A stretch of 64,000 nucleotides of DNA from contig NZ_VAUV01000020.1 in assembly GCF_005780165.1 (NCBI RefSeq), positions 1 through 64,000 on the forward strand. Direction: 5' to 3'. Source of the stretch: Phragmitibacter flavus. Lineage in GTDB: Bacteria > Verrucomicrobiota > Verrucomicrobiia > Verrucomicrobiales > Verrucomicrobiaceae. Each line of letters begins with the position of its first letter. The first letter of the stretch is position 1. This document shows, one piece after another, positions 1 through 64,000 of this stretch. A program made the position numbers and the translations under genes. Below the pieces are notes generated by a model. The model was not told where the DNA came from and made no database searches. It worked only from the letters and a program-made list of their open reading frames with translations.

Positions 1-80
1 ACTGGCCTGCCGGTGTTGATGAGTTCAACGGCCTGTGCTTTAAATTCGGCGGTGTATCGTTTGCGTGGCTTCGATGTCAT
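1..80 (-). CDS. IS3-family transposase OrfA, N-terminal fragment (runs off left edge)
   Basis: The minus strand from 80 reads M-T-S-K-P-R-K-R-Y-T-A-E-F-K-A-Q-A-V-E-L-I and continues off the window. The basic start followed by RYTAEFKAQAVEL is the usual N-terminus of IS3-type OrfA (Transposase_8, helix-turn-helix), which binds the element's ends; the catalytic OrfB would lie to the left. Only about 26 codons are visible, so intactness cannot be judged. Upstream, at 92-111, is an inverted repeat TCTGGA/TCCAGA containing TGGACC on the minus strand, which could be part of the IS end. The element would mark the left limit of the accessory region 1-4800. Confidence 0.7.
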   Translation of the reverse strand, partial: MTSKPRKRYTAEFKAQAVELINTGRP

Positions 81-91
81 TTGGATGGTAT

Positions 92-111
92 TCTGGAGTG
101 GATGGTCCAGA
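92..111. repeat. Short inverted repeat, possible IS3-type element end
   Basis: TCTGGA (92-97) and TCCAGA (106-111) form an inverted repeat just upstream of the transposase start, with TGGACC reading outward on the minus strand. Such sequences occur at IS3-family ends, but the other end lies outside the window, so this is only a suggestion. Confidence 0.3.
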
Positions 112-143
112 AATCTAGCTCACCTCAAAAGAGGTATAAAAAT

Positions 144-243
144 TGAAGATAATGTTGCAATGCGCGGACTGACCCCTGTCAATGCGCGGACTGACCCCTG
201 TCACTTTGAAGCTAATGTTGCAATGCGCGGACTGACCCCTGTC
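144..243. repeat. GGGGTCA-type 22-bp repeats, three copies
   Basis: A 22-bp unit (AATGCGCGGACTGACCCCTG plus TC) occurs at 159-180, 181-202 and 222-243. The first and third copies sit in a longer 37-bp direct repeat (144-180 and 207-243) with one mismatch. The reverse complement reads AGGGGTCAGTCCGCGCATT, the style of short repeat often found near REP-associated and other transposases. No such transposase is visible here. The last copy overlaps the stop codon of the neighbouring HNH-like gene. Confidence 0.75.
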
Positions 244-766
244 ATGGATTTTTTCCGTGCCAGCTTAGTGATGCACGCTCAATAAATCCAAAGATTTCAT
301 TGGTGTCATCCTGTTTTTCTATACCTATGTTTAGGCCGGCTCTCATGACAGTGGATGTGCTAACATTCAGCGGCGTTCTGTAATGACTGCGGTGGAGAGC
401 ACACGCTATCTTATGCATTGTTCGCTCAATTCTCTCCCAATTGAGACGAACAGTCCAAAAGTCCCTTCCTTGGTAACTAACTTGCTCCATGCAAGAGCGA
501 ACACTGGCTTTCAGCGATGGACTCAGATCAAAGGATCTAAATGTCGTTGCTAAGACTTCCTGTTTTCCAGCATCTTGAGCACCGGCAAATCCGATAAAAA
601 TATTTCGCACATACTCGTCGTCTTTTGACGTTTTTTCATTATGGAATGAGCACGAGGGAACCGTGATCAGTTGGCTGCGTTGTTTTTTCGGGAAAAAGCA
701 CTTCGCCGGAGCATGCTCCACTGAGGTTGCTTTGTTTTTGCACATGTAACAAGTTTGTGTGCTCAT
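242..766 (-). CDS. HNH-endonuclease-like zinc-finger protein
   Basis: This 174-residue protein starts with a CYMC zinc knuckle (residues 6-9), then VEHAPAKCFFPKK and VPSCSFHNEKTSKDDEY. The CxxC, EH and CxxHNxxKxxDDE pattern is that of small HNH (His-Me finger) nucleases, where the histidines bind metal and the scissile phosphate. The rest of the protein is not recognised. It ends inside the GGGGTCA repeats and lies 46 bp downstream of the DUF4145 gene on the same strand, so the two may be cotranscribed. Base composition is more AT-rich than the main body of the window, which suggests horizontal origin. The HNH assignment is by motif only; activity and role (restriction, homing or other) are unknown. 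Confidence 0.6.
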   Translation of the reverse strand: MSTQTCYMCKNKATSVEHAPAKCFFPKKQRSQLITVPSCSFHNEKTSKDDEYVRNIFIGFAGAQDAGKQEVLATTFRSFDLSPSLKASVRSCMEQVSYQGRDFWTVRLNWERIERTMHKIACALHRSHYRTPLNVSTSTVMRAGLNIGIEKQDDTNEIFGFIERASLSWHGKNP

Positions 767-812
767 TCTTTAAAACCATAAGACAAAAATTGTAAAATGG
801 TCGTCTAGCTTG

Positions 813-1526
813 TCACCCTTTGATTGTTTTTCTTCTCTGAGGAACCTTATTCTTCAAAAACTGAGCTTTGCCTTCGTTTATATAGATAGTTTCGATTAAA
901 CCCTCCGCAATATCTAGAGAGCTGATTATGTCCAGTCGCGAAGGGGAAAAGTTCCGATGAATGGACGCGTGGCCTATTTCAAGAGTATCTTCAATAATCT
1001 TCTTTTGACGTGGCGAGATACCTCCTGCAATCTGAAGATTATAAAGTTGTTTTTGGAACGAGCCATTGTCACCGACCTGATCAATCATAATGCTTTCTAA
1101 GAGCGCCCGGACCCCCATGGCTGCCAGGGCATAGCATTTGCTATGGAGCGCAGAATAAATTTCTGGAATTAGTCGGGTTACGAATTCGGGCAGCCAGATG
1201 ATTGCAAGCTTCTGACCATCTACAAGTGTCATTGCGTGCGTCCATGTGGGCATTCTTCGGAAGGTGGCTGGGGGATAGTAATTGATGGAGGGAACTTCTC
1301 GCCCATCTTCATCTGTCACTTCTGATTGTAAGCACGTATGCCGGAATGTGATAGATTCACACCCGGCACACTGCAACAATTCATAAAAGTCTTCACCGTG
1401 GATTCGAGCCGGTGGGTCTTCAGAAAGAATCTCGTTCCGGGCAGTCTTATGGTAGTGAATAAGGAAGTGGTTTCGATCTCCTGAACACTGGTTGCAGTGC
1501 GCTTTGACAATGTCGCCTTGATTCAT
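813..1526 (-). CDS. DUF4145 domain protein
   Basis: The 237-residue protein has a CNQCSGDRNH zinc knuckle near residue 11 and a second Cys pair (CAGC) near residue 53. A helical C-terminal part follows, with the DUF4145 signature ALAAMGVRALLESIMID, then SPRQKKIIEDTLEIGHASIH, in which G-H-A-x-x-H is the typical core. DUF4145 occurs alone, attached to HsdR-type restriction subunits, and in mobile accessory regions; its biochemical role is not settled. ATG at 1526 is the obvious start. The gene lies 29 bp downstream of the P-loop gene on the same strand and upstream of the HNH-like gene, consistent with a three-gene accessory operon. Confidence 0.7.
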   Translation of the reverse strand: MNQGDIVKAHCNQCSGDRNHFLIHYHKTARNEILSEDPPARIHGEDFYELLQCAGCESITFRHTCLQSEVTDEDGREVPSINYYPPATFRRMPTWTHAMTLVDGQKLAIIWLPEFVTRLIPEIYSALHSKCYALAAMGVRALLESIMIDQVGDNGSFQKQLYNLQIAGGISPRQKKIIEDTLEIGHASIHRNFSPSRLDIISSLDIAEGLIETIYINEGKAQFLKNKVPQRRKTIKG

Positions 1527-1555
1527 GAGGAATGCTAATTGGAAGAATTTGCTTG

Positions 1556-2239
1556 CTAGATGATCAGGCTGATGTCGTTGTTTATTTCCCTGAAAGGGCG
1601 TTTTTTGCCTTCTGTTGTGAATACTGACACGGTGTTCGCTGCAACCTCGCCAGAAGCCAGAAACGCAAAAAAATCGTCAATATTTGAAGACCAGTGTGAA
1701 ATGTTGAGGTTGCGTCCGGTATCACGCTCTCTAGTCAAAAAGGAATAGAGGCATTGCCCCGGTGATCCTTCGAAATAGATGATTCTAAACATTCCACGGG
1801 CTGCTGCAATGTGCTTCTGTCTTAAGATGGGAAAGCCAGGAAAAGACAAAACAATTCCCGACTTTTTGGCGGTTTTTGCGCGTTGATCGAGTTCAGTAAG
1901 AAGTGGTATCGGATCACAGCTCAGAAAAAACCTATCCCACTGAGGTTTCAGCCCGTGATGAATCATACCATCTACTGGTGGCCACAAATCAGCCTCAATA
2001 AAAACAAGCCTCTCGTGTTCAGCTAGCTGCTCGCTGAGGTAGGACTTGCCTGCCCCTGAAGGGCCAAGGGAAAATGTGTGCATGGTTTTGTGGCTCAGGA
2101 GGTTGTTTAAGAAATGGCTTTGGCTACTTATCACAGTTTCACGGCCTAATCCTTCGAAAAAATATCTTTTAAGGGATTCCGAAGCTTGATGTATAGATTG
2201 GGGGGTATTATAATGTTTGAGTTGATACAATGCTCCCAT
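1556..2239 (-). CDS. P-loop kinase-like protein
   Basis: The 227-residue protein has a clear Walker A motif, GPSGAGKS, at about residues 58-65. A hydrophobic strand with acidic end follows (RLVFIEADLW), then IVLSFPGFPIL and an Arg-rich lid-like stretch LTRERDTGR. This arrangement is that of small nucleoside, gluconate or shikimate-kinase-like P-loop proteins (AAA_33-type), but no specific substrate can be named. The first 50 residues may be a separate helical region; a second start exists at the Met just before HTFSLGPSG. It leads a same-strand run of three genes with the DUF4145 and HNH-like genes. No homologue was recognised with certainty. Confidence 0.55.
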   Translation of the reverse strand: MGALYQLKHYNTPQSIHQASESLKRYFFEGLGRETVISSQSHFLNNLLSHKTMHTFSLGPSGAGKSYLSEQLAEHERLVFIEADLWPPVDGMIHHGLKPQWDRFFLSCDPIPLLTELDQRAKTAKKSGIVLSFPGFPILRQKHIAAARGMFRIIYFEGSPGQCLYSFLTRERDTGRNLNISHWSSNIDDFFAFLASGEVAANTVSVFTTEGKKRPFREINNDISLII

Positions 2240-2399
2240 CCAAGCGTTGTTGTGTCAGAAGCGTAACCCGTTGATAATCAACGCACCATTTTGAGATTTG
2301 AGGCTTCTCGTAGGGGTCGCCATCTTTACCTAGGCAGTAGCGAGGCAAATCGGTCATAAAGTGAGGCATTAGGTCACTCTGTGGAAATACACCCCGCAC
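2208..2399 (-). CDS. Small hypothetical ORF overlapping the P-loop gene start
   Basis: A 63-codon reading frame ends 32 bp inside the P-loop gene in another frame. The composition (PHFMTDLPRYCLGKDGDP) looks protein-like and not simple repeat, so it may be a small gene or the remains of a longer one cut by the repeat-rich DNA upstream. No family was recognised. Treat it as uncertain. Confidence 0.25.
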   Translation of the reverse strand: MRGVFPQSDLMPHFMTDLPRYCLGKDGDPYEKPQISKWCVDYQRVTLLTQQRLDGSIVSTQTL

Positions 2400-2576
2400 G
2401 CGAAAGCAAGATTTTGGCGGTTAGTGCGCTACCGCAACACGTTGTTGCCGCATTTTGGTTTGAATCGATCCTGTCCTGACGCCAAGGCTAACCTCATCCA
2501 ACCGCGTGATGCCCATTCTTCATTGTCCGCTGCATTCTTGTTGTGGGTGCTCACCCTGTCAAGGTTTTGCACACTG

Positions 2577-2674
2577 ACCCCATTGCTTTGCTGACCCCTG
2601 ACCCCATTGCTTTGCTGACCCCTGACCCCATTGCTTTGACCCCATTTCTTCCTCACTGACCCCATTTCTTCCCG
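2577..2674. repeat. Tandem TGACCCC repeat array
   Basis: Two perfect 24-bp units (ACCCCATTGCTTTGCTGACC plus CCTG) at 2577-2600 and 2601-2624 are followed by a shortened third copy (2625-2638) and two ACCCCATTTCTTCC variants to 2674. On the minus strand the core reads GGGGTCAG, as in the array at 144-243, so the two arrays probably share an origin. The array makes an apparent repetitive ORF on the minus strand (2429-2665) that is not believed to be a gene. The rest of 2400-2681 shows nothing recognisable. Confidence 0.75.
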
Positions 2675-2681
2675 TTCAATT

Positions 2682-3524
2682 TTACCTCCAGTCGGCGGGA
2701 GGTGACTTCGTCCATTTCTCGGGATATTTGAATATTCGATGTTCCGTGTATGGCAAGTTAACTATTCGGGATGTGATTCCCATACCAAACCCAACAAAAC
2801 CTATTTTGATTGCCTTGGCGGGCTCAAAGAATGCCGCCCATTCAATGCCACCTATCATGCAAATAATACACCAACCGAGAGTGTTTTCTTCGCAGTCAAC
2901 TCCAATATCTTCACGCGGGTCGTGCTTCGGATCCGATTTAGGAGTGGTAAAGCGCCAAGCGGTGGTCATTATTTTTTCAGTCGGTCGCCCCAATAGCGTC
3001 CTTCTTAGTCGCTTTACTAAATATATTGGGAGCTTTCTGCTTCCCCAAGGAACGCTCGTGCAATAATGAACCCTAATGGCAACATATGCCACAAACAGTT
3101 CAATAAGGTCGAACCTCAACCTCCAATATCTATCTCCAAAAAGATATGTTGTCCCATACTTGCGGAGCATTTTCCTATCCCTATTGACAATCGATTTAGC
3201 GTAGTTTTCTACTATCGAGGCTTTCTGCTCGCATGAAGAGCACAACAGATAGTGTTTATTGCTATCTTGGAGTTGTATTTTTAGGCCATTGTTCAGTTGT
3301 GAAATATTCACTACTCCGCCCCATGCAGTTTTATGCCAATCGAATGCCCAACTTGGAATGATGTGGCTAAGACGAAGCGAAGAGCGCGTTCCGCACACGA
3401 TACATCTTCTGAGGATTCCCCCGGCTGTCCTTTGATCACTCCCATCAATACTTTTTATCTTTTGTCCCGAATCAGTATCGAAGACCTTCCATCTTCCTCT
3501 CCGAGGGTAGTTGCGCTTTTTCAT
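2682..3524 (-). CDS. HNH-like zinc-finger protein, larger type
   Basis: This 280-residue protein has CIVCGTRSSLRLSHIIPSWA at about residues 41-60 and LLCSSCEQKAS at about 93-103. The CxxC, SHIIP and CxxCE series is a common HNH or zinc-ribbon nuclease arrangement, with the SH histidine as the candidate catalytic or metal ligand. The remaining 170 residues contain hydrophobic segments (LFVAYVAIRVHY; MIGGIEWAAFF) and no family I recognise. It is the second HNH-like gene within 3 kb, and both are minus-strand and AT-rich compared with the core genome. It could be a defence nuclease or a degenerate mobile-element nuclease. Confidence 0.5.
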   Translation of the reverse strand: MKKRNYPRRGRWKVFDTDSGQKIKSIDGSDQRTAGGILRRCIVCGTRSSLRLSHIIPSWAFDWHKTAWGGVVNISQLNNGLKIQLQDSNKHYLLCSSCEQKASIVENYAKSIVNRDRKMLRKYGTTYLFGDRYWRLRFDLIELFVAYVAIRVHYCTSVPWGSRKLPIYLVKRLRRTLLGRPTEKIMTTAWRFTTPKSDPKHDPREDIGVDCEENTLGWCIICMIGGIEWAAFFEPAKAIKIGFVGFGMGITSRIVNLPYTEHRIFKYPEKWTKSPPADWR

Positions 3525-3686
3525 TCATTAATCGTAGAAGCGTTTACCGTTGCACGAATAGAGGCAATATTTGCAGCTTCTGATCACGTGCTACTTTTGG
3601 GCTTCTGCATTCATTGTTGAACTCGGCGAACACCACATTCCCCTCATTGAGTAGAGGGCAATTTCACTCAGTGTTGGCGCTTTGAA

Positions 3687-3890
3687 TTACCTGCTGCCGT
3701 AAATCTCCTTAACCTTTTCAACAGCTGCCTCCTCGGCAATTTTGATGACCTTATCGGCGAATTTTCCTAATTCCCGTTCAAGTTGTATACCCCTTTGCGT
3801 TTGCTTGGCGGGATCGGATGAAGGCGGTGACTGTAGAGCATTCACAAGTGAAATTAGTTCGTGGCTGATTTCGTGGCTACGGTAGGACAT
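3687..3890 (-). CDS. Small hypothetical protein (67 aa), likely helical
   Basis: Starting at ATG 3890, the protein is predicted to be almost entirely helical, with an amphipathic second half (GKFADKVIKIAEEAAVEKVK). No domain was recognised. The normal amino-acid composition supports a real gene, but it stands alone between AT-rich spacers (3525-3686 and 3891-4017) in which nothing else is visible. Confidence 0.4.
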   Translation of the reverse strand: MSYRSHEISHELISLVNALQSPPSSDPAKQTQRGIQLERELGKFADKVIKIAEEAAVEKVKEIYGSR

Positions 3891-4017
3891 GGTGTTTAAG
3901 ATGTTATGTTGTTAGCGGTTACTAAACACACCTGCGGTATCGAGTAAAGTCTGGCAATAGTGTATTTCAAAACAAAAAACCCTTTGCACAATGCGGACAA
4001 AGTGCTTTTAGCTTTCC

Positions 4018-4251
4018 ATGTCCTACGAACTGCTTTGGAACCATGCTCGGGAGATGCTGAAAACGGCAGAACAGCCAGTTCTCACGCGCAAGAAGATTGC
4101 GGAAATCCTTGGCGTCGAATCGATTGAGAAAGAAGATCTCATCGAGGCGTTTAGAGCTGAAGATCCTGAGGGGTTCATGTTCGACTTGCGCTGGATAGAC
4201 CTTCCACTCTGGGAAGTGGTGTTCTACAAAAGCCTGAGCCAAGTGTCATAA
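4018..4251 (+). CDS. Small hypothetical protein (77 aa)
   Basis: The ATG at 4018 opens a 77-residue frame with a plausible globular sequence (RKKIAEILGVESIEKEDL looks like a small helix-turn-helix-like helical unit) ending in a hydrophobic strand region, LPLWEVVFY. The antiparallel frame at 3967-4242 is the alternative; the plus-strand frame has the more protein-like composition. Its function is unknown. A 7-bp stem-loop follows at 4303-4320. Confidence 0.45.
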   Translation: MSYELLWNHAREMLKTAEQPVLTRKKIAEILGVESIEKEDLIEAFRAEDPEGFMFDLRWIDLPLWEVVFYKSLSQVS

Positions 4252-4817
4252 CCCATCTCCTCGGAAAATGTCGGATTTTTGCTATCAGCTCGCGACGTAA
4301 TTTCGTGAACGTTTTCACGATAAACGATCGTCCAGAAATGCCTTAGGAATCAATTTGAGGATTGTTTTGTGTTTTTCCGCCAGAAGCGACCTGTCAAACT
4401 CAACGCGGGGATGAATGGGGTCAGGGGGCAGTATGCAAAAAATTGACCGATTGCATCTTTTATATTGAATAGGACTATGACGGATAGTGAATTTGACCCA
4501 GAGTCGGTGGCGGTTTTGAAGTAGGACCGCAGGGGAAGGTATTGACGACATTCTGCCAACGCATGGCGTTGTTTAAGCAGTTCAACAGGTCTAGATTGAG
4601 AGGTGCAATAGGTCTGGATTGAGCGGTGCCGAATTTGCGCGTGTGGCCGGTATAAACTATTGGACTTTCTCCTCCTTGAGCCAAGAGCAGAAGCGGTCAG
4701 GGCATAAGTCGTCTTTAAGATATCCTCCTGACGAGACTAAAACATTAAACAGGGCACATTTTCGCATCCTGCTTTTTGATGATGTGTTATCTCAGTTCCC
4801 AGATGTTTGGCATCCGC
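4252..4817. other. Gene-poor spacer with IS debris
   Basis: No intact gene is visible in these 566 bases. They contain a stem-loop TCGTGAA/TTCACGA (4303-4320), an isolated GGGGTCAGG motif near 4418, a 22-bp imperfect direct repeat around 4587-4627 (AGGTCTAGATTGAG and AGGTCTGGATTGAG), and a transposase-like remnant (separate entry). The G-rich, high-GC texture of the rest of the window begins abruptly at about 4830, inside the RND gene. Confidence 0.6.
4598..4720 (+). pseudogene. Remnant of an IS66-type accessory/transposase HTH protein
   Basis: The plus-strand frame reads SGLSGAEFARVAGINYWTF followed by SSLSQEQKRSG. This is the style of helix-turn-helix region in IS66-associated TnpA-like proteins (GxSxxEFxxxxGINYxTFxxW). 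The frame lacks a proper start and decays into unrelated sequence, so it is read as a leftover of an insertion sequence. The family assignment is by memory of the motif only. Confidence 0.35.
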
Positions 4818-7800
4818 TTAATGCGGTTGGGGCAGGGCGGGGGAGGCGGGTGGTTGTTGGGGGTGGTCTTCTGAAACGGCTTTTTTGCGGGAGAACTTGA
4901 CGGTGAGTTTGCGGATGACCAGATAAAATACCGGGGTGAGGACGAGGCCGAAGATGGTGACGCCGATCATGCCGAAGAACACGGCGGTGCCGAGGGCTTG
5001 ACGCATCTCAGAACCGGCACCGGAGGCGAGGACGAGGGGGGTGACGCCGAGGATGAAGGCGAGAGAGGTCATCAAGATGGGGCGGAGTCGGAGACGGGCG
5101 GCTTCGACGGTGGCGTCGAAGATGTTCTTGCCCTGGTCTTCCAGTTGTTTGGCGAACTCGACGATGAGGATGGCGTTTTTGGAGGCGAGTCCAACGAGCA
5201 CCACGAAGCCGATTTGAGTGAAGATGTTGTTGTCCATGCCGCGCCAGATGACGCCCCAAAGAGCGGCAAGGATGACGAGGGGAACGATGAGGATGATGGC
5301 GAGAGGAAGGGACCAGCTTTCATATTGCGCGGCGAGGGCGAGGAACACGAAGATGACGCAGAGGGGGAAGATGAAGATGGCAGAGTTGCCAGCGAGGATC
5401 TCTTGAAGGGTGAGCTCGGTCCAGTCGAAGGTGAAGCCGCGCGGGAGTTCGGTTTTGGCGAGGTTTTCCATCATGGCGATGGCCTGACCGGAGGAGACGC
5501 CGGGGAGCGTGCTGCCGGAGAGGTCGGCGCTGGCGGCGGTGTTGAAGCTGGCGGCGATGTCGAGTCCGGTGGTTTCGTGAATGGTGACGAGGGTGCCGAG
5601 GGGGACCATCTGGCCTTGGTCGTTACGGACCTTGAGGCGGGTGATGTCAGAGGGTTTGACACGGAACTTGGCTTCGGCCTGGGCGGTGACTTGATAGACG
5701 CGACCGAATCGGTTGAAGTCGTTGACGTAAATGGAACCGAGGCAGGTTTGCAGGGTTTCAAAGATGTCGGCGAGGCGGATGCCCATGGACTTGGCTTTGA
5801 AGCGGTCGACGTCGACGCGGATCTGCGGGACGTTGGGACGCATGGTGGTGAAGACGCTGGTGAGGCCGGGGAGGGTGTTGGCCTTTTGCATCATGTTGAA
5901 CGCAACGCCGGCGAGGGCGTCTTTGCCTTGGGCGTTGTTGTCTTTGATTTGAAGTTTGAATCCGCCGGTGTTGCCGAGTCCGTCCACGGGCGGAGGGGGA
6001 AAGCAGAACACCATGGCTTCCTGCATGGCACCGTAGGCTCCACTGATCTGGCCGAGGATGGCGCCCATGCTTTTGTTGGGGTCTTTGGCGCGGAGTTCGA
6101 AGTCTTCGAGGATGATGAAAAGGGTGCCGGCGTTGGGCATGGCGGAGCCGCCGGAGAGAAGGTGAAAGCCAGGGATTTCGATGCTGTGGGCAACGCCGGG
6201 GATGCTGCGGGCGATGCGGGTCATTTCGTTGGTGACCTTGCGGGTTCGCTCGATGGAAGCGGCATCGGGCAGCTGGGCAAAGGCGATGAGATAACCTTTA
6301 TCGCTGGTGGGAACGAAGCCGGCGGGGACGCTGGTGAAGGTGCGTCCGGTGAGGAACAGCAGGCCGACGTAAATGAGCAGGGCGATCACGGAGAAGCGCA
6401 GGGCGCGTCGCACGATGCCGGTGTAGCCGTTGGTGAATTTTTCGAACAGCCAGTTGAAGCCGTTGAAGAGCCAGCCAAGGGTGAAGTTGATGAGGCGTTG
6501 GAACCAGTCGGGTTTGGCACCGTGAGGTTTGAGCAGGATGGCGCTGAGAGCCGGGGAAAGGGTGAGGGAGTTGAAGGCGGAGATGACAGTGGCGACCGCA
6601 ATGGTGAGGGCGAACTGCCGGTAGAACTGGCCGGTGAGTCCGGTCATGAAAGCGGTGGGCACGAACACGGCGGTGAGGACGATGGCGACGCCGATGACGG
6701 GTCCGGAGACTTCCTCCATGGCGCGTCGGGTGGCGGCGAGAGGGGTTAGTCCGAGGGCGATGTTTCGCTCGACGTTTTCGACCACGACGATGGCGTCATC
6801 GACCACGATCCCAATGGCGAGAACGAGACCGAACATGGTGAGGTTGTTCAGCGAGAAGCCGAACAGTTTCATGACCAGGAAGGTGCCGATGATGGAGACG
6901 GGAACGGCGAGCAGCGGGATGATGGAGGCGCGCCAGTTTTGCAGGAAGATGATGACGACGAGAACGACGAGGATGAGCGCTTCGATGAAGGTATGGATGA
7001 CGGCGTCGATGGACTTTTGGGTGAACATCGTGGTGTCGTAAACGATGCGGTAGTCGAGTCCGGGGGGGAATGATTGTTTGAGTTCCTCCATGCGTTCGCG
7101 GACGGCGGCACTGGTTTCGAGGGCGTTGGAACCGGGGAGCTGGAAGACGCCGAGGGAGCCGGTGGCCTGACCGTCGAGATAAGATTCCATGTTGTAGTCG
7201 CGTCCGGCGAGTTCGACACGGGCAACGTCTTTGACGCGGGTGACCTGGCCGTCGTCGCCGCTTTTGACGATGATGTTTTCGAATTCGGCGACTTCAATGA
7301 GCCGGCCCTGGGTGCTGATGGTGAGTTGGTAGTCGGTGCCCATCGGAGCAGGCGGGGCGCCGAGAATCCCGGCGGCGGCCTGCACGTTTTGTTCGCGGAT
7401 GGCATTGACGACGTCGGTGACGGTCATGTTGCGCGAAGAGATCTTGTCGGGGTCGAGCCAGATGCGCATCGAGTATTCGGAACCGCCGAAGTTTTGCACG
7501 AGGCCGACGCCGGGGAGACGGGCGAGCTGGTCCTTGAGGTTGAGGAGCGCGTAGTTGCCGACGTAAAGATCGCTGAGGCTGTTGTCGGGCGAGATGAGGT
7601 TGACGACGAGGGTGAAGTTGGGCGACTGTTTGACGGTGGTGACGCCGAGTCGGCGCACGTCCTCGGGGAGTCGGGCTTCGGCGACGGCGACGCGGTTTTG
7701 CACCTGGACCTGGGCGATGTCGAGATCGGTGCCGAGTTTGAACGTGACGATGATGGTGCAGGTGCCGTCGGAGGTGCTGTTGGAGCTCATGTAGAGCATG

Positions 7801-8027
7801 TTTTCAACGCCGTTGATTTCCTGTTCGATGGGACGGGCAACGGTTTGGGCGAGCACCTCGGGGTTCGCGCCTGGGTAGCGGGCGGTGACGAGGACGGTGG
7901 GGGGGACGACCTGCGGGTATTGCTCGATGGGCAGGGTGAAGAGGGCGATGCCACCGGTGAGGGTGAGCACGATGGAGAGCACCGCCGCGAAGATGGGGCG
8001 GTCGATGAAGAACTTGGCGAAATTCAT
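4818..8027 (-). CDS. RND multidrug efflux transporter, HAE1/AcrB type
   Basis: At 1069 residues this has the usual length of an AcrB/MexB-type inner-membrane pump. The first transmembrane helix follows MNFAKFFIDRPIFAAVLS; two large periplasmic loops separate helices 1-2 and 7-8. The proton-relay aspartates are present in GIVVDDAIVVVENVER (about residue 405), and a conserved lysine lies in GLASKNAILIVEFAKQLED in the second half. It would form a trimer that takes substrates from the periplasm and inner membrane and works with an adaptor and an outer-membrane channel. The adaptor gene lies 76 bp upstream on the same strand; no outer-membrane factor is in the window. The divergent TetR-type regulator is the likely repressor. 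The C-terminal tail is Pro-rich and unusual in length but not disruptive. Confidence 0.95.
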   Translation of the reverse strand: MNFAKFFIDRPIFAAVLSIVLTLTGGIALFTLPIEQYPQVVPPTVLVTARYPGANPEVLAQTVARPIEQEINGVENMLYMSSNSTSDGTCTIIVTFKLGTDLDIAQVQVQNRVAVAEARLPEDVRRLGVTTVKQSPNFTLVVNLISPDNSLSDLYVGNYALLNLKDQLARLPGVGLVQNFGGSEYSMRIWLDPDKISSRNMTVTDVVNAIREQNVQAAAGILGAPPAPMGTDYQLTISTQGRLIEVAEFENIIVKSGDDGQVTRVKDVARVELAGRDYNMESYLDGQATGSLGVFQLPGSNALETSAAVRERMEELKQSFPPGLDYRIVYDTTMFTQKSIDAVIHTFIEALILVVLVVIIFLQNWRASIIPLLAVPVSIIGTFLVMKLFGFSLNNLTMFGLVLAIGIVVDDAIVVVENVERNIALGLTPLAATRRAMEEVSGPVIGVAIVLTAVFVPTAFMTGLTGQFYRQFALTIAVATVISAFNSLTLSPALSAILLKPHGAKPDWFQRLINFTLGWLFNGFNWLFEKFTNGYTGIVRRALRFSVIALLIYVGLLFLTGRTFTSVPAGFVPTSDKGYLIAFAQLPDAASIERTRKVTNEMTRIARSIPGVAHSIEIPGFHLLSGGSAMPNAGTLFIILEDFELRAKDPNKSMGAILGQISGAYGAMQEAMVFCFPPPPVDGLGNTGGFKLQIKDNNAQGKDALAGVAFNMMQKANTLPGLTSVFTTMRPNVPQIRVDVDRFKAKSMGIRLADIFETLQTCLGSIYVNDFNRFGRVYQVTAQAEAKFRVKPSDITRLKVRNDQGQMVPLGTLVTIHETTGLDIAASFNTAASADLSGSTLPGVSSGQAIAMMENLAKTELPRGFTFDWTELTLQEILAGNSAIFIFPLCVIFVFLALAAQYESWSLPLAIILIVPLVILAALWGVIWRGMDNNIFTQIGFVVLVGLASKNAILIVEFAKQLEDQGKNIFDATVEAARLRLRPILMTSLAFILGVTPLVLASGAGSEMRQALGTAVFFGMIGVTIFGLVLTPVFYLVIRKLTVKFSRKKAVSEDHPQQPPASPALPQPH

Positions 8028-8103
8028 TGCGGGTGGCTGGGAGTGGCGGGACTGGACGGGGCGAGGCTGAGCTAACTGGGCGGAGGCAAGGCGGGGCGGA
8101 GAA

Positions 8104-9303
8104 TTACTGGGCGGCGGTGGCAGCAGGAGGGGCTGCGGCGGCTGCGGCGGCGCTGGCTTCAGCTTCGGTCATGGGGGTCACCGGGGTGCCGGGGTAGGCT
8201 TTGGAGAGACCGTTGATGATGACCTTGTCCTGCTCGGTGAGTCCTTCGCGGATGACGCGTTTGCCGTTGATGACGGGTCCGAGAATGACGGGACGGGGGG
8301 CGACGATGTTGCCTTCGCCGACGACCATGACGACCTTGCTGGCCTGGTCGGAGCCGATGGCCTTGTCGTCGATGAGCAGGGCTTCGTATTCGCCGCTGTT
8401 GGGAACACGGACGCGGGCGAAATAACCGGGTTGAAGGATGCGCTGACCGCGTGGGGGTTTGGGGTTGTCGAAGAGGGCGCGAACTTGAATGGTGCCGGTG
8501 CTGGGATCGAGGCGGTTGTCGACAAAATCAATGACGCCTTTGAAGGGGAAATCGGTGCTGTCGGCGAGGGCCATTTCGCAGGGGATGATGTCTTCTTCTT
8601 TGGTGGCGGCTCCGGTGCCTTCGCGGTTGAGGCGCTGGTAGCGAAGGACGGAGAGTTCATCGGCATCGATGTAGGCGTAGATGGGGTCGAGGGCGACGAT
8701 GCTGGTGAGTTCGGTGGCTCCCATGGGGCCGCCGATGACGAGTCCGCCGACGTCCATCATGCGACGGCTGATGCGACCGGCGATGGGGGCTTTGATGGCG
8801 CAGTATTCAACGTCGATGGACGCTTTGGCGACGGTGGCTTCGGCGGCTTTGAGTCCGGCATCGGCTTCGCGCAGGGCGGTGGAGCGGGTGTCGAAGTCTT
8901 CGGCGGAAATCGCTTTGGCTTCGACGAGTTTGGTGGCGCGGTCGAGTTCGTTTTTGGCAAGTTGATGACGAACGCGGGCTTGTTCGAGCTGGGCGCTGGC
9001 CTGATCGAGGGTGGCCTGGAAGGGACGGGGATCGATTTGGAAGAGCAGCTGGCCTTTGGTGACTTCGGAACCGTCCTGGAAGTGGGTGCTTTGAAGGTAA
9101 CCGGTGACTTGCGAATAGAGGCGCACGGATTCGGAGGCTTCGATGCGGCCGGTGAATTCGTCCCATTCAGTGATTTTTTGTTTCACGGGATTGGCGATGG
9201 TCACCGTTGGCGGGGGCATTTGCATGGCGGCCTGGGGATCGGCGGCGGGTTTGCAGGCTGACAGAGTCGCGACGAGGGCGAGGAGAGAGATAGGGCGCTT
9301 CAT
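8104..9303 (-). CDS. RND periplasmic adaptor (AcrA/MexA-type membrane fusion lipoprotein)
   Basis: The ATG at 9303 gives MKRPISLLALVATLSAC, a lipoprotein signal with lipobox LSAC; an upstream in-frame start at 9333 would bury this signal, so 9303 is preferred (399 aa). The protein shows the barrel-sandwich/lipoyl halves (SQVTGYLQ, LLFQIDPRPFQATLDQA), a helical hairpin of about residues 95-160 and the membrane-proximal beta domain, ending in an Ala-rich tail. It bridges the RND pump to an outer-membrane channel. It is the first gene of the two-gene efflux operon and faces the TetR gene across a 132-bp intergenic region. Confidence 0.93.
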   Translation of the reverse strand: MKRPISLLALVATLSACKPAADPQAAMQMPPPTVTIANPVKQKITEWDEFTGRIEASESVRLYSQVTGYLQSTHFQDGSEVTKGQLLFQIDPRPFQATLDQASAQLEQARVRHQLAKNELDRATKLVEAKAISAEDFDTRSTALREADAGLKAAEATVAKASIDVEYCAIKAPIAGRISRRMMDVGGLVIGGPMGATELTSIVALDPIYAYIDADELSVLRYQRLNREGTGAATKEEDIIPCEMALADSTDFPFKGVIDFVDNRLDPSTGTIQVRALFDNPKPPRGQRILQPGYFARVRVPNSGEYEALLIDDKAIGSDQASKVVMVVGEGNIVAPRPVILGPVINGKRVIREGLTEQDKVIINGLSKAYPGTPVTPMTEAEASAAAAAAAPPAATAAQ

Positions 9304-9435
9304 GCAGGGAGACGAGAGGTGATCGGAAGCCAATTACGTGGCTCGGCGGATGTCAGATGTTGCCTAAACAACAAATGTTGGATAAATTTGATGAATTGTC
9401 GCAACTGTCAATGTTGAAGGTCGTTATCTTATCTT
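9304..9435. promoter_or_regulatory. Divergent promoter/operator region of the efflux operon and TetR gene
   Basis: This 132-bp AT-rich gap separates the two divergent genes. It contains CAACAAATGTTG at 9369-9380 (inverted CAAC/GTTG) and a related CAACTGTCAATGTTG about 30 bp further on (9402-9416), spaced like paired repressor sites. That TetR binds here is inference from the arrangement. Confidence 0.45.
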
Positions 9436-10002
9436 ATGCCTCCAGTCATCAATGCCACTCTAGATCCAAGAATCGTTCGCACCCGCCAGTTGTTGCGGGA
9501 GGCGTTGGTGGGGTTGTTGGAGGAAAAGGATTTTGAGGTGATTACCGTTCAGGACATTGCGGATCGCGCGACGGTGAACCGGGCGACGGTGTATGCGCAT
9601 TACCAGGACAAGTATGACTTGTTGGCAGATGCGATCCGGGCGGCGTTTCTGGAGGTGTTGGATCGCTGGATGGTGGGGCGAGTGGTGACGGAGGAGGGAC
9701 CGCGGCAGATGCTGCTGGCGGTGTGTGATTTTGTCGGTGGGTTGGAAACGAAGTGCAAGGACGGTCCGAAGAATCGCATGTGCGAGCCATTTTTGGAGGC
9801 GCAGGTGAAGGAGGTGTTGAGGGATCTTTTGGTGCCGTGGGTGGCGGAGATTGAGAAGGGTGGACAGGCGGAGTTGAAGGCGACGTTGTGGAGCTGGTCG
9901 ATTTATGCGGCGGCTTGGGAGTGGCTGTATCGGGTGAGGCCGGGGTCGGCGGAGGATTTTGCGGATGGGGCGATTGCGTTGATTCGTGGTGGGTTGGAGT
10001 GA
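9436..10002 (+). CDS. TetR/AcrR-family transcriptional regulator
   Basis: The 188-residue protein begins with a classic TetR DNA-binding domain: RTRQLLREALVGLLEEKDFE (about residues 15-34), then VQDIADRATVNRATVYAHY with the helix-turn-helix and the conserved YAHYQDKYDLL boundary. The rest is the variable ligand-binding and dimerisation part. It is divergently transcribed from the RND adaptor/pump pair, the standard layout for a local efflux repressor relieved by pump substrates. Downstream (10003-10266) no gene is visible before the GT39-like gene. Confidence 0.9.
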   Translation: MPPVINATLDPRIVRTRQLLREALVGLLEEKDFEVITVQDIADRATVNRATVYAHYQDKYDLLADAIRAAFLEVLDRWMVGRVVTEEGPRQMLLAVCDFVGGLETKCKDGPKNRMCEPFLEAQVKEVLRDLLVPWVAEIEKGGQAELKATLWSWSIYAAAWEWLYRVRPGSAEDFADGAIALIRGGLE

Positions 10003-10266
10003 GTGGTCGGTGGTTGCCCGCTTGGATGATTCGATTTTGAGGCAGAAGAATGCTGTTCGCCGACGAAGATTGGCGGGGGAATTTGGGGAACCAAATTTCA
10101 ATTTGAGGTGGTGATTGGCTCATTAGAGCCAGAGGGCGGCTTTTATGCTGGCCCGGCTTTGGCATCGTGAGGCATTTCTTTTTGGTTCGACGAGATCCGG
10201 TATTGTGTAAGGGCGTTTTGTAGGTATGCAAAATTGGAACACTTGCTTGAGTAAATTTTTGTTCCG

Positions 10267-12102
10267 ATGTTTGAAAAGTTGATTTCGACCCGCCCGCGCT
10301 GTTGTGCCCTGATTCTGGGAGCCATTTCTGCACTGTGTTTCTTGTTTGTAGTGCTGGCCAACGCGCCATGGGAAGGTCCTGCATTGAGGACGGTCGCCAA
10401 AGCGATGGAGGTGCCGAAGGAAGAGGTGCCGCGCAGTGTTTTTTTTGATGTGAAGAGCCTTGGGGAATACCGGATTGGCGTGGATGCCTATGTGCAGATT
10501 GGGGTGTGGCAGGGCGTTCTGGCGGTCGGGGTGATCCTTTTGTTGGCGGCGTTGACGGTGCGCTGGTGGGTGCCGATGGTCATGCGTCCTGCGTGTCGAT
10601 GGCATGGGGTGGAAGGGGTGACGGGGGTGGCTCTATGGCAAGTAAAGAGGATCGATCTGGTGTTGTTGTTGGTGCTGGTGGGAGTGGCGACGGCTTATCG
10701 GGCTCCGCATCTGGACCGGATGATCTACTTTGATGAGCAGGACAATCTGCGTAGAAATTTTCATGGTCATCTGGAGATTCGAACAGACGGGACGGAGCGT
10801 TGGCGGGAGGCGCGATGGAAGGATGCGCTTTGGGAAAACATGTTGGGGAACAATCCGATTCTTCTGAGTTTGGCGACCCAATCCAGTCTGCGTATTTGGC
10901 GTTGGGCGACCGGAACTGATCGGCAACGATTCAACGTGGTGGCGCTGAGAGTTCCCGTTTTTCTCGCCGGGATTGGGGCGGTTGTCACGGTCTGGTGGTT
11001 GATGCAGATTTGGGGATTGCGAGTGGGAGCGGCCATTGCCGCCGGGCTGGCAGCCATTCATCCGATGCACATCGACTACAGCCTGCAGGCGCGAGGTTAT
11101 GCGTTTGTGTTGCTGCTGGTGCCTTTGGCGCTTGGCTTTGCGTGGATGGCGCTGCGGCATGATCGATGGCGGTATTGGTGGGGGTTCGCGATCAGTGTGC
11201 TGTTGTGTTTGCTGTCGTATCCCGGGTCGATGCATTTTGCTTTCGTGATGAATGCGGGGCTGTTTGCGTTGCTCGGGTGGCGGTGGTGGCGCAGCCGGGA
11301 CAAAGCGTGGTCGGGGCCGATCTCGCGGCTGTTTGCGGTGAATGTGGCGGTCGCGTTGCCGTTCATCGTGGTGATTGCGCCGCATGTTCCCCAGGCCAGT
11401 TACATTTTTCGTGAGATTTTTGAATTGATCGAGCTGGAGCCCTACTGGTTTTTTTATGCGTGGTCGCAATACAGCACGGGGACGAGTTTCCCTTCGCCCG
11501 GTGATGTCCGGGATTTGAAGGCGGGGACGGTTTCGCTCGGTGAGGTTTTGGTGAGTCGCTTCGCTGCGATGGAACCGATTCTTGCGGGAATGCAATGGTT
11601 GCTGCTGCCCGGGCTGATCATTGCGGGCATGGCGTGGTTGGTTCGTGGGAGGCAAGGCAAGGGGGCTCCTGCGGCATGGGTATTGGGTTTTGCATTGGTG
11701 GCACCCTTGGTGGCGCTGGTTCATCAGCAATTCACATCGCTCTATTTTTATTACTGGTATCTCTCTTATCTTTTGCCGGCAGCCATCGTGGGGATTGCCG
11801 TCGGGTTGGGGAAGGTGGTCGAACCAATGATCAAGGAGCGGGGCGTTTGGCCTCGATTGGGGGGACTGGCTGTGATCGCGGTTTTCTTCGCAGTATTTGG
11901 CTGGCAAACTCAATATTGGACGGGTCGGAATGGGAGGGTGGCGCAAAATAGTGAATGGCCTGCGGCGGAAAACGGGGTGTCTGCTGTGGAGTTCAAGCGT
12001 GGCGACAGTCGATGGATCGCGACCAGGGATGGGCAGTCGATTTGCTATCGCGATGTCTATGAGGCCGGCAGCCGAATCCGCGCGGGCCGTGGGGGAGACT
12101 AG
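10267..12102 (+). CDS. GT39-like polytopic glycosyltransferase (ArnT/PMT_2 type)
   Basis: The 611-residue protein has about eleven to twelve hydrophobic segments. Its first periplasmic loop carries HLDRMIYFDEQDNLRRNFHG, matching the acidic DE pair of the dolichyl- or undecaprenyl-phosphate-sugar transferase family (PMT_2/GT39-like). HPMHIDYSLQARGYA matches the conserved HP...R-Y region. Such enzymes transfer a sugar from a lipid carrier to proteins or glycans on the outer face of the inner membrane. The acceptor cannot be inferred. It stands alone, and its stop overlaps by 4 bp the stop of the convergent exported-protein gene. Confidence 0.8.
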   Translation: MFEKLISTRPRCCALILGAISALCFLFVVLANAPWEGPALRTVAKAMEVPKEEVPRSVFFDVKSLGEYRIGVDAYVQIGVWQGVLAVGVILLLAALTVRWWVPMVMRPACRWHGVEGVTGVALWQVKRIDLVLLLVLVGVATAYRAPHLDRMIYFDEQDNLRRNFHGHLEIRTDGTERWREARWKDALWENMLGNNPILLSLATQSSLRIWRWATGTDRQRFNVVALRVPVFLAGIGAVVTVWWLMQIWGLRVGAAIAAGLAAIHPMHIDYSLQARGYAFVLLLVPLALGFAWMALRHDRWRYWWGFAISVLLCLLSYPGSMHFAFVMNAGLFALLGWRWWRSRDKAWSGPISRLFAVNVAVALPFIVVIAPHVPQASYIFREIFELIELEPYWFFYAWSQYSTGTSFPSPGDVRDLKAGTVSLGEVLVSRFAAMEPILAGMQWLLLPGLIIAGMAWLVRGRQGKGAPAAWVLGFALVAPLVALVHQQFTSLYFYYWYLSYLLPAAIVGIAVGLGKVVEPMIKERGVWPRLGGLAVIAVFFAVFGWQTQYWTGRNGRVAQNSEWPAAENGVSAVEFKRGDSRWIATRDGQSICYRDVYEAGSRIRAGRGGD

Positions 12103-12944
12103 TCCGGGGTCTTTTTTCCATCTGCATGAGAAAAATTGATGGATTCGCCAATCAATTTCCCGTTCTTAATTTCAACAAGCTTTTTGGATTCTCTCTCGCG
12201 TTTGCCGAAAAGATGGTAGGTCAAGTTGACGTGGTAGATGCCGTCGGTCAACATCGGGAGAGCAGTTTCAAGAGTGAGCGGGGCATCACCAACTTTTTTC
12301 GACAATGGAGCCCGCATGTTTACTTTTCGCGGTCCTTCTTTACCGGATTGGAAGTTGTAAAGCTCAATGAAAGGAGGCCTGTTCGAATAGAATCGCCACG
12401 TTTTTTCATCGCCAAGAAGGGTAACTCGGATTGGCACCAGGTTGAGTGGTAGGGTGACTTGAATTTCGTCGAGAATGTGTCTGGAACTTTGAACTTGGAT
12501 CGACTGGGAAAAGGGGACATGCTTGAAGGCCAGAGCTCCGATTCTGTCGAAAACAAAAGTATATCGTCCCGGATTCACACCAGAGAAATTCATCCTGATT
12601 TCAGTTTGCCCATCCATAGGAGTTTCAGGCGTTGGCTGGTTGTCAGGAAAAACCAAAATAGGAGAACTTTGGTCGGAGTTGCAGTCGACGAGATAGCCTC
12701 CCAGTCGATCCATCAATCCAGCGAGTGCAGGGTCGTCTCCGATGACTTTGACCGAGACTGTGAGGTTAGGCTCACCTGTGATCTGCGACTCGGTTGCGAT
12801 TAGTGATGAACTGGATTTGGTGGGAGTGGTTTCGGACGTTGCGATAGGGGCGAAGCTCAGGAAAAGCGTTAGACAGACAACGACGTGAAATGGGACTAGG
12901 TGCCTGGTTGGGCGCATTCCGGGATGAATTGAGATTGTCCGCAT
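12099..12944 (-). CDS. Exported protein of unknown function
   Basis: The N-terminus has a basic stretch, a hydrophobic core (VVVCLTLFLSFAPIA) and a cleavage-like SET site, indicating export; starts at 12944 or nine codons later are both possible. The mature part of about 240 residues is beta-rich, with phrases such as MNFSGVNPGRYTFVFDRIG that resemble carboxypeptidase-regulatory or Ig-like folds, but no family is recognised. It is followed on the same strand, after an upstream gap of 57 bp, by the coiled-coil exported protein gene. Composition is less G-skewed than its neighbours. Confidence 0.55.
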   Translation of the reverse strand: MRTISIHPGMRPTRHLVPFHVVVCLTLFLSFAPIATSETTPTKSSSSLIATESQITGEPNLTVSVKVIGDDPALAGLMDRLGGYLVDCNSDQSSPILVFPDNQPTPETPMDGQTEIRMNFSGVNPGRYTFVFDRIGALAFKHVPFSQSIQVQSSRHILDEIQVTLPLNLVPIRVTLLGDEKTWRFYSNRPPFIELYNFQSGKEGPRKVNMRAPLSKKVGDAPLTLETALPMLTDGIYHVNLTYHLFGKRERESKKLVEIKNGKLIGESINFSHADGKKTPD

Positions 12945-13001
12945 ACTCTTTGTTGATTTTTCACTCGGCAGTTCGCTTTGATCTTGGCTGCTCGGATCAA
13001 A

Positions 13002-14108
13002 TTAAGGGGCCGCCGAAGAGTTGGGAGCCAGTGACGGGCCGGAGGTGGAGAGGGGGCGGTGGATGGCGTTGGGGCGGCGGAATTTTACGGACTTGAGGAC
13101 GACGGTGGAACCGTTGGAGGCACCGATGGCGGGTCGGAATGACAGGTTGGTGAAGTCGGCGCTGAAGCTGTGGAAGGGGGTGTCGTTGACGCGGATGTCG
13201 ACGCCTTGGAGGTGGACTTTGACGGTGACTTTTTGTTCAACACCTGCTTTGAGGGATTTGCCGGGGGCTTTGGTGATCTTGAAGGATTTGGCGTCGCGGA
13301 AGGAGAAGTCGGCCAATTGGGTAGCGGAGGGCTCGCTTGAAAGGTTGAAGGTCAGACGAGCGGCATCCATGGGGAGGGTGAGCTCTTTTTGATCGGGGGT
13401 GACAAGCATTTCGATTTCAAAGGGCGGGGGCACGGGATGGCCGAGAAGGACCTGGGTCTCTTCGCGGGGGCGGGAGGTGAGAAAGGTCAGGCCGTTGGAT
13501 TCCTGTTTTTTGGCCCGGCCCTGCCACTTCATGTTGTGCAGGATTTCCCGCCAGTGGTCGCCGGACTGCCAGGGGGCGTAGTTTTGGGCGAGCCATGCTT
13601 GTTCGGCTTCGAGCCAGGCGATTTCCTGGTTGAGGGCGGCGTTTTCCCAGCGGGTGAGGCGGGGGCCGGGGGTTTGTTTGAGTTGGTCGATGGCGGCGCG
13701 GTGGTCGTTGGCGAGCTGAATCCAGGCCTGGTATTGTTGGGTTTTAAGCGTTTCGTATTGCTGCTGGCGGATGGTCCAAAGTTTTTCGATTTCTGGATGA
13801 CCGGGTGGTTGGGGAATTTCTGCCCTGGCCAGGGCGCTCAAGAGTTGGTCGACGGCTTGATGCAGGGCGGGGTCCTGGCTGGAGGCGCGTTGTCGAATCA
13901 AGGCGGCTTCGAACTGGGTTTGGAGATGGGAGAGGGGTTGCAGTGTGGCGAGGGCTTTGGTTTCGAAGTCGCTGCGCAAGGCGGTCAGTTCGACGGGTTC
14001 GGATTTTCGCGCGATGAGTGATTGGGTGGTCAAGGCGATCGCGAGAAGGACGATGAGCCATCCGTGACTAGAGGACGTGGGGCGAAAGGTTGGGAATCGA
14101 ACAGGCAT
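13002..14108 (-). CDS. Exported coiled-coil protein with C-terminal beta domain
   Basis: After an N-terminal signal or anchor (WLIVLLAIALTTQSLIA, about residues 17-33) come about 150 residues of Gln/Glu/Ala-rich helix predicted to form a coiled coil. The last 150 residues are beta-rich (ANDTPFHSF-like strands, FRPAIGASNGSTVVLKSVKF), reminiscent of the concanavalin-like folds common in Verrucomicrobiota and Planctomycetota exported proteins. This architecture is seen in those phyla without assigned function. The gene is likely cotranscribed with the downstream exported protein and diverges from the 14256 gene. Confidence 0.55.
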   Translation of the reverse strand: MPVRFPTFRPTSSSHGWLIVLLAIALTTQSLIARKSEPVELTALRSDFETKALATLQPLSHLQTQFEAALIRQRASSQDPALHQAVDQLLSALARAEIPQPPGHPEIEKLWTIRQQQYETLKTQQYQAWIQLANDHRAAIDQLKQTPGPRLTRWENAALNQEIAWLEAEQAWLAQNYAPWQSGDHWREILHNMKWQGRAKKQESNGLTFLTSRPREETQVLLGHPVPPPFEIEMLVTPDQKELTLPMDAARLTFNLSSEPSATQLADFSFRDAKSFKITKAPGKSLKAGVEQKVTVKVHLQGVDIRVNDTPFHSFSADFTNLSFRPAIGASNGSTVVLKSVKFRRPNAIHRPLSTSGPSLAPNSSAAP

Positions 14109-14255
14109 GGCTAGTCGATGTTAGGTTGCAGGTAGGGAATTTGTCACGGAAAAGATAGGGGAACGGGTTGTGGGGGTGATGGAGCAGGCTTATCGCGCGT
14201 TTGGAGGGAAGGATTGATGAGATTGCCTTGACCGGAAGGGAAGTAGACATCACCA

Positions 14256-14963
14256 ATGCGGTTCATGTCTGCTCAAGAAAAAGTGCCTACGGGCGAATCG
14301 AATCCGCTGTATGGCTGTGCGATCTTTGTGATCATCCTGTCGATTGTGGGGGGGATTGTGTGTTGGGTGATTTACAGCGGATTGAAGCAGAATGAGGAGA
14401 TCGGGAAGTTTGCGGTGGATGTGGCGGAGCCGTTGCCGGTGGCGGAGGTCTCAGTGGAGACGAGGTCGGCATTGGAGCAAAAACTGACGACTTTCCTGAC
14501 GGCGAACGCGGGTGGGGCGGCGAGTTTGACGTTGGATGTGCCGGAGATGAATGCGCTGGTGGTGCTGGCGGGGGAGGCGGGGATCGCGGATTACCGGGGA
14601 ATGGTGCGGTTTACGGGAATGGATGCGACAGGGAAGGCGTTTTTGGCGGATCTGGTGTGGCCAATGAACCGGCTTTCACTGACGGACAAGTCTCAGCGGT
14701 TTTTGGTTGGGCAGGCCTCGTTTGAGCCTTATATCGACGGGCAGTCGATGGACTTGCGGATTGGCACGCTGGCGGTGCCGGGGAAGACGGTGAGCGAGGG
14801 GTTTTTGCGGAGTTTGCAGAACTGGCCGTGGTTGAATCTGGCGAAGCTGAATGCGCAGGTGGCGGAGACGATGAAGCGGGTGGGCGGGTTTGAGTTTAGT
14901 GCGGACGGGAAGTCATTCCGGCTGGACACCAAGGCTCCGGGTGGGGAAACGGCGGCGCAGTGA
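14256..14963 (+). CDS. Single-pass membrane protein of unknown function
   Basis: One transmembrane helix (GCAIFVIILSIVGGIVCWVI, about residues 20-39) precedes a 190-residue extracytoplasmic domain without Cys and without a recognised family. A second ATG three codons in is possible; GGAAGGGAAG upstream supports this general start. It lies 30 bp upstream of two glycosyltransferase genes on the same strand and may belong to the same operon, which suggests a cell-envelope role. Confidence 0.55.
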   Translation: MRFMSAQEKVPTGESNPLYGCAIFVIILSIVGGIVCWVIYSGLKQNEEIGKFAVDVAEPLPVAEVSVETRSALEQKLTTFLTANAGGAASLTLDVPEMNALVVLAGEAGIADYRGMVRFTGMDATGKAFLADLVWPMNRLSLTDKSQRFLVGQASFEPYIDGQSMDLRIGTLAVPGKTVSEGFLRSLQNWPWLNLAKLNAQVAETMKRVGGFEFSADGKSFRLDTKAPGGETAAQ

Positions 14964-14993
14964 GGGAGGTCGGGAGACACTTTTTTGTTGATC

Positions 14994-16157
14994 ATGAGCA
15001 AGCCGATTGTCGCCAGTTATTGCACGACGTTTTTGAAGCCGGAGATGCTGCACATCTACCGGCAGATCACGGGTTTGCGGCGGTTTGAGACGTTTGTGAT
15101 TTGCAAGGAGCGTCAGTCGCAGGAGCGGTATCCAATGCCAGAGGATGGGGTGGAATTGGCGCCGGGAGTGAGGAGCAATTTTGTGAGGAGGTTTTGGCTC
15201 AAGTATGTGAAGAGGGAGCCGGCAATTGTGTATCGGGGAGAGTATGGGGTGCTGGCGAAGTTGCTGGAGCGGCGCGAGGCGGATTTGATGCATGTGTATT
15301 TTGGTCACACGGGGGTTCATTTGTTGCCGTTCATCAAACGCTGGCCGAAGCCGGTGGTGGTTTCGTTTCATGGCATGGATGTGCAGCGGAGGGCGCATGA
15401 TCCGTCTTATGAGGTGAGGTTGCGGGAGTTGTTGCAGGCGGCGACGCTGGTGCTGGCGAGATCGGATTCGTTGTTGGATCGGTTGCGCGAGTTGGGGTGT
15501 CCGGAATCGAAATTGCGGATGAATCGCACGGGGATTCCGTTGCAGCAGTTTCCGTTGAATGCGGATCGGACGGCGCCGGAGAATGGTGCGTGGCATTTGG
15601 TGCAGGCGTGCCGGTTGGTGGAGAAGAAGGGGTTGGATGACGCGATGGTGGCGTTTGCGGCGTTGGTGGAGAGAGATCCGAAAGCGCATTTTACCATTGC
15701 GGGGGAGGGGCCGTTGTTGTTGGAGCTGGAGGGGTTGAGGGATGAGCTGGGGTTGCAGGGGAAGGTGACGTTTGCGGGGTTTTTGAACGGGTTGCAGTTG
15801 AATGAGCTTTATCAGAAGTCGCATCTCTTCATTCATCCGAGTCGGATGACGGAGGATCAGAATCAGGAGGGGATTCCGAATTCGATGTTGGAGGCAATGG
15901 CGACGGGGTTGCCGGTATTGGCGACTTTGCATGGGGGGATTCCGGAGGCGGTGCGGAATGGGGTGACGGGGGTTTTGGTGTCGGAGCGGGATCGTGCGGG
16001 ATTGACGGAGGCGCTGCTGAATTTGACGGGGAATCCGGGACGCTGGAAGGAAATGGTGATCGCTGCAGCGAAGGACATGCAGGAAAACTTTGAATCGGGC
16101 GCACAAATCGCCAAACTGGAGGCGAGTTACGACGAGGCCAGACGCATTTATTCATGA
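14994..16157 (+). CDS. GT4 glycosyltransferase (first of tandem pair)
   Basis: The ATG at 14994 is chosen over a TTG three codons earlier. The N-terminal Rossmann half contains HVYFGHTGVHLLPFI and VVVSFHGMDVQR, the C-terminal half has RLVEKKGLDDAMVAF and the donor-binding EX7E region EGIPNSMLEAMATGLPVLAT, all typical of GT4 retaining transferases using nucleotide sugars. Length (387 aa) fits the family. It probably adds a sugar to exopolysaccharide, lipopolysaccharide or a lipid acceptor in the cytoplasm. Its stop overlaps the start of the next GT4 gene (ATGA), indicating translational coupling, and the two proteins are clear paralogues. Confidence 0.9.
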   Translation: MSKPIVASYCTTFLKPEMLHIYRQITGLRRFETFVICKERQSQERYPMPEDGVELAPGVRSNFVRRFWLKYVKREPAIVYRGEYGVLAKLLERREADLMHVYFGHTGVHLLPFIKRWPKPVVVSFHGMDVQRRAHDPSYEVRLRELLQAATLVLARSDSLLDRLRELGCPESKLRMNRTGIPLQQFPLNADRTAPENGAWHLVQACRLVEKKGLDDAMVAFAALVERDPKAHFTIAGEGPLLLELEGLRDELGLQGKVTFAGFLNGLQLNELYQKSHLFIHPSRMTEDQNQEGIPNSMLEAMATGLPVLATLHGGIPEAVRNGVTGVLVSERDRAGLTEALLNLTGNPGRWKEMVIAAAKDMQENFESGAQIAKLEASYDEARRIYS

Positions 16158-17401
16158 GCAACGACAACACGCCGACGCCGCAGCCGCCATTGGTGATCAG
16201 CCTGTGCGGCACTTTTTTGAAGCCGGAGATGCAGAGTATCTACCGGCAGGTGAATGGTTTTCAACGGGTGCGCACGCATGTTTACACGCAGTCGCTGGAG
16301 AATCCGGAGTTGTTTCCTTTTGAGCCGGTCACGGTCTTGAAGAAGCTGCCGAGGCCGAGGTTGAAGGGGAATTTTTTGCTGAGGTTTTGGTATAAACATG
16401 TGACGAAGCAATGGCCGCCGCCGCGTCCGGTGAACCGGGAGGTTAGCCCGTATTATCCGTATGATCTGGTGGAACGATTGAGGGCCGACAAGCCGGATCT
16501 GGTGCATGTGTATTATGGTCACAAGGCGGTGCATTTTCTCGAAATGCTGGTGGATTGGGAGGGGCCGTTTGTGGTGTCGTTTCATGGGGTGGACGTGGCC
16601 AAGTTCATTGACCGTCCGGGGTATATGGAAAAACTGCAGGAGGTTTTTGCCAAGGCGACGTTGTTGATGGGGCGCAGTCAGTCGTTGTTGGAGCGGCTGG
16701 AATTCTTGGGATGTCCGGCAGAGAAGTTGCGGCTTAATCACACGCCGATTCCGCTGGATCATTTGCCTTCAACGGTCAAGACGGCGCCGACGGATGGGGC
16801 GTGGCGGCTGGTGCAGGCGTGCCGGTTGATTCCGAAGAAGGGGATTTTGACGACGTTGCGGGCGCTGGCGGTGGTGAAGCCGCGGTATCCGCAGTTGAAG
16901 TATGTGCTGTGTGGGGAAGGGCCGCTGAAGGAGAAGATTTTACAAAAGGCGCGGGAGCTGGATCTGGAGGAGAATGTCGAATTTTTGGGCTGGCTGGATC
17001 AGGCGGCGTTGCTGGAGCAGTATCAGCTGGCGCATTTGTTTTTGCATGCCAGTGAGACGACGAAGGATTCGGATCAGGAAGGGATTCCGAATTCGATGTT
17101 GGAGGCGATGGCGGCGGGGTTGCCGGTGATTGCGACGAATCATGGCGGCATTCCGGAAGCGGTGACGCATGGTCATGATGGACTGCTGGCACCGGAGGCG
17201 AGTCCGAATCAGCTGGCGGCTCATTTATTGGCGGTGATGGGGGATGAGTCGAAGCTGTCGGAGTTGTCGCGTCATGCAGCGGCCAGCGTGCGGGCGAATT
17301 TTGGCAGTGAAGCGCAGATTGCGGCGCTGGAGGACGTTTATTTGGAGGCGTTGGAGAAAAAGCGGCTGGAAGTTGCCGGTTCTGCGGCGAAGGATGGTTG
17401 A
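16154..17401 (+). CDS. GT4 glycosyltransferase (second of tandem pair)
   Basis: The ATG overlaps the previous stop by 4 bp. The sequence parallels the upstream gene throughout: GTFLKPEMQSIYRQVNGF against TTFLKPEMLHIYRQITGL, a VSFHGVDVA segment, RLIPKKGILTTLRAL and the EX7E region EGIPNSMLEAMAAGLPVIAT. At 415 residues it is slightly longer. This indicates tandem duplication followed by divergence, probably giving two successive sugar additions in one glycan. The acceptor is not deducible. The rhodanese gene begins at its 3' end. Confidence 0.9.
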   Translation: MSNDNTPTPQPPLVISLCGTFLKPEMQSIYRQVNGFQRVRTHVYTQSLENPELFPFEPVTVLKKLPRPRLKGNFLLRFWYKHVTKQWPPPRPVNREVSPYYPYDLVERLRADKPDLVHVYYGHKAVHFLEMLVDWEGPFVVSFHGVDVAKFIDRPGYMEKLQEVFAKATLLMGRSQSLLERLEFLGCPAEKLRLNHTPIPLDHLPSTVKTAPTDGAWRLVQACRLIPKKGILTTLRALAVVKPRYPQLKYVLCGEGPLKEKILQKARELDLEENVEFLGWLDQAALLEQYQLAHLFLHASETTKDSDQEGIPNSMLEAMAAGLPVIATNHGGIPEAVTHGHDGLLAPEASPNQLAAHLLAVMGDESKLSELSRHAAASVRANFGSEAQIAALEDVYLEALEKKRLEVAGSAAKDG

Positions 17402-17408
17402 ACCCCTG

Positions 17409-17870
17409 ATGCCGATTCCGATGTTACCTTCAAAATTGCGCTGCACGCTGTGGCAGGTGTTGCCGCTGCTGCTAATGATGGCGATGGATTTGCGCGGCAG
17501 CGAAGTCGAGGTGGTGCCGCCGGAGGTGAAACTGCCGGAGCAGGTGACGGTGCTTTCGGCAATTGAGTCGTATGGTTTTATCCGTCAGAATCCGGGGGTC
17601 AACATTGTGGATGTGCGCGAGCCTTGGGAGGTGAAGGAGCGTGGTTATGTCGAGGGAGCCAGTCAGTTGAGTTTTCTGCACCAGACCTTCAAGGACCATT
17701 TCAAGATGGCGGTGTTGCGTGAAAATCAGCCAATCTTGATTTATTGCGCGCTGGGAGAGCGGGCGAGAAGGGCGGCGGTGATCGTCGTGGAACTGGGTTA
17801 CAAAGACGTGCAGATCATGGAAGGCGGTCTGCGTTCCTGGATGAAGGCGGGTTTGCCGGTGAAGAAGTGA
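17409..17870 (+). CDS. Exported rhodanese-domain protein
   Basis: Three close in-frame starts exist (17394, 17409, 17421); 17409 gives a good signal sequence (CTLWQVLPLLLMMAMDL) and is chosen. The single rhodanese domain has NIVDVREPWEVKERGYVEGA and the active-site loop ILIYCALGERARRAA, where the Cys would carry the persulfide; CxxGxR is the usual single-domain loop. Export implies a periplasmic role in sulfur transfer or redox chemistry. It follows the glycosyltransferases with little or no gap and may be cotranscribed, though a functional link is not evident. Confidence 0.85.
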   Translation: MPIPMLPSKLRCTLWQVLPLLLMMAMDLRGSEVEVVPPEVKLPEQVTVLSAIESYGFIRQNPGVNIVDVREPWEVKERGYVEGASQLSFLHQTFKDHFKMAVLRENQPILIYCALGERARRAAVIVVELGYKDVQIMEGGLRSWMKAGLPVKK

Positions 17871-17879
17871 GAAGGGAGG

Positions 17880-19913
17880 TCACTTCGACTCTGGAAGAAG
17901 CTGGATGGCGTCGATGCCCACAATGCCGTTGGCGTCCTTGTTGGTGATTTGAATGATGGCGGGCTGGTCTTTTTTGAATGAGTAACTGCCGAGAGTGGTG
18001 AAGTGGGGATCGTCTTTGGGTGGGGTCTTTTGATTGACTTGATGGGTGGCTTCGCCGTCGGCGTGGGTGATGATGATGGGCACGTTACTGGCGCGGTTGG
18101 GGGCGGGGGCGTAGGCGAGACGGACTTGATACTTGCCGTTCTCGGGAACGGCGATGGTGAAGGTGGCGGTTTTGTTGCCCTGGTCGTCGCCGCCGTCGTG
18201 ATGGCTGGAGCCGTCGATGGGATTGCCGTAGCCGCTGCTGGTCCAGTGCCCGGTGTAGGTGGCGGCTTGATCGTCTTGGACGATGCCGGGGAGTTTGGTG
18301 GAGAGGGTGATATCAGGGAGGTTGAGGTCGATGACGGCTTTTTGGGCGAGGAGTTTTTGCTGGAGGGCGGCGACGTCGATGGATTGGACGGGTTGCTGAT
18401 TTTTGAGGGCCTGGATGGAGGCGAGTCCGGCGGCGTGGCCGAGGGCCATGTAGACGGGTTCCATGCGCATGGAGCAGTAGGCGATGTGCGAGGCGGAGCA
18501 GGTGACGGTGACGAGCAGGTTTTCGCATTCTTCGATTTTTGGCGTGATGCTGCGGTAGGCGATGTGATAAGGGCGGGCGGGGGTGTCCTGAAAGGAGCCT
18601 TCGTCGGTGACATGGCCGTCTTCGGTGACGACGCGTTGGACGATGTGGCAGTCGATGAGGAAGGAACCCATGGCGATGGAGTCAGGCTTTTTGATGTCGG
18701 CCGTGAGGTCCTGCTGGCGCATGACGTAGCTGCCAATCATGCGGCGGCCTTCGCGGATGTAGAGGGCGTAGGGCCAGTTTTGGTTGTCGGTGAATTCGTC
18801 GTTGCAGAGGCCCCAGGTGTTGGCTTCGTCGCGGATGTTTTGTGGGACACGCGGGTCGTGGCTGAGGAACCAGAGCATGCCCTGGAGGTGGTCGATGTGT
18901 TCCTGGATGATTTTTTCACGGCTGGTCCAGTCGCCGTCGGGATAGTCAGTATTGAAGCCGGGGTGGTCGGTGGAGAACAGGCCCTGGGCGTTGAGGTCGT
19001 ATTTGCCGTTGGCGATTTCGCCGAGGTGGAAAATGCGTCCGAAGGCGACTTTGGGGAACGCTTCAGTAAGTCGGAGCAGAAGTTCGTAGCGTTTGGGGTC
19101 GTAGTTTTGGGGCTTGGGGAAAGGACCGAGGAGGTCGGGGCGTTGGGTCACGACGATGCGGTAGTTGTAGGCCTGGGTGAGGCCGTCGGCGTCGCCGGGT
19201 TTTTTGGTGGGATCGGCTTTGAACACGCCGAAGAGGATGTTGCCGTTATCGTCGAGGGCGGAAATTTTCGCAGGGGTGCCGTGGATGTAACTGGGATTGC
19301 CGGCACGGGACATGATTTCGTCGGAGCGTTCACGGATGGGCATGATGGTGAATCCGGCGAGGGGTTCGTTGTATTGGTCGCGGGATTCGCGACCGACGAG
19401 GTAGCTGACGCCTGCCTGGGCCATGAGGTCGCCTTCGTAGGAGGCGTCGATGAATTGTTCGGCGGTGTGGGTGCTGCCGTCGGTGGTGGTGAGGGACTGG
19501 ATGCGGCGGTCTTCGGTGGTGACGGATTGGAGTCGCTGAGTGGTGATGAGCGTGATGTTGGGGTGGTTTTTGAGAAGGGTTTGGAAGGTGGTCATGTTGT
19601 ATTTGGGATCGGCATACCACATGAATTTGGGGTCGGCGTTTTTCGCGGCGAGGGTGAAGAACTCGAGGGGGAATCCACCAATGGTGGCGGCGTTGCCGAT
19701 GTCGCTGCGGCAGAGTCCACCAGTGACGAGGCCGCCGATCCAAGCAGTCGGTTCGATGAGGAGGATGGAGGCGTTTTTATCTTCGCGCGCGGCGGTGACG
19801 GCGGCAGCGATGCCGGAGGGGGTGGCACCGTAGACGATGAGGTCGTGGGTGGTGGCGGCGGCGGGGAGTTGAGGGGAGAGGAGCAGAATGATGAAGAGGG
19901 CGAGGAGGCGCAT
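17880..19913 (-). CDS. Exported FAD-dependent oxidoreductase with C-terminal golvesin-like domain
   Basis: A signal peptide (LLALFIILLLSPQLPAAA) precedes DLIVYGATPSGIAAAVTAAR, a dinucleotide-binding GxxxxG variant of the FAD-dependent family often labelled FAD_oxidored, followed by WIGGLVTGGLCRSDIG. About 530 residues later a separate beta domain (SGYGNPIDGSSHHDGG to GIVGIDAIQLLPE, about residues 545-677) resembles golvesin or xanthan-lyase-type carbohydrate-associated modules. The family is abundant in Verrucomicrobiota and Planctomycetota polysaccharide loci; the substrate is unknown. It diverges from a sulfatase gene across 159 bp, so a shared promoter region and a role in sulfated-glycan use are plausible. 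Confidence 0.85.
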   Translation of the reverse strand: MRLLALFIILLLSPQLPAAATTHDLIVYGATPSGIAAAVTAAREDKNASILLIEPTAWIGGLVTGGLCRSDIGNAATIGGFPLEFFTLAAKNADPKFMWYADPKYNMTTFQTLLKNHPNITLITTQRLQSVTTEDRRIQSLTTTDGSTHTAEQFIDASYEGDLMAQAGVSYLVGRESRDQYNEPLAGFTIMPIRERSDEIMSRAGNPSYIHGTPAKISALDDNGNILFGVFKADPTKKPGDADGLTQAYNYRIVVTQRPDLLGPFPKPQNYDPKRYELLLRLTEAFPKVAFGRIFHLGEIANGKYDLNAQGLFSTDHPGFNTDYPDGDWTSREKIIQEHIDHLQGMLWFLSHDPRVPQNIRDEANTWGLCNDEFTDNQNWPYALYIREGRRMIGSYVMRQQDLTADIKKPDSIAMGSFLIDCHIVQRVVTEDGHVTDEGSFQDTPARPYHIAYRSITPKIEECENLLVTVTCSASHIAYCSMRMEPVYMALGHAAGLASIQALKNQQPVQSIDVAALQQKLLAQKAVIDLNLPDITLSTKLPGIVQDDQAATYTGHWTSSGYGNPIDGSSHHDGGDDQGNKTATFTIAVPENGKYQVRLAYAPAPNRASNVPIIITHADGEATHQVNQKTPPKDDPHFTTLGSYSFKKDQPAIIQITNKDANGIVGIDAIQLLPESK

Positions 19914-20072
19914 GGCGATGGGAGAAGTCCGTTAGGATGAATGTTGGACAGAGATTGGTCGGAATACTATTGGCGAGGGTTTCAAGAAGCAATGGATGCG
20001 GCAGTGCCAATCTCGCGAAAGGTGGCGGGTTTCAGTCCGTTTTCGAGAGCATCATTTTTGCTGTAACTCACC

Positions 20073-21452
20073 ATGCGCGTCAATATTCTGCTTGTCCTTC
20101 TCTGTGTCACGATTCCGGCTCTCACCCTTCGAGCTGCGGAACGTCCAAACATCCTGCTGTTCTTTGTGGATGACATGGGGTTCATGGATCTCGGTTGTTA
20201 TGGCTCGGATCTTTACCGCACGCCGAACATTGACCGGTTGGCGGCGCAGGGAACCCGGTTTACGCGGGCGTATGCAGCGGCGCATGTGTGTTCGCCTACT
20301 CGTGGGGCTTTGCTGACGGGGAAATATCCGGCGCGGACGCGGGTGACGGATTTCATGAAGGGTCATGAACGACCTTTTGCGAAGTTATTGGTGCCGGACT
20401 GGACGATGGGATTGCCGGAGTCGGAGATGACGCTGGCCAAGGTGCTGGTGCCGCAGGGTTATGCAGCGGCGTGGTTGGGCAAGTGGCATGTGGGAGGGAG
20501 TGCGTTAAGTCATGGGTTTCAGGCGGGGGAACAAAAGTGGATTCATAATCGCAAGGATGAACCGGAGGATGTGAAGGGGGCGTTTACGTTGAATGCGGAG
20601 GCAATGGCATTCATTGAGAAAGAAAAGGGGAAGCCGTTTTTTGTGGCGATCTCTCATTATTCCGTGCATGGGCCGATCCGGTTTGAGCCGGGGTTGAGGG
20701 ATGAGTATCAGAAGATCATTGATGAGAAAAAGCCGCTTCAGACGAATGCGGGTTATGCGGCCATGGTGGAGTCGCTGGATGAGAGTGTGGGGCAGATGCT
20801 GGATTGGTTGCAGAAGCAGCAACTGGCGGAGAGCACGCTGGTGATTTTTACTTCGGATAATGGGGGTGCGGAGAGTTACACGAACAATGCGCCGCTGCGT
20901 GCGGGGAAAGGGACGTTGTATGAGGGTGGGGTGCGTGTGCCGTTGATTGCCCGCTGGCCGGGAAAGGTGGCTGCGGGGAAGACGAGTGAGGTGGCGCTGA
21001 GCACGATTGATTTTTTGCCGACTTTTGCGGCTCTGGCAGGGGCTGCGGTGCCGCCGGATGTGGATGGGGTGGATGTGACGGCGGTTTTGAAGGGTGCTGG
21101 GTCGCTTGAGCGTGAGACGCTTTACTGGCATTATCCGCATTATCATGCGGAGAAGCCGTCAGGTTCGATTTTAAAAGGGGACTGGAAACTGATTGAGTGG
21201 TTTGAGACGGGGGAGGCGGAGTTGTATGATCTTGCGAAGGATGTTTCGGAGGCGCGGAATCTTGCGGCGGAGGAACCAGAGAGGACGGCGGCGATGCTGA
21301 CGGAGTTGAGGGAGTGGCGGAAGCGAGTGGGGGCGCAGATGATGACGGTGAACCCGGCTTACGATGCGGCGCGGGAAGGTGAGGGGCCGCCGAAGAAGGT
21401 GAAGAGGAAGGAAGCGAAAGCTGCTAAGAAGGAGAAGGAAAAAAATGAGTGA
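20073..21452 (+). CDS. Exported sulfatase (formylglycine-dependent, type I)
   Basis: The 459-residue protein starts with a signal peptide (ILLVLLCVTIPALTLRA) and then RPNILLFFVDDMGFMDLGCY, the metal-binding DD start of the alkaline-phosphatase-fold sulfatases. The nucleophile motif CSPTRGALLTGKYP places Cys73 for conversion to formylglycine. GKWHVGG and DNGGAESY carry further active-site residues. The C-terminus is a Lys-rich tail after residue 430, perhaps disordered. It would remove sulfate esters from extracellular glycans. It is divergent from the FAD oxidoreductase and followed by a PEP-CTERM gene. The maturase that makes formylglycine is not in the window. Confidence 0.93.
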   Translation: MRVNILLVLLCVTIPALTLRAAERPNILLFFVDDMGFMDLGCYGSDLYRTPNIDRLAAQGTRFTRAYAAAHVCSPTRGALLTGKYPARTRVTDFMKGHERPFAKLLVPDWTMGLPESEMTLAKVLVPQGYAAAWLGKWHVGGSALSHGFQAGEQKWIHNRKDEPEDVKGAFTLNAEAMAFIEKEKGKPFFVAISHYSVHGPIRFEPGLRDEYQKIIDEKKPLQTNAGYAAMVESLDESVGQMLDWLQKQQLAESTLVIFTSDNGGAESYTNNAPLRAGKGTLYEGGVRVPLIARWPGKVAAGKTSEVALSTIDFLPTFAALAGAAVPPDVDGVDVTAVLKGAGSLERETLYWHYPHYHAEKPSGSILKGDWKLIEWFETGEAELYDLAKDVSEARNLAAEEPERTAAMLTELREWRKRVGAQMMTVNPAYDAAREGEGPPKKVKRKEAKAAKKEKEKNE

Positions 21453-21592
21453 GCCCTGGCTTTAGACGAACCGATGATGGGCGGATGAGATCATGGACTG
21501 GGAGTTTTCATGGATCGAATAAAGGCGGAGGAGCTTGGGAGTTTCGAAGTTCGCCGATTTGGCTTTCCATTTTTCGTTTCATGAACTAATCA

Positions 21593-22411
21593 ATGGATAG
21601 CATGCCCTGTTGGCCACCCATTCATTTTCTTGTCAAATCAAGCGTTACGGTCGCAATGGCTGTAGGATTTGTGCCTTCGACAGTTTTGGCGGCGGTGACA
21701 GTTAGTCTTGCGGGACCGTCGTATAATCAGAATTTTGATTCGCTTGCGTCAACCGGCACGACGAATGCCTGGGTAGCAGGAACGACCCTGCCGGGCTGGC
21801 ATTGGAGTTCATCGACCAATGCTACTCCTGCAACCTATACAGCTACACCAGGAACCGTTGCGCAAAATGTGGTATTGAGTGCGGGGATTCCAGGGGATCG
21901 TGCCTTCGGGGGACAGAATTCGTCTTCGGCGGGACACACGATTTACTTCGGGCTGGGTCTGACTAACGCGACGGGAATGACGCACGACGGGTTTACGCTC
22001 AGCTACAATGGGGAGCAATGGCGTGCGATTGCTGGCGCGGGAGTGGACAAGCTGACTTTTGAATATCAGGTTTTCGCGGCGGGTGCTGGCAGCATCACCG
22101 CGAGTGGAACGTGGACGAGTGTTTCTGCTTTGGATTTTTTCGCTCCGTTTCCGACGCCAGGAACCAGCACGCCGGTTGATGGAAATGATGATGGTCGTGT
22201 GGCACTTTCTGGTGGGGTGGTTTCCGGGCTTGGTTGGGACAGTGGAGAGGAACTATGGCTGCGTTGGACGGATACGACAACGGGAAGCGGTGGTTCGCTC
22301 GCCATGATGACGGTTGACGATGTGGCATTCGCGGTGCCTGAGCCGCAGCGCGCGGTGCTGTTGTTGCTTGGGGTGGCGTTCGCGGGACTCCATCGCCGAA
22401 GGGTTGGGTGA
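21593..22411 (+). CDS. PEP-CTERM exported protein
   Basis: A long signal peptide (to about VLAAVTVS) leads into a beta-rich, Ser/Thr/Gly-rich mature domain of about 200 residues. The C-terminus is VPEPQRAVLLLLGVAFAGLH followed by basic residues: the PEP motif, hydrophobic segment and Arg tail recognised by exosortase for cell-surface sorting. The central domain (NQNFDSLASTGTTNAW, then TVDDVAFAV) is common in PEP-CTERM proteins and resembles lectin or discoidin beta folds. Its ligand is not known. The exosortase is not in the window. Confidence 0.85.
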   Translation: MDSMPCWPPIHFLVKSSVTVAMAVGFVPSTVLAAVTVSLAGPSYNQNFDSLASTGTTNAWVAGTTLPGWHWSSSTNATPATYTATPGTVAQNVVLSAGIPGDRAFGGQNSSSAGHTIYFGLGLTNATGMTHDGFTLSYNGEQWRAIAGAGVDKLTFEYQVFAAGAGSITASGTWTSVSALDFFAPFPTPGTSTPVDGNDDGRVALSGGVVSGLGWDSGEELWLRWTDTTTGSGGSLAMMTVDDVAFAVPEPQRAVLLLLGVAFAGLHRRRVG

Positions 22412-22468
22412 AATGATGGGTGATGGGTTGGGGTTTTGGGCGTGGAAGGGATAGTGTCGAGGACAGTT

Positions 22469-22485
22469 GCGGACAGGATGTCCGC
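22469..22485. repeat. GGA-loop hairpin between convergent genes
   Basis: GCGGACAGGATGTCCGC is a perfect 7-bp stem with a GGA loop, lying between the convergent PEP-CTERM and aminotransferase genes. It belongs to the same hairpin type as 56253-56275 and 56324-56343. It may end transcription from both sides, but there is no T-run. Confidence 0.6.
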
Positions 22486-22511
22486 TAGACGGCACCGGCT
22501 GGAAGCCCGTG

Positions 22512-23672
22512 TTACTTGCGGGCGGCGAGGGCGTTTTTCATTCGGTTGAGGGCTTCTTCGAGGGTGGAGCGGGGGCAGCCGAAGTTGAGACGGAGGAAGC
22601 CGGGGGCACCGAAGTCGGCACCTTCACTTAGTCCGACACCGGCGGCTTCGAAGAAGGGTTGGGGGCGTTCGATGGCCAACTCTCTCGGATCGAGCCAGGC
22701 GAGATAAGTCGCCTCAAGGGGGAGGGCCATTTTGATTTGGGGAATATGTTCGGCGAGATAGCTTTGTAAGTAGTCGCGGTTGGCGCGGAGGTAACTTAGT
22801 AAGTCTTGACGCCAGGGTTCGGCGTGATCGAATGCGGCCTGGGTGGCGTGATAACTGAGGGGGTTGAGTTCGGGGATGAGCTTGCCTCCGGCGGCTTTGA
22901 ACTTGATGCGGAGTGAGGCGTCGGGGATGAGGGCGAAGGCAAGGGAGAGTCCGGGAAGGTTGTAGGTTTTGCTGGCGGCCATGAGCACAATGAGGTTTTT
23001 GCGGATCGGGCCTTCGAGTCGGGCGGCGGAGAAGTGGCGGATGGTGGGATCAAGGATCAGGTCGCAATGGATTTCATCGGACACGAGAAGGAGATGGTGA
23101 CGCAGGCAGAAGTCGGCGATGCGGCGCACGTCTTGTTCGCTCCAGGCGCGGCCGACGGGGTTGTGCGGATTGCAGAAGAGGAAGACGCGGGTGTCGGGGG
23201 TGACGGAGGCTTCGAGGGCGTCGAAGTCGATGGCCCAGGAGCCGTTGGTGGCGTCGTTGCGTCCGAGGGGAACGCGGATCAGGCGCATTTCGGCGTCTTT
23301 GTGGACTTGGAAGAAAGGTGGATAGACGGGGGTTTGGATGATGACGCCTTCGCCGGGTTGACCAACGGCGCGGCAGGCCATGGATTTGGCGGGGACGAGT
23401 CCGGGAAGCCAGTGGATGGATTCAGATTCGGCGTCGATTTGGTGGTCGCGTTTGAGGTAGGCGAGAATCGATTCGTTGATTCCGGGATGGGGGGCGGAGT
23501 AGCCGAGGACGCCGTGATCGAGTCGGGCGCGGATGGCGTCGAGCACGACATCCGGGGCGGCGAAGTCCATGTCGGCGACCCAGAGGGGGAGGATGTCGCG
23601 ATTTTCATAACGACCCCATTTGAGGGTGCCGGTGTTGCGGCGGTCGATGACGGTGTCGAAGTTGGTGGGCAT
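22512..23672 (-). CDS. PLP-dependent aminotransferase, PatB/MalY (C-S lyase) type
   Basis: The 386-residue protein has the fold-type I layout: WVADMDFAAPDVVLDAI near the N-terminus, FLFCNPHNPVGRAWS (Asn of the aspartate aminotransferase family), LVSDEIHCDLIL, and the PLP lysine in MAASKTYNLPGLSLAFALIP. The IHCDL and SKTYNLPGL wording is that of the PatB/MalY subgroup, which cleaves cystathionine or other C-S bonds with loss of ammonia and pyruvate; some members are regulatory. Length matches the family. It is followed on the same strand by nothing obvious and preceded by the second sulfatase with a 76-bp gap. Confidence 0.88.
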   Translation of the reverse strand: MPTNFDTVIDRRNTGTLKWGRYENRDILPLWVADMDFAAPDVVLDAIRARLDHGVLGYSAPHPGINESILAYLKRDHQIDAESESIHWLPGLVPAKSMACRAVGQPGEGVIIQTPVYPPFFQVHKDAEMRLIRVPLGRNDATNGSWAIDFDALEASVTPDTRVFLFCNPHNPVGRAWSEQDVRRIADFCLRHHLLLVSDEIHCDLILDPTIRHFSAARLEGPIRKNLIVLMAASKTYNLPGLSLAFALIPDASLRIKFKAAGGKLIPELNPLSYHATQAAFDHAEPWRQDLLSYLRANRDYLQSYLAEHIPQIKMALPLEATYLAWLDPRELAIERPQPFFEAAGVGLSEGADFGAPGFLRLNFGCPRSTLEEALNRMKNALAARK

Positions 23673-23748
23673 GAGATTGGTTCGGAAACGCTGGCGGGAG
23701 AGGCGATGTGGTTGAGGGTTTGATTACGCCGGGTTGGGGAGGTTTGGT

Positions 23749-25230
23749 TTACTCGGGGAGTGAGGCGGGACCAAATTGTTTTTCGTAGAGGAGTTTGAAG
23801 GGGTTGGCGGGGGCGAGGGGGACGTTTTCGTTGACCATGAGGGGGAGGGTTTGTTGCCACCAGGTTTCGTATTGGGCGGCGAGGGCTTTGACGATGTCGG
23901 GATGTTGCGCGGCGACATCGATGGTTTGTGAAGGGTCGGATTTGACCTGGTAAAGCTGCCAGTTGGGTTGATTGATCTTGGTGGGTTGGATGAGCTGCCA
24001 TTCGGGGGTGCGGATGGAGACGTTGGTGTATTTGCCGGTGTCGGGATTGGTGCCTTGTTCCCAGCGTCCGACGTGGGTGATGAGGGTTCGGTCGGGCCAC
24101 TCAGACTGGGAATTTTTGAGGAGGGGGAGCAGGCTGCGGCCTTCGATCTGGGCGAGGGTTTTGGAGTCGGGTTTGGCGTGGGTGATGTCGATGAGGGTGG
24201 GGAGGAAATCGATGTGGGCGGTGAGGGCGGGGACATCGGCGGGGGTGAGGGTGCCGGGCCAGCGCCAGAAGGAGGCGGCGCGGGTGCCGCCGAGCCAGGG
24301 CGTGCCTTTTTGGCCGCGCATGTTGGCGTTGTGGATGCGGACGCCACCAGTGCCTCCGTTGTCGTTCATGAAGATGACAAGGGTGTCGCGTTCGAGGTCC
24401 CATTCGGCGAGTTTTTGCAGGAGGATGCCGATGTTGTCGTCAATGTTGGCGACCATGCCGAAGAATTTTTCGGTGGCTCCGGGTTGGGCGAAGGGGCCTT
24501 TGCCTTTTCCTTTACCCTCGGCGGGGTTGGGAGGGAGTTTGCCGGTGTAGCGGGCTTCGTCCTCGGGTCTGGCGTCGAGCGGGGTGTGCGGGGTGTTGGT
24601 GGCGATGTGGCAGTAGAAGGGGGTCTCGGTTTCACTGGCTTGTTTGATCCAAGTGAGGGCCTGGGTGAAGAAGACGTCGGTGCAGTAGCCGCTGGTTTTG
24701 ACGAAGGTGTTGTTGTGGAGGATCAGCGGATCGAAGTAGGTGTTGCCGGGGGCGTCGCCGCAGCTGCCGGGATAGGATTGACCGATGCCGCCAGCGCCGT
24801 GGATGAAAGTTTCGTCAAAGCCGCGTTGGTCGGGTCGGTAAGGGGCTTCGTCGCCGAGGTGCCATTTGCCAAAAATGCCGGTGGTGTAGCCGGCGGTTTT
24901 AAGAATTTGGGGGAGGGTGGTGGCGTCGAGCGTGAGGCGTTCGCGTTCGTGGATGGTGTGGGTGACGCCGTTTTTGAATTCGTGGCGACCGGTGAGGAGG
25001 GCGGCCCGGGTGGGGGCGCAGGTGGGGGAGACGTGGAAGTCGGTGAAGCGGACGGATTCGCGGTGGAGCCGGTCGAGGTGGGGCGTTTTTAAGATGGGAT
25101 TGCCGTGGGCGGAGATGTCGCCGTAACCCTGGTCATCGGTGATGATGAAGATGATGTTGGGGGGCTTGGGGGTTTGGGCGTGAAGGGAGAGGGAGGTTAA
25201 AAGTGTGAGGAGGAGGAACATGCGACGCAT
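23749..25230 (-). CDS. Exported sulfatase, second copy
   Basis: The signal peptide MFLLLTLLTSLSLHAQT precedes PPNIIFIITDDQGYGDISAH. The formylglycine motif is CAPTRAALLTGRHEF (Cys71), with GKWHLGD and NDNGGTGGVR supplying further active-site positions. At 493 residues it is a standard arylsulfatase-A-like enzyme. It differs from the first sulfatase in the C-terminal part, so the two probably act on different sulfate positions of a glycan. The start at 25230 is followed by a second Met three codons in. It lies between the aminotransferase and rpe genes with no tight operon spacing. Confidence 0.93.
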   Translation of the reverse strand: MRRMFLLLTLLTSLSLHAQTPKPPNIIFIITDDQGYGDISAHGNPILKTPHLDRLHRESVRFTDFHVSPTCAPTRAALLTGRHEFKNGVTHTIHERERLTLDATTLPQILKTAGYTTGIFGKWHLGDEAPYRPDQRGFDETFIHGAGGIGQSYPGSCGDAPGNTYFDPLILHNNTFVKTSGYCTDVFFTQALTWIKQASETETPFYCHIATNTPHTPLDARPEDEARYTGKLPPNPAEGKGKGKGPFAQPGATEKFFGMVANIDDNIGILLQKLAEWDLERDTLVIFMNDNGGTGGVRIHNANMRGQKGTPWLGGTRAASFWRWPGTLTPADVPALTAHIDFLPTLIDITHAKPDSKTLAQIEGRSLLPLLKNSQSEWPDRTLITHVGRWEQGTNPDTGKYTNVSIRTPEWQLIQPTKINQPNWQLYQVKSDPSQTIDVAAQHPDIVKALAAQYETWWQQTLPLMVNENVPLAPANPFKLLYEKQFGPASLPE

Positions 25231-25290
25231 GAAGGGGTAACGTCGGGGGGAGACGGGTGTTTCAGGATTGAGACGTCGGACTTCCAGTTT

Positions 25291-25977
25291 TTACTTTGCG
25301 GCGGCGGCGAGTTCCTGCATGGCGGCTTTCATGTCGTGGTTGGTGTTGAGTTTGCCGTAGCTGGAGGTGCCGCAGACGAGGAGGTTGGCACCGTTGCGAC
25401 GGGCAATGGGGATGGTGTGGGGGTAGATGCCGCCGTCGACTTGCAGGTGATATTTAAGGTGATGGGCGTCGCGGTGGTCACGGGCGGCGGCGAGCTTGGG
25501 CATGGTTTCGGTTTCCATGAAAGGCTGACCACCGAAGCCGGGGACGACGGTCATGATGAGCAGAAGGTCGATCTGGTCGAGGTAGGGAAGGGCGGCTTCG
25601 AAGGGGGTGGCGGGGTTGAGGACGAGTCCGGCGCTGATGCCGGCGGCTTTGATGCGGGCGAGGGTTTGGGCGACGCTGGAGACGTAGTCGGCCTCGACAT
25701 GGATGCTGATGTTGTTGGCTCCGGCGGCGACGAAGCGGTCGAGGTAGTGATCGGGCCGGTGGATCATGAGGTGGACGTCGAGGAACATGTCGGTGTGGCG
25801 GCGCACGGCTTCGATCATGGCGGGGCCGAAGGAGATGTTGTCGACGAAGTTGCCGTCCATGACGTCGAGGTGCAGCCATTGGGCTCCGGCGTCTGCGGCG
25901 CGTTTGACTTCGGATTCCACATTGGCGAAGTCGGCGGCGAGGAGGGAGGGAAGGATGAGGGGCGTGTGGTGGTCCAT
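25291..25977 (-). CDS. rpe: Ribulose-phosphate 3-epimerase
   Basis: This 228-residue TIM-barrel protein interconverts ribulose 5-phosphate and xylulose 5-phosphate in the pentose phosphate pathway. PSLLAADFANVESEVKRA, WLHLDVMDGNFVDNISFGP (metal-binding His and catalytic Asp) and MTVVPGFGGQPF are family signatures, and LQVDGGIYPHTI supplies the second Asp region. Length is normal. ATG at 25977 gives a short hydrophilic lead that is acceptable. It is a housekeeping gene, with the first purine-rich repeat string in its upstream region. Confidence 0.95.
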   Translation of the reverse strand: MDHHTPLILPSLLAADFANVESEVKRAADAGAQWLHLDVMDGNFVDNISFGPAMIEAVRRHTDMFLDVHLMIHRPDHYLDRFVAAGANNISIHVEADYVSSVAQTLARIKAAGISAGLVLNPATPFEAALPYLDQIDLLLIMTVVPGFGGQPFMETETMPKLAAARDHRDAHHLKYHLQVDGGIYPHTIPIARRNGANLLVCGTSSYGKLNTNHDMKAAMQELAAAAK

Positions 25978-26020
25978 GGGGGAAAGGTCAGGTGGCTCGG
26001 GTTCAGGGTCAAGGGAGAAG

Positions 26021-26061
26021 GAAAGAAAGGCTAAAGGATGAAGGCGAAGGGATAAAGGAAA
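26021..26061 (+). repeat. Purine-rich GGCTAAA/GGATGAA repeat string
   Basis: The string GAAAGAAAGGCTAAAGGATG continues with GAAGGCGAAGGGATAAAGGAA. It lies between the divergent rpe and tadA genes and is the first of eight related strings, all purine-rich on the + strand. Confidence 0.65.
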
Positions 26062-26099
26062 TGCGGTGGCGTTTGGGGAGGGGTTGGGTAGTTTAGGGG

Positions 26100-26633
26100 G
26101 TGATTGATGATTCTGAGTTTTTTCAGCCGCTGCTGGGCGATGAGTTTTTTATGCGCGAGGCGTTGAGGCAGGCTTCGCGTGCTTACAAGGCGGAAGAGGT
26201 GCCGATTGGGGCGGTGATTGTGCATGAGGGGTCGGTCATTGCGCGGGCTTGGAATCAGGTGGAGATGCTGAAGGATGCGACGGCGCATGCGGAGATGCTG
26301 GCGTTGACTCAGGCGCAGAGTTTTATGGAAGACTGGCGGCTGACGGAGTGTGATCTTTATGTGACGAAGGAGCCGTGTCCGATGTGCGCAGGGGCGATCA
26401 TGCATTGCCGGGTGAGACGGGTGATTTTTGGGTGTCCGGATGTGAAGGGCGGCGCGGCGGGCGGGTTTTGGAATCTGTTGCAGGCAGCGAATTTGAATCA
26501 TCGGAGTGAGGTAACGTCGGGAGTGTTGGAGGAGGAGTGTGTGGGGATGTTGAAGTCGTTTTTTAAAGAGGCGAGGGCGAAGAAGTCGAACGGAGTGATC
26601 CGGTTTGAAGGCGATGGGCTACCGGCGGGGTAG
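26100..26633 (+). CDS. tadA: tRNA-adenosine(34) deaminase-like protein
   Basis: A GTG start at 26100 gives a 177-residue protein; the ATG nine codons before ALRQASRAY would lose part of the first helix. The zinc signature is complete: HAEMLAL with the catalytic Glu and PCPMCAGAIMHCRV with the two Cys ligands. EVPIGAVIVHEG matches TadA, which converts A34 of tRNA-Arg to inosine. Other cytidine/deoxycytidylate deaminase family members are possible, but the wording favours TadA. The short tail after residue 150 is basic. A purine-rich repeat string follows the stop. Confidence 0.88.
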   Translation: MIDDSEFFQPLLGDEFFMREALRQASRAYKAEEVPIGAVIVHEGSVIARAWNQVEMLKDATAHAEMLALTQAQSFMEDWRLTECDLYVTKEPCPMCAGAIMHCRVRRVIFGCPDVKGGAAGGFWNLLQAANLNHRSEVTSGVLEEECVGMLKSFFKEARAKKSNGVIRFEGDGLPAG

Positions 26634-26636
26634 GAT

Positions 26637-26670
26637 TGAAAGGCTAAGGGATAAAGGATAAGGGCTAAAA
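26637..26670 (+). repeat. Purine-rich GGCTAAG/GGATAAA repeat string
   Basis: Begins GAAAGGCTAAGGGATAAAGG and continues with ATAAGGGCTAAAAG immediately after the tadA stop. It is the second string of the family. The following 26671-26758 holds no gene. Confidence 0.65.
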
Positions 26671-26758
26671 GCTGAGGTTTGTGAAGGGAGGGTGAATTCG
26701 TGGTGAAGAGATGAGTTGATCGTTGCCAAGGGGGAGTGATCCCGGTTAGATAGGGGGC

Positions 26759-28075
26759 ATGTCGGCGGAAAAAAGATCCGAGCACTTCTGGCAGATGGCT
26801 TCAAGGCGTCTGGCTCGGCGCATCAATTTCGGCTGGTGGCTGGACCGCTGGACGGGATGGGTGTTGGGATCGGCGTTGGTGGGGGTGGTGGCGTTGTTGC
26901 TGGCACGGTGGTTGATGCTGGTGGAGGTGCGTTGGGTTTGGATGGGGATTGGGGCGCTGATGTTCGCAGGGGTGATGGTGGCGTGGGGGATGGAGAGGCG
27001 TCGTTTTGAGAGTGCGGTGATGGCGCGGGTGAGGCTGGAGGATGCGTTGGGGATGAGGTCGAGGTTGAGTGCGGCGGCGGCGGGGGTGGGGGAATGGCCG
27101 GAACCGAGGGAGGGGTTGGAGTTTCCGGTGAGGTGGCGCTGGCATCGGCCAGTGGGAGTGATTTTGTTCAGTGGATTGATGTTGTGGGTGGCGGTGCTGG
27201 TGCCGATTTCAGCGCGGGAGGTGGTCGAGAAGCGGGTGATCGAAAAGCCGACGGCGGTGAAGGAGGTGGAGCAGTGGATGGCGGAGATTCGCAAGGAGGA
27301 GGCGGTGCAGGAGGAGTCGGTGGAAGAGGTGGAGAAGAAGGTGGCGGATTTGTTGAAGCGTCCGGCGGAGAACTGGTATGAGCATGGGAGCCTTGAGGCG
27401 GCGGGGAATTTGAAGGAGCAAACGGGCGAGATGTTGCGCGAGTTGGCGCAGAATCTGGCAGATGCGGAGCAGGCGGCGAGTGCGTTGCAGTCGGCAGGGG
27501 CGGGATTGCCGCAGGCGGCGAAGGATGCTTTGGCGGAGAAGATGAAGGAGGCGGCGCAGGGGATGATGGCGGGCGGGATGAAGCCGAATGAGCAGTTACT
27601 TAAGCAGTTGCAGCAGATGGGGGCGGAGGGGTTGCAAAATTTGAGCGATCAGCAGTTGAAGGATTTGGCACAGCAGTTGCAGAAAAATTCGGAGGCCTTG
27701 CAGGAGGCATTAAAAAATGCGCCGCAGTTGGAGCTGGCGATGTGTCAGGGAAAAGGGCCCGGAGAGGGTGAAGAGGAAGGGCCGGGTCGGGGTGGAATTG
27801 ATCGGGGGCCGGGTGAAGCGCCGCTGTCACTGGAGAGCGAGGAGACGAATTTGAATACGAAGGCGATGGAACGTTTGCAGGCCGAGCTGGATGTGAGCCG
27901 ATTGGCTCCGGGAGATATGATGGGGACGACGGATGGGAAACATCACGTGGATGAGACGAAAACGGGAACGCAACAGGGTGGGGTGATCGAGAGTGCAGGG
28001 GACGGCGGGGCGGCGGTATGGCAGAACTCGTTGCTCCCGGATGAACGCGAAACTTTACGGAGGTATTTTAAGTGA
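26759..28075 (+). CDS. Membrane protein with long coiled coil, first gene of the MoxR/VWA cluster
   Basis: Two hydrophobic segments occur at about residues 36-80 (VLGSALVGVVALLLARWLM; GIGALMFAGVMVAWG) and a third near 130-150 (GVILFSGLMLWVAVLVP), followed by about 180 residues of Glu/Gln/Ala-rich sequence predicted as coiled coil or extended helix (LKQLQQMGAEGLQNL-like heptads). A conserved-looking tail RETLRRYFK ends the protein; similar tails occur in DUF4175-like proteins of MoxR clusters. Its function is unknown; a scaffold for the neighbouring AAA and VWA proteins is plausible. It is separated from moxR by a strong hairpin. Confidence 0.6.
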   Translation: MSAEKRSEHFWQMASRRLARRINFGWWLDRWTGWVLGSALVGVVALLLARWLMLVEVRWVWMGIGALMFAGVMVAWGMERRRFESAVMARVRLEDALGMRSRLSAAAAGVGEWPEPREGLEFPVRWRWHRPVGVILFSGLMLWVAVLVPISAREVVEKRVIEKPTAVKEVEQWMAEIRKEEAVQEESVEEVEKKVADLLKRPAENWYEHGSLEAAGNLKEQTGEMLRELAQNLADAEQAASALQSAGAGLPQAAKDALAEKMKEAAQGMMAGGMKPNEQLLKQLQQMGAEGLQNLSDQQLKDLAQQLQKNSEALQEALKNAPQLELAMCQGKGPGEGEEEGPGRGGIDRGPGEAPLSLESEETNLNTKAMERLQAELDVSRLAPGDMMGTTDGKHHVDETKTGTQQGGVIESAGDGGAAVWQNSLLPDERETLRRYFK

Positions 28076-28077
28076 AT

Positions 28078-28147
28078 GTAGAAGGGCCGTCCCGGCCCTT
28101 GGTGGATGACTGAATGCAAGGCTCGGGACGAGCCTTCTACTTTTTTT
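28078..28147. terminator. Imperfect inverted repeat with T-run (terminator or REP-like element)
   Basis: Arms 28078-28100 and 28118-28140 pair over 23 bp with four mismatches (GTAGAAGG...CCTTCTAC) around a 17-bp loop, followed by seven T. The shape is that of a rho-independent terminator, which would separate the first gene from moxR. A half-copy of the right arm recurs at 39597-39619, so it may instead be a dispersed palindromic repeat used as terminator. Confidence 0.5.
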
Positions 28148-28157
28148 AGAAGATGAT

Positions 28158-29183
28158 ATGACGAATAATATGATTTCACTTACAGAGGCAGAACTTACTC
28201 ATGCGGCAGAAAGTGTGGGCAAGTTGCGGACCGCGTTGCAGTCGGTGTTGTTTGGTCAGGAGGTTTTGATTGAGCATGTGCTGATTGGGTTGCTGGCCAA
28301 GGGACATATTCTGTTGGAGGGGCTGCCGGGGTTGGGGAAGACGGAGTTGGTGAAGGGGCTTGCGAAAGCGCTGGGATTGGAGGCGAAGCGCTTGCAGTTT
28401 ACGCCGGATCTTTTGCCGGGGGATATTACGGGGAATCCGATGCTGCAGGAGACGGCGGAGGGACGGAGGTTTGTGTTTCAACCGGGGCCGATTTTTGCGA
28501 ATCTGGTGTTGGCAGATGAGATCAACCGGGCGTCGCCAAAGACGCAGTCGGCGTTGTTGGAGGCGATGCAGGAGCGGAGGGTGACGGTGATGGGAGAGGG
28601 GCATAGGTTGCCAAATCCGTTTTTTGTTTTGGCGACGCAGAATCCGATTGAGTTGGAGGGGACTTATCCGCTGCCGGAGGCGCAGTTGGACCGGTTTTTG
28701 TTTAAGCTGGAGGTGAAGGTGAATGATGCGGCGACGTTGGAGAAGATTGTATTGCATCGCGAGATCGGAGTGGAGCCGGAGGTGGCGGAGGTGATGGATG
28801 CGGGGGCGTTGAATTTGTTGCTGGATCAGGTCAGGCGGATTTTTATGCCGCAACCGGTGGCGAATTTCATTGCACGGTTGGTGCAGGCGACTCATCCGGG
28901 GGAGCCGCATGCGGCGGGGGTGAAGTATGGGGCGAGTCCGCGGGCGGCGCTGGCGATGGCGGCGGCGGCGAAGGCGCGCGCTTTGATGGGACAGCGGTTG
29001 AATGCGAGTTTTGAGGATGTGCGGGCGGTGGCGCATGCGGTGTTGCGGCACCGCTTGTTATTGGATTATGGCGCGAAGCTAGAAGGGTTGACCACGGATC
29101 TTTTGGTGACGCGATTGCTGGAGGCGGTGCCGGCGCAGGACAAGCCATTGCCGACGAGTTTGGCGGCGGCGAAGCTGGGATGA
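28158..29183 (+). CDS. MoxR-family AAA+ ATPase
   Basis: The 341-residue protein has Walker A GLPGLGKT (about residues 52-59), Walker B LVLADEINRASPKTQSALLE with the DE pair, and the MoxR insert region around MQERRVTV, all typical of MoxR/RavA-type ATPases. These act as chaperones that assemble or activate protein complexes and metalloenzymes, usually together with VWA-domain partners (MIDAS). Here two VWA proteins and a DUF58 protein follow in the same cluster. A second ATG, four codons in, is possible. The stop is followed at once by a purine-rich repeat string. Confidence 0.93.
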   Translation: MTNNMISLTEAELTHAAESVGKLRTALQSVLFGQEVLIEHVLIGLLAKGHILLEGLPGLGKTELVKGLAKALGLEAKRLQFTPDLLPGDITGNPMLQETAEGRRFVFQPGPIFANLVLADEINRASPKTQSALLEAMQERRVTVMGEGHRLPNPFFVLATQNPIELEGTYPLPEAQLDRFLFKLEVKVNDAATLEKIVLHREIGVEPEVAEVMDAGALNLLLDQVRRIFMPQPVANFIARLVQATHPGEPHAAGVKYGASPRAALAMAAAAKARALMGQRLNASFEDVRAVAHAVLRHRLLLDYGAKLEGLTTDLLVTRLLEAVPAQDKPLPTSLAAAKLG

Positions 29184-29217
29184 AGAAAGGCTAAAGGATA
29201 AGGGATAAAGGATAAAT
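29184..29217 (+). repeat. Purine-rich GGCTAAA/GGATAAG repeat string
   Basis: AGAAAGGCTAAAGGATAAGG continues with GATAAAGGATAAAT directly after the moxR stop; third string of the family. Confidence 0.65.
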
Positions 29218-29220
29218 TTT

Positions 29221-29252
29221 TGACCACCGATGAACACAGATAGACACAGATG
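29221..29252 (+). repeat. CACAGAT heptamer repeat
   Basis: GACCACCGATGAACACAGAT is followed by AGACACAGATGG. This degenerate CACAGAT repeat is known in the same style from many bacterial genomes. Here it supplies an ATG that opens the next reading frame as MNTDRHRW, which is repeat-derived sequence and probably not real protein. Confidence 0.65.
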
Positions 29253-29271
29253 GGTGAAGGTTGTGGAGCTG

Positions 29272-30993
29272 ATGGTGGGTTTCTGGCTCGCGGCGGGTGG
29301 GCTGATGGCGGGTTCGGTGATGAAGCCGGACATTGATCCGAAGAGCGGGATCGATATGGAATTGGAGAGCTGGCTGGAGAGGTGTCCACAGGCAGGGATG
29401 GTGCCGGTGACTTGGAAGGTGAGCAATGCGACGAGGGTGCCATTGACCTGGCAGCTGGATTTTTCGAGCGGGAATGGATATGGGTCGTCGGCGGTGAGGA
29501 ACAGCAGTTACTCAATAACCGTGCAGGCGGGTCAGAAGGGAGAGTTGACTTTGTATGTGCCGGTGACGCAGATGATGTCGGGATATTATGGAGGTCGTGA
29601 TTTGGAATGGAAGGTGACGGGACATGGCGTGCGTGGAAGTGGATCGCTCGATTCTATTGGGCATTCTTCGTCGGGAACCCAGTATGTGGGGTTGAGTGAG
29701 GGGGCGGTGGGCACGGGAGGGTGGAATGCTCTCGACACAGAGTTGGGAAGTGGATCGAGCGCGAAGGAGTTGCGCGGAACGGAGTTGGACATGCGCAAGG
29801 CACCCGAGGACTGGAGGGGATACACGGGGCTGGCACAACTATGGATGACGGAGGGGGAATGGCTGGCGATGAGTGAGGTGGCGCGGGCGGCGGTGCAGGA
29901 TTGGGTGGGGTTTGGGGGACGGATGTTTGTGTTGGTGGAGGATTTGGGAATTGAACGCGTGGCGGCTTTGGGGTTGCCGCCGATGATCGGGGAGGGGCAT
30001 CCGATGGGAGCAGGTTGGGTGCGCAGGGTGGAGTGGGATGGGAAGGTTTTGCCGGTGAAGGAGGTGGCGAAATGGGTGCGAGAGGAGCATGAGGATCTTA
30101 ACCGGGTGTTGGTGAAGTATGATGATCGCTGGACGCTGGTGAAACAGATGGGACGTTTGAATCTGAACACGCCGCTGGTGTTTGGTTTTATGGTGGTGTT
30201 TGGGTTGTTGGTGGGACCGGTGAATTTGTTTTGGTTCGCAGGAGCGGGTCGCAGAAGCCGATTGTTTTGGACAACGCCGCTGCTGTCGATTGCAGGCAGT
30301 TTGGTCTTGATGGTGTTGATGATTGTGCAGGATGGATTTGGAGGAACGGGGGTGCGTCAGGTGCTGGTGATGCTACAGCCGGAGAGCAAACGAATGGGGG
30401 TGGTGCAAGAGCAGGCGAGCAAGACGGGGGTGTTGGTGGGGAGTGCTTTTGCAAAGGGTGAGCCGATGATGTTGACGCCGTTGAATGTCGAGCGTTCAAG
30501 ATCGTCTTCGCAGATGAAGGATGAGTTTGAGGAGACGAATCAGTCGGCAAGCGGATCGTGGTTTGCCAGCCGGTCCATTCAGGCGCAGCTGATGATGTCG
30601 GTGCGACCAACGCGGGCCGCGGTGGAATTTTTTGCGTCAGCGGAACCGGGCGGAGCGCCTGAGGTGTTGTCGAGTGTGGGGGTGGCGTTGGATGAGGTGT
30701 ATGTAAGGGATATGAAGGGGGCGGTGTGGAAGGTGTCGGATCTGGGCACCGGTGAGCGCAGGAGGATGGAGGCTTCGTCGTTGAAGGAGTTGCTGGAATG
30801 GATGGAGAAGGAGATGGAGGTGCAGGCTGGGCCGACCATGAAAGCGATGCTGGAGGGATTGAGGTCGCGCGAGGGGTTTGTTTTTGCGGTGGCAGATGAG
30901 ACGGGGGATCTGGCGATGGAGAGTTTGGATTCGATTCGCTGGGAGGGCAGCCGGTTGCTGGTGGTGGGGCCAGTTCAAAAGGATGAAGGCTAA
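29272..30993 (+). CDS. Two-helix membrane protein of the MoxR/VWA cluster
   Basis: A start at 29272 gives a good signal (MVGFWLAAGGLMAG); the upstream ATG at 29230 lies inside the CACAGAT repeat and is disfavoured. A large extracytoplasmic region of about 290 residues precedes two transmembrane helices (LVFGFMVVFGLLVGPVNLFW and LLSIAGSLVLMVLMIV) joined by a short loop GAGRRSRLFWTTP. This GPVN...R...W..P arrangement recurs in membrane proteins of MoxR and VWA clusters. Another 200 residues follow. Function is unknown; its position between moxR and the ABC genes suggests a shared envelope complex. The stop codon TAA lies inside the next repeat string. Confidence 0.6.
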   Translation: MVGFWLAAGGLMAGSVMKPDIDPKSGIDMELESWLERCPQAGMVPVTWKVSNATRVPLTWQLDFSSGNGYGSSAVRNSSYSITVQAGQKGELTLYVPVTQMMSGYYGGRDLEWKVTGHGVRGSGSLDSIGHSSSGTQYVGLSEGAVGTGGWNALDTELGSGSSAKELRGTELDMRKAPEDWRGYTGLAQLWMTEGEWLAMSEVARAAVQDWVGFGGRMFVLVEDLGIERVAALGLPPMIGEGHPMGAGWVRRVEWDGKVLPVKEVAKWVREEHEDLNRVLVKYDDRWTLVKQMGRLNLNTPLVFGFMVVFGLLVGPVNLFWFAGAGRRSRLFWTTPLLSIAGSLVLMVLMIVQDGFGGTGVRQVLVMLQPESKRMGVVQEQASKTGVLVGSAFAKGEPMMLTPLNVERSRSSSQMKDEFEETNQSASGSWFASRSIQAQLMMSVRPTRAAVEFFASAEPGGAPEVLSSVGVALDEVYVRDMKGAVWKVSDLGTGERRRMEASSLKELLEWMEKEMEVQAGPTMKAMLEGLRSREGFVFAVADETGDLAMESLDSIRWEGSRLLVVGPVQKDEG

Positions 30994-31032
30994 AGGATGA
31001 GGGATGAATTTGAGATCTGAGATTTAAAATTT
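30979..31032 (+). repeat. GGCTAAA/GGATGAG string followed by GAGATCTGAGATT
   Basis: AGGATGAAGGCTAAAGGATG and AGGGATGAATTT are followed by GAGATCTGAGATTTAAAATT before the ABC ATPase start. The gene upstream ends on the TAA of GGCTAAA. A matching GAGATTTGAGATTTGAAG stretch lies before the BatA-like gene. Confidence 0.6.
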
Positions 31033-32028
31033 ATGATGATGAACGAACCGCCGCCGTTGCCGAAGGCTTTGGTTGAAGTGCGTGATGTGGATCGCGTGTT
31101 TGAGAATGTGCATGCGGTGAGGGGGTTGTCGTTTGAGATACAGCGTGGTCAGGTGGTGGGTTTTATTGGGGCGAACGGGGCGGGCAAGACGACAACGATG
31201 CGGATGATGGCGACGTTGGATCTGCCGACGCGCGGTCGCATTTTCATCAATGGCGAGGATGTGGTGCAGGAGCCGGAGAAGGTGCGGCGGTTGATTGGCT
31301 GGATGCCGGACAACTACGGGACTTACAGTTACATGACGGTCTTTGAGTATCTGGATTTTTTCGCCAGATCTTATGGCTTTAAAAAAGCGGAGCGCACGGC
31401 GCGAGTAAAGGAGGTGATGGATTTTGCGGATTTGACGGTGCTGGCGGATCGTCCGATGGACAAGCTGAGCAAGGGGATGGGGCAGCGGCTTTGTTTTGGA
31501 AGGATGTTGTTGCCGGATCCAGAGTTGTTGATTTTGGATGAGCCGGCGGCGGGGTTGGATCCGAAGGCGCGGTTGGAGTTCAAAAATCTGGTGAGGTTGC
31601 TGGCGCAGCGCGGGAAGACCTTGTTTATCAGCAGTCACATTCTAAGTGAGCTTGGGGAGATGTGCGACACGCTGTTGTTCATTGATGGGGGCAAGCTGGT
31701 GTATCATGGGGCATCAGAGACGCTGAAGCGTGGCAATGGGACGGATGTGCATGGGGCGCTGCAGTTTGTGGTGGATGTGACGGTGCTGGGATCGTCGGAA
31801 GGGTTGAAGGAATGGGCGGCTTTGAATGAGGGTTGGAGTTTCGTGGAGGAGAGGCGTGGGGGTGTCCGGTTGGCGCTTGCGAGCGATGACGAAATGAGGC
31901 TTGCGGCGGGTTTGCGCAAAATGGGTTTGGGTGGAATCAGCGTAGTAGAATTTCGGCGCGAAGAACGAAGATTGGAGGATGCGTTTGTAGAGATGTTGAG
32001 GAAGGAAGGAGTGAAACCAAAGGAGTGA
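31033..32028 (+). CDS. ABC transporter ATP-binding protein (ABC-2 exporter type)
   Basis: The 331-residue protein has Walker A GANGAGKTTT (about residues 47-56), a signature LSKGMGQRLCFGR (about 146) in place of LSGGQ, and Walker B LLILDEPAAGLDP. The order and the extra 90-residue C-terminal extension match CcmA/GldA-type ATPases of ABC-2 exporters. The two following membrane genes are its probable permeases, separated by 10-bp gaps. The exported substrate is unknown. The placement inside a MoxR/DUF58/VWA cluster is the noteworthy point. Confidence 0.93.
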   Translation: MMMNEPPPLPKALVEVRDVDRVFENVHAVRGLSFEIQRGQVVGFIGANGAGKTTTMRMMATLDLPTRGRIFINGEDVVQEPEKVRRLIGWMPDNYGTYSYMTVFEYLDFFARSYGFKKAERTARVKEVMDFADLTVLADRPMDKLSKGMGQRLCFGRMLLPDPELLILDEPAAGLDPKARLEFKNLVRLLAQRGKTLFISSHILSELGEMCDTLLFIDGGKLVYHGASETLKRGNGTDVHGALQFVVDVTVLGSSEGLKEWAALNEGWSFVEERRGGVRLALASDDEMRLAAGLRKMGLGGISVVEFRREERRLEDAFVEMLRKEGVKPKE

Positions 32029-32038
32029 CCTGAAGTGC

Positions 32039-32788
32039 ATGAGAAAGTCGGAAACAGCGTCAACGGCAGTTCGTGGTGAAGACTTCGGGGATTGGTTGAG
32101 TCCGGTCCTGGTGAAGGAATTTCGTCAGGGGCTGCGAGGACACTGGTTTGCGTGGGTGTTTGTGTGGGTGAGCCTCAGTATGGCATTTTTGGTGGGCTTT
32201 AGAGGGTTGGTGGGGGAGGAGATGCGGGCAAGACTTGACTGGGCTTACTGGCTGAATATGGGCCTGGTTTTGCACGGAGCTCCCTTGGTGAAAGGGATGC
32301 TGGCGATCGATGAGGATCTGGATGAATCCCGGTTGCCGTTGTTGAGGATGGCGGGGTATTCGGCCGATTGGCTGTTAGGTTGCAAGTGGGTGTCGATGAT
32401 GGTTCAGGCCGTTCTATTGGGTTCTGCGATGCTGCCCTACGCATTGGCGCGGTATTACACGGGTGGGGTGGATTTGGTGAAAGAGTTGATGATGATGGGT
32501 TGGATGGTTTTCGGGGTGGCCGCAGTTGCAGGAGTCGCGAATTGGATGATGACGATGACAGTCAGTGGTCGAGTGGTCATGGGGGTATTGCTGCTGATTT
32601 TTGTGCCCTTGTTTGAGGGCTTGCTCATGCTGACAGTAAATGCGTTGATGGCGGGGACAGGAGGCGGGGCGGGACTTTGGGAGTTTCTGGCGTATGTGGC
32701 AATGTGGTTGGTGGGAATTGGTGTGCTGTTTGTTTTTTGTATGTCGGTGGGGGCGGCGAAGTATGATTCGAATTTGAGAGTTAGTTAA
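32039..32788 (+). CDS. ABC-2-type permease subunit, short paralogue
   Basis: The 249-residue protein begins with EDFGDWLSPVLVKEFRQGLR, then a hydrophobic segment (FAWVFVWVSLSMAFLVGF) and about six membrane spans in total. The DWLSPxLVKExRQGL start is shared with the next gene, so the two are diverged paralogues and probably form the heterodimeric channel served by the ATPase at 31033. No motif indicates the cargo. Confidence 0.75.
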   Translation: MRKSETASTAVRGEDFGDWLSPVLVKEFRQGLRGHWFAWVFVWVSLSMAFLVGFRGLVGEEMRARLDWAYWLNMGLVLHGAPLVKGMLAIDEDLDESRLPLLRMAGYSADWLLGCKWVSMMVQAVLLGSAMLPYALARYYTGGVDLVKELMMMGWMVFGVAAVAGVANWMMTMTVSGRVVMGVLLLIFVPLFEGLLMLTVNALMAGTGGGAGLWEFLAYVAMWLVGIGVLFVFCMSVGAAKYDSNLRVS

Positions 32789-32798
32789 ATTTCTGTTT

Positions 32799-34334
32799 AT
32801 GAGCACTTTGACCATATCCACATTCAAGCCGATGGCGGCTGGGAGTGACTTCGCCGACTGGCTGAGTCCGATCCTGGTGAAGGAGTTGCGGCAGGGGTTG
32901 AAGACGCGGATGTTTGTGTCGGTGTTCATCTTGTTGCAGGCGGTAATGATCATCATTGTGGGCTTGCAGTTGTTGAGCATGGCAAGGGGGGCGGGGCGGT
33001 CGCAGATGCAGGAGTTTGACTGGTTCTTTTGGGCGGTGATCTGGGTGCCTTTGTTGGTGGTGATGCCAGCGCGGGGGTTGGCGGCGGTGAGTTCGGAATT
33101 GAAGGCGAACACGCTGGATCTGGTGCAGTTGACGAAGTTGACGGCATTCCGGATTGTGTTGGGCAAGTGGGTGGCGCTGGTGGCGCAAACGTTGCTGCTG
33201 GTGGCGGCGGTGTTGCCTTACACGGTGTTGAGATATTTCTTTGGCCGGGTGGATGTGGTGATGGATTTAACGATGCTGTTGGGGATGGTGCAGGGGTCAC
33301 TGGTGTTGACGGCGATGGCGGTGATGCTCTCGAGCATGCATCTGGTGGTGCGGATTTTGGTGGTGCTGGCGGCGCTGCCGTTGAGCGCGGCTTTGGTGAG
33401 TGCGGTGGGGATGTTCATGACGTTTCGCACGGCGGGCAGTGGATTGGTGGGGGCGACGTCTGCGGGGGCAGGGGTGTGGATGTGGTTGTTCGGGATTTTG
33501 GGGACGGTGGTGACGGTGTATTTTTTGCTGGAGATGGCGGCGGGACGGATTGCACCGCTGGCGGAGAATCATTCGGGCAGGAGGCGGGCGGTGGCGCTGG
33601 GGTTGGTGCTGATTTTGCCGCTGATCATCTGGATGAATGATGATCCGAATATGGCGCTGGTGGGCCTGGTGTATTCGATGTTGCCGTTGTGGGCGTGGTC
33701 GGTGCTGGAGGCGTTGTGCGAGCGGACGGTGATGGTGCCGAGTCTTTATCGGCCATTCGCGCGGCGGGGATTTTGGGGTCGGCTGGCGGGCAGGGTGTTT
33801 TATCCGGGGTGGGCGTCGGGAGTGGTGTTCGTGGGTCTGATGATGGTGTTACTGGGGGGCATGATATTGATCGGTGATTACCTCCACAATGATCTCGATG
33901 GAGTTTGGTCGGATATTGATGAGTGGGGCGTGGCGGTTCCGTTGTTGATGACGTCGCTGGTGCTGCCGGTGCTGGTGATGAGGTTGTTTCCGCGCATGAA
34001 GCAGCCGGTGTGGGTATATCTTTTGGTGCAGGCGTTGTTTGTGCTGCTGTTCTTGGTGGCGTGGATCATTGCGGAGGTGCCGGGGGCGACAAGAGGAGAC
34101 AGGGATTCGGCGTATGTCTGGCTGGCTCCGTTTCCGTTCAGCGCGTTTCTGGGGTTGATGACGCGGAACTTTAGTTGGGATTTGGTGTCGGCTTACATGG
34201 TGGTGAGTTTGCCGGTTTGCGGGTTGGTTTGGATGGGATTGGGAGTGGTGATGTGGAAGGAGTTCCGGGTGATTCGCGGATTGGAACGTGAGTCGCTTGG
34301 CGATGTGGGGTCGGATTCGGGAACGAAGTCATGA
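32799..34334 (+). CDS. ABC-2-type permease subunit, long paralogue
   Basis: At 511 residues, it starts like its neighbour (SDFADWLSPILVKELRQGLK) but continues to about twelve membrane spans, twice the short paralogue. After about residue 250 comes a second membrane half (IILPLIIWMNDDPNMALV onward). The stop overlaps the DUF58 start (ATGA), implying translational coupling and one transcription unit with the regulatory or assembly genes downstream. Confidence 0.75.
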   Translation: MSTLTISTFKPMAAGSDFADWLSPILVKELRQGLKTRMFVSVFILLQAVMIIIVGLQLLSMARGAGRSQMQEFDWFFWAVIWVPLLVVMPARGLAAVSSELKANTLDLVQLTKLTAFRIVLGKWVALVAQTLLLVAAVLPYTVLRYFFGRVDVVMDLTMLLGMVQGSLVLTAMAVMLSSMHLVVRILVVLAALPLSAALVSAVGMFMTFRTAGSGLVGATSAGAGVWMWLFGILGTVVTVYFLLEMAAGRIAPLAENHSGRRRAVALGLVLILPLIIWMNDDPNMALVGLVYSMLPLWAWSVLEALCERTVMVPSLYRPFARRGFWGRLAGRVFYPGWASGVVFVGLMMVLLGGMILIGDYLHNDLDGVWSDIDEWGVAVPLLMTSLVLPVLVMRLFPRMKQPVWVYLLVQALFVLLFLVAWIIAEVPGATRGDRDSAYVWLAPFPFSAFLGLMTRNFSWDLVSAYMVVSLPVCGLVWMGLGVVMWKEFRVIRGLERESLGDVGSDSGTKS

Positions 34335-35221
34335 GCGAACTGGTGGACAAGGTTTTGTTGCGGGAGGTGCATCAGCGCATGAAGGCGGTGACGGGGGTGG
34401 CGCGTTTGCCGTTGGGGACAGGTCAGTGGAGCGGGGTGTCGGGAAGTGTGCTGGGACAGGGGACGGGGAGTTCGGTGGACTTTCATGATCAGCGTCCGTA
34501 TCTGCCGGGGGATGATCCGCGACATATCAACTGGCAGGCGTTTGCGCGGACGGGGAGTTATACGATGAAGTTATACCGGCAGGAGGTGACGCCTCGGGTG
34601 GATGTGTTGTTTGATGGGAGTGCGTCGATGTTTTTGACGGAGACGAAGGCGCGACGGAGCTGGGAGTTGCTGTTTTTTTGTGTGGAGAGCGGGTTGCGTC
34701 TGGGGGCCTCGGTGAAGGTGTGGGGGATGGGATCGAGAGGAGTGGAAGAGTGGCCGATGGAGCGATTGCTGGCTTATGAGGTGAAGGTGGAGGGGGTGGT
34801 GAAGGAGAAAGAGGATCGGGCGCGGGCGTTGATGGTTTCGGAGGCGCGGTTGCGGGCGGGGTCGTTGCGGGTGTGGATCAGTGATCTTTTGTTTGCGGAG
34901 GCTCCGGCGGGATTGGTGGCGGGGCTGACGAGGGAACGGGGTCGCGGGGTGGTTTTGGTGCCAACGTGTGTGGAGGAGGCGCATCCGGACTGGACGGGGA
35001 ACATCGAGTTCGATGATTGTGAGCGGGGATGGTTGGATCGGCGTCGGGTGGAGGGGGAGGTGATGGATCGATATTTGAAGGCTTATGCGCGGCATTTTGC
35101 GTTGTGGCGGGAGGAGTGCACGCGAAGGGGGACGAGCTTTGCGCGGGTGCCGTCGGAGGGAGAGTTTTTAAGTGCGTTGCGGGTGGAGGCGATGGTGGCA
35201 GGGGCGGTTTTGAAAGGATGA
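34331..35221 (+). CDS. DUF58 domain protein
   Basis: The 296-residue protein has the DUF58 signature DFHDQRPYLPGDDPRHINWQ followed by AFARTGSYTMKLYRQE and a VWA-like core starting RVDVLFDGSASMFLTE (a DxSxS MIDAS form). DUF58 proteins accompany MoxR ATPases and are thought to be their VWA-type partners. It overlaps the permease gene by 4 bp, so expression is coupled with the transporter. The stop (TGA) is inside AAAGGATGA, part of a repeat string. Confidence 0.92.
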   Translation: MSELVDKVLLREVHQRMKAVTGVARLPLGTGQWSGVSGSVLGQGTGSSVDFHDQRPYLPGDDPRHINWQAFARTGSYTMKLYRQEVTPRVDVLFDGSASMFLTETKARRSWELLFFCVESGLRLGASVKVWGMGSRGVEEWPMERLLAYEVKVEGVVKEKEDRARALMVSEARLRAGSLRVWISDLLFAEAPAGLVAGLTRERGRGVVLVPTCVEEAHPDWTGNIEFDDCERGWLDRRRVEGEVMDRYLKAYARHFALWREECTRRGTSFARVPSEGEFLSALRVEAMVAGAVLKG

Positions 35222-35274
35222 AGGATGAAGGATGAAGATGAAGGATGAATATGAGATTTGAGATTTGAAGATTG
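35212..35274 (+). repeat. GGATGAA repeat string with GAGATTTGAGATT
   Basis: Starting in the DUF58 stop, (A)AAGGATGAAGGATGAAGGAT continues through GAAGATGAAGGATGAATATG and GAGATTTGAGATTTGAAG to the next start. It is related to the string at 30979-31032, with GGATGAA as main unit. Confidence 0.6.
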
Positions 35275-37011
35275 ATGAATGTGATGCTGGCAAATTCTGC
35301 GGGGTTATGGGCGCTGTTGGCGGTGCCGGTGATTTTGTGGATTCATTTTCTTCAAGAGCGGTCGCGGAGGGTGCGGGTGAGCACGTTGTTTTTGCTTGAT
35401 CGGGTGGCACCCGAGAGTGTGGGTGGGGCGCGGTTTGAGAAGTTGCGGAATTCTCTGCCGTTGTGGCTGCAGATACTGGCGGCGTTGATGCTGACGTGGG
35501 TGTTGTGTGAGCCGCGATGGATGAAGGAGGATTCACGACAGACGGTGGTGGTAGTGCTGGATTCGTCGGTGTCGATGAGTGCGTTTAAGGAGTCGACGCG
35601 AAGGATGTTGGAGGAGGGGTTGAAGGATTGGGCGAAGGGCGCGGTGCGGACGGACTGGCATGTGTTGGAGACGGATGGTCGCAAGAAGACGCTGTATGCG
35701 GGGGAGGACTGGCGCGGGGTGTTGTCGGCTTTTGATGAGTGGCGGCCGATGATGGGGACGCATGAGGTGGAGGAGGTGTTACTGGTGGCGCGCGGGTTGG
35801 TGAAGGAGGCGGGCATGGTGGTGCTGGTGACGGATCATGCGATGGAGGTGGCGTCGGATGTGGCGGTGGTTTCGGCGGGGGAGAAGATGGAGAATGTGGG
35901 GTTTGCGGGTGGGGATGCGAAGGTGGGGGGTGGGGGGGGGATGCGCTGGCAGGTGTTGGTGAAAAATTATGGGGAACGGGTGGCGACGAGGGCGTGGTGG
36001 GTGGAGCGGGAAGGATTGCCGGAGGGGCGGCGGGAATCGGTGATATTGCAGCCGGGGCAGACACTGGTGTTGTCAGGGGAGTTGCCACCTGGGGAAAGGC
36101 GGATGTGGTTGAGGCTGGAGGGGGATGGGTTTGTTTGGGACGATGCGATGCCTTTGCAATTGCCGGTGGAGAGGGTGTTGAAGGTGGATTTTCGATTGGG
36201 GAATCGGGAGGGGGAGGTGTTGCGCAAGATGGTGGAGTCGCTGCCACATGTGGCGGTGGGGAATGGTGATGAAGCGATGACGGTGGCGGAGGTGGGGACG
36301 ATGGTGGTGGGGAATGCGATTCAGGTGGTGACGGGTGGTGGTGGTGGTGAAGGGGGCGGGAGACTGGATGGGGCATTTACGGTGGCGGAGGATCATGGGC
36401 TGACGCGCGGATTGAACTGGATGGGGTTGCTGACGAACAAACCGAGGGAGCTGACGTTGACGGCGATGGATGAGCCGTTGTTGTGGAAGTCGGACCGGGT
36501 GCTGGCGATGGTGCGGACGGAGGTGGGTGCGGATGGTCGGCGCTGGAGGCGCTTGATTTTGAACTGGGATCTGGCGGGGTCGAATGCGATGCGGCATCCG
36601 GCGGTGCTGGTGATGTTGCACCGTTTTGTGGAGGAGGTGAGGCAGGGGTTGCGCGAGCCGTGGTCGGGGAATTTTGAGGTGGGTCAGGTCTTGAAGGTGG
36701 AAGCGCTGGGGACGGGATTGACGATTAAGGTGGGGGATGAGCAGATGGCGTTTGAGGGACGGGTGTCGGAGGAAGTGGGCTTCTTTGAGGTGGGTTTGGG
36801 CGATGAGATTTTGGTGAGTGGGGCGGCGGGGTTTGCGGATGCGCGGGAGGCGGATTTTTCGAAGTCGGAGGCGCTGGATACGGCGAAGGATCGGCAGTGG
36901 GAGGCGGCGCTGAAACAGACAGAGGCGGATCCGTGGATGCCGCTTTGGGTGTTGGGAATTTTGGGATGTTTGTTAGGAAGTTGGTATCGAAAGGCCCGGG
37001 CCGTGGACTGA
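35275..37011 (+). CDS. BatA-like membrane protein with VWA domain
   Basis: The ATG at 35275 is used; a TTG one codon earlier is in the repeat. The first 80 residues are the BatA/DUF1550-type start (WALLAVPVILWIHFLQERSR, then LPLWLQILAALMLTWVLCEP) with two membrane helices. A VWA domain follows, with MIDAS sequence VVVVLDSSVSMSAFK (DxSxS). About 330 further residues lead to a last helix (PLWVLGILGCLLGSWY) near the C-terminus. Membrane-anchored VWA proteins of this kind are MoxR partners. It precedes the larger VWA gene by 22 bp. Confidence 0.82.
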   Translation: MNVMLANSAGLWALLAVPVILWIHFLQERSRRVRVSTLFLLDRVAPESVGGARFEKLRNSLPLWLQILAALMLTWVLCEPRWMKEDSRQTVVVVLDSSVSMSAFKESTRRMLEEGLKDWAKGAVRTDWHVLETDGRKKTLYAGEDWRGVLSAFDEWRPMMGTHEVEEVLLVARGLVKEAGMVVLVTDHAMEVASDVAVVSAGEKMENVGFAGGDAKVGGGGGMRWQVLVKNYGERVATRAWWVEREGLPEGRRESVILQPGQTLVLSGELPPGERRMWLRLEGDGFVWDDAMPLQLPVERVLKVDFRLGNREGEVLRKMVESLPHVAVGNGDEAMTVAEVGTMVVGNAIQVVTGGGGGEGGGRLDGAFTVAEDHGLTRGLNWMGLLTNKPRELTLTAMDEPLLWKSDRVLAMVRTEVGADGRRWRRLILNWDLAGSNAMRHPAVLVMLHRFVEEVRQGLREPWSGNFEVGQVLKVEALGTGLTIKVGDEQMAFEGRVSEEVGFFEVGLGDEILVSGAAGFADAREADFSKSEALDTAKDRQWEAALKQTEADPWMPLWVLGILGCLLGSWYRKARAVD

Positions 37012-37033
37012 AAACTGAACTCGATTTTTACCG

Positions 37034-39589
37034 ATGCGCTTTGCTTCTCCTGAATGGTTTTTGATGATCCCGCTGTTGCTGGCGATGGGGTGGTTTTGGC
37101 GTGGGTTGAAGTTGGGGAAACCGTTGCGGGCGTTGTGTTTGTTGTTGGTGGTTTTGTTGCTGGCTCAGCCGCAGATGCGCCGGTTTGGGGATGGGCTGGA
37201 TTTATGGGTGCTCGTTGATCGGTCGGAGTCGGCGGGCGATGTGTTGGGACCAAAGCTGGGGGAATGGGAGACGATTTTGGAGCGGTCGAAGGGGGCGGGT
37301 GACCGGTTGTTTTTTGTCGATTTCGCAGATGAAGCGGTTAAGCGCGGGGCGCAAATGCGGTCGGGTCTGGGCCAGGACGGGATGACGTATGCAGGGGGGA
37401 GGTCGGCGACGCGGGTGAAGAGTGCGGTGCAGCATGTGCTGGCGCAGGTGGAGGAGGGGCGGGCGTCGCGATTGCTTGGTTTTTCGGATGGTTATAGCAC
37501 GGAGCCGCTGGATGGGTTGGGGGAGAGGCTGGCGGAGGATGAGGTGGCGTTGGACTACCGGCTGGCAGGGGAAATGGCGGGGGAGGATTTTCGGGTGGCG
37601 TCGTTTTTGCTGCCGCGCAGGGTGCAGTTGAGTGAGGCGTTTTTAGCAGAGGTGGTGGTGTTGGGGTCGAGTTCGAGTTCGGTAGACGGGGTCGTGCCGG
37701 TGGAGTTGATGCGCAATGGGGTGTCGATTGGCAGACGCGACGTGGAGATGGTGAATGGGGTGGGAAGGTTGCGATTTACGGATCGGCTGGGAGCGGCGGG
37801 CGCGTTTCGTTATGAGGTGAGGTTGATGGCGGATCGCGAACGGGATGCGCATCCGGGGAACAATTTTGCGGCGCAGTGGGTGGAGGTGCAGGGGGGACCG
37901 CGGGTGGTGCTGGCGACGGGTTATGCGGATGATCCGATGGCGACGGTGTTGAGGGCGCAGGGGTTTGAGGTGACGGTGGTGACGGAAATTGGGGCGTTGG
38001 GAGTCGGGATGTTGAGCGGGACGAAGGTGGTGATTTTAAACAATGTGCCGGCTTATGAGATGAAGGCGGAGTTTGTGAAGGGATTGGATTTTTTTGTGAA
38101 TGAGCAGGGGGGCGGGTTGGTGATGATCGGCGGGAAACGCAGTTTTGCAGCGGGCGGATGGTTTGGATCGCCGGTGGAGCCACTCTTGCCGGTGAGCATG
38201 GAGTTGAAGCAGGAGCATCGGAAGCTGGCGGTGGCGATGGCGATCGTGATGGACCGGTCGGGAAGCATGGCGATGACGGCACCGGGGACTTCGTTGTTGA
38301 AAATGCAGCTGGCGAATGAGGGGGCGGCGCGGGCGATTGAGTTGTTGGGCGACAATGACATGGTGACCATTTTTGCGGTCGACAGCACCGCGCATCAGGT
38401 GACGCCGTTGGTGGCGGTGGGGAAGAATCGGGGCACGTTGCAGAACGCGGCGCGCCGGGTCCAGAGCATGGGTGGGGGGATTTTTGTTTATCAGGGGTTG
38501 AAGGCGGCGTGGGCGGAGTTGAAGAAGGCGCCGGTGGGGCAGCGGCATATCATTTTGTTTGCCGATGCTGCGGATGCGGAGGAGCCGGGGGAGTATGTGC
38601 AATTGCTGGCGGAGATGAAGAGGGAGAAGGCGACGGTGAGTGTGATCGGATTGGGATCGGACAAGGATGCGGATGCGGCGTTTTTGGAGGATGTGGCGAA
38701 GCGCGGGGAGGGGCGGATTTTTTTCAATGCGAATGCAGGAGAGCTGCCGGCTTTGTTCGCACAGGAGACGGTGGCGGTGGCGCGGTCGGCTTTTGTGGAG
38801 GAGCCGGTGGAGGTGAAAGGGACGCCGGGTTGGATGGAGATGGCGGCGGGTTCGATGAACTGGCTGCCGCAGGCGGATGGGTATAACTTGAGTTATCTTC
38901 GGCCGGGGGCGACGCAGGCGGCGGTGAGTGGGGATGAGTATGCGGCGCCGTTGGTGGCGTTCTGGCAGCGTGGGGCGGGCAGGGTGGCGTCGGTGTCGTT
39001 TCCGCTGGGCGGGGAGTTTTCAGCGAAGACGCGAGGCTGGGAGGGATATGGCGGATTTGCGCAGAGTTTGACCCGCTGGTTGATGGGGGAGAAGGAGCCG
39101 CCGGGGATGGGGTTGCGGACCACGATGGAGGGGAGCAAACTGCGGGCGGATTTGTTTTTTGATGAGAGTTGGAATGAGCGGATCAGTGCCGCAGGACCCG
39201 AGTTGGTGCTGGCTCAGGGGGAGGCGGGGGAGGCGCGCAAGGTGGCTTGGGAGCGGCTGGAGCCGGGGCATTTCCGCGCGGTGATGGAAGTGAAGGGCAC
39301 GGATTTTGTGCGTGGCGCGGTGCAGGTCGGAGGGGTGGCATTTCCTTTTGGACCGGTGAATGCGGTGACGAATCCGGAGTGGTCTTTTGACAAGTCGCGG
39401 ATCAAGGAATTGCGCGAGTTAAGTGCGCGCAGCGGGGGCGGGGAGCGGGTGGATTTGAGCGATGTCTGGCATGCGCCGCGACCACCGGCATGGAGGGAGG
39501 TTCGGGCGTGGTTGTTGATGGCGCTGTTGGGGGTTTTGTTGCTGGAGGCTTGGCAGACGCGGACGGGATGGGGACTGCGGCGAGGGTAG
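37034..39589 (+). CDS. Large membrane VWA protein with GATase1-like segment and second VWA
   Basis: The 851-residue protein starts with two helices (MIPLLLAMGWFW; ALCLLLVVLLLAQ), then a first VWA-like domain (LDLWVLVDRSESAGD, MIDAS DxSxS, about residues 56-240). A glutamine-amidotransferase-like segment follows (VVLATGYADDPMATVLRA to GGGLVMIGGKRSFAAGGW, about 291-380), then a second VWA with VAMAIVMDRSGSMAMT (about 400-580), a beta-rich region and a C-terminal helix (LLMALLGVLLLEA). It ends the nine-gene cluster. The domain order VWA-GATase-VWA on one membrane anchor matches proteins known from Verrucomicrobiota and Planctomycetota without assigned role. Confidence 0.8.
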   Translation: MRFASPEWFLMIPLLLAMGWFWRGLKLGKPLRALCLLLVVLLLAQPQMRRFGDGLDLWVLVDRSESAGDVLGPKLGEWETILERSKGAGDRLFFVDFADEAVKRGAQMRSGLGQDGMTYAGGRSATRVKSAVQHVLAQVEEGRASRLLGFSDGYSTEPLDGLGERLAEDEVALDYRLAGEMAGEDFRVASFLLPRRVQLSEAFLAEVVVLGSSSSSVDGVVPVELMRNGVSIGRRDVEMVNGVGRLRFTDRLGAAGAFRYEVRLMADRERDAHPGNNFAAQWVEVQGGPRVVLATGYADDPMATVLRAQGFEVTVVTEIGALGVGMLSGTKVVILNNVPAYEMKAEFVKGLDFFVNEQGGGLVMIGGKRSFAAGGWFGSPVEPLLPVSMELKQEHRKLAVAMAIVMDRSGSMAMTAPGTSLLKMQLANEGAARAIELLGDNDMVTIFAVDSTAHQVTPLVAVGKNRGTLQNAARRVQSMGGGIFVYQGLKAAWAELKKAPVGQRHIILFADAADAEEPGEYVQLLAEMKREKATVSVIGLGSDKDADAAFLEDVAKRGEGRIFFNANAGELPALFAQETVAVARSAFVEEPVEVKGTPGWMEMAAGSMNWLPQADGYNLSYLRPGATQAAVSGDEYAAPLVAFWQRGAGRVASVSFPLGGEFSAKTRGWEGYGGFAQSLTRWLMGEKEPPGMGLRTTMEGSKLRADLFFDESWNERISAAGPELVLAQGEAGEARKVAWERLEPGHFRAVMEVKGTDFVRGAVQVGGVAFPFGPVNAVTNPEWSFDKSRIKELRELSARSGGGERVDLSDVWHAPRPPAWREVRAWLLMALLGVLLLEAWQTRTGWGLRRG

Positions 39590-39596
39590 ATGAAAC

Positions 39597-39619
39597 AAGG
39601 CCCGGGACGGACCTTCTAC
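39597..39619 (+). repeat. Half-copy of the 28078-28140 inverted repeat
   Basis: AAGGCCCGGGACGGACCTTC plus TAC matches the right arm at 28118-28140 at 20 of 23 positions. No left arm is present, so no hairpin forms. It lies between the convergent VWA and entericidin-like genes. Confidence 0.55.
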
Positions 39620-39621
39620 AT

Positions 39622-39771
39622 TCAATAAGGGGTGGCGCGTTCGGCGGTTCGTTCGATGCGGTTGCCGAGATGTTGGACGTCTTCGCCGAGGCCTTGAGTG
39701 GTGCGGCATTGGCTGAGGGTAAGGGTGCCGATGGCGAGAAAGAGAAGGATGAGGGATCGTTTCGTGTTCAT
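39622..39771 (-). CDS. Entericidin-like small lipoprotein
   Basis: The ATG at 39771 opens 49 codons: a signal KRSLILLFLAIGTLTLSQC with lipobox LSQC, then TTQGLGEDVQHLGNRIERTA. The Cys followed by a short helical Gly-Glu-Asp segment is the pattern of entericidin EcnA/EcnB-type lipoproteins, which are small cell-envelope proteins with a poorly defined, possibly toxin/antidote-like role. The longer reading frame to 40131 runs through the methyltransferase gene and is not used. Confidence 0.75.
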   Translation of the reverse strand: MNTKRSLILLFLAIGTLTLSQCRTTQGLGEDVQHLGNRIERTAERATPY

Positions 39772-39784
39772 GGTGTTTTTTGGG

Positions 39785-40630
39785 TTACACAATTGAATCG
39801 GGAAACGGCGGAGAATTGGATGGGGTGGGGATAAGATTGGGGTTAGGTTTTTTGCGGAGGACGAGGACGAGGTCGAAGGTGGTGTGGTTGAGCTTGAGAG
39901 GTGCGGTGGCGTTGTAGTTGAAGTCGTGGCAGGTGACGAGTTCGAACTGGGGGGCGGATTTGAGAAGGGCTTTGACCTGGGGGAGGTCGTAGGTGCGGAA
40001 CTGCCAGTGGGTTTCCTGATGGGTGGTCTGGCCGTCGCGGGTGATGCGGAGTCGGTTGCGAAGTTTTTCCTGGCGGGTGCTGCGATCGGCGGGCCAGGTG
40101 TGGGTGTTGCAGATGACATGGATGCCTTCACGTTCGGCGACCCAGCGTTCGTGCTGGGGTTTTTGATCGGAGTAATCGGTTAGGTGAAAGCCGAGGATGT
40201 AGAGACCGCCGGGGCGCAGGGCGTTGGCTACGTGATGGAGATGGGAGGTGGGGCCGAGGTCGTCGAGGATGTATTTGAAAGTGCTGACGAGGCAGTGGGC
40301 GAGGTCGAAGGGTGGGGTGGTTGTGGGGAGCGTGAAGTCCTCGAGTCGGTCCTGCCAGAGGGGGGCGCTGAGGTTTTGTTTTTGGAGGCGCTGATGGGCG
40401 TAGTCCAGCATGTGGGAATTGAGGTCGAAGCCGCTGATATGATGGCCGCGTTGGGCGAGGGCAGCGATGAGTCGACCTGATCCGCAGGCGGGTTCGAGGA
40501 TGCGGAGTATTTTGGCGGTGGGATCGGCTCCGTGTTGGGCGTTCAGAGTTTCGAGAAAGGCGGCTTCCTTCTGGGAGTCTTCGTCGAAGATGATGTCGTA
40601 ATAGAGCGGGGTGTCATACCAGTTGGACAT
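39785..40630 (-). CDS. Class I SAM-dependent methyltransferase
   Basis: The 281-residue protein has motif I ILEPACGSGRLIAAL (about residues 43-57), followed by HHISGFDLNSHMLDYA (motif II Asp for the ribose hydroxyls) and a C-terminal beta segment LVTCHDFNYNATAP. The fold is that of small-molecule or unspecified methyltransferases; the substrate is unknown. ATG at 40630 sits directly against a purine-rich repeat string. The gene lies 13 bp upstream of the entericidin-like gene on the same strand, perhaps by chance. Confidence 0.85.
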   Translation of the reverse strand: MSNWYDTPLYYDIIFDEDSQKEAAFLETLNAQHGADPTAKILRILEPACGSGRLIAALAQRGHHISGFDLNSHMLDYAHQRLQKQNLSAPLWQDRLEDFTLPTTTPPFDLAHCLVSTFKYILDDLGPTSHLHHVANALRPGGLYILGFHLTDYSDQKPQHERWVAEREGIHVICNTHTWPADRSTRQEKLRNRLRITRDGQTTHQETHWQFRTYDLPQVKALLKSAPQFELVTCHDFNYNATAPLKLNHTTFDLVLVLRKKPNPNLIPTPSNSPPFPDSIV

Positions 40631-40668
40631 TTTAAAGGGATAAAGGCTAAAGGATAAGGGATAAAGAG
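40631..40668 (+). repeat. Purine-rich GGATAAA/GGCTAAA repeat string
   Basis: TTTAAAGGGATAAAGGCTAA is followed by AGGATAAGGGATAAAGAG. It fills the space between the ParE-type toxin stop and the methyltransferase start, both minus-strand genes, so relative to them it is pyrimidine-rich. Confidence 0.65.
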
Positions 40669-40670
40669 TC

Positions 40671-40991
40671 TCAGAAGATCTGCTTGGATTCGGAGATTCG
40701 CTGACGCCAATATCCTGGTCGGCGTTTGGCGTGAGCGATGGCGAGGATCACCACTTCGTGTTTCCAAAGCATGTAGGCGATGTAGTATTCACCGAAACGC
40801 GGGGTGAGATTTACGCGGCGGATCTGGTTGCGCCGGGCGTTATGGAGCAGTGGTGTCTCGCAGATTTGGGTGCGATATCGTCGGTAGTGATCGTCGAAAG
40901 CATGGGCCAGTTCGGGATCGATGGTCAGGTAGTAGCTGAGAACTTCGATGAGTTCATGCCGCGCGGCAGGGTGAATTTGCCAGGCCGTCAT
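40671..40991 (-). CDS. ParE/RelE-family toxin
   Basis: The 106-residue protein has the ParE/RelE fold signature: AARHELIEVLSYYLTIDPE (helix), NQIRRVNLTPRFGEYYIAYM and a final strand EVVILAIAHAKRRPGYW, with the HxxRxPxYW tail typical of ParE-like toxins. Its start overlaps the stop of the preceding antitoxin by 4 bp (ATGA), the normal arrangement for such pairs. ParE-type toxins inhibit gyrase and RelE-type ones cut mRNA; the sequence alone does not decide which applies here. Confidence 0.88.
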   Translation of the reverse strand: MTAWQIHPAARHELIEVLSYYLTIDPELAHAFDDHYRRYRTQICETPLLHNARRNQIRRVNLTPRFGEYYIAYMLWKHEVVILAIAHAKRRPGYWRQRISESKQIF

Positions 40992-41260
40992 GAGTCGCGG
41001 CGGCGGTGACCATGCTGGACAAACAGGGCGTCAATCTCGCGCTCAAGCTGCTCGCCGGGAATCAATTTGACGGTGCCATGTTCGATTTCACGGAGTCGCT
41101 GGTCGATCTCGGCGTTCCAAGTGGCTTCGATGCGGGCTTCATCCTGATCTTCCAACGCGGGCATCGTGTATTCGACCTGAAGATCGCGGAGCAGATGATC
41201 AACTTCGGCGGGCGAAAGATTGCGAATCTCCTGCTTGATCTGCTCAACCGTGGTGGCCAT
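40988..41260 (-). CDS. Addiction-module antitoxin (TIGR02574-like)
   Basis: Starting at ATG 41260, chosen over an upstream start at 41311 because MATTVEQIKQEIRNLSPAE begins like other addiction-module components, the 90-residue protein is helical and acidic, with ARIEATWNAEIDQRLREIEH before a Lys-poor end. This matches the putative addiction module component family that pairs with ParE/RelE toxins. It probably neutralises the downstream toxin and represses the operon. The gap to the HEPN gene is 47 bp. Confidence 0.8.
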   Translation of the reverse strand: MATTVEQIKQEIRNLSPAEVDHLLRDLQVEYTMPALEDQDEARIEATWNAEIDQRLREIEHGTVKLIPGEQLEREIDALFVQHGHRRRDS

Positions 41261-41307
41261 GGAATTAGCGTAATCGGTATCGTGAATTTGTCGAGGTTTG
41301 GATGCTC

Positions 41308-41748
41308 TCAAGGACTTAGCATGGGGTGGTGTTTTTGGAGCCAGGCGAGGACTTGTTGGTGGAGTTGACGGGTGAAGTCGCGGAGTTCTTTGGCTTCGGA
41401 TCGGCTGATGGTGCCTGCGGTGTCGTATTCGGCGGTGTTGCGTTTGGATCGGCAGGTGTCGAGATAATCGGCTTCATCAGCGAGATCGTGACCCATGATG
41501 AGAGGGAGGGCTTGCAAGGTCCGGTAGTGGGCGAGGTTTTTCTCGGGTCGGTAACCGGAGGCGTAAAGGATGATGGTGCACAGTTTCAGCGCGGCGTTGT
41601 AGGCGATGCCGAACTGCCAGTCGACGGAGATGTTGCCTTCGGCGTCTTTGAGGTCGCGCTCGACGATGGCAAGCAGGTCGATGATTTGTTGGGCGGTGGT
41701 TTTGTGGGGACGAAGCCAGCCGTTTTCAGCCCAGTCTTGCAAGCTCAT
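41308..41748 (-). CDS. HEPN-domain protein (toxin-like partner of MNT protein)
   Basis: The 146-residue all-helical protein contains IISV-free HEPN wording: FGIAYNAALKLCTIILYASG and, at about residues 101-110, CRSKRNTAEYD. HEPN ribonucleases normally carry R-x4-6-H; here the loop is R-N-T-A-E-Y, with Tyr where His is expected, so catalysis may be altered or absent. The gene overlaps the upstream MNT gene by 23 bp. In MNT/HEPN modules the nucleotidyltransferase neutralises the HEPN toxin, in studied cases by AMP addition to a tyrosine. It may alternatively be an inactive remnant. Confidence 0.75.
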   Translation of the reverse strand: MSLQDWAENGWLRPHKTTAQQIIDLLAIVERDLKDAEGNISVDWQFGIAYNAALKLCTIILYASGYRPEKNLAHYRTLQALPLIMGHDLADEADYLDTCRSKRNTAEYDTAGTISRSEAKELRDFTRQLHQQVLAWLQKHHPMLSP

Positions 41749-42310
41749 GCGGAGTTCCTTTCAGCCAAAGTTTGGGTTCATTGATGACGCGGGTGATGAA
41801 GGCGTCGCTGCGTTTTTTTTGAGTGAGCCAGTCTTCGGGGGAAAGGCAATAAGGATTGATCTCGCGCGAGAGTTCGGAGGAGAGGGGACGAAGGTGGGGG
41901 GTGAGTTTGCGGAGTCCGGTGGTGCCGATGATGAAGAGGTCGATGTCACTGTCGGCGGTGCTGGTGCCGGCGGCGATGGATCCAAAGACGAAGGCGAGGT
42001 CGATGCCGGGGATGGAGTCGAGGGCGGTGCGCAGGCGTTCGGCGATACCCGTGGTTTTGGTGACGATGCCGTGGAGTTCGGGGTAAAGGGGATGGTTGGT
42101 GTTGGCTTTGAAATAAAGCCGGTTGCCGTCGCGACGGGAGAGGACGAGGTCGGTGGCGGTGAGTTGGGCGAGTTCCTTTTGCAAGGCGGGTGCGGTGAGT
42201 CCGGCGTGGCGGGCGAGATCGCGGAGATGGATTTCGCGATCAAGATCCGCAAAAAGCAGGCGAAGGATTTCCGCGCGTGCTTTGGGGAAGAGCTTGTTGA
42301 GGAGGGACAT
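41726..42310 (-). CDS. MNT-type nucleotidyltransferase with N-terminal winged helix
   Basis: The first 85 residues are a winged-helix domain (REIHLRDLARHAGLTAPALQ). A minimal nucleotidyltransferase follows, with the signature GSIAAGTSTADSDIDLFIIG (GSxAxGxx...DxD, about residues 111-130) carrying the metal-binding Asp pair. This is the antitoxin half of an MNT/HEPN module, and the winged helix could make it a repressor of its own operon. It begins the four-gene toxin-antitoxin stack, 36 bp after the AraC-type gene. A possible operator, TGTTTTTAGTAAACA at 42342-42356, lies in the end of that gene. Confidence 0.88.
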   Translation of the reverse strand: MSLLNKLFPKARAEILRLLFADLDREIHLRDLARHAGLTAPALQKELAQLTATDLVLSRRDGNRLYFKANTNHPLYPELHGIVTKTTGIAERLRTALDSIPGIDLAFVFGSIAAGTSTADSDIDLFIIGTTGLRKLTPHLRPLSSELSREINPYCLSPEDWLTQKKRSDAFITRVINEPKLWLKGTPHELARLG

Positions 42311-42341
42311 GAGATTTGTTCACCAAAAGTAGACGATTGTT

Positions 42342-42356
42342 TGTTTTTAGTAAACA
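42342..42356. promoter_or_regulatory. Possible operator upstream of the MNT/HEPN genes
   Basis: TGTTTTTAGTAAACA is an imperfect inverted repeat (TGTTT/AAACA) overlapping the end of the AraC-type gene and 32 bp upstream of the MNT start. A role as operator for the winged-helix antitoxin is inference only. Confidence 0.25.
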
Positions 42357-43201
42357 GAATTAGTGCCGCTGCGATAGGTGGTGGGTGACATGCCGACGCA
42401 GCGGATGAACGCGCGGGAGAAGACGGTGGCGCTGTGGTAGCCGACCTGGGGGGCGATGGCTTCGAGTTTTTCGTCGGTGGTTTCGAGGAGTTCCTTGGCT
42501 TTTTGAATGCGCATGTAGGTGATGTGCTCCATGGGGGTGCGACCGAGTTCGCGCAGGCAGAGACGGCGCAGGTGTTCGGCGCTGATGTGGGATTGCTCGG
42601 CGAGGGAGTTGAGTTTCCAGTCGATGGTGAGGTCGCGGGCGACGAGTTGCCAGAGTTCGGCAATGCGGGAGCTGCTGCGCCATGGGGTGACGAGGCGTCG
42701 AATGTAACCGTGGATGAGGCTGAGCCAGTGATGGATTTGGGCGGGGTCTTTGTCGCTGAGCCATTCGGCGCGCAGGCCCTGGATCATGCGTCCGAGGTCC
42801 TCGGCACCTTGGGTGAGCCGGAGCGGGGAGGCGGCGCCGACGAGAGGTTTGGTCCATGGGGGTTCTTCGTAGCGGATCCAGGCGAAGGTCCATTTTTGGG
42901 GTGGTTCGGCATGGAGGGCGTTGAGGACGCGGGGTGGGGCGAGGCAGAGGGAACCGGGTTTGATGCGTTCCCAGTGGCCCTCAAGGAGCATGCTGCCTTC
43001 GCCTTCGAGGCAGGCGAGGAAGAAGCTGCCGGTGGGTCGGAGTCGGACACGGCAGTAAGGAGAGAAGGCGTGGTCGATGCCGAGTCGGGCGATGCCATGG
43101 GTGGCGAGTTCGCTGCAGTCGTCTCCTTGCAGGGTCCAGCGTTGGGTGCGTGGTCCGTTGATGGTGATTTCCTTGGTGGGAAGGACGGGATTTTTTTCCA
43201 T
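42347..43201 (-). CDS. AraC-family transcriptional regulator
   Basis: The ATG at 43201 gives 284 residues; a TTG at 43249 extends it by 16 codons that look non-coding. The N-terminal half contains a cupin-like sensor (SPYCRVRLRPTGSFFLACLE, then HWERIKPGSLCLAPPRV). The C-terminal 100 residues carry two helix-turn-helix units: LNSLAEQSHISAEHLRRLC and KLEAIAPQVGYHSATVFSRA followed by FIRCVGMSPTTYR. This is the standard AraC/XylS DNA-binding domain, and the sensor suggests a sugar or metabolite ligand. No target gene is obvious nearby. It is divergent from glpX. Confidence 0.9.
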   Translation of the reverse strand: MEKNPVLPTKEITINGPRTQRWTLQGDDCSELATHGIARLGIDHAFSPYCRVRLRPTGSFFLACLEGEGSMLLEGHWERIKPGSLCLAPPRVLNALHAEPPQKWTFAWIRYEEPPWTKPLVGAASPLRLTQGAEDLGRMIQGLRAEWLSDKDPAQIHHWLSLIHGYIRRLVTPWRSSSRIAELWQLVARDLTIDWKLNSLAEQSHISAEHLRRLCLRELGRTPMEHITYMRIQKAKELLETTDEKLEAIAPQVGYHSATVFSRAFIRCVGMSPTTYRSGTNSVY

Positions 43202-43344
43202 GGCGACGGACTTCAATGTGTCATTGCGAGCCGGTTTGGGGAAGCGCAAAGGTGTCGGGTTTTTTTAGGCGTCGGAGCCGAGGAACTATGATTGACTGAG
43301 GGCAGTGAATTGCCCATTATGACGGTCCACCCTTCTTTTTTCCC

Positions 43345-44448
43345 ATGTCGATTTCGAATTCCTTTGTTGCACCGCTCAGTTCCAATCGTGATATCGAACG
43401 ACTGGTGCAGCTCGATTTCCTGCGTGCGACGGAGGCGGCGGCGTTGAATGTGATGCAGTGGGTGGGCAAGGGGGAGAAGGAGATGGCGGATGAGGCGGCG
43501 TGTGATGCGATCCGTGGGATGTTTGATTTGATGAACATTCGTGGTGAGGTGGTGATTGGTGAAGGGATCAAGGACAATGCGCCGGGCATTTTTAAAGGGG
43601 AGCGGATGGGGACGTGGCTGGAGGGGACGCCGAGTTATGCGATTGCGCTGGATCCGGTGGATGGCACGACGAACTGCAGCAAGGGCATGCCGAACTCGAT
43701 CTCGTGTATTGCGGCGGTGAGCCGGGATGCAGATGGCGGGTCGCAGTTGCTCGACATGCCGGCTTATTACATGAAGAAGCTGTCGTATCCGCAGGCGGTG
43801 CGTCGTGCGTGGATGGCGGATCCGAGTTTGCCGTTGCATCCGGATGCGCCGATTGGTGAGGTGATTCATTTGGTGGCGCGGATCTTGGGCAAGGAGGTGC
43901 GCGATGTGGTGGTGATTGTGATGGATCGTCCGCGCAATGGGTATTTGGTGGAGGAGGTGCGGCGGTGCGGGGCTTCGTTGCGAATGATTGCGGATGGGGA
44001 CATCACCGCAGCACTGGGGCCTGCGTTGCCGGGTTCGGGGATTGACATTTATTGCGGGATTGGCGGCGCAACGGAAGGGGTGCTGGCGGCGGCGGCGTTG
44101 CGTTGTTTGGGCGGCGGGATGCAATCAAAAATTTGGGTGTCGAGCGAGGCGGAGCGGCAGTCGTTGATTGCGGATGGCTGGGGTGACAAGCTGGACAAGG
44201 TTTTCCTTTCGCGTGACCTTGCGTTTGCAGACGAGATCATTTTTTGCGCAACGGGGATCACTGATAGTCCGTTGCTGCGCGGGGTGAACGTGAAGGGCCA
44301 GGTGGCGACGACTTACAGTGTTTTGATGCGGGCGAAAACGAAGACGGTTCGTTACATGGAGACGCATCACAATCTTCAGGAGAAGACGATTCGTTTGAGG
44401 TCGACCTCGAATGAAGTGTTGCTGAACCATCCGCCGGTTGAAGGTTAG
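43345..44448 (+). CDS. glpX: Fructose-1,6-bisphosphatase class II
   Basis: The 367-residue protein shows GlpX signatures: RATEAAALNVMQWVGKGEK, VVIGEGIKDNAPGIFKGE and IALDPVDGTTNCSKGMPNS, where the DPVDGT aspartates bind the catalytic metals. GGATEGVLAAAALRCLGG is also typical. It dephosphorylates fructose 1,6-bisphosphate in gluconeogenesis. Some GlpX proteins also act on sedoheptulose 1,7-bisphosphate, which would fit with the nearby rpe. ATG at 43345 is preceded by a weak ribosome-binding region. Confidence 0.93.
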   Translation: MSISNSFVAPLSSNRDIERLVQLDFLRATEAAALNVMQWVGKGEKEMADEAACDAIRGMFDLMNIRGEVVIGEGIKDNAPGIFKGERMGTWLEGTPSYAIALDPVDGTTNCSKGMPNSISCIAAVSRDADGGSQLLDMPAYYMKKLSYPQAVRRAWMADPSLPLHPDAPIGEVIHLVARILGKEVRDVVVIVMDRPRNGYLVEEVRRCGASLRMIADGDITAALGPALPGSGIDIYCGIGGATEGVLAAAALRCLGGGMQSKIWVSSEAERQSLIADGWGDKLDKVFLSRDLAFADEIIFCATGITDSPLLRGVNVKGQVATTYSVLMRAKTKTVRYMETHHNLQEKTIRLRSTSNEVLLNHPPVEG

Positions 44449-44486
44449 TGGATGCATTATTGAGTTGGTCTTAAACTGAAGATACC

Positions 44487-45707
44487 ATGCCGACCATTGC
44501 TGTTTTAGGGACGTTTGACACGAAGGGTCACGAGCACGCATTCATTGCGGCCATGATCCGGCAGCGAGGTTATGAGACGTTGTTGATCAATGTGGGCAGT
44601 TTGGAGAAACCGCTGATTGAGCCGGATGTGGGATCGGAAGAGGTGGCGGCGTGTGGTGGGGATGAATGGCAAGAGGTGCTAGGAAAAAAAGATCGTGGTC
44701 TGGCGGTGACATGGATGGCGAATGCGGCGGCGAAGTATGTGGCCGGGTTGGTGGAAAAGGGAACGATTGACGGCATCATTTCCTTGGGAGGTGGCGGTGG
44801 CACGGCGATTGGAACGGCGGCGATGCGGGCGTTGCCGATTGGTTTTCCGAAGGTGATGGTGTCGACTTTGGCGAGCGGCAATGTCGCGCCGTATGTGGGT
44901 TCGGTGGATGTGGTGATGATCCCCGCAATTGTGGATGTGGCGGGCATCAATCGGATTTCGCGGACGATTTTTGAAAACGCGGCGGGGGCAATTTGCGGGA
45001 TGGTGGAGGCGGCGGTGGCGCGGGCGGATCGTCCTGCGGCTGACAAGCCATTGGTGGTGGCCAGCATGTTTGGCAACACGACGGATTGCGTGACGGAGGC
45101 AAGGCGACTGGTGGAAGAGGCGGGTTTTGAGGTGCTGGTTTTTCACTCAACAGGTCAGGGTGGTCGGGCGATGGAGTCGTTGATTGCCAGTGGATTGGTG
45201 GCAGGAGTTTTGGACATCACGACAACGGAATGGGCGGATGAGCTGGTGGGCGGAATTTTGGGGGCGGGGCCGGACAGGCTGGATGCGGCGGCGAAGGCGG
45301 GAGTGCCGGCGGTGGTGGTGCCGGGTTGCCTGGACATGGTGAATTTTGGAGAACCGCAGAGTGTGCCGGCGAAGTTTGCGGGAAGGACGTTTTATCATCA
45401 CAATCCGCAGGTGACGCTGATGCGGACCAATGCAACGGAGTGTGCGGAGTTGGGTCGGATTCTGGCAGAGAAGGTGAATGCCTACAAGGCTCCGGTGACG
45501 GTGTTGTTGCCGAAGAAGGCGATCAGCATCATCAGCGCTGCGGGACAGCCGTTTTATGATCCAGTGGCGGATGAGGCGTTGTTTGAGGCGATCAAGCATG
45601 GGGTGCGCGAAGGGATCGCGGTGGTGGAGATGGACTGCGCGATCAATGATCCAGAGTTTGCGAAGGCGTGTGCAGAGGCATTGTTGGGGAGCGTGAAAAG
45701 GGGATAG
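44487..45707 (+). CDS. Tm-1-like ATP-binding domain protein (UPF0261)
   Basis: The 406-residue protein begins TIAVLGTFDTKGHEHAFIA and shows ISLGGGGGTAIGTAAMRALP, VMVSTLASGNVAPYVG and MFGNTTDCVTEARRLVE, the markers of the UPF0261/Tm-1-like family. The plant Tm-1 protein binds a viral replicase; bacterial members are of unknown function and often sit beside a TIM-barrel partner (phosphoenolpyruvate-hydrolase-like), which is absent here. It follows glpX by 38 bp on the same strand, so cotranscription is possible. Confidence 0.88.
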   Translation: MPTIAVLGTFDTKGHEHAFIAAMIRQRGYETLLINVGSLEKPLIEPDVGSEEVAACGGDEWQEVLGKKDRGLAVTWMANAAAKYVAGLVEKGTIDGIISLGGGGGTAIGTAAMRALPIGFPKVMVSTLASGNVAPYVGSVDVVMIPAIVDVAGINRISRTIFENAAGAICGMVEAAVARADRPAADKPLVVASMFGNTTDCVTEARRLVEEAGFEVLVFHSTGQGGRAMESLIASGLVAGVLDITTTEWADELVGGILGAGPDRLDAAAKAGVPAVVVPGCLDMVNFGEPQSVPAKFAGRTFYHHNPQVTLMRTNATECAELGRILAEKVNAYKAPVTVLLPKKAISIISAAGQPFYDPVADEALFEAIKHGVREGIAVVEMDCAINDPEFAKACAEALLGSVKRG

Positions 45708-45833
45708 CGGTCATCAATCTGGGCGCTGGAAATGGCGCTGGTGTGGACTAAGTGGCAGACTAAAAAATGCCCAAATGTTTTGAATAGGCGGGGAACCCTT
45801 TCGTCAGATGTGGGGTCAATCAACCAAACGATT

Positions 45834-46115
45834 ATGAAAACGATCCTCGCCATTCTTTCCGCCACATTGGTTTTGGGTGCCTTCGCTTCACAAGCTGAAG
45901 CCGGTGATCATTATAGGAGATACAGCAAGTCCCGCTACTGTGAACCTGAGAGAAGGGTTTATGTGCGCGAATGCCCTCCTCCTCGTGTGGTCTATGTTCG
46001 TCCGCCCGTTTACGTGCATCGCCCCGTGTGTGCGCCGCGTCCGGTGTATGTGGAGCCCTGCCATCAACCACGGCGTTATCATCGCTCGGGTTTCAGCATC
46101 ACGTTCACTCGTTGA
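45834..46115 (+). CDS. Small exported Arg/Tyr/Pro-rich protein
   Basis: The ATG at 45834 gives 93 residues with a clear signal (TILAILSATLVLGAFASQAEA). The mature part is rich in Arg, Tyr, Pro and Cys (PPRVVYVRPPVYVHRPVC), with repeated VYV-x-P phrases, a pattern of short surface or envelope proteins in this phylum. No domain was recognised. Upstream in-frame codons back to 45732 lie before the signal and are not used. Nothing is seen in 46116-46402. Confidence 0.65.
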   Translation: MKTILAILSATLVLGAFASQAEAGDHYRRYSKSRYCEPERRVYVRECPPPRVVYVRPPVYVHRPVCAPRPVYVEPCHQPRRYHRSGFSITFTR

Positions 46116-46402
46116 ACGGGTGTCTTGGGGCTCTCACTGAGATCTCATCCCGCCTGGTAAATTTTTTGCCGGGTGGCTCTTGAAGATGAGGAGCAATGGA
46201 GCGGATTTTCCTGCTGTCGTCGCGGGAGAATCCGGTTTTTGTTGGCCTGCATGGCCGTTTGAAGAGAGGAGGTGGGGGCTCGGAATTTGGAGATGATGGT
46301 GATGGTGATGTTGAGGGTTGTCGTGAAGCCGGCGCAGACAGACGTGAGAGTCAATTTTTTGCTGGGCTGTTCAAGTCATTTGGCTAAGCTGGAGGGACAG
46401 CC

Positions 46403-47335
46403 ATGTCCTTTGAATTTTCCACCGTCCGCAGTGATGAACATCCAGCTATTGCCGCCTTGTTGCATGGCTCGTTGGTGCACTGGTATGAGTCAAAGTTGCG
46501 TCAGGGGTATCGATTTGGGGACAGCCCGGATCCGTTTTTGATTTTTCCACAGGTGTATGAAGCGCTGGATCCGGGTGAAGCGATGGTTGCTCGTGAAAAG
46601 GAAGGCGGACAGATCCTCGGGGTATGTTTTGTGCATCGACGCGAAACGCATTTTGCGGTGGGGATCGTGGCGACTTTGCCTGATGCGGGGGCGCGAGGGG
46701 TGGCGCGGGCGATGATGCAGGAGGCCATCAAACGTGCGGAGGCAGAGGGTAAACCGGTGCGGCTGGTGTCGAGTTTGTTGAATCTGGATTCGTATTCGCT
46801 GTATACCAAAATGGGCTTTGTGCCGCGCACGATTTTTCAGGATCTGATGATGGCGGTGCCAGAGGGCGGCATGACGGTGCAAGCACCGCAGGGCGTGGAT
46901 CGAGTTCGGGTGGCGCGTGCGGATGAGGCTTCGGCGCTTGCCGATTTTGAGGCGTCGTTGCAGGGAATCCGTCGTGAGAAAGACTACGCGTTTTTTTTGG
47001 AGGACCGTGTTGGACTTTGGAAGGTTTGGGTGAGTGAAGGTGGCGATGGGCGGATCAATGGAGTCTTGGTGGTCAGCCTTAATGCGGCAATGCCGATGCT
47101 CGGTCCCGGGGTTGCAGGTGATGAGGCGGCGGCATTGGCGATGATCTGGACGGCGCTGAATGAGTTGGGGGGAAAGAGTTATGTTTTGCTGGCTCCGGCT
47201 GCTGCTGCGGGGTTGGTGAGAACGCTTTATGGATGGGGTGCACGCAACATTGAATTGCATGTGGCTCAGGCCTATGGAGATACTCCTGAAGGAAGCGGGA
47301 TCGTCTTTCCGACGTTTCTGCCTGAATCGGCTTAG
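46403..47335 (+). CDS. GNAT-family N-acetyltransferase
   Basis: The 310-residue protein has a first GNAT-like half with LPDAGARGVARAMMQEAI (the R/Q-x-x-G-x-A acetyl-CoA loop) and SLYTKMGFVPRTIF (the Y-x-K-x-G-F end of the fold). The second half (residues 165-300) repeats a GNAT-like order with weaker motifs (ALAMIWTALNELGG). Tandem GNAT proteins of this size often acetylate small molecules or aminoglycoside-like compounds. The substrate is unknown. Confidence 0.8.
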   Translation: MSFEFSTVRSDEHPAIAALLHGSLVHWYESKLRQGYRFGDSPDPFLIFPQVYEALDPGEAMVAREKEGGQILGVCFVHRRETHFAVGIVATLPDAGARGVARAMMQEAIKRAEAEGKPVRLVSSLLNLDSYSLYTKMGFVPRTIFQDLMMAVPEGGMTVQAPQGVDRVRVARADEASALADFEASLQGIRREKDYAFFLEDRVGLWKVWVSEGGDGRINGVLVVSLNAAMPMLGPGVAGDEAAALAMIWTALNELGGKSYVLLAPAAAAGLVRTLYGWGARNIELHVAQAYGDTPEGSGIVFPTFLPESA

Positions 47336-47489
47336 TTGGGCGGTGAGCGAAGAGAAAAGATGAACGAATCGTTCGGAAGTCTGGTGGAAATTGAGGGATT
47401 TGGCCTTCCCAATTCAATAAGTTACGATTCCGTCACATAAGGGCTCCGTGCTTGCCCGATGGTCAATCGCCCCGGAAGATCGCGGCCCA

Positions 47490-48041
47490 ATGTCCGAGCC
47501 CACTGTTTCTGATCCATCCGAATTCCCTCCTAATGCCAATCAAGATTCGATGACCGGGAACGCGATCTATCTGCTGCGCACGGTTCATCAGCATCACGTG
47601 GCCCTCAGTGCGCTTGCCGATCAGAAGGCCAGCTTTCTTCTTGGTGGAACCATCGTGATCCTCGGTTTCGTCGCGACGGCGAATCAGCAAGCCTCCATCG
47701 GCCTGCCATTTCTTGTTTTGGCAGCGGGATCGGTTCTTGCATTGGTGTTCTGCTGTCTGACTTTGATCCCGCGGATCCGTTTTCATGACCCGAAACAACC
47801 CGGATTTAACCTGCTATTTTGCAGTCACTTCATCAACTTGAGCGAGGATGAGTTCATTCGCCGGATGAAGGCGACCATTGATCGCGACGCGTCAATTTCT
47901 GAAGCCTTGTCACGAGACATTTATCAGATGGGCGGCATCATTGTCCGTCGCAAATTGAAGACCCTGAGGTTTGCCTACGGGGCCTTTCTGGCAGGGATTA
48001 TCGCCTGCGTCGTTGGCTGTGTGTTGCAGGCGATTTTTTGA
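47490..48041 (+). CDS. Two-helix membrane protein, Pycsar-effector (PycTM/DUF5706)-like
   Basis: From ATG 47490 (a GTG at 47448 is the alternative) the 183-residue protein has YLLRTVHQHHVALSALADQK, then two membrane helices (FLLGGTIVILGFVATAN; FLVLAAGSVLALVFCCLTLI). A cytoplasmic segment with FINLSEDEFIRRMKATIDRD follows, then a C-terminal helix. The order helix with A-D-x-K, two membrane spans, then F..L..EEF and a final ALSRDIYQMGGIIVRRKLK is that of the Pycsar effector membrane domain, which disrupts the membrane in response to cyclic nucleotides in phage defence. No pyrimidine cyclase gene is in the window. It ends 20 bp before the duplicated tRNA-Thr end of the island. Confidence 0.65.
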   Translation: MSEPTVSDPSEFPPNANQDSMTGNAIYLLRTVHQHHVALSALADQKASFLLGGTIVILGFVATANQQASIGLPFLVLAAGSVLALVFCCLTLIPRIRFHDPKQPGFNLLFCSHFINLSEDEFIRRMKATIDRDASISEALSRDIYQMGGIIVRRKLKTLRFAYGAFLAGIIACVVGCVLQAIF

Positions 48042-48060
48042 GAAGCGTTTTCCTGGCAGG

Positions 48061-48101
48061 AATGGAGCCGGTTGTCGGACTCGAATCGAGACCTGCTGAT
48101 T
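48061..48101. repeat. Duplicated 3' end of tRNA-Thr (attL-like site)
   Basis: The first 25 bases (AATGGAGCCGGTTGTCGGAC plus TCGAA) are identical to 51426-51450, the 3' end of the tRNA-Thr gene with encoded CCA. The following 16 bases match 51451-51467 with one substitution and one missing base. A tRNA 3'-end copy at a distance of 3.4 kb is the usual footprint of site-specific integration. Confidence 0.85.
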
Positions 48102-48191
48102 GAAAACCTCCCACCGAATCACACGGAAGCGCCGCCGCTTTTAAGGCGTCAACAGAAAGCACTCGCCGTGCAACAAGAGCGTTTGGCAGCA

Positions 48192-48673
48192 ATGCCGACC
48201 ACTGAGGAGGTTGCCGCCTTCCGTGCAAAGGTGGAAGCCTTGCTTGGCGGGTCGAAGGCATTCACCGCGCTTGCTGGCCAACGGATCAAGATCGGCGTGG
48301 AGATCGGTCGACAGGTCAATCAGTGGATGCCGCGCATTCCCTACGCCAAGCGGGGCGACTGGTTCGCCGAGAATCTGCCTAGCATCAATCGTTGCATCCA
48401 CGGCTTCAACGCCTGGCTGCCAAAGTGGAGGGCGGAAATTTCGATTTAAGGCAGGCCAGCAACCTCCATCAAGCGTTCATCCTATCTGGTGCATTGCCAG
48501 CGAACACGCAGCGCGGGAAGTCCATCCGTGACGCATGGATGCGCCCCGTCACATGGGCACGCCGGGTGAAGCTGAAGATCCTTCAAGAGAACATCGAAGC
48601 CTACACCCCCGCGCAGAAGGTGGAGTTAAAGGAGGCGGTGGGGCCGCTGGTGGAGTTGTATGGGCGGTTGTAG
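48192..48673 (+). pseudogene. Frame-broken gene at island start (DUF3102-like region)
   Basis: The frame from 48072 (first codons inside the tRNA copy; first internal ATG at 48192) gives TEEVAAFRAKVEALLGGSKA and IGRQVNQWMPRIPYAKRG, then WFAENLPSINRCIHGFNAWL, and stops at 48449. A second frame overlapping from about 48422 continues as VEGGNFDLRQASNLHQAFIL to 48673. Together they look like one gene of about 160-200 residues split by a frameshift at about 48425-48445. The first part resembles DUF3102-like regulators of mobile elements, without certainty. Its 5' end may have been replaced by the att site. Confidence 0.45.
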
Positions 48674-48713
48674 AGGGGTGATTACGAGAATCCGAGAGTG
48701 AGGATTGTTTCGA

Positions 48714-49316
48714 CTATGAGGAGCCGATTAATTTTTCTTTAATCAGACGTATCTCTATCACAGTTGTAGACACCGCAAAGTGGCCCGCAAGGGCATCCAC
48801 GGCCTCTACAAGGATGCCCTCCTCAATGGGTTTGGATGAGTCCACGTAAAGCGCCAATCGGGAACTCAACTCATTGCGTGGGACCAACAATGCACCAGCA
48901 AATTCATTCGCATGATATTCCAGGAAACTATATTCTCGTTCCGGAATCTCGGAATAGAATTCCCTCAACTTTTTCTCATCTTTCGGGAACTGTTCAGCCA
49001 ACTCGCGATGTAATACATAGTGTCCGATTTCATGAGCCACACTGTATCGCATTCGCCCATGAAATCGACCCTGCATATATTGATCCCGATCGACGGCAAG
49101 CGTGTTGAAATCTATCCCCAGTAAGGCATCAACTCCAAGGTCATTTAGGAGATTATCTACAACGCGCATTTCCAAACCTAAACCAAACTCAGCTATGGCC
49201 AGGACGTCGATTGGGTAATCACCACTGGGCCAAAATTCTTCTCGGAATTCATCAGCGCGAGACCAGCAAACTTTGGCAGGATAATAAGGGGCTCGAAAAA
49301 GTGGAGGATCAGGCAT
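48714..49316 (-). CDS. ImmA/IrrE-family metallopeptidase
   Basis: The 200-residue protein contains YSVAHEIGHYVLHRE (HExxH with the second His further on) and FLEYHANEFAGALLVP, where the Glu of the H-x-N-E-F segment completes the zinc site. This is the ImmA/IrrE (M78) type, which cleaves an XRE-type repressor after DNA damage or another signal. The XRE gene lies 8 bp upstream on the same strand, the usual partner. In ICE-type elements such a pair controls excision. It may also act as a toxin-antitoxin-like module. Confidence 0.9.
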   Translation of the reverse strand: MPDPPLFRAPYYPAKVCWSRADEFREEFWPSGDYPIDVLAIAEFGLGLEMRVVDNLLNDLGVDALLGIDFNTLAVDRDQYMQGRFHGRMRYSVAHEIGHYVLHRELAEQFPKDEKKLREFYSEIPEREYSFLEYHANEFAGALLVPRNELSSRLALYVDSSKPIEEGILVEAVDALAGHFAVSTTVIEIRLIKEKLIGSS

Positions 49317-49324
49317 ATAAACAA

Positions 49325-49705
49325 TTAGCTATTCTGAATTTTCTCAATGATGGCCTGCATCTCCTCATCTGTTGGCTTTTTACCCCTAAGAGTTCTGAAA
49401 AAAGCTGGTAAAAATTTCACAATGGAATCTTCATTCATAAGATCGCTAGGGATCTTTCCTCGATCCGCCGCCGCGTGATCAAAAAAACGAAGCCAAGCGT
49501 CATCGCCTTCAATTAAACCCAGAGCGGTCGCGTATCGCTCTAAAATCGCTCTATCGTGAGGAGGCGGCAAAAGGCCTCGCTCGATTCTACTAATATTTCC
49601 CGGGTCAGCTTGTGCGGCGATGCTGAAGCTACGCAGTGATATTTTCTTGAGCATCCTCAGAGATTTAAGGTAGCCCCCGAATGTAGTGATGGTCGTTTGA
49701 TTCAT
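49325..49705 (-). CDS. XRE-family helix-turn-helix regulator, partner of ImmA-type protease
   Basis: The ATG at 49705 is chosen over one eight codons upstream because TTFGGYLKSLRMLKKISLR begins the domain. The helix-turn-helix is SLRSFSIAAQADPGNISRIE followed by RGLLPP, as in cI/Xre proteins. The last 60 residues are acidic and probably the protease-sensitive or dimerisation part. It is first in a two-gene unit with the ImmA-type gene, so it should repress this unit and perhaps the lost integration genes. The region upstream (49706-49978) is AT-rich and gene-poor. Confidence 0.88.
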   Translation of the reverse strand: MNQTTITTFGGYLKSLRMLKKISLRSFSIAAQADPGNISRIERGLLPPPHDRAILERYATALGLIEGDDAWLRFFDHAAADRGKIPSDLMNEDSIVKFLPAFFRTLRGKKPTDEEMQAIIEKIQNS

Positions 49706-49808
49706 TGGGAATAAGGGTATGGGGATCACATATTAACTACGAATGTTGTATAAAATCAACAACAAGATTCAATCATGCACCTAATAAATGGTTCAAAAGA
49801 ACACATTT

Positions 49809-49913
49809 ATGGAAATATGTGAGGCTTTCGAGGCAGGCGATCAAGCCCTCCAGTATATCAAACTAGCTGCTGAAATGTGGAACGAGTGGAACCCCCTGAA
49901 CGTCACTGGCTAA
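49809..49913 (+). CDS. Possible 34-codon ORF
   Basis: ATG at 49809 opens EICEAFEAGDQALQYIKLAA, and the frame ends at TAA 49911-49913. It reads like natural protein but is too short to assign and could be a remnant of a larger island gene. Confidence 0.2.
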   Translation: MEICEAFEAGDQALQYIKLAAEMWNEWNPLNVTG

Positions 49914-49978
49914 CCTCTCGCCACCTCACTAACACGGCGTTGGAAACCAGGAAGAGGGCGATGTGATCCGCACCCCTT

Positions 49979-50374
49979 TCAAAGTCGGGTGAGCTGAAGG
50001 AACTGGTTGGCCGTGTTGCACCGCCGCTCTGACGTTTCATCGTCGCTCCCAGCGTTCACGAACAGCCACAAGCCACACTCATCGAACCACTGCACCGCCT
50101 CGGCGCAGTCGAGGGGCTGCCACTTTCCACCGATCCAAATCTGATAGTCCAGATCGATCTCGGCCTCGTCGACCACCACGCCGCGCCCTCGCTCGTCTTG
50201 AATGGCGAACCTACCAGAAGCGCACCCCAGCACGGTGACCGCCACCCCATCTTCCCAGGTTGCATCAAGCTCGCATTCATCCAATCGGTGGAACCTGCCA
50301 ACCATTCCCGGCATCGGTCGCAGCTTATGCACGCCGGGAACTGAACTGAAATCAATCGCGTTCATATTGTTCAT
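49979..50374 (-). CDS. Hypothetical protein (131 aa) of the island
   Basis: The acidic protein from ATG 50374 (a second Met follows after two Asn residues) contains DATWEDGVAVTVLGCASGRF and YQIWIGGKWQPLDCAEAVQ, a beta-rich pattern with no recognised family. Its start is embedded in an inverted repeat (TGTTCAT/ATGAACA), which suggests local regulation. No functional clue is available from neighbours. Confidence 0.45.
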   Translation of the reverse strand: MNNMNAIDFSSVPGVHKLRPMPGMVGRFHRLDECELDATWEDGVAVTVLGCASGRFAIQDERGRGVVVDEAEIDLDYQIWIGGKWQPLDCAEAVQWFDECGLWLFVNAGSDDETSERRCNTANQFLQLTRL

Positions 50375-50392
50375 TAGAACACTTTATGAACA
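50369..50392. promoter_or_regulatory. Inverted repeat over the start of the 131-aa gene
   Basis: TGTTCAT (50369-50375) and ATGAACA (50386-50392) form a 7-bp perfect inverted repeat spaced by 10 bp, spanning the start codon. It looks like an operator, perhaps for the island's XRE protein, but this is inference. Confidence 0.4.
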
Positions 50393-50456
50393 GCGGTTCA
50401 AGTTTTGGTTTCCGCTCGCGATTTTTTGGGGAGAGATGCAGCGCTGGGCAAGTCAG

Positions 50457-51152
50457 CTATGGGGTTCTGTTCTTTTTTTGGCCCTCGTAATTCAACACCT
50501 CGAAGCTTTTGACTGTGCTTTTTGACCCAAGAACGGTTGTGTAGGAGAAAGTTCCATCTGGTGTAGCCTGCACGCGGAACATTGCATCATCGAACAACCC
50601 TACTGGCAGATTGCCAAATAAATACATGGGTGGACCTGAGGGAGCCAAGCCGCCCGAACCGACGCCTCCTCCACCGCCTACTGCCGCCATGCTGCTGGCG
50701 ACGGGACGACCCGGGCCCATTTGTTCTGCAATCACCCCCTTTTTATCGACCGAAATCACTCTCACGAGCATCGTCACTGACTTAGCCAATTTTGCCTGAT
50801 GGTCTTTGTTTGCCTGAATGCGGTCATTTTCCGCTTGCCTGATTCGCTTGACCTCCTCCTCCTCTTTCATCGCAGCGGCCGCCATTTCTTTTCGATGTTT
50901 CGCCGCCGCTTCAGAATCAAACGCAAACCTCTGTTGAATTTCAGTCGGGAGTTTTTCGAACGGCACTTTCACAGTTCCGGAATCATGAACAAATCGAAGG
51001 CCGTCAGGATCAACTTTTGTGAGGGTTGCGTTCGTGTAGACGGTCTCTCCCCCGAAGTCTTTTTTGACGCGTAACTCGTCCAATTTCAATTCAGCGACTT
51101 GAGCAAATGCCGAAGTGGACAAAATGAAGACGAGAGAAAGAGCGACTTTCAT
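50457..51152 (-). CDS. Exported SHD1-like protein of unknown function
   Basis: The ATG at 51152 gives a signal peptide VALSLVFILSTSAFAQ; longer starts up to 51299 read through non-coding-looking sequence. Next comes ELKLDELRVKKDFGGETVYT, then VDPDGLRFVHDSGTVKVPFE and KLPTEIQQRFAFD, an SHD1-like beta domain common in Verrucomicrobiota exported proteins. A basic/acidic helix and a Gly-rich linker follow. Function is unknown. Although it lies inside the tRNA-bounded segment, the family is chromosomal in style. Nothing is seen in 51153-51427. Confidence 0.6.
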   Translation of the reverse strand: MKVALSLVFILSTSAFAQVAELKLDELRVKKDFGGETVYTNATLTKVDPDGLRFVHDSGTVKVPFEKLPTEIQQRFAFDSEAAAKHRKEMAAAAMKEEEEVKRIRQAENDRIQANKDHQAKLAKSVTMLVRVISVDKKGVIAEQMGPGRPVASSMAAVGGGGGVGSGGLAPSGPPMYLFGNLPVGLFDDAMFRVQATPDGTFSYTTVLGSKSTVKSFEVLNYEGQKKNRTP

Positions 51153-51427
51153 AAGGGCAAATATTAGATTCTTTGAGGCAAAGCAGCAATTATTTTCAAT
51201 CTTCAAGCCGTGCAAATTAAATGGAGGTGATGAGCCGATGGCTATGGCGACAGCATACCCTGATCGGGGAGAGGTGGTCACCGCTGGCGATGGCGGCAAC
51301 TGACAACTGTTGTCTCGAATATGGCTGAGTCAGAAATGGGACAAGCCATCAAAAGGGAGAATTTCAAAAGTGTCCAAGTCTGATTTTTACATGAACACCG
51401 TGAACATCCATAATCGTTGATTCTGAA

Positions 51428-51503
51428 TGGAGCCGGTTGTCGGACTCGAACCGACGACCTGCTGATTACAAATCAGCTGCTCTACCAACTGAGCTAAACC
51501 GGC
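51428..51503 (-). tRNA. tRNA-Thr (anticodon TGT), CCA encoded
   Basis: The minus strand folds as a 76-nt tRNA: acceptor GCCGGTT/AACCGGC, D-arm GCTCAGTTGGTAGAGC, anticodon stem GCTGA/TCAGC around loop TTTGTAA with anticodon TGT, T-arm GTCGG/CCGAC with GTTCGAGTC, discriminator T and encoded CCA. The 3' end is duplicated at 48061-48101, marking it as an integration target. Confidence 0.95.
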
Positions 51504-51588
51504 TTTGATTTTCAAAGTTCTGCCTTGCGGCGGGAGGGTTGGGAATATGGACGGAATCGCTGGATCGGCAAATGATTTTGACGGCAGG

Positions 51589-54150
51589 TTAACGGCGGCG
51601 CTGGATAAGGAGGGCGCCAAGTGCGCCAATTAGGAGCAGCATGCGCGAAGGTTCAGGAATGGCGTCGGCGATGGTGAGGTAAAGTCCGTCGGAGGTGGTG
51701 TAGCTGTTCCAGACGAGATTGGGCGCGAGGGTGGGGAGGAGGGCTGGGTTGATGGTCGGCGTGCCAGTGGAGGTGGGGGCACCGGTCCAGTCGATGAGCT
51801 TCCAAGTGTCGTTGATCGCCCAGGTGGTGGTGGTGAGGCCGGTGGCTGAGACTTGCAGAATGCTGTTGGTGAGATCGACGCCGGTGTTCGAGTAAACGCG
51901 CAAACGATCGTTTTCAGCGAGTGACGTTGATGAGCCATCATTGCCGAACAGGTCGAACTGAAGGGTGCCGAACAGGCTGACGTCGAGGGCGGTGGGGGCA
52001 AGGGCGTCGCCGATGGTGAGGATTTGAGGGCCTCCGGCGTTCAAACCATGGGTGCTGCCAACCATGAGGTTGGTTCCCTGATTGATGGTGATGTTTTTGC
52101 CTGCGCCGCCGAGGAGGGTGCCGTTGCCTCCGAGCGTGGCGTTGCTGCCAGTGAGGCTGGTCAGGCTGCCGCTGCCGGTGGCTGATCCGGTGGTGTTGTT
52201 GGCGAGCAGGGTGCCGCCATTGAGAGCGGTATTGCTGGTGTAGGTGTTGGCGGCGTTGAGTGTGAGTTTGCCGGTTCCAATTTTGGTAAGGTGGGAGGTG
52301 TCGTTGGTGCTGGAGACAACGGCGTCGATGGTGAGGTCGCCACTGCCACCGATGGAGGAGGCGCTGGCGAGGTTGACGGAGGAGAGGTTGGCGACGGCGG
52401 TGTTGGTTCCGGGTCCGCTAAGGGTGACGGTGGGGGCTGAAGTGTATCCGCTGCCGGCGTTGGTGACCGCGACTTCAGCGGCGAAATTGTTGTTGTTGGT
52501 GGTGAAGGTGGGATTGACGACACCATTGACGTTGCCTGAGCCGGGGACGGCGAAGGAAATCGAGGGGGCGGAGGTGAAGCCACTGCCCATGCTGAGGATT
52601 TCCACACCGGTGACAACGCCGCCTGCGACGGTCACCTTGGCGGAGGCACCCTGGCCGCCGCCAGCGGTGATGTTCGGGGTGGAGTAGGTGTTGGAGCCGG
52701 TGCCGGTTTGATTGCTGCCGCCGTCGGTGACAGTAAAGCTGGCTGCGGTGACGCCGAGGGTGGCGACGGCTGATGCCCCGGTTCCGCCGCCGCCAGAGAT
52801 GGTGACGGTGGGCGTGGTGCCTCCGACGTTGGCGCTGGAGGAGGTGACGGTGATGGAGGCGATGCCGTTGCCGATGCTGGCTTCAGTGGCGCTGTTGTTG
52901 GTGAGGGCTCCCACTCCGCCATTTCCGGTGCCGTTGAGGGTGAAGACTTCGTTGACGTTGGTCTGGCCGTTGAGGTCGAGGGTGCCGGTGGTGACGGTGG
53001 TGCCGCCATTGGTGCCGTTGGTGGTGAAGCCGGTGCTGCCGAGGGCTTGGGAGTTGCCGATGATGAGGGTGCCGCCGTTGACAATCGTCTGGCCGGCGTG
53101 GGTGTTGGCGCCGTTGATGGTCCAGGTGCCGGTGCCGGCTTTGGTGACGGTCATTTTGGCCTGGTTGGTGATGGCGCCGTTGACGATGCCATTGCCGATT
53201 CCTTGCAGTCCGAGGCTTGAGAAGCGGTCGCGTGAGGAGGTGGTGATGTTGCCGTTGAAGGTGGCGGTTTCGCCTGCGACGGCATTTTCGAGGATGCCAC
53301 CGCCATAGTTGCCCATGCCGGCAAGGTTGCTGCCGCCGACGGAAGAGGTGCCGTTGGCGATGTTGATGGTGCGGTTGGTGGTGCCGGAGCCTGCGGTGCC
53401 GTAGCTGCCGCCGAGGATGGCGTAGTCGTTGGTGAGGCGCAGGGTGGCGACGCTGACGGACTGGGCGTAGGATTGGCCGAGGGTGATGGTGGTGCCTCTG
53501 CCGATGGCGGAGTTGACGCCGCTGTTGGCGATGTTGTTGACGCTAAGGACGCCGGCTGCGGCGCGGGCTTCGCCTGCAAAACTGTTGTTGGGATTGGAGA
53601 GGGTCAGGGTGCCGCCATTGGTGCGATAGACGTAGGCGCTGACGACGCCTTCCATGGTGACGTTGCCGCCAGTAACGTAGAAGGTGCCGGAGCCGGTGAT
53701 GTCGCCTGTGAAGGTGAGGGTGGTGGAGCCGGCACTGGAGACGGCGCGGTTTCCGCCAGTAAGGGTGTTGATGTCGAATTCGATACGCTGATTGTTGGCG
53801 CTGCTGTTGGCGATTGCTCCGTTGGTGTTGAGGGTGATGCTGTTGTCGCCGGTGAGGGTGAAGGCGGAGGCTCCAGCGAGGAATGTTATGGAGTTGACGG
53901 CGTAGCCGGCGGCAAAGTCGTTGGTAAGGGTGGCGGCTCCGGTGTTGGAGAATTGCAGGGCGAAGCTGCCAGCGGAGATGTCGAAAGGGGTGGTGGCTCC
54001 GCTAATCCAATTGGCGGAGTCATTCCAGTTGTCGGCGGCTCCGTTGCCATTCCAAAGCGCCTGGGCGCTTACTGTTTGGGTGAGGGTCGCGGCGAAAAGG
54101 AGCGATAGAAAACTGCGGCGCAGGGTTTGGAGAGGGTTGAGTGGGGTCAT
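51589..54150 (-). CDS. Autotransporter-like beta-strand-repeat protein with PEP-CTERM
   Basis: The 853-residue protein has a signal peptide (SFLSLLFAATLTQTVSA), then about 760 residues of Gly/Thr/Asn/Ser-rich beta repeats: LTLSNPNNSFAGEARAAAG and MTVTKAGTGTWTINGANTHA, the type known as autotransporter-associated beta-strand repeats. The end is IPEPSRMLLLIGALGALLIQ plus Arg residues, a PEP-CTERM sorting signal. It is expected to be an extracellular or outer-surface adhesin or matrix protein, processed by an exosortase not in the window. No classical autotransporter barrel is present. Confidence 0.85.
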   Translation of the reverse strand: MTPLNPLQTLRRSFLSLLFAATLTQTVSAQALWNGNGAADNWNDSANWISGATTPFDISAGSFALQFSNTGAATLTNDFAAGYAVNSITFLAGASAFTLTGDNSITLNTNGAIANSSANNQRIEFDINTLTGGNRAVSSAGSTTLTFTGDITGSGTFYVTGGNVTMEGVVSAYVYRTNGGTLTLSNPNNSFAGEARAAAGVLSVNNIANSGVNSAIGRGTTITLGQSYAQSVSVATLRLTNDYAILGGSYGTAGSGTTNRTINIANGTSSVGGSNLAGMGNYGGGILENAVAGETATFNGNITTSSRDRFSSLGLQGIGNGIVNGAITNQAKMTVTKAGTGTWTINGANTHAGQTIVNGGTLIIGNSQALGSTGFTTNGTNGGTTVTTGTLDLNGQTNVNEVFTLNGTGNGGVGALTNNSATEASIGNGIASITVTSSSANVGGTTPTVTISGGGGTGASAVATLGVTAASFTVTDGGSNQTGTGSNTYSTPNITAGGGQGASAKVTVAGGVVTGVEILSMGSGFTSAPSISFAVPGSGNVNGVVNPTFTTNNNNFAAEVAVTNAGSGYTSAPTVTLSGPGTNTAVANLSSVNLASASSIGGSGDLTIDAVVSSTNDTSHLTKIGTGKLTLNAANTYTSNTALNGGTLLANNTTGSATGSGSLTSLTGSNATLGGNGTLLGGAGKNITINQGTNLMVGSTHGLNAGGPQILTIGDALAPTALDVSLFGTLQFDLFGNDGSSTSLAENDRLRVYSNTGVDLTNSILQVSATGLTTTTWAINDTWKLIDWTGAPTSTGTPTINPALLPTLAPNLVWNSYTTSDGLYLTIADAIPEPSRMLLLIGALGALLIQRRR

Positions 54151-54286
54151 GAACGCGTGGCGGGTCGGAGGGAATTTTTATGATAAGGGAAAAGGGGGAG
54201 AATCACAGTCATTTTAAGGGTGAGGTTGGATTTTGTTGCTGGTGGGACGGGGTTTGGCTGGACAGTAAATGGTTGAGGCTGAGAGA

Positions 54287-56200
54287 ATGTGGTCAATGAG
54301 ATGCTGTTTGTTGCTCGGTTTGCTGATTGTTTTGTGTCGAGGGGTTTGCCTTGCGGCGGAGGTGGATCCGGATGCGTGGGTGACGCGATCGTTTTGGATG
54401 CCGGGTGGGATGGTGTCGGTGGAAGCGGGGTGGGGTGATGAGACGGGGCGGTTGGTGGAGTTGCCGCGAAAGGGTGCTTCTGAAGGTGAGTGGGTATCGG
54501 TGCTACGGATGCACACGGAGTGGATGAAGAGACAGCTTGGGGGTGGTTTGGTGAGCTTTCCTGAAGGAACGGTGTTGGTTTATGATCGTAAAAGCGACAC
54601 GCTGGCGATGCGATCGACGGTGGCGGGAATGCAGTGGGCGGAAACATTGGAGAAATCGGCGCTCGACAAGGTGCAGCGCTCGTTGGTGTTCCGTTTGGAG
54701 GTGGTGGAAGGGGATGCTGGGATGATACAGGAGATGGTGAGCGAGGCGGCAGATTTAAGGGAGCATGGGGAGATTTGGAAGCGGTTGGAGGGGTTGATCA
54801 AGGAGGAGAAGTTGCTGGTGCGTGAAACGTCGCGGCTTGAGGTGAAGTCGGGTCAGCGAGGGGTGTTGGAGACAGGGAAGAGGTTGACGGAGTTTGTGTC
54901 AGTATCGGTGGATGCAGAGGGTCGGATGGAGCTGGTGGAAGAAGAGAGGCGGGCGGGAATGAGGTTGGAGGTTGATCCAGTATTGAGGCCTGATTTGAAT
55001 CAGGTGGATGTGAATTATGTTTGGAGTGATGACGACGCGCCTTCAGCGAAGAGGATGAAAATTTTGAGGTCGAAGCCGGGGGATCTGGGGATTGAGATGC
55101 CGGTATTAGATGGAAGCGGCGTGTCGGTGACAACCACCGGGACTTTTCTTGATGGGGATGTGAGGTTGGTAGGGGTGTGGTCGGTGGGAGTTGTTGCGAG
55201 GAGGATGCGGGCGGCGTTTTTGAAGTGTGAGGTGGTGCCTCTGTTTGCGAAGAAGGCGGACGAGCGGTTGGAGGAGGGGTTGAAGAAATATGCGGATCTG
55301 GTGGAGATAATTCCGGTAGAGAAGAAGAGCGGCGTGGATGGAGGTTTGAAGGTGCGGGTGTTTTCGGTGCCGGGCGATTTTTTGATCCAGCATGTGATGG
55401 TGGGGGAAGATGGCACACCGGTGGATCCGTTTTCGAATACCCCTACCAAGCGGGTGTTTTCGTCGGCTCGTGAAGTTTTGGAGGGGTGGGGGATTCAGTT
55501 TCCTGAAGGCGCAGAGGCGGTGTTTTCAGCGGCAAGCGGAACACTGTGGGTAAAGAATACGGAGGAGACTTTGGAGGCGATCGAGATGTATGTGGGGCAC
55601 CCTCGCAAAAGACCGCTCACTCTGTCTGCGACGGTCCGGGTGGTTCAGGGGGATAGTGCGTTGGTGAGGGAATTGATGGGGCGGATGGGGGAGAGCGGCG
55701 ATCATTCGGCGTTGTGGGAAGAGGTGCAGGTGGGGATGAAGGAAGGGAAGTTTTCGGCGGTGGATGCGATGCGGTTGGAATGTCGCTCCGGCCAGCGGGC
55801 AGTGTTTAAATCGGGAATGGAATTTGGTGATTTTCCGTCTTTGAAATTTGAGGAGGAGGTGCGGCAGGATGGGAAGGAGGTGGAGACGGATGGGGAGAGG
55901 AAGGGGGTTATGAAATCGAAGTTGGAGACGGGTTGGGCGGGGATGTGTTTCGAGATGGATCCGTTGTTGGGGCCGGATGGGTTTACGATGGATTTGAATC
56001 TGGCTTTTGAGTTTCACCATGCGCCGCCGGATTGGGATGAGGCGAGCGGGGGATGGGAGTTTCGTTGTTTCGAGACCACGACGAGTTTGACGGTGGAGTC
56101 GGGGAGTCAGCGGGTGATCGGGGTTTGGAAACCGGAGGGGGTGCTGGGGGATGTGTTGCAGGTGGCGTTTTTGAAAATGGTGAGGGTGGGGGGGGAGTAG
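54287..56200 (+). CDS. Exported protein with internally duplicated domain
   Basis: Possible starts are 54269, 54287 and 54296; GAGGCTGAGAGA before 54287 favours it, and RCCLLLGLLIVLCRGVCLA is the signal. Two related halves follow: GGLVSFPEGTVLVYDRKSDT with SLVFRLEVVEGDAGMIQEMV, and WGIQFPEGAEAVFSAASGTL with LSATVRVVQGDSALVREL. Both continue with RLEVKSGQRGV or RLECRSGQRAV. The FPEG...DTL and NTEETLEAIEMYV phrases recall the N-domains of secretins, so a role near a secretion channel is conceivable but weakly supported. It is not part of an operon. Confidence 0.6.
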   Translation: MWSMRCCLLLGLLIVLCRGVCLAAEVDPDAWVTRSFWMPGGMVSVEAGWGDETGRLVELPRKGASEGEWVSVLRMHTEWMKRQLGGGLVSFPEGTVLVYDRKSDTLAMRSTVAGMQWAETLEKSALDKVQRSLVFRLEVVEGDAGMIQEMVSEAADLREHGEIWKRLEGLIKEEKLLVRETSRLEVKSGQRGVLETGKRLTEFVSVSVDAEGRMELVEEERRAGMRLEVDPVLRPDLNQVDVNYVWSDDDAPSAKRMKILRSKPGDLGIEMPVLDGSGVSVTTTGTFLDGDVRLVGVWSVGVVARRMRAAFLKCEVVPLFAKKADERLEEGLKKYADLVEIIPVEKKSGVDGGLKVRVFSVPGDFLIQHVMVGEDGTPVDPFSNTPTKRVFSSAREVLEGWGIQFPEGAEAVFSAASGTLWVKNTEETLEAIEMYVGHPRKRPLTLSATVRVVQGDSALVRELMGRMGESGDHSALWEEVQVGMKEGKFSAVDAMRLECRSGQRAVFKSGMEFGDFPSLKFEEEVRQDGKEVETDGERKGVMKSKLETGWAGMCFEMDPLLGPDGFTMDLNLAFEFHHAPPDWDEASGGWEFRCFETTTSLTVESGSQRVIGVWKPEGVLGDVLQVAFLKMVRVGGE

Positions 56201-56252
56201 GAAGTTGCAGGGATCTTTGCAGGTGGCAGGACTGATGGGCGCTTCGCGTCGG

Positions 56253-56343
56253 GTTCCCGGCAGGATGCCGGGAACGACACTTTCCAGATGCGTGTGCTCC
56301 CCATGATTGGACGGCAGGACTGAGAGGGACAGGAATGTCCCTC
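56253..56343. repeat. Two GGA-loop hairpins between convergent genes
   Basis: GTTCCCGGCAGGATGCCGGG plus AAC (56253-56275) is a perfect 10-bp stem with a GGA loop, and GAGGGACAGGAATGTCCCTC (56324-56343) an 8-bp stem with a GGAA loop. Both share CAGGA(A)TG at the tip with 22469-22485. They lie between the 643-residue exported protein and the DUF1501 gene, which converge, so they may end transcription. Confidence 0.65.
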
Positions 56344-56348
56344 CTCCT

Positions 56349-57797
56349 TTAGGCCAGGATGCCTTTGACGACGTGGCCGTGGACGTCGGTGAGGCGGAAC
56401 TGGCGGCCTTGGTAGCGATAGGTGAGTTTGGTGTGGTCGATGCCGAGGAGGTGGAGAATGGTGGCCTGGTGGTCGTGGACGTGGACGGGGTCCTGAGTGA
56501 TGTTCCAGGCGAAGTCGTCGGTGGCACCGTGGACGTGCCCGGCTTTGACGCCGCCGCCAGCCATCCAGAGGGAGAAGGCTTTGCCGAAGTGGTCGCGGCC
56601 TTTGGGATTGGTGGGGTCGCCTTGACCGAAGGGGGTGCGGCCGAATTCACCGCCCCAGATGACGAGGGTGTCGTCGAGGAGGCCGCGTTGTTTGAGGTCG
56701 GTGACGAGGGCGGCGGAGGGTTGGTCGGTGTCTTTGCACTGGATGGCAAGCTGGGTGTGGAGGTTGTTGTGCTGGTCCCAACCGGCGTGCATGAGCTGGA
56801 CGAAGCGGGTGCCGCGTTCGATGAGGCGGCGGGCCATGAGACAGTTGTTGGCGAAGCTGCCTTTCTCGAGGACGTCGGGGCCGTAGAGGTCGAGGATATG
56901 TTGGGGTTCGTCGCTTAGATCGAGGAGATCGGGCACGCTGGTTTGCATGCGATAGGCCATTTCGTATTGGCTGATGCGGGTGTCGATTTCGGGGTCGCCG
57001 TAGTCGGCGAGGTGGGCCTGGTTGATGGAGCGGATGTCGTCGAGAAGGGAGCGACGGGCGGCCTGGCTGACGCCGTTGGGATTGGTGAGATAGGGGACGG
57101 GATCGCCGGTGCTGCGGAAGCGCACGCCCTGGTAGCGGCTGGGGAGGAAGCCGGAGCCCCAGTAGTAGTCGAAGAAGAGCTGGCCGCAGGATTTTTGGCG
57201 GTCGGACGAGGTCATGACGACGAAGGCGGGGAGGTCTTCGGATTCGGAACCGAGGCCGTAGGTGGTCCAGGCGCCGAGGCTGGGGCGGCCGGGGATTTGG
57301 GAGCCGGTGAGGAAAAAGGTGACGCCGGGGGCATGGTTGACGGCCTCAGTGTTCATGGAACGGATGAGGCAGAGGTCGTCGGCGATGGCGGCGGTGTGGG
57401 GCAGCATGTCGCTGATTTCGATGCCGGATTTGCCGTTTTTGCGGAAGGGCTTGAGGGCGGGGATGATGGGCCAGGCTTTGTTGCCGGAGGTCATGGTGGA
57501 GAGGCGGGTGGTGCCGCGGATGCTCTCGGGGAGGTCCTGCATGGCCATCTTTTGCAGGAGGGGTTTGGGATCAAAGAGGTCGACGTGGGAGGGTCCGCCG
57601 CCTTGCCAGAGGTAGATGACGCGTTTGGCGTGAGGGGTGGAGGTGGGGTAGCCGGGGATGGCGGGGGCGTTGCTGTTGCCGGCAAGGGCGTCGTTTTTGA
57701 TGAGGCTGGAGAGGGCGGCAATGCCGAGGCCGGTGGCCGTTTTGCCGAAGAGTTGGCGTCGGGTGACACGGGCTTGGTTGAGCTGGATGGGGTCCAT
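56349..57797 (-). CDS. DUF1501 protein with Tat-type signal
   Basis: The 482-residue protein has the twin-Arg signal TRRQLFGKTATGLGIAALSS and then RVIYLWQGGGPSHVDLFDPK, the DUF1501 start. GRTPFGQGDPTNPKGRDHFG and a late FAWNITQDPVHVHDHQATIL also fit this sulfatase-like-fold family. DUF1501 genes usually stand next to DUF1549/DUF1553 cytochrome genes in Planctomycetota and Verrucomicrobiota, as here. The pair is thought to serve extracellular polysaccharide or redox processes, but the reaction is not established. Tat export implies folding before export, perhaps with a cofactor or metal. Confidence 0.9.
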   Translation of the reverse strand: MDPIQLNQARVTRRQLFGKTATGLGIAALSSLIKNDALAGNSNAPAIPGYPTSTPHAKRVIYLWQGGGPSHVDLFDPKPLLQKMAMQDLPESIRGTTRLSTMTSGNKAWPIIPALKPFRKNGKSGIEISDMLPHTAAIADDLCLIRSMNTEAVNHAPGVTFFLTGSQIPGRPSLGAWTTYGLGSESEDLPAFVVMTSSDRQKSCGQLFFDYYWGSGFLPSRYQGVRFRSTGDPVPYLTNPNGVSQAARRSLLDDIRSINQAHLADYGDPEIDTRISQYEMAYRMQTSVPDLLDLSDEPQHILDLYGPDVLEKGSFANNCLMARRLIERGTRFVQLMHAGWDQHNNLHTQLAIQCKDTDQPSAALVTDLKQRGLLDDTLVIWGGEFGRTPFGQGDPTNPKGRDHFGKAFSLWMAGGGVKAGHVHGATDDFAWNITQDPVHVHDHQATILHLLGIDHTKLTYRYQGRQFRLTDVHGHVVKGILA

Positions 57798-57798
57798 A

Positions 57799-57833
57799 GA
57801 AAGGCTAAAGGCTAAAGGCGAAAGGATAAAGGG
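57799..57833 (+). repeat. Purine-rich GGCTAAA repeat string
   Basis: GAAAGGCTAAAGGCTAAAGG is followed by CGAAAGGATAAAGGG, directly upstream of the minus-strand DUF1501 start. Seventh string of the family. Confidence 0.65.
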
Positions 57834-57846
57834 TGCTTCGGCTGGA

Positions 57847-58007
57847 TCGTCCTCGTTCTCCTACTCGTCCTCGGATGGGGACTTTGGGTGGGGAGTAGGA
57901 GGAGGAGTAAGAGTAAGAGGAGGAGTGGGGTGAGCGCTGGGTGGTTTGGAGACGGGTGAGCGTTTTTTGGCGCGGGGGGTCGAGGACGAGTAGGAGAACG
58001 AGGACGA
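57847..58007. repeat. Inverted-repeat element, copy 1 (27-bp arms)
   Basis: Left arm 57847-57873 (TCGTCCTCGTTCTCCTACTC...) and right arm 57981-58007 are perfect reverse complements over 27 bp, separated by 107 bp that include a purine-rich GTAGGAGGAGGAGTAAGAG tract. The element lies between the DUF1549 and DUF1501 genes of one operon. A second element with different arms is at 63435-63587. Confidence 0.8.
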
Positions 58008-58021
58008 GGACGAGTTTTGAG

Positions 58022-60568
58022 TTATTCGCGTGTTAGGGCGGCGTCGAGGTTGAGGATGGCAAGGCAGACAGAGGTCCAGGCGGCGTGGTGAGAGGCGTCG
58101 AGTTCGGGGGATGTGGGAGTTGCGCCGACGGTGAGGAGTTTTTTGGCGGCGGAGGGATCGGATTGAAAATGTTCGAGCTGGCGGTCGAGCATCTGGCGGA
58201 GGCGGGAGAGGTCGGCAGTGGTGGGTTCGCGACTGATGCAGTGCTGCCAGGCGAGGGTGAGACGGATGTCCGTATCGGCGGTCTGGCGGATGAGGTTGGC
58301 GGCGAGGACGCGGGAGGCTTCGACCCAGGTGGGGTCGTTGAGGGTGGTGAGGGCGTGGAGGGGGGTGTTGGTGAGGCTGGGTTTGACGTTGCAGATTTGG
58401 CGGGTGGAGGCGTCGAACATGTTGGCGGGGGCGACGGTGCGACGCCAGAAGGTGTAGAGACTGCGGCGGTAGAGGTCGGAGCCGGTGGATTGGGGATAGG
58501 TGAAGTCGCGTTCTTTGGTTATGGCGAGTCCGTCCCAGATGCCTTCGGGTTGATAGGGGTAGACAGGTTTGCCGTTGAGTTGAGGGTTGAGCAGGCCGCT
58601 GGCGCTGAGGGCGAGGTCACGCAGGATCATGGAAGGGAGGCGCAGACGGCTGGCGCGGGCCATGAGGCGGTTGTCGCGGTCGTGTTCGAGCTGCTGCGGG
58701 GTGATGCGGCTGCTTTGGCGGTAGGTATGGCTGGTGACGATGAGGCGGTGGAGGGGTTTGATGCGCCAGCCGTTGTCGCGGAATTCGACGGCGAGCCAGT
58801 CGAGGAGGTCTTGATGGATGGGGACTTCGCTTTGGACGCCGAGGTCTTCGGAGGTTTTGACGAGGCCGGTGCCGAAGAAGTGCTGCCACATGCGGTTGAC
58901 CTGGACGCGGGCGGTGAGGGGATGTTCGGGAAGAAAAAGCCACTGGGCGATGCCAAGGCGGTTTTTGGGGGCGTCGGCGGGGAGCGGGGGGAGGAAGGCG
59001 GGGGTGTTGATGGTGACTTTTTCGGTGGGGCTGAGGTAGTCGCCGCGGTCGAGGACGTGGGTTTCGCGCGGTTGTTTTTCGTCCATAATCATGACGCGAG
59101 GCAGTTCGTCCTTGGCGAAAGTTTCTTCGGCAAGTTTGGCGGCGACGATACGTTTGATGGGGTCGTGTCCTTTGAGTTTGGGGAGGCGGACGGAGTCGAA
59201 TTCGACGCGAACGCGGCCTCCGGCATAGGTGTTGGGTTTGGTGTCGCGGGCGGCTTCGATGAGGCGTTTCCAGTTTTCTTCGAGGGGGTCGGTGGAGGCA
59301 AGGATTTGGTCCTCCCACTTGAGCTGAAGCTGGTTGCGCTGGGATTCCCAATCGGGTTCGGCAGCGGTGATGGCGTCGGCGGTTTTTTGTTTGAGGGCGG
59401 CGAGGCCGAGGTCGAATTCTGGGGTTTTGAGTTCGAGCAGGGGAGGGGCGGAACGGATGCGGGAGCCGCCGCCGCCGGCGCGACCGGTTTCGGAGACGTT
59501 GTTGAAGGCAGCCATCAGGCTGAAGTAGTCGCGGTGGGTGATGGGGTCGTATTTGTGGTCGTGACATTGCGCGCAGGCGACGGTGAGCCCGAGCCAGGTG
59601 GTGCTGGTGACGTCGACGCGGTCGAAGAGGATGACGTTGCGTTGTTCTTCGGCAATGGCGCCGCCTTCGCCGTTGATGAGGTGGTTGCGGTTGAAGGCGG
59701 TGGCGATTTTTTGGTCGTTGGTGGGATTAGGAAGGAGGTCGCCGGCGAGTTGTTCGATGCTGAACTGGTCGAAGGGCATGTCGGCGTTGAGGGCTTTGAC
59801 GACCCAGTCGCGCCAGATCCACTGGAAGGTGTCGCCGTCTTGTTGGAAGCCGTTGCTATCGGCGTAGCGCGCGGCGTCGAGCCAGGGGAGGGCCATGCGT
59901 TCGCCGTAGTGGGGGGATTGCAGGAGGCGGTCGACCACTTTCTCATAGGCGTCGGGGGAGGTGTCGGCGAGGAAGGCGTTGAGTTCGTCGAGGGTGGGGG
60001 GGAGGCCGGTGAGGTCGAGGGTGACGCGACGCAGGAGGGTGGAGCGGTCGGCTTCGGGGGAGGGCTGAAGGTGATGTTCGCGTAATTTGGCGAGGACGAA
60101 GCGGTCGATTTCGTTGCGGATGGGGCCGCTGATGTCGGTGGGGACGGCGGGTCGGGTCGGGGCTTCGAAAGCCCAGTGGTTTTCGAAGGGGGCACCTTGG
60201 GCGACCCATTCGATGATGAGGTCTTTTTGGGATTGGGTGAGGGTGCGATGGGAGTCGGGTGGGGGCATCAACTCGTCGGCATCGTCGCTGAGGATGCGTT
60301 GGATGAGCCGGCTTTCGTCGGGTTTGCCGGGGATGATGTTGCCATCGGCACGCTGACCTTTGAGGGTGTTGAGTTGAAGGTCGGCTTTGCGTTGGTTGCC
60401 GTCTTGGCCGTGGCAGTAGAAGCAGTTTTCCGAGAGGATGGGGCGGATGTCGCGATTGTATGAAATGGGGGCGGGTGCGGCAGACGCGGGTCCTGCCAAG
60501 GTCATGATCACAGTGCAGAGCACGGCGATGGTATGGTTGGAGATGAGAAGGCGCGGAAGAAGCATCAC
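58022..60568 (-). CDS. DUF1549/DUF1553 protein with cytochrome-type heme site (PSD1-like)
   Basis: After a signal peptide (to PASAAPAP) the 848-residue protein has ILSENCFYCHGQDGNQRKAD, a CxxCH heme-binding site at residues 49-53 of the Planctomycete cytochrome C domain (PSD1). DUF1549 follows (RNEIDRFVLAKLREH, then LTGLPPTLDELNAF and WLDAARYADSNGFQQDG) and then DUF1553 in the last 300 residues (PLTARVQVNRMWQHFFGTGL). This multi-domain protein is a hallmark of Planctomycetota and Verrucomicrobiota and is normally encoded with a DUF1501 partner, here 225 bp downstream. It is periplasmic and probably electron-transferring; its substrate is not known. Confidence 0.93.
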   Translation of the reverse strand: MMLLPRLLISNHTIAVLCTVIMTLAGPASAAPAPISYNRDIRPILSENCFYCHGQDGNQRKADLQLNTLKGQRADGNIIPGKPDESRLIQRILSDDADELMPPPDSHRTLTQSQKDLIIEWVAQGAPFENHWAFEAPTRPAVPTDISGPIRNEIDRFVLAKLREHHLQPSPEADRSTLLRRVTLDLTGLPPTLDELNAFLADTSPDAYEKVVDRLLQSPHYGERMALPWLDAARYADSNGFQQDGDTFQWIWRDWVVKALNADMPFDQFSIEQLAGDLLPNPTNDQKIATAFNRNHLINGEGGAIAEEQRNVILFDRVDVTSTTWLGLTVACAQCHDHKYDPITHRDYFSLMAAFNNVSETGRAGGGGSRIRSAPPLLELKTPEFDLGLAALKQKTADAITAAEPDWESQRNQLQLKWEDQILASTDPLEENWKRLIEAARDTKPNTYAGGRVRVEFDSVRLPKLKGHDPIKRIVAAKLAEETFAKDELPRVMIMDEKQPRETHVLDRGDYLSPTEKVTINTPAFLPPLPADAPKNRLGIAQWLFLPEHPLTARVQVNRMWQHFFGTGLVKTSEDLGVQSEVPIHQDLLDWLAVEFRDNGWRIKPLHRLIVTSHTYRQSSRITPQQLEHDRDNRLMARASRLRLPSMILRDLALSASGLLNPQLNGKPVYPYQPEGIWDGLAITKERDFTYPQSTGSDLYRRSLYTFWRRTVAPANMFDASTRQICNVKPSLTNTPLHALTTLNDPTWVEASRVLAANLIRQTADTDIRLTLAWQHCISREPTTADLSRLRQMLDRQLEHFQSDPSAAKKLLTVGATPTSPELDASHHAAWTSVCLAILNLDAALTRE

Positions 60569-60684
60569 TACATCTTACGATGGATGCAGGTGGCTTCCTA
60601 CTTACTGGAGTTCGTAAACGGGAAAGGGGCCGATTGGTTTTTTCGGGAGCCCGTGAACGGTGCGGAGAGGATGATGGAAGGAGG

Positions 60685-61335
60685 CTATCGTTTTACGATG
60701 CCGTCTTTCATGGCGATGGAGATGGCGGAGGCGAGGCAGTTGACGTGCAGCTTTTTGTAGATGCAGCGCATGATGTAGTCGGTGGTGTGGGGGTTGAGGT
60801 CGAGCTGGTCGGCGATTTGTTTGCGGGCGAGGCCGTCGACCATGAGTTCGAGCACGGCGATTTCGCGGTCGGTCAAATCGTGCTCAGGGCTGGGTGGGAC
60901 AGTGCGAGGCGGCGCTGATTTGGTGAGCATTTCAAGAACGCGGCGGGCGACGCGGGGATTCATGGGGGATCCGCCGGCGAGGGCTTGTTCGATGGCGGCG
61001 ATGACTTGTTTGGCAGGCTCGGATTTGAGCAGGTAGCCGGAGGCTCCGGCGCAGACGGCGCGGAAGATTTTGTCATCGTCCTCAAACACCGTGAGCATGA
61101 GGATGGTGGTGTCGGGAGCGATTTGTTTGATGCGGGTGATGCCTTCGATGCCGTCCATGCCGGGAAGTCCGATGTCGAGGAGAATGGTTTCGGGAGGGTT
61201 GTTGGAGAGAAGCGCGAGGGCGTCTTCGCAGCGACGGAAACTTTGGATGTCGGTGAAGATGGGGTGTTGGGCAAGCACGCGCTCAATGCCCCGGCGGAAC
61301 GCGGGGTTGTCTTCGATGATCCAGACGGAGGGCAC
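60685..61335 (-). CDS. NarL/FixJ-type response regulator
   Basis: The 216-residue protein has the receiver domain with acidic residues in VWIIEDNPAFRRGIE, the phosphorylation site Asp in TILLDIGLPGMDGIEGI (about residue 53) and the Lys in YLLKSEP (about 105). The C-terminal LuxR-type helix-turn-helix is LTDREIAVLELMVDGLARKQ with IADQLDLNPHTTDYIMRCIY. It lies 88 bp downstream of the histidine kinase gene on the same strand and is its evident partner. The target genes are unknown; the DUF1549/DUF1501 pair is nearby and transcribed in the same direction. Confidence 0.93.
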   Translation of the reverse strand: MPSVWIIEDNPAFRRGIERVLAQHPIFTDIQSFRRCEDALALLSNNPPETILLDIGLPGMDGIEGITRIKQIAPDTTILMLTVFEDDDKIFRAVCAGASGYLLKSEPAKQVIAAIEQALAGGSPMNPRVARRVLEMLTKSAPPRTVPPSPEHDLTDREIAVLELMVDGLARKQIADQLDLNPHTTDYIMRCIYKKLHVNCLASAISIAMKDGIVKR

Positions 61336-61338
61336 TTT

Positions 61339-61371
61339 GAAAGGCTAAAGGCTAAAGGCTAAAGGATAAAG
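61339..61371 (+). repeat. Purine-rich GGCTAAA repeat string, three units
   Basis: AAAGGCTAAAGGCTAAAGGC and TAAAGGATAAAGT lie directly upstream of the minus-strand response regulator start. This is the most regular copy (three GGCTAAA units). A purine tract AGTAGGAGCAAGAGTAAGA at 61401-61419 follows. Confidence 0.7.
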
Positions 61372-61423
61372 TAGGAATGATGCACGATGGTTGATGGATG
61401 GGAAGTAGGAGCAAGAGTAAGAT

Positions 61424-63418
61424 TTACTGGATGGGGGCGGTGAGGTGGATTTGGGTGCCGGGAGTGTTGAGATCGGAAGTGATGGTCATGCGGGCGTGCA
61501 GGGTTTTGGCGCGTTGCTTCATGCTGGTGAGGCCCATGCCGTTGGATTTTTGCTGAGGATCGAATCCGCGACCGTCGTCGGTGATGATGAGGATGAGATT
61601 TTGTTCGTCGAACTCAAGTGAGAGGGTGACGTGTTTGGCTTGGGCATGGCGGGCAATGTTGGTGAGGGCTTCTTTGAAAAGAAGGAAGACCTGACGGCGG
61701 GATTCGGCGGGCCAGGTGGTGGGGGCTTGGTCGGGAAGCTGGGTCCAGTTGACGGTAAGGCCGGTGAGGAGTCGGTTGGCGGTGCGTTTGAGAAGGGTGA
61801 TGAGGTCGGGTCCAGATTCGGCGCGGGCGCCGACGAGCCAGAGCACTTCGCGCATGGCTTCAGTGGTTTCTTGGGCGATGCGGTTGATTTCCTGGAGGTC
61901 TTCTTTTTGAGCGCTGGGACTGTCGGGCTGGGTGGCGGCGGTTTCGCTGATCATGGCAATGCCGGCGATGTTGCTGCCGATTTCATCGTGAAGGTCTTGG
62001 GCGAGGCGGTTGCGCAGATTGAGCAGGGCGCGGGTGCGGGATCGGCGTTCGAAGATGGCGAAGGTGATGCCGGCGATGGGGAGGATGAGGGCGAGAGAGG
62101 CGGCAAGGGTCCAGGCGCGACGGCGGGCGCGGTCTTCAATTTCGGTGTGTTGGGATTGGAGGTCGGAGAGCTGGTCCTGGAGTTGTCGGCGGGATTGCCA
62201 GCGTTCGAGCCATTGGGGGAGCGGCAGCAGGTGACCGTAGCTGGTGTGGCCATCGACGATGAGGGAAGGGGGGCGTTTTTCGGGGCGATCGGAGCGGTCG
62301 GGGCTTGAAGTGACGGTGGCGGCGGGGGCGAGGTTTTGATGGTTGGAGAAGATTTCGATTTCGGAGAGGCCGAAGGAGTTGCGGCGGCCGGGGGCGTCCT
62401 GGATCATGAGGACGCGCAGGTGTCGTCCGCTGAGTTGGTTGACGGGGGTGGTGACGGGATTGTTGCCGGGGTTGGGAAAGTCTTCGTTGGTGGCGTCGAG
62501 GAGAACGGTGGGATTGGTGAAGTCAGGGGCGTCGGAGAGTTCGACCCGGAAGCGGAGGGGAAAGGCGAAGCCGGGGACGTCGGCACCGAGTCGGGCGTGG
62601 ACGGGGTGGAGTCGGACTTCGTCGATGGGTTGAGACTTACCGAGGTCGATGGCGATCCATGCGGGTTCAGCGGGGCTGGTCTGGTCGGCGAAGAGTCCGT
62701 CGTAGGGAAGAAGGTGGCGTTCGATGGGAGGGCCGAGGGGGGATCGTCCGTCGATGAGGTTTTTGAGGTTCCAACGCGGGGGGAGGGTGGTGGAGTTGGA
62801 GGCGGTGGCAGTGGTGGTTTTGTTGAGGGCGATGTTCTTGATGCCTTGAACGATCATGAGTTCGCTGAGGGCGAAGAAGTGGGTGCCGTTTTCTTCGGCG
62901 AGTTTGGTGACGGTGAGCCGGATGAACTGGCCACGGAGACCGCGGGCGCGAAAGACTGCGGGAGCGAGGCCGGGGGAGCGGAAGTCTTCTTCGGTGAAAA
63001 CGGCGAGCGGGGTGAAGGTGGTGAAGGCGGGGTCGTCGGAGATGTCGATGCGGAAGCGGCGGGGGAAGCCGTAGGTCTTTTGTTCGCCGGGTTGCCAGTC
63101 GACGAGGGCGGGGACGAGAACCACCCAATCGATGGGTTGGGAGGTGCCGAGGTCGATTTGAATCCACGGTGAGGTGGGGGGCGGGGTTTGCAGTTGCTGG
63201 TGCTGGTAGCCGAGTTCGGCGGTGGTTTGAGCCATGACGGGGACGCCGAGTTGGGTGAGGGCGTCGCGGGTGGATTGGATTTGGGTTTCGAGAGTGCGGA
63301 GGTCACGGCTGAACCAACGCAGCCAGGTGCTTTCCGTTTCCTGGGCTGTGGCGGAAATGGTGGACAGCGTGAGAAGGAGGCTGAGAAGAGATAGGCGGAT
63401 GACGAGGGAGGTGGGCAC
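61424..63418 (-). CDS. Sensor histidine kinase (HisKA_3/NarX type) with two discoidin-like domains
   Basis: After a signal segment (VIRLSLLSLLLTLSTISATA) two F5/8-type discoidin-like domains lie at about residues 70-190 and 215-360 (IQIDLGTSQPIDWVVLVPA; IAIDLGKSQPIDEVRLHPV). A membrane helix follows near residue 455 (TLAASLALILPIAGITFAIF), then the dimerisation and phosphotransfer region RLAQDLHDEIGSNIAGIAM with the phospho-accepting His. The ATPase part is LTNIARHAQAKHVTLSLEFD and ILIITDDGRGFDPQQKSNGM. External discoidin-like domains suggest that the signal is a glycan. The response regulator follows on the same strand. Confidence 0.9.
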   Translation of the reverse strand: MPTSLVIRLSLLSLLLTLSTISATAQETESTWLRWFSRDLRTLETQIQSTRDALTQLGVPVMAQTTAELGYQHQQLQTPPPTSPWIQIDLGTSQPIDWVVLVPALVDWQPGEQKTYGFPRRFRIDISDDPAFTTFTPLAVFTEEDFRSPGLAPAVFRARGLRGQFIRLTVTKLAEENGTHFFALSELMIVQGIKNIALNKTTTATASNSTTLPPRWNLKNLIDGRSPLGPPIERHLLPYDGLFADQTSPAEPAWIAIDLGKSQPIDEVRLHPVHARLGADVPGFAFPLRFRVELSDAPDFTNPTVLLDATNEDFPNPGNNPVTTPVNQLSGRHLRVLMIQDAPGRRNSFGLSEIEIFSNHQNLAPAATVTSSPDRSDRPEKRPPSLIVDGHTSYGHLLPLPQWLERWQSRRQLQDQLSDLQSQHTEIEDRARRRAWTLAASLALILPIAGITFAIFERRSRTRALLNLRNRLAQDLHDEIGSNIAGIAMISETAATQPDSPSAQKEDLQEINRIAQETTEAMREVLWLVGARAESGPDLITLLKRTANRLLTGLTVNWTQLPDQAPTTWPAESRRQVFLLFKEALTNIARHAQAKHVTLSLEFDEQNLILIITDDGRGFDPQQKSNGMGLTSMKQRAKTLHARMTITSDLNTPGTQIHLTAPIQ

Positions 63419-63434
63419 GGGTTTGGGTTTGGGA

Positions 63435-63587
63435 TCGTCCTCGTCCTCCTACTCGAACTCGTCCTCGATTGTGGAAGGGGATGCCGGAGAGGGTGGCCGT
63501 CGGATGTCTTGGCGTGATTTGAAAAGGTTTCTGGCGGATGGTCAGCGCGGTGGTCGAGGACGAGTTCGAGTAGGAGGACGAGGACGA
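63435..63587. repeat. Inverted-repeat element, copy 2 (34-bp arms)
   Basis: Left arm 63435-63468 (TCGTCCTCGTCCTCCTACTC...) and right arm 63554-63587 are perfect reverse complements over 34 bp, with 85 bp between. The flanks GGATCGTCCTCG and GACGAGGACGAGTTTT match copy 1, but the loop differs and the arms carry six extra bases that pair perfectly within this copy. It lies between the ABC ATPase and histidine kinase genes. Confidence 0.8.
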
Positions 63588-63653
63588 GGACGAGTTTTTG
63601 AAAAGGGAACGAGGGGTGGTCTGCTGGCGCTGGGTGATGGTGGAGCGCAGCGT

Positions 63654-63690
63654 GGGGAGTAGGAGGAGGAGTAAGAGGAAGAGGAGGATT
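63654..63690 (+). repeat. Purine tract GTAGGAGGAGGAGTAAGAGG
   Basis: GGGGAGTAGGAGGAGGAGTA is followed by AGAGGAAGAGGAGGA on the + strand. The same tract lies inside the copy-1 inverted-repeat element (57890-57925) and a shorter form is at 61401-61419. It lies just downstream of the ABC ATPase stop. Confidence 0.6.
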
Positions 63691-63696
63691 TTCTCT

Positions 63697-64000
63697 TTAG
63701 GCGGCAAGTTGGCCGTTCTCGATAATGAGGGTGCGGTCGCCGCGAGTGGCGAGTTGGGCGTCGTGAGTCACCACGACGAGGGTGCGGTTGGATTCCTCAA
63801 TGATGCCGAAAAGAAGATCGATGATTTGCTTGCCGTTTTGGGCATCGAGGTTGCCGGTGGGTTCATCGGCGAGGATGATTTTGGGATCGTTGATGAGGGC
63901 GCGGGCGAGGGCGACGCGTTGTTGTTCGCCACCGGAGAGTTCGGTGGGGAGGTGTTGAAGTCGTTCGCCTAGGCCCACGCGTTCGAGGAGCTGGCTGGCG
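63697..64000 (-). CDS. LolD/MacB-type ABC ATPase, C-terminal part (runs off right edge)
   Basis: The frame is open to the window edge, so only the C-terminal 100 residues are seen. They contain the ABC signature [20 protein letters not shown], Walker [13 protein letters not shown] and the switch His in [24 protein letters not shown] and the short end after IIENGQLAA are typical of the LolD/MacB/FtsE class, which powers lipoprotein release or other MacB-type permeases. Its permease would lie outside the window. Confidence 0.92.

Follow-up and report, generated by a model that had tools for sequence, protein, structure and literature searches.

A probable islet of unlinked accessory genes among mobile-element ends at a contig edge of Phragmitibacter flavus

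Four minus-strand genes at one end of a Phragmitibacter flavus contig, here labeled A to D, were described in an earlier note as a possible defence cluster. Having analysed the window, that is, the whole stretch of 64,000 nucleotides in which they lie, we consider it probable that the four were acquired independently and make up an islet of accessory genes, gene A being damaged, in a place with many mobile-element ends. In the searches made, relatives of these genes did not occur together, which points to collected mobile cargo rather than to a working defence system.

Four reading frames among unlike repeats

The open reading frames A, B, C and D, of 174, 237, 227 and 280 amino acids, occupy positions 242-766, 813-1526, 1556-2239 and 2682-3524, all on the minus strand. 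None of 1000 first-order Markov simulations of region 242-3600 produced four frames of at least 174 amino acids, and 49 produced one, the longest reaching 251 amino acids; four such frames would thus not be expected by chance, and the four genes of the earlier note are real. It had also placed them in AT-richer DNA, and the composition agrees: the GC content of the first four bins of 1 kb is 44-48%, against 53-64% beyond 5 kb, where two bins fall lower, that at 12-13 kb (50%) and that at 49-50 kb (46%). The AT-rich part, at the edge of contig C20, covers positions 1-4800, with 44-50% GC per bin. Codon usage differs little, with GC3 values of 43-46% for the four genes, and does not argue strongly for separate acquisition. 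Only C, B and A are closely packed, with gaps of 29 and 46 bases on one strand; gene D stands apart, some 440 bases upstream of C, and the repeat array described below as array 2 lies in between.

Other signals in this region are few. Scans for promoters and terminators did no better than on shuffled sequence, and the single match of Rfam models to positions 1-5000, a snoRNA below threshold, was taken as chance, as were the weak PADLOC matches (PglX, E 0.0053; JetA, E 0.0077) of a frame of 67 amino acids at 3687-3890. For a frame of 77 amino acids (4018-4251), a search of 58 other genomes from the family gave no relative, and a tandem repeat of 23 bases, in two copies, occupies 4583-4629. Elsewhere in the window, a membrane protein of the Pycsar effector type (47448-48041; PycTM, E 5.9e-19) lies near a tRNA-Thr gene (51428-51503), and at 48714-49729 an IrrE-like peptidase (Peptidase_M78, E 1.4e-10) adjoins a helix-turn-helix protein, whose match to HTH_31 falls slightly short of the cut-off, in the AT-rich bin at 49-50 kb.

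The left edge of the contig is itself a repeat. Its first 127 bases also form the end of contig C28, without a difference, and beyond them the two sequences part, as expected of the end of a repeated element; the length of 127 bases may reflect the k-mer of the assembler. On the minus strand, this segment holds the start of a frame, MTSKPRKRYTAEFKAQAVELINTGRP, that runs leftward off the contig and resembles the beginning of an IS3-type OrfA, of which the first 26 codons would be present. The IS3-type end of the earlier note is therefore supported in part: it stands as a repeat end, and its assignment to IS3 is presumptive.

Array 1, at 158-244, consists of GGGGTCA units containing GGGGTCAGTCCGCGCATTGCAACATT on the minus strand. 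Its 14-mer GGGGTCAGTCCGCG has seven exact copies in the genome: three in array 1, three around a Y1 transposase on contig C3, and one on contig C15; allowing one mismatch raises the number of copies to 13. The transposase, which lies outside the window (L023:4888-5904; Y1_Tnp, 24.8 bits for a cut-off of 23), has two copies of GGGGTCAGTCCGCG on one side and one inverted copy on the other. Array 1 thus matches the end repeats of a RAYT-like Y1 transposase located elsewhere in the genome, and the arrangement resembles a RAYT unit: in the cited sections of PMC2817692, RAYT/REP systems likewise have a Y1 transposase between inverted repeats that are also present elsewhere in the genome. Most classical REPs, according to the same sections, come in tens to hundreds of copies and carry GTAG/GTGG heads; the unit of array 1, in contrast, lacks such a head and has its seven exact copies.

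Array 2, at 2567-2670, is unlike array 1: its units contain GGGGTCAG and AATGGGGTCAG on the minus strand, and the five genome copies of its pattern TGACCCCNTTNNTT are all within the array. A single inverted copy of its motif is found at 4414-4431, with gene D between this copy and the array. Of the earlier picture of genes between GGGGTCA arrays, the two arrays are there, but their units differ and the rightmost element is one inverted copy; the mobile-element setting that it implied is supported.

Four proteins, one of them truncated

Gene A (242-766, minus strand) is a truncated member of an HNH-like nuclease family. Its stop codon, TGA at 242-244, coincides with the end of the last GGGGTCA unit of array 1. 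The median length of the reading frame in the family is 228 amino acids, and 53 of 61 loci have at least 206; the eight shorter frames look broken or frame-shifted. With its 174 amino acids, gene A falls short of the full-length family members. It ends at HGKNP, where 36 of the 37 aligned relatives, L055 being the exception, continue with motifs VFxY and FY. Inspection by eye of all downstream frames, up to the contig edge, did not reveal the missing C-terminal part. Given a stop inside the last repeat unit and the absence of the C-terminal segment, we conclude that gene A is truncated at its 3' end, at array 1. This copy is probably non-functional, having lost its C-terminal segment where the transposase end repeats now lie.

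What remains of gene A is the conserved core. The alignment holds 38 sequences, gene A and 37 relatives drawn from 48 loci, 11 having been omitted as short or near-duplicate, and residues C6, Y7, C9, E17, H18, F25, V36, C39, H42 and N43 are invariant in it. They include the CxxC ... EH ... CxxHN pattern of the HNH-type treble clef, all kept in gene A and common to HNH endonucleases such as those of phage GVE2 (5h0m) and Gme (4h9d), and to the HNH domain of CBASS Cap5 (8fm1). Relatives were found in 12 plasmid records, of which four were examined for loci, in nine other genomes of a phylum sample of 387, at 43 loci of genome contigs and at five loci of viral contigs.

Unlike the solved HNH endonucleases, the family has no Pfam match (none of 38 members at E 0.01), nor a credible NCBIfam match among the same 38, and the model of A has no significant Foldseek match. 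This AlphaFold model, with a mean pLDDT of 85.1, retrieved nothing at E <= 0.001 from the PDB, where the best E is 0.2, or from BFVD, where an HNHc protein stays below the threshold (E 0.67; 50 columns at 2.4 A). Residues 1-55 of the model align with 5h0m (Z 2.9, 2.4 A over 51) and 4h9d (Z 2.5, 2.2 A over 41), scores that are tied with unrelated MarR rows; the VIA-align rows between Z 2.2 and Z 2.9, namely 5h0m, 4h9d, 8zp7, 8yha, 8fm1 and 9liq, are also tied by unrelated ones. A search of PDB sequences with the family profile gave a best E of 0.066. On the strength of the conserved residues, members of the family are probably solitary HNH-like nucleases that would cut DNA by means of a treble-clef metal site.

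Gene B (813-1526, minus strand) encodes a zinc ribbon followed by DUF4145, a domain of the HEPN superfamily. The Pfam model PF13643 matches at E 3.2e-12, with 46.8 bits for a cut-off of 23.1 and over 86 of its 88 positions, and phrog_1305 matches at E 3.4e-18; a search of PDB sequences gave no match. The conserved His of DUF4145 is present in B, and the Cys pairs at the N-terminus are like those of the zinc-ribbon fusions given in Table 1 of PMC3710099. The parts of that paper used here assign DUF4145 to the HEPN superfamily, report that the motif Rx4-6H is mostly conserved (80%), and describe fusions to, or operons with, restriction systems; the cited part of PMC10799925 adds that the DUF4145 protein BxaP protects against phage T4. 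The description of B as a DUF4145 protein with a restriction-linked domain was consequently right. Unlike HEPN proteins with the Rx4-6H motif, B and its close relatives keep the histidine and lack the arginine (LEIGHASIH in B, DAGNAAAH-type in the relatives): the stretch 5-9 residues ahead of the His contains no Arg, either in B or in those close relatives that were aligned. A more distant relative, in genome G035, has an Arg eight residues before its His. Since the arginine is missing, B would more likely bind nucleic acid than cleave RNA.

Relatives of B were found in 23 plasmids, four of whose records were examined, and, by an alignment scan, in 31 viral contigs, near-identical copies included; a single-protein scan, which reaches close relatives only, found none, and a search of the phages collection gave none. 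The genomes searched numbered 57. Gene B would then be a solitary DUF4145/HEPN-like protein, traveling singly on plasmids and on viral or proviral contigs.

Gene C (1556-2239, minus strand) is a P-loop protein with the Walker A motif GPSGAGKS; an inner ATG, codon 53 of the frame, may be where it really begins. Matches to AAA and kinase models are weak, below curated cut-offs, and cover the Walker A stretch only. The P-loop of the "kinase-type" protein proposed earlier is thus present, and the kinase type comes down to these matches below the cut-offs. There are no relatives of C in plasmids, in 386 other genomes, or in scans of genome and viral contigs for close relatives. The single-sequence model, with a pLDDT of 33.5, is unusable, and a match to dynein (PDB by sequence, E 0.0097) was taken as chance. 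We regard C as an orphan P-loop protein, possibly a small-molecule kinase.

Gene D (2682-3524, minus strand) encodes an HNH-like protein with an N-terminal zinc finger, through which it resembles PHROG families. The N-terminus matches phrog_19960, of unknown function, at E 1.8e-10, and the sole model named HNH endonuclease, phrog_4234, only at E 0.039; a match to interleukin-17F (PDB by sequence, E 0.0021) was taken as chance. Two relatives were found, one on a Lysinibacillus plasmid and one in another genome of the 387 of the phylum sample. Gene D would be a solitary HNH-like cargo gene. The claim of two HNH-like proteins can therefore be kept as a reading of the domains of A and D, with the correction that A is cut short at array 1.

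Neighbourhoods and competing explanations

If the four genes had one function, their relatives might be expected to keep company. At the 61 loci with a relative of A, there is no relative of B, C or D at E < 1; at the 36 loci of B, where the row of L049 was read in the wrong frame and its true relative was identified separately, there is none of A, C or D at E < 0.1; and the two loci of D lack relatives of the other three genes at E < 1. The flanks examined extend to at most 8 kb and often end at contig ends. PADLOC matched none of the four proteins at E < 0.001, the best E being 0.015. Consequently, the idea of a defence cluster with a single function is not supported: no conserved neighbourhood was found at the loci examined, C has no relatives, and A is truncated. 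Assignment of the genes to unrelated metabolic families, which would also have spoken against defence, did not occur.

The neighbours of A relatives tell more about the family. Among 18 loci (20 neighbours) picked for closeness and size, the closest neighbours are restriction-modification or Shedu genes in five, a Fic protein in one, UmuC together with DUF5677 in one, and an RNase H/PD-(D/E)XK protein in one; five have metabolic, lytic or channel proteins, and five have neighbours of no family. Relatives of A are found directly downstream of Eco57I-type methylases, at 15 and 27 bases (L079:765-4514 and L083:4089-8684), overlapping hsdM by a few bases (L081:5977-9516), and beside BsuBI/PstI (L061) and Shedu SduA (L051) genes; further neighbours are aconitase, alcohol dehydrogenase, lipase and phage lysozyme. 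Near neighbours matched 175 PADLOC models and far neighbours 92, for 150 proteins in each set (49,393 and 40,943 residues), tallies that are only suggestive because one protein matches many models and the far set includes restriction subunits. The largest clusters of recurrent neighbour families span five loci, and most others correspond to near-duplicate strains. Since some relatives adjoin restriction-modification or Shedu genes, the A family, as opposed to the copy found here, may be linked to defence, a link that is plausible.

The close packing of C, B and A is operon-like, and it counts against an islet of separate genes, as do the restriction-modification and Shedu neighbours of A relatives and the excess of PADLOC matches near them. 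The packing and the restriction-modification and Shedu neighbours would suit a rare but real defence operon, in which C would be an ATP-dependent sensor or kinase, B a HEPN-like regulator binding RNA or DNA, and A an HNH effector, now truncated; the restriction link of DUF4145 and the protection against T4 by BxaP, in the cited parts of PMC3710099 and PMC10799925, lean the same way. We nevertheless think such an operon unlikely, with no other member at any of the 61 loci of A or the 36 of B, no relative of C elsewhere in the searches, and PADLOC silent on all four proteins. It is likewise doubtful that the family consists of uncharacterised HNH effectors added to restriction-modification and other defence loci, with C-B-A as what is left of such a unit, its P-loop partner being new. 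A Septu-like pair, with A as the PtuB-type HNH protein and C as the ATPase, seems very improbable. PtuB does have its HNH type in common with the A family, and PtuB models pick up some of the 38 family members with weak scores (E 0.00097 at best; the commonest model matches three members), but A itself has no PtuB match at E 0.01, nor at E 1 with PADLOC, C with its 227 amino acids has no PtuA match, only its Walker A stretch being matched, and the relatives of A have no PtuA partner and mostly other neighbours.

Each gene could also be separately mobile between transposase end repeats, as the cargo of a non-autonomous RAYT-like element, gene D being bracketed by the inverted motif of array 2. 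The inverted order of array 2 and the copy at 4414-4431 suggests this, and so do the array-1 repeats that flank the Y1 transposase of contig C3 in inverted order. However, the right side is one short copy of 18 bases, which chance or decay could explain, the genome (G000) gives one match for D and so has no second unit, and A, B and C lie between arrays of different sequence; we give this explanation a small chance. We prefer the islet of unlinked genes A to D, for which the AT-rich DNA at the contig edge, with its repeat end, also speaks, as does the exact 14-mer common to array 1 and the repeats around the Y1 transposase.

The importance of the locus as a defence cluster would be slight, because the findings speak for cargo genes without a link to one another, one of them damaged. 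The A family, on the other hand, may be worth attention: it is widespread in very different bacteria and in some viral contigs, without a Pfam match, and in several intact loci its members are adjacent to restriction or Shedu genes.

Follow-up and report, generated by a model that had tools for sequence, protein, structure and literature searches.

A probable remnant of an integrative element between two tRNA-Thr(TGT) 3' ends in Phragmitibacter flavus

The tRNA-Thr(TGT) locus and its genes

The window, by which we mean the whole 64,000-nucleotide stretch of Phragmitibacter flavus DNA that was analyzed (contig NZ_VAUV01000020.1, positions 1 to 64,000), has a single tRNA gene according to ARAGORN, a tRNA-Thr(TGT). 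A second copy of its 3' end lies 3.4 kb away, downstream of the gene and in the same orientation, which is the arrangement that integration at a tRNA leaves behind. The features of the segment between the two ends, and of its immediate surroundings, are listed below; genomes are designated by G numbers, with G000 for the window's own genome.

47448..48041, plus strand: membrane protein, PycTM-like, in a low-skew stretch immediately beyond the repeat (Pfam PF18967, E 5.9e-19; PADLOC PycTM)
48060..48101, minus strand: displaced tRNA 3' end, putative distal att core, with one substitution and one missing base
48072..48449, plus strand: ORF, first half of an orphan gene, probably frame-broken, in the slot that is the integrase position in relatives
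48392..48673, plus strand: ORF, second half of the orphan gene, probably frame-broken
48714..49316, minus strand: ImmA/IrrE-type M78 metalloprotease, HExxH motif intact (HEIGH) (Pfam PF06114, E 1.4e-10; CapP-like, E 1.9e-16)
49325..49729, minus strand: HTH regulator of the XRE type, paired with the ImmA gene (Pfam HTH_31, E 9e-6)
49979..50374, minus strand: orphan protein of 131 aa, with no homologue in 388 phylum genomes and viral contigs
50457..51152, minus strand: secreted-looking protein of 231 aa, beside the tRNA, with family matches in 37/57 genomes
51318..51427: tRNA-proximal flank, similar to the element-side att arm in relatives' tRNA-Thr islands (shuffle tests against G012, G020, G023 and G015d1)
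51364..51377, minus strand: TTGGACACTTTTGA, a 14-bp word, candidate integrase arm site, in common with the G012 island, where its place is comparable
51428..51503, minus strand: tRNA-Thr(TGT), intact, the presumed regenerated target gene (ARAGORN)

In alignment, positions 48060-48101 match 51425-51467 over 43 columns with 95% identity. The exact part comprises 26 bases (48060-48085), after which come a C-to-T change and then one missing base. The repeat includes the encoded CCA and three bases past it, and the displaced end breaks off 2 nt into the anticodon loop; the repeat, its orientation, and its breakpoint are direct observations. The 23-base core, TGGAGCCGGTTGTCGGACTCGAA, has 2 occurrences in the window with up to three mismatches allowed, where 0 are expected. 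An earlier note on this DNA had proposed a repeated tRNA-Thr(TGT) 3' end including the CCA, and the alignment bears it out. The same note had named many unlinked copies of the tRNA fragment as a finding that would speak against an island; a search of the whole genome with a 201-base query around the copy matched two places only. Six further direct repeats of 24-41 bp, all exact, are present in the window, and repeat length alone is therefore not decisive. The decisive points are that the repeated region is a tRNA 3' end, that it has the correct orientation and side, and that it stops at the anticodon loop.

The XRE and M78 open reading frames are intact, adjacent, and 8 bp apart, and their designation as an XRE/ImmA control pair, first made from the letters of the sequence, is confirmed by Pfam matches (M78 at E 1e-10; HTH_31 at E 9e-6, which falls slightly below Pfam's curated cut-off). 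The two are neighboring genes in four family genomes too, and no tRNA was found around these pairs in the short loci examined. The pair by itself is therefore no marker of a mobile element. Two overlapping plus-strand reading frames do exist where the earlier note saw a frame-broken gene; that the gene is broken is a matter of interpretation, since no homologue for comparison was found in the order or phylum samples or in viral contigs, nor, for the first half, in plasmids. The family of the 231-aa protein, as judged from its sequence matches, is common in these bacteria and appears lineage-typical.

The GC skew between the repeats is -0.04, against 0.36 +/- 0.10 (mean and standard deviation) for other stretches of the same size. 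The lower G skew previously noticed between the copies is real, but the low-skew DNA is not bounded by them: it starts near 47.34 kb, some 0.7 kb beyond the repeat, at the PycTM-like gene, and the opening ~4 kb of the window are equally unskewed. This 0.7-kb overrun, together with the one lineage-typical cargo gene, is a counterpoint to reading the segment as an island. The PycTM-like gene is possibly an older neighboring insert. The genome encodes two PycTM-like (Pycsar effector) proteins, one at window 47448-48041 and the other at G000:C1:243035-243499, and no nucleotide cyclase was recognized among the neighbor proteins that were scanned.

Islands at the same tRNA in related genomes

The comparison genomes belong to the same family and order, and none is of the window's genus. 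Five family members (G012, G015 with two, G020, G023, and G033) have displaced 3' ends of the same tRNA-Thr, which lie 31-91 kb from the intact gene and share its contig and strand; G004 and G029 have tRNA-Thr fragments with no linked intact gene. Side-by-side alignment shows that the relatives' displaced ends span the CCA through the anticodon loop and end there or a few bases past it, so that the stop of the window's copy inside the anticodon loop is what would be expected for the crossover site of the relatives. In G012, G020, G023, G033, and the outer G015 island, a tyrosine recombinase begins on the inner side of the displaced end, at a distance of 12 to about 160 bp. These integrases form one clade, with 37-95% mutual identity, while the integrase at the corresponding place in G029 differs. 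The site is thus a recurrent one in the family, and the integrase clade that uses it has relatives, detected with the G020 protein, in 27 of the 57 genomes searched (the window's own genome plus family and order relatives).

Within genus g8, the flank outside the G020 displaced end shares 83-85% identity with a G007 flank, and in G020 this shared flank extends to about 70 bp from the displaced end. G007 (locus L082) lacks a displaced end, and its tRNA-Thr is separated from the shared flank by 3.7 kb that hold two ordinary genes. The comparison supports the view that occupation of the tRNA may vary in the family, though G007 offers no perfectly empty site. An element-like trailer adjoins the tRNA-Thr of G007, and the locus is possibly an even more decayed relic.

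Several of these loci have peculiarities of their own. G015:C3:92688-183764 (L047-L049) has three tRNA-Thr ends in series, a tandem accretion of two islands on one tRNA. In the outer island the integrase lies at the displaced end; next to the tRNA, the inner island may carry an ORF that resembles an integrase. The regenerated tRNA-Thr lacks an encoded CCA in L053 (G033), L051 (G020), and L054 (G023), the displaced original end keeping it. In L053 the T-arm of the regenerated tRNA-Thr also differs from that of the displaced end, which implies that the island brought a different 3' half. The GNAT flank gene was not near tRNA-Thr in six distant genomes, and no convincing synteny of the window's other proteins was found around the relatives' tRNA-Thr.

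The resemblance to relatives extends into the DNA beside the intact tRNA. We compared the 110-base tRNA-proximal flank of the window with the element arms of G012, G020, G023, and G015d1, and each comparison gave p <= 0.002 (500 shuffles; the flank test comprised 26 comparisons); against the element-side flank of G033 it did not reach this level (p 0.09). The same flank also gave p <= 0.002 against the tRNA flanks of G005 and G045. Against outer flanks the signal was weak for G012 (p 0.006) and G020 (p 0.012), and the flank did not stand out against those of G033, G023, and G015. Because of the resemblance to G005, to G045, and to the outer G012 and G020 flanks, a shared tRNA trailer may explain part of the arm similarity, which is itself directly observed. 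The flank outside the window's displaced end matched no element arm at the p <= 0.002 level.

A candidate arm site can be singled out within the tRNA-proximal flank. The word TTGGACACTTTTGA occurs, among ten genomes, once in the window's own and once in G012, with 0 occurrences for a reversed-pattern control, and its distance from the tRNA end is 51 bases in the window and 63 bases in G012. Since its choice followed inspection of both flanks, the shuffle test measures the resemblance more fairly. Two copies of TTGGACAC lie 11 bases apart in G012; integrase arm sites often occur as such close repeats. Inside the displaced end, the window has no similarity to the relatives' int-side arms, and G012 likewise has none to those of g8, so this comparison has little power outside g8. 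As to att status, both cores are present, the tRNA-side arm is similar to those of relatives, and the int-side arm is not recognizable.

Search for an integrase

No integrase and no transfer protein is encoded by the ORFs between the repeats, and a comparison of this segment with PHROGs returned the M78 protein as the sole match, with no phage structural genes. Neither tblastn with 16 tyrosine recombinases nor a profile of the tRNA-Thr clade found a convincing integrase remnant in positions 48000-51500, and the earlier statement that no integrase remains in the 3.4 kb therefore holds. A single match to the integrase of G029, on the strand opposite the frame-broken gene (28.9 bits, E 7e-4), is probably due to chance, since the alignment is gapped and weak and the best shuffled score over the 16 queries was higher, at 30.4 bits; for the G029 query alone the best shuffled score was 25.8 bits, below its 28.9-bit match.

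The earlier note had also considered mobilization by an integrase encoded elsewhere, and had suggested a search of the genome for tyrosine recombinases with the same att core. Query searches of the window's own genome found eight PF00589 proteins, which are of types outside the tRNA-Thr integrase clade; relatives of the G020 protein are absent from it. In the regions examined, one of its integrases lies beside tRNA-Val, one beside tRNA-Arg, and none at tRNA-Thr. As the genome lacks the clade and the att arm at the displaced end is not recognizable, mobilization of this kind is unsupported.

Integrases were also met at the 5' side of tRNA genes. At G010:C10:11415-53760 (L059, L060), the tRNA-Thr 5' half is duplicated 42 kb upstream, and two integrases lie beside the tRNA 5' end. 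In the window's own genome, a pair homologous to these (62% and 83% identical) lies 5' of tRNA-Arg(TCT), at G000:C5:313000-320600 (L101), where no repeat was detected in the 38 kb examined.

Origin of the segment

We consider it highly probable, at roughly 0.88, that the 3.4 kb are the remnant of a tRNA-Thr(TGT) integrative element whose integrase has since been lost by deletion. The footprint of tyrosine-recombinase integration that the earlier note described is supported by relatives' displaced ends cut at the same place, by the integrase just inside them, and by the matching element arm. The element would have entered through a crossover within the tRNA-Thr(TGT) anticodon loop, catalyzed by a tyrosine recombinase, its own copy replacing the 3' half of the tRNA and the original 3' end being pushed to the far side, now 3.4 kb off. 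It was presumably a member of the island group that uses the same tRNA in the family, with an integrase gene close to the displaced end, on its inner side. The integrase, the adjoining att arm, and most of the cargo were probably deleted, which would have left the tRNA-side arm, the XRE/ImmA pair, and a few genes of unknown function; the displaced end, freed from selection, may then have begun to mutate. We infer that such a deletion took place, in which direction events ran, and that the segment is immobile today. The mutated displaced end and the probable loss of the adjoining att arm make excision improbable, and we regard the locus as probably a deletion-decayed, CIME-like island that is no longer able to excise.

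An additional event at the same hotspot is a tentative proposal, possible but doubtful: an outer insert with the PycTM gene, at about 47.34-48.06 kb, adjacent to an inner one between the tRNA ends. The onset of low skew near 47.34 kb and the precedent of G015, whose three tRNA ends show tandem occupation, argue for it, against which there is no further tRNA end near 47.3 kb, and skew alone is no proof of foreign origin. A second insert supplements the main explanation and does not replace it.

It is unlikely that the island is non-autonomous, with an integrase of its own never present or not needed, and that a G012/G020-type integrase moves it in trans whenever such an element is there. The presence of both att cores, a tRNA-side arm like that of the G012 element, the absence of a recognizable integrase remnant, and the frequency of the clade's integrase (27/57 genomes) are all consistent with it. 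It is opposed by the lack of such an integrase in the window's own genome, by the inner side of the displaced end, which is unlike the relatives' int-side arms, and by the displaced core, which is mutated and shortened; the genome, moreover, has no further displaced end of this kind, only two places matching. More speculative still, and quite improbable, is the idea that the 3.4 kb form a compact passenger that lacks an integrase but is still mobile in trans, via the arm and core of the tRNA-Thr clade, with XRE/ImmA as its own control module. It is very unlikely indeed that an unrelated duplication or rearrangement copied the tRNA end next to ordinary chromosomal DNA, as one lineage-typical gene and the window's other 24-41-bp repeats might suggest, because the side, orientation, complete CCA end, and anticodon-loop breakpoint all match the relatives' integrase-bearing islands, an element-like arm adjoins the tRNA, and the skew looks foreign.

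Among terms in the literature, cis-mobilizable element (CIME) appears to come closest to the decayed island described here. CIMEs are decayed ICEs or IMEs that keep attL and attR and have lost the genes for integration and transfer (PMC5704250). The window's segment likewise has an att core at either end of a tRNA-bound stretch without integrase or transfer genes, at a site with tandem occupation in relatives. Its int-side att arm, unlike that of a CIME, is not recognizable; descent from an ICE or IME and cis-mobilization are only putative here, and the example in the literature, elements related to ICESt1, comes from the very different host Streptococcus thermophilus (PMC5704250). The locus also resembles the tDNA islands of the Islander survey, with a tRNA and a cognate 3' fragment on one replicon, downstream, in the same orientation, and >2 kb apart, and with a crossover of the anticodon-loop class (PMC4383910), an attachment site class that accounts for 2083/3919 islands there (PMC4383910). 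The Islander filter would nevertheless reject the segment, which has no integrase gene (PMC4383910). Support beyond the Islander criteria comes from the use of the site by relatives' integrase-bearing islands.

The control pair resembles ImmR/ImmA of ICEBs1 in that an XRE regulator adjoins an M78 protease in one likely operon. Unlike the ICEBs1 pair, it has no integrase, xis, or conjugation genes to control, and homologous pairs in relatives lie away from any detected tRNA. A likeness to CapH/CapP of CBASS is seen in the match of the M78 protein to the CapP model (E 1.9e-16), but the CapH match is weak (E 0.028), and the 3.4 kb contain no CBASS cyclase or effector. The island is a well-documented yet ordinary fossil. 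It illustrates that a tRNA-bound island can be recognized from very little, a displaced tRNA end and one att arm, where integrase-based island finders would overlook such relics.

Elsewhere in the window, positions 1-4400 have near-zero GC skew, several unknown genes on the minus strand, and a 31-bp direct repeat at 150-180. This region is possibly another insert.
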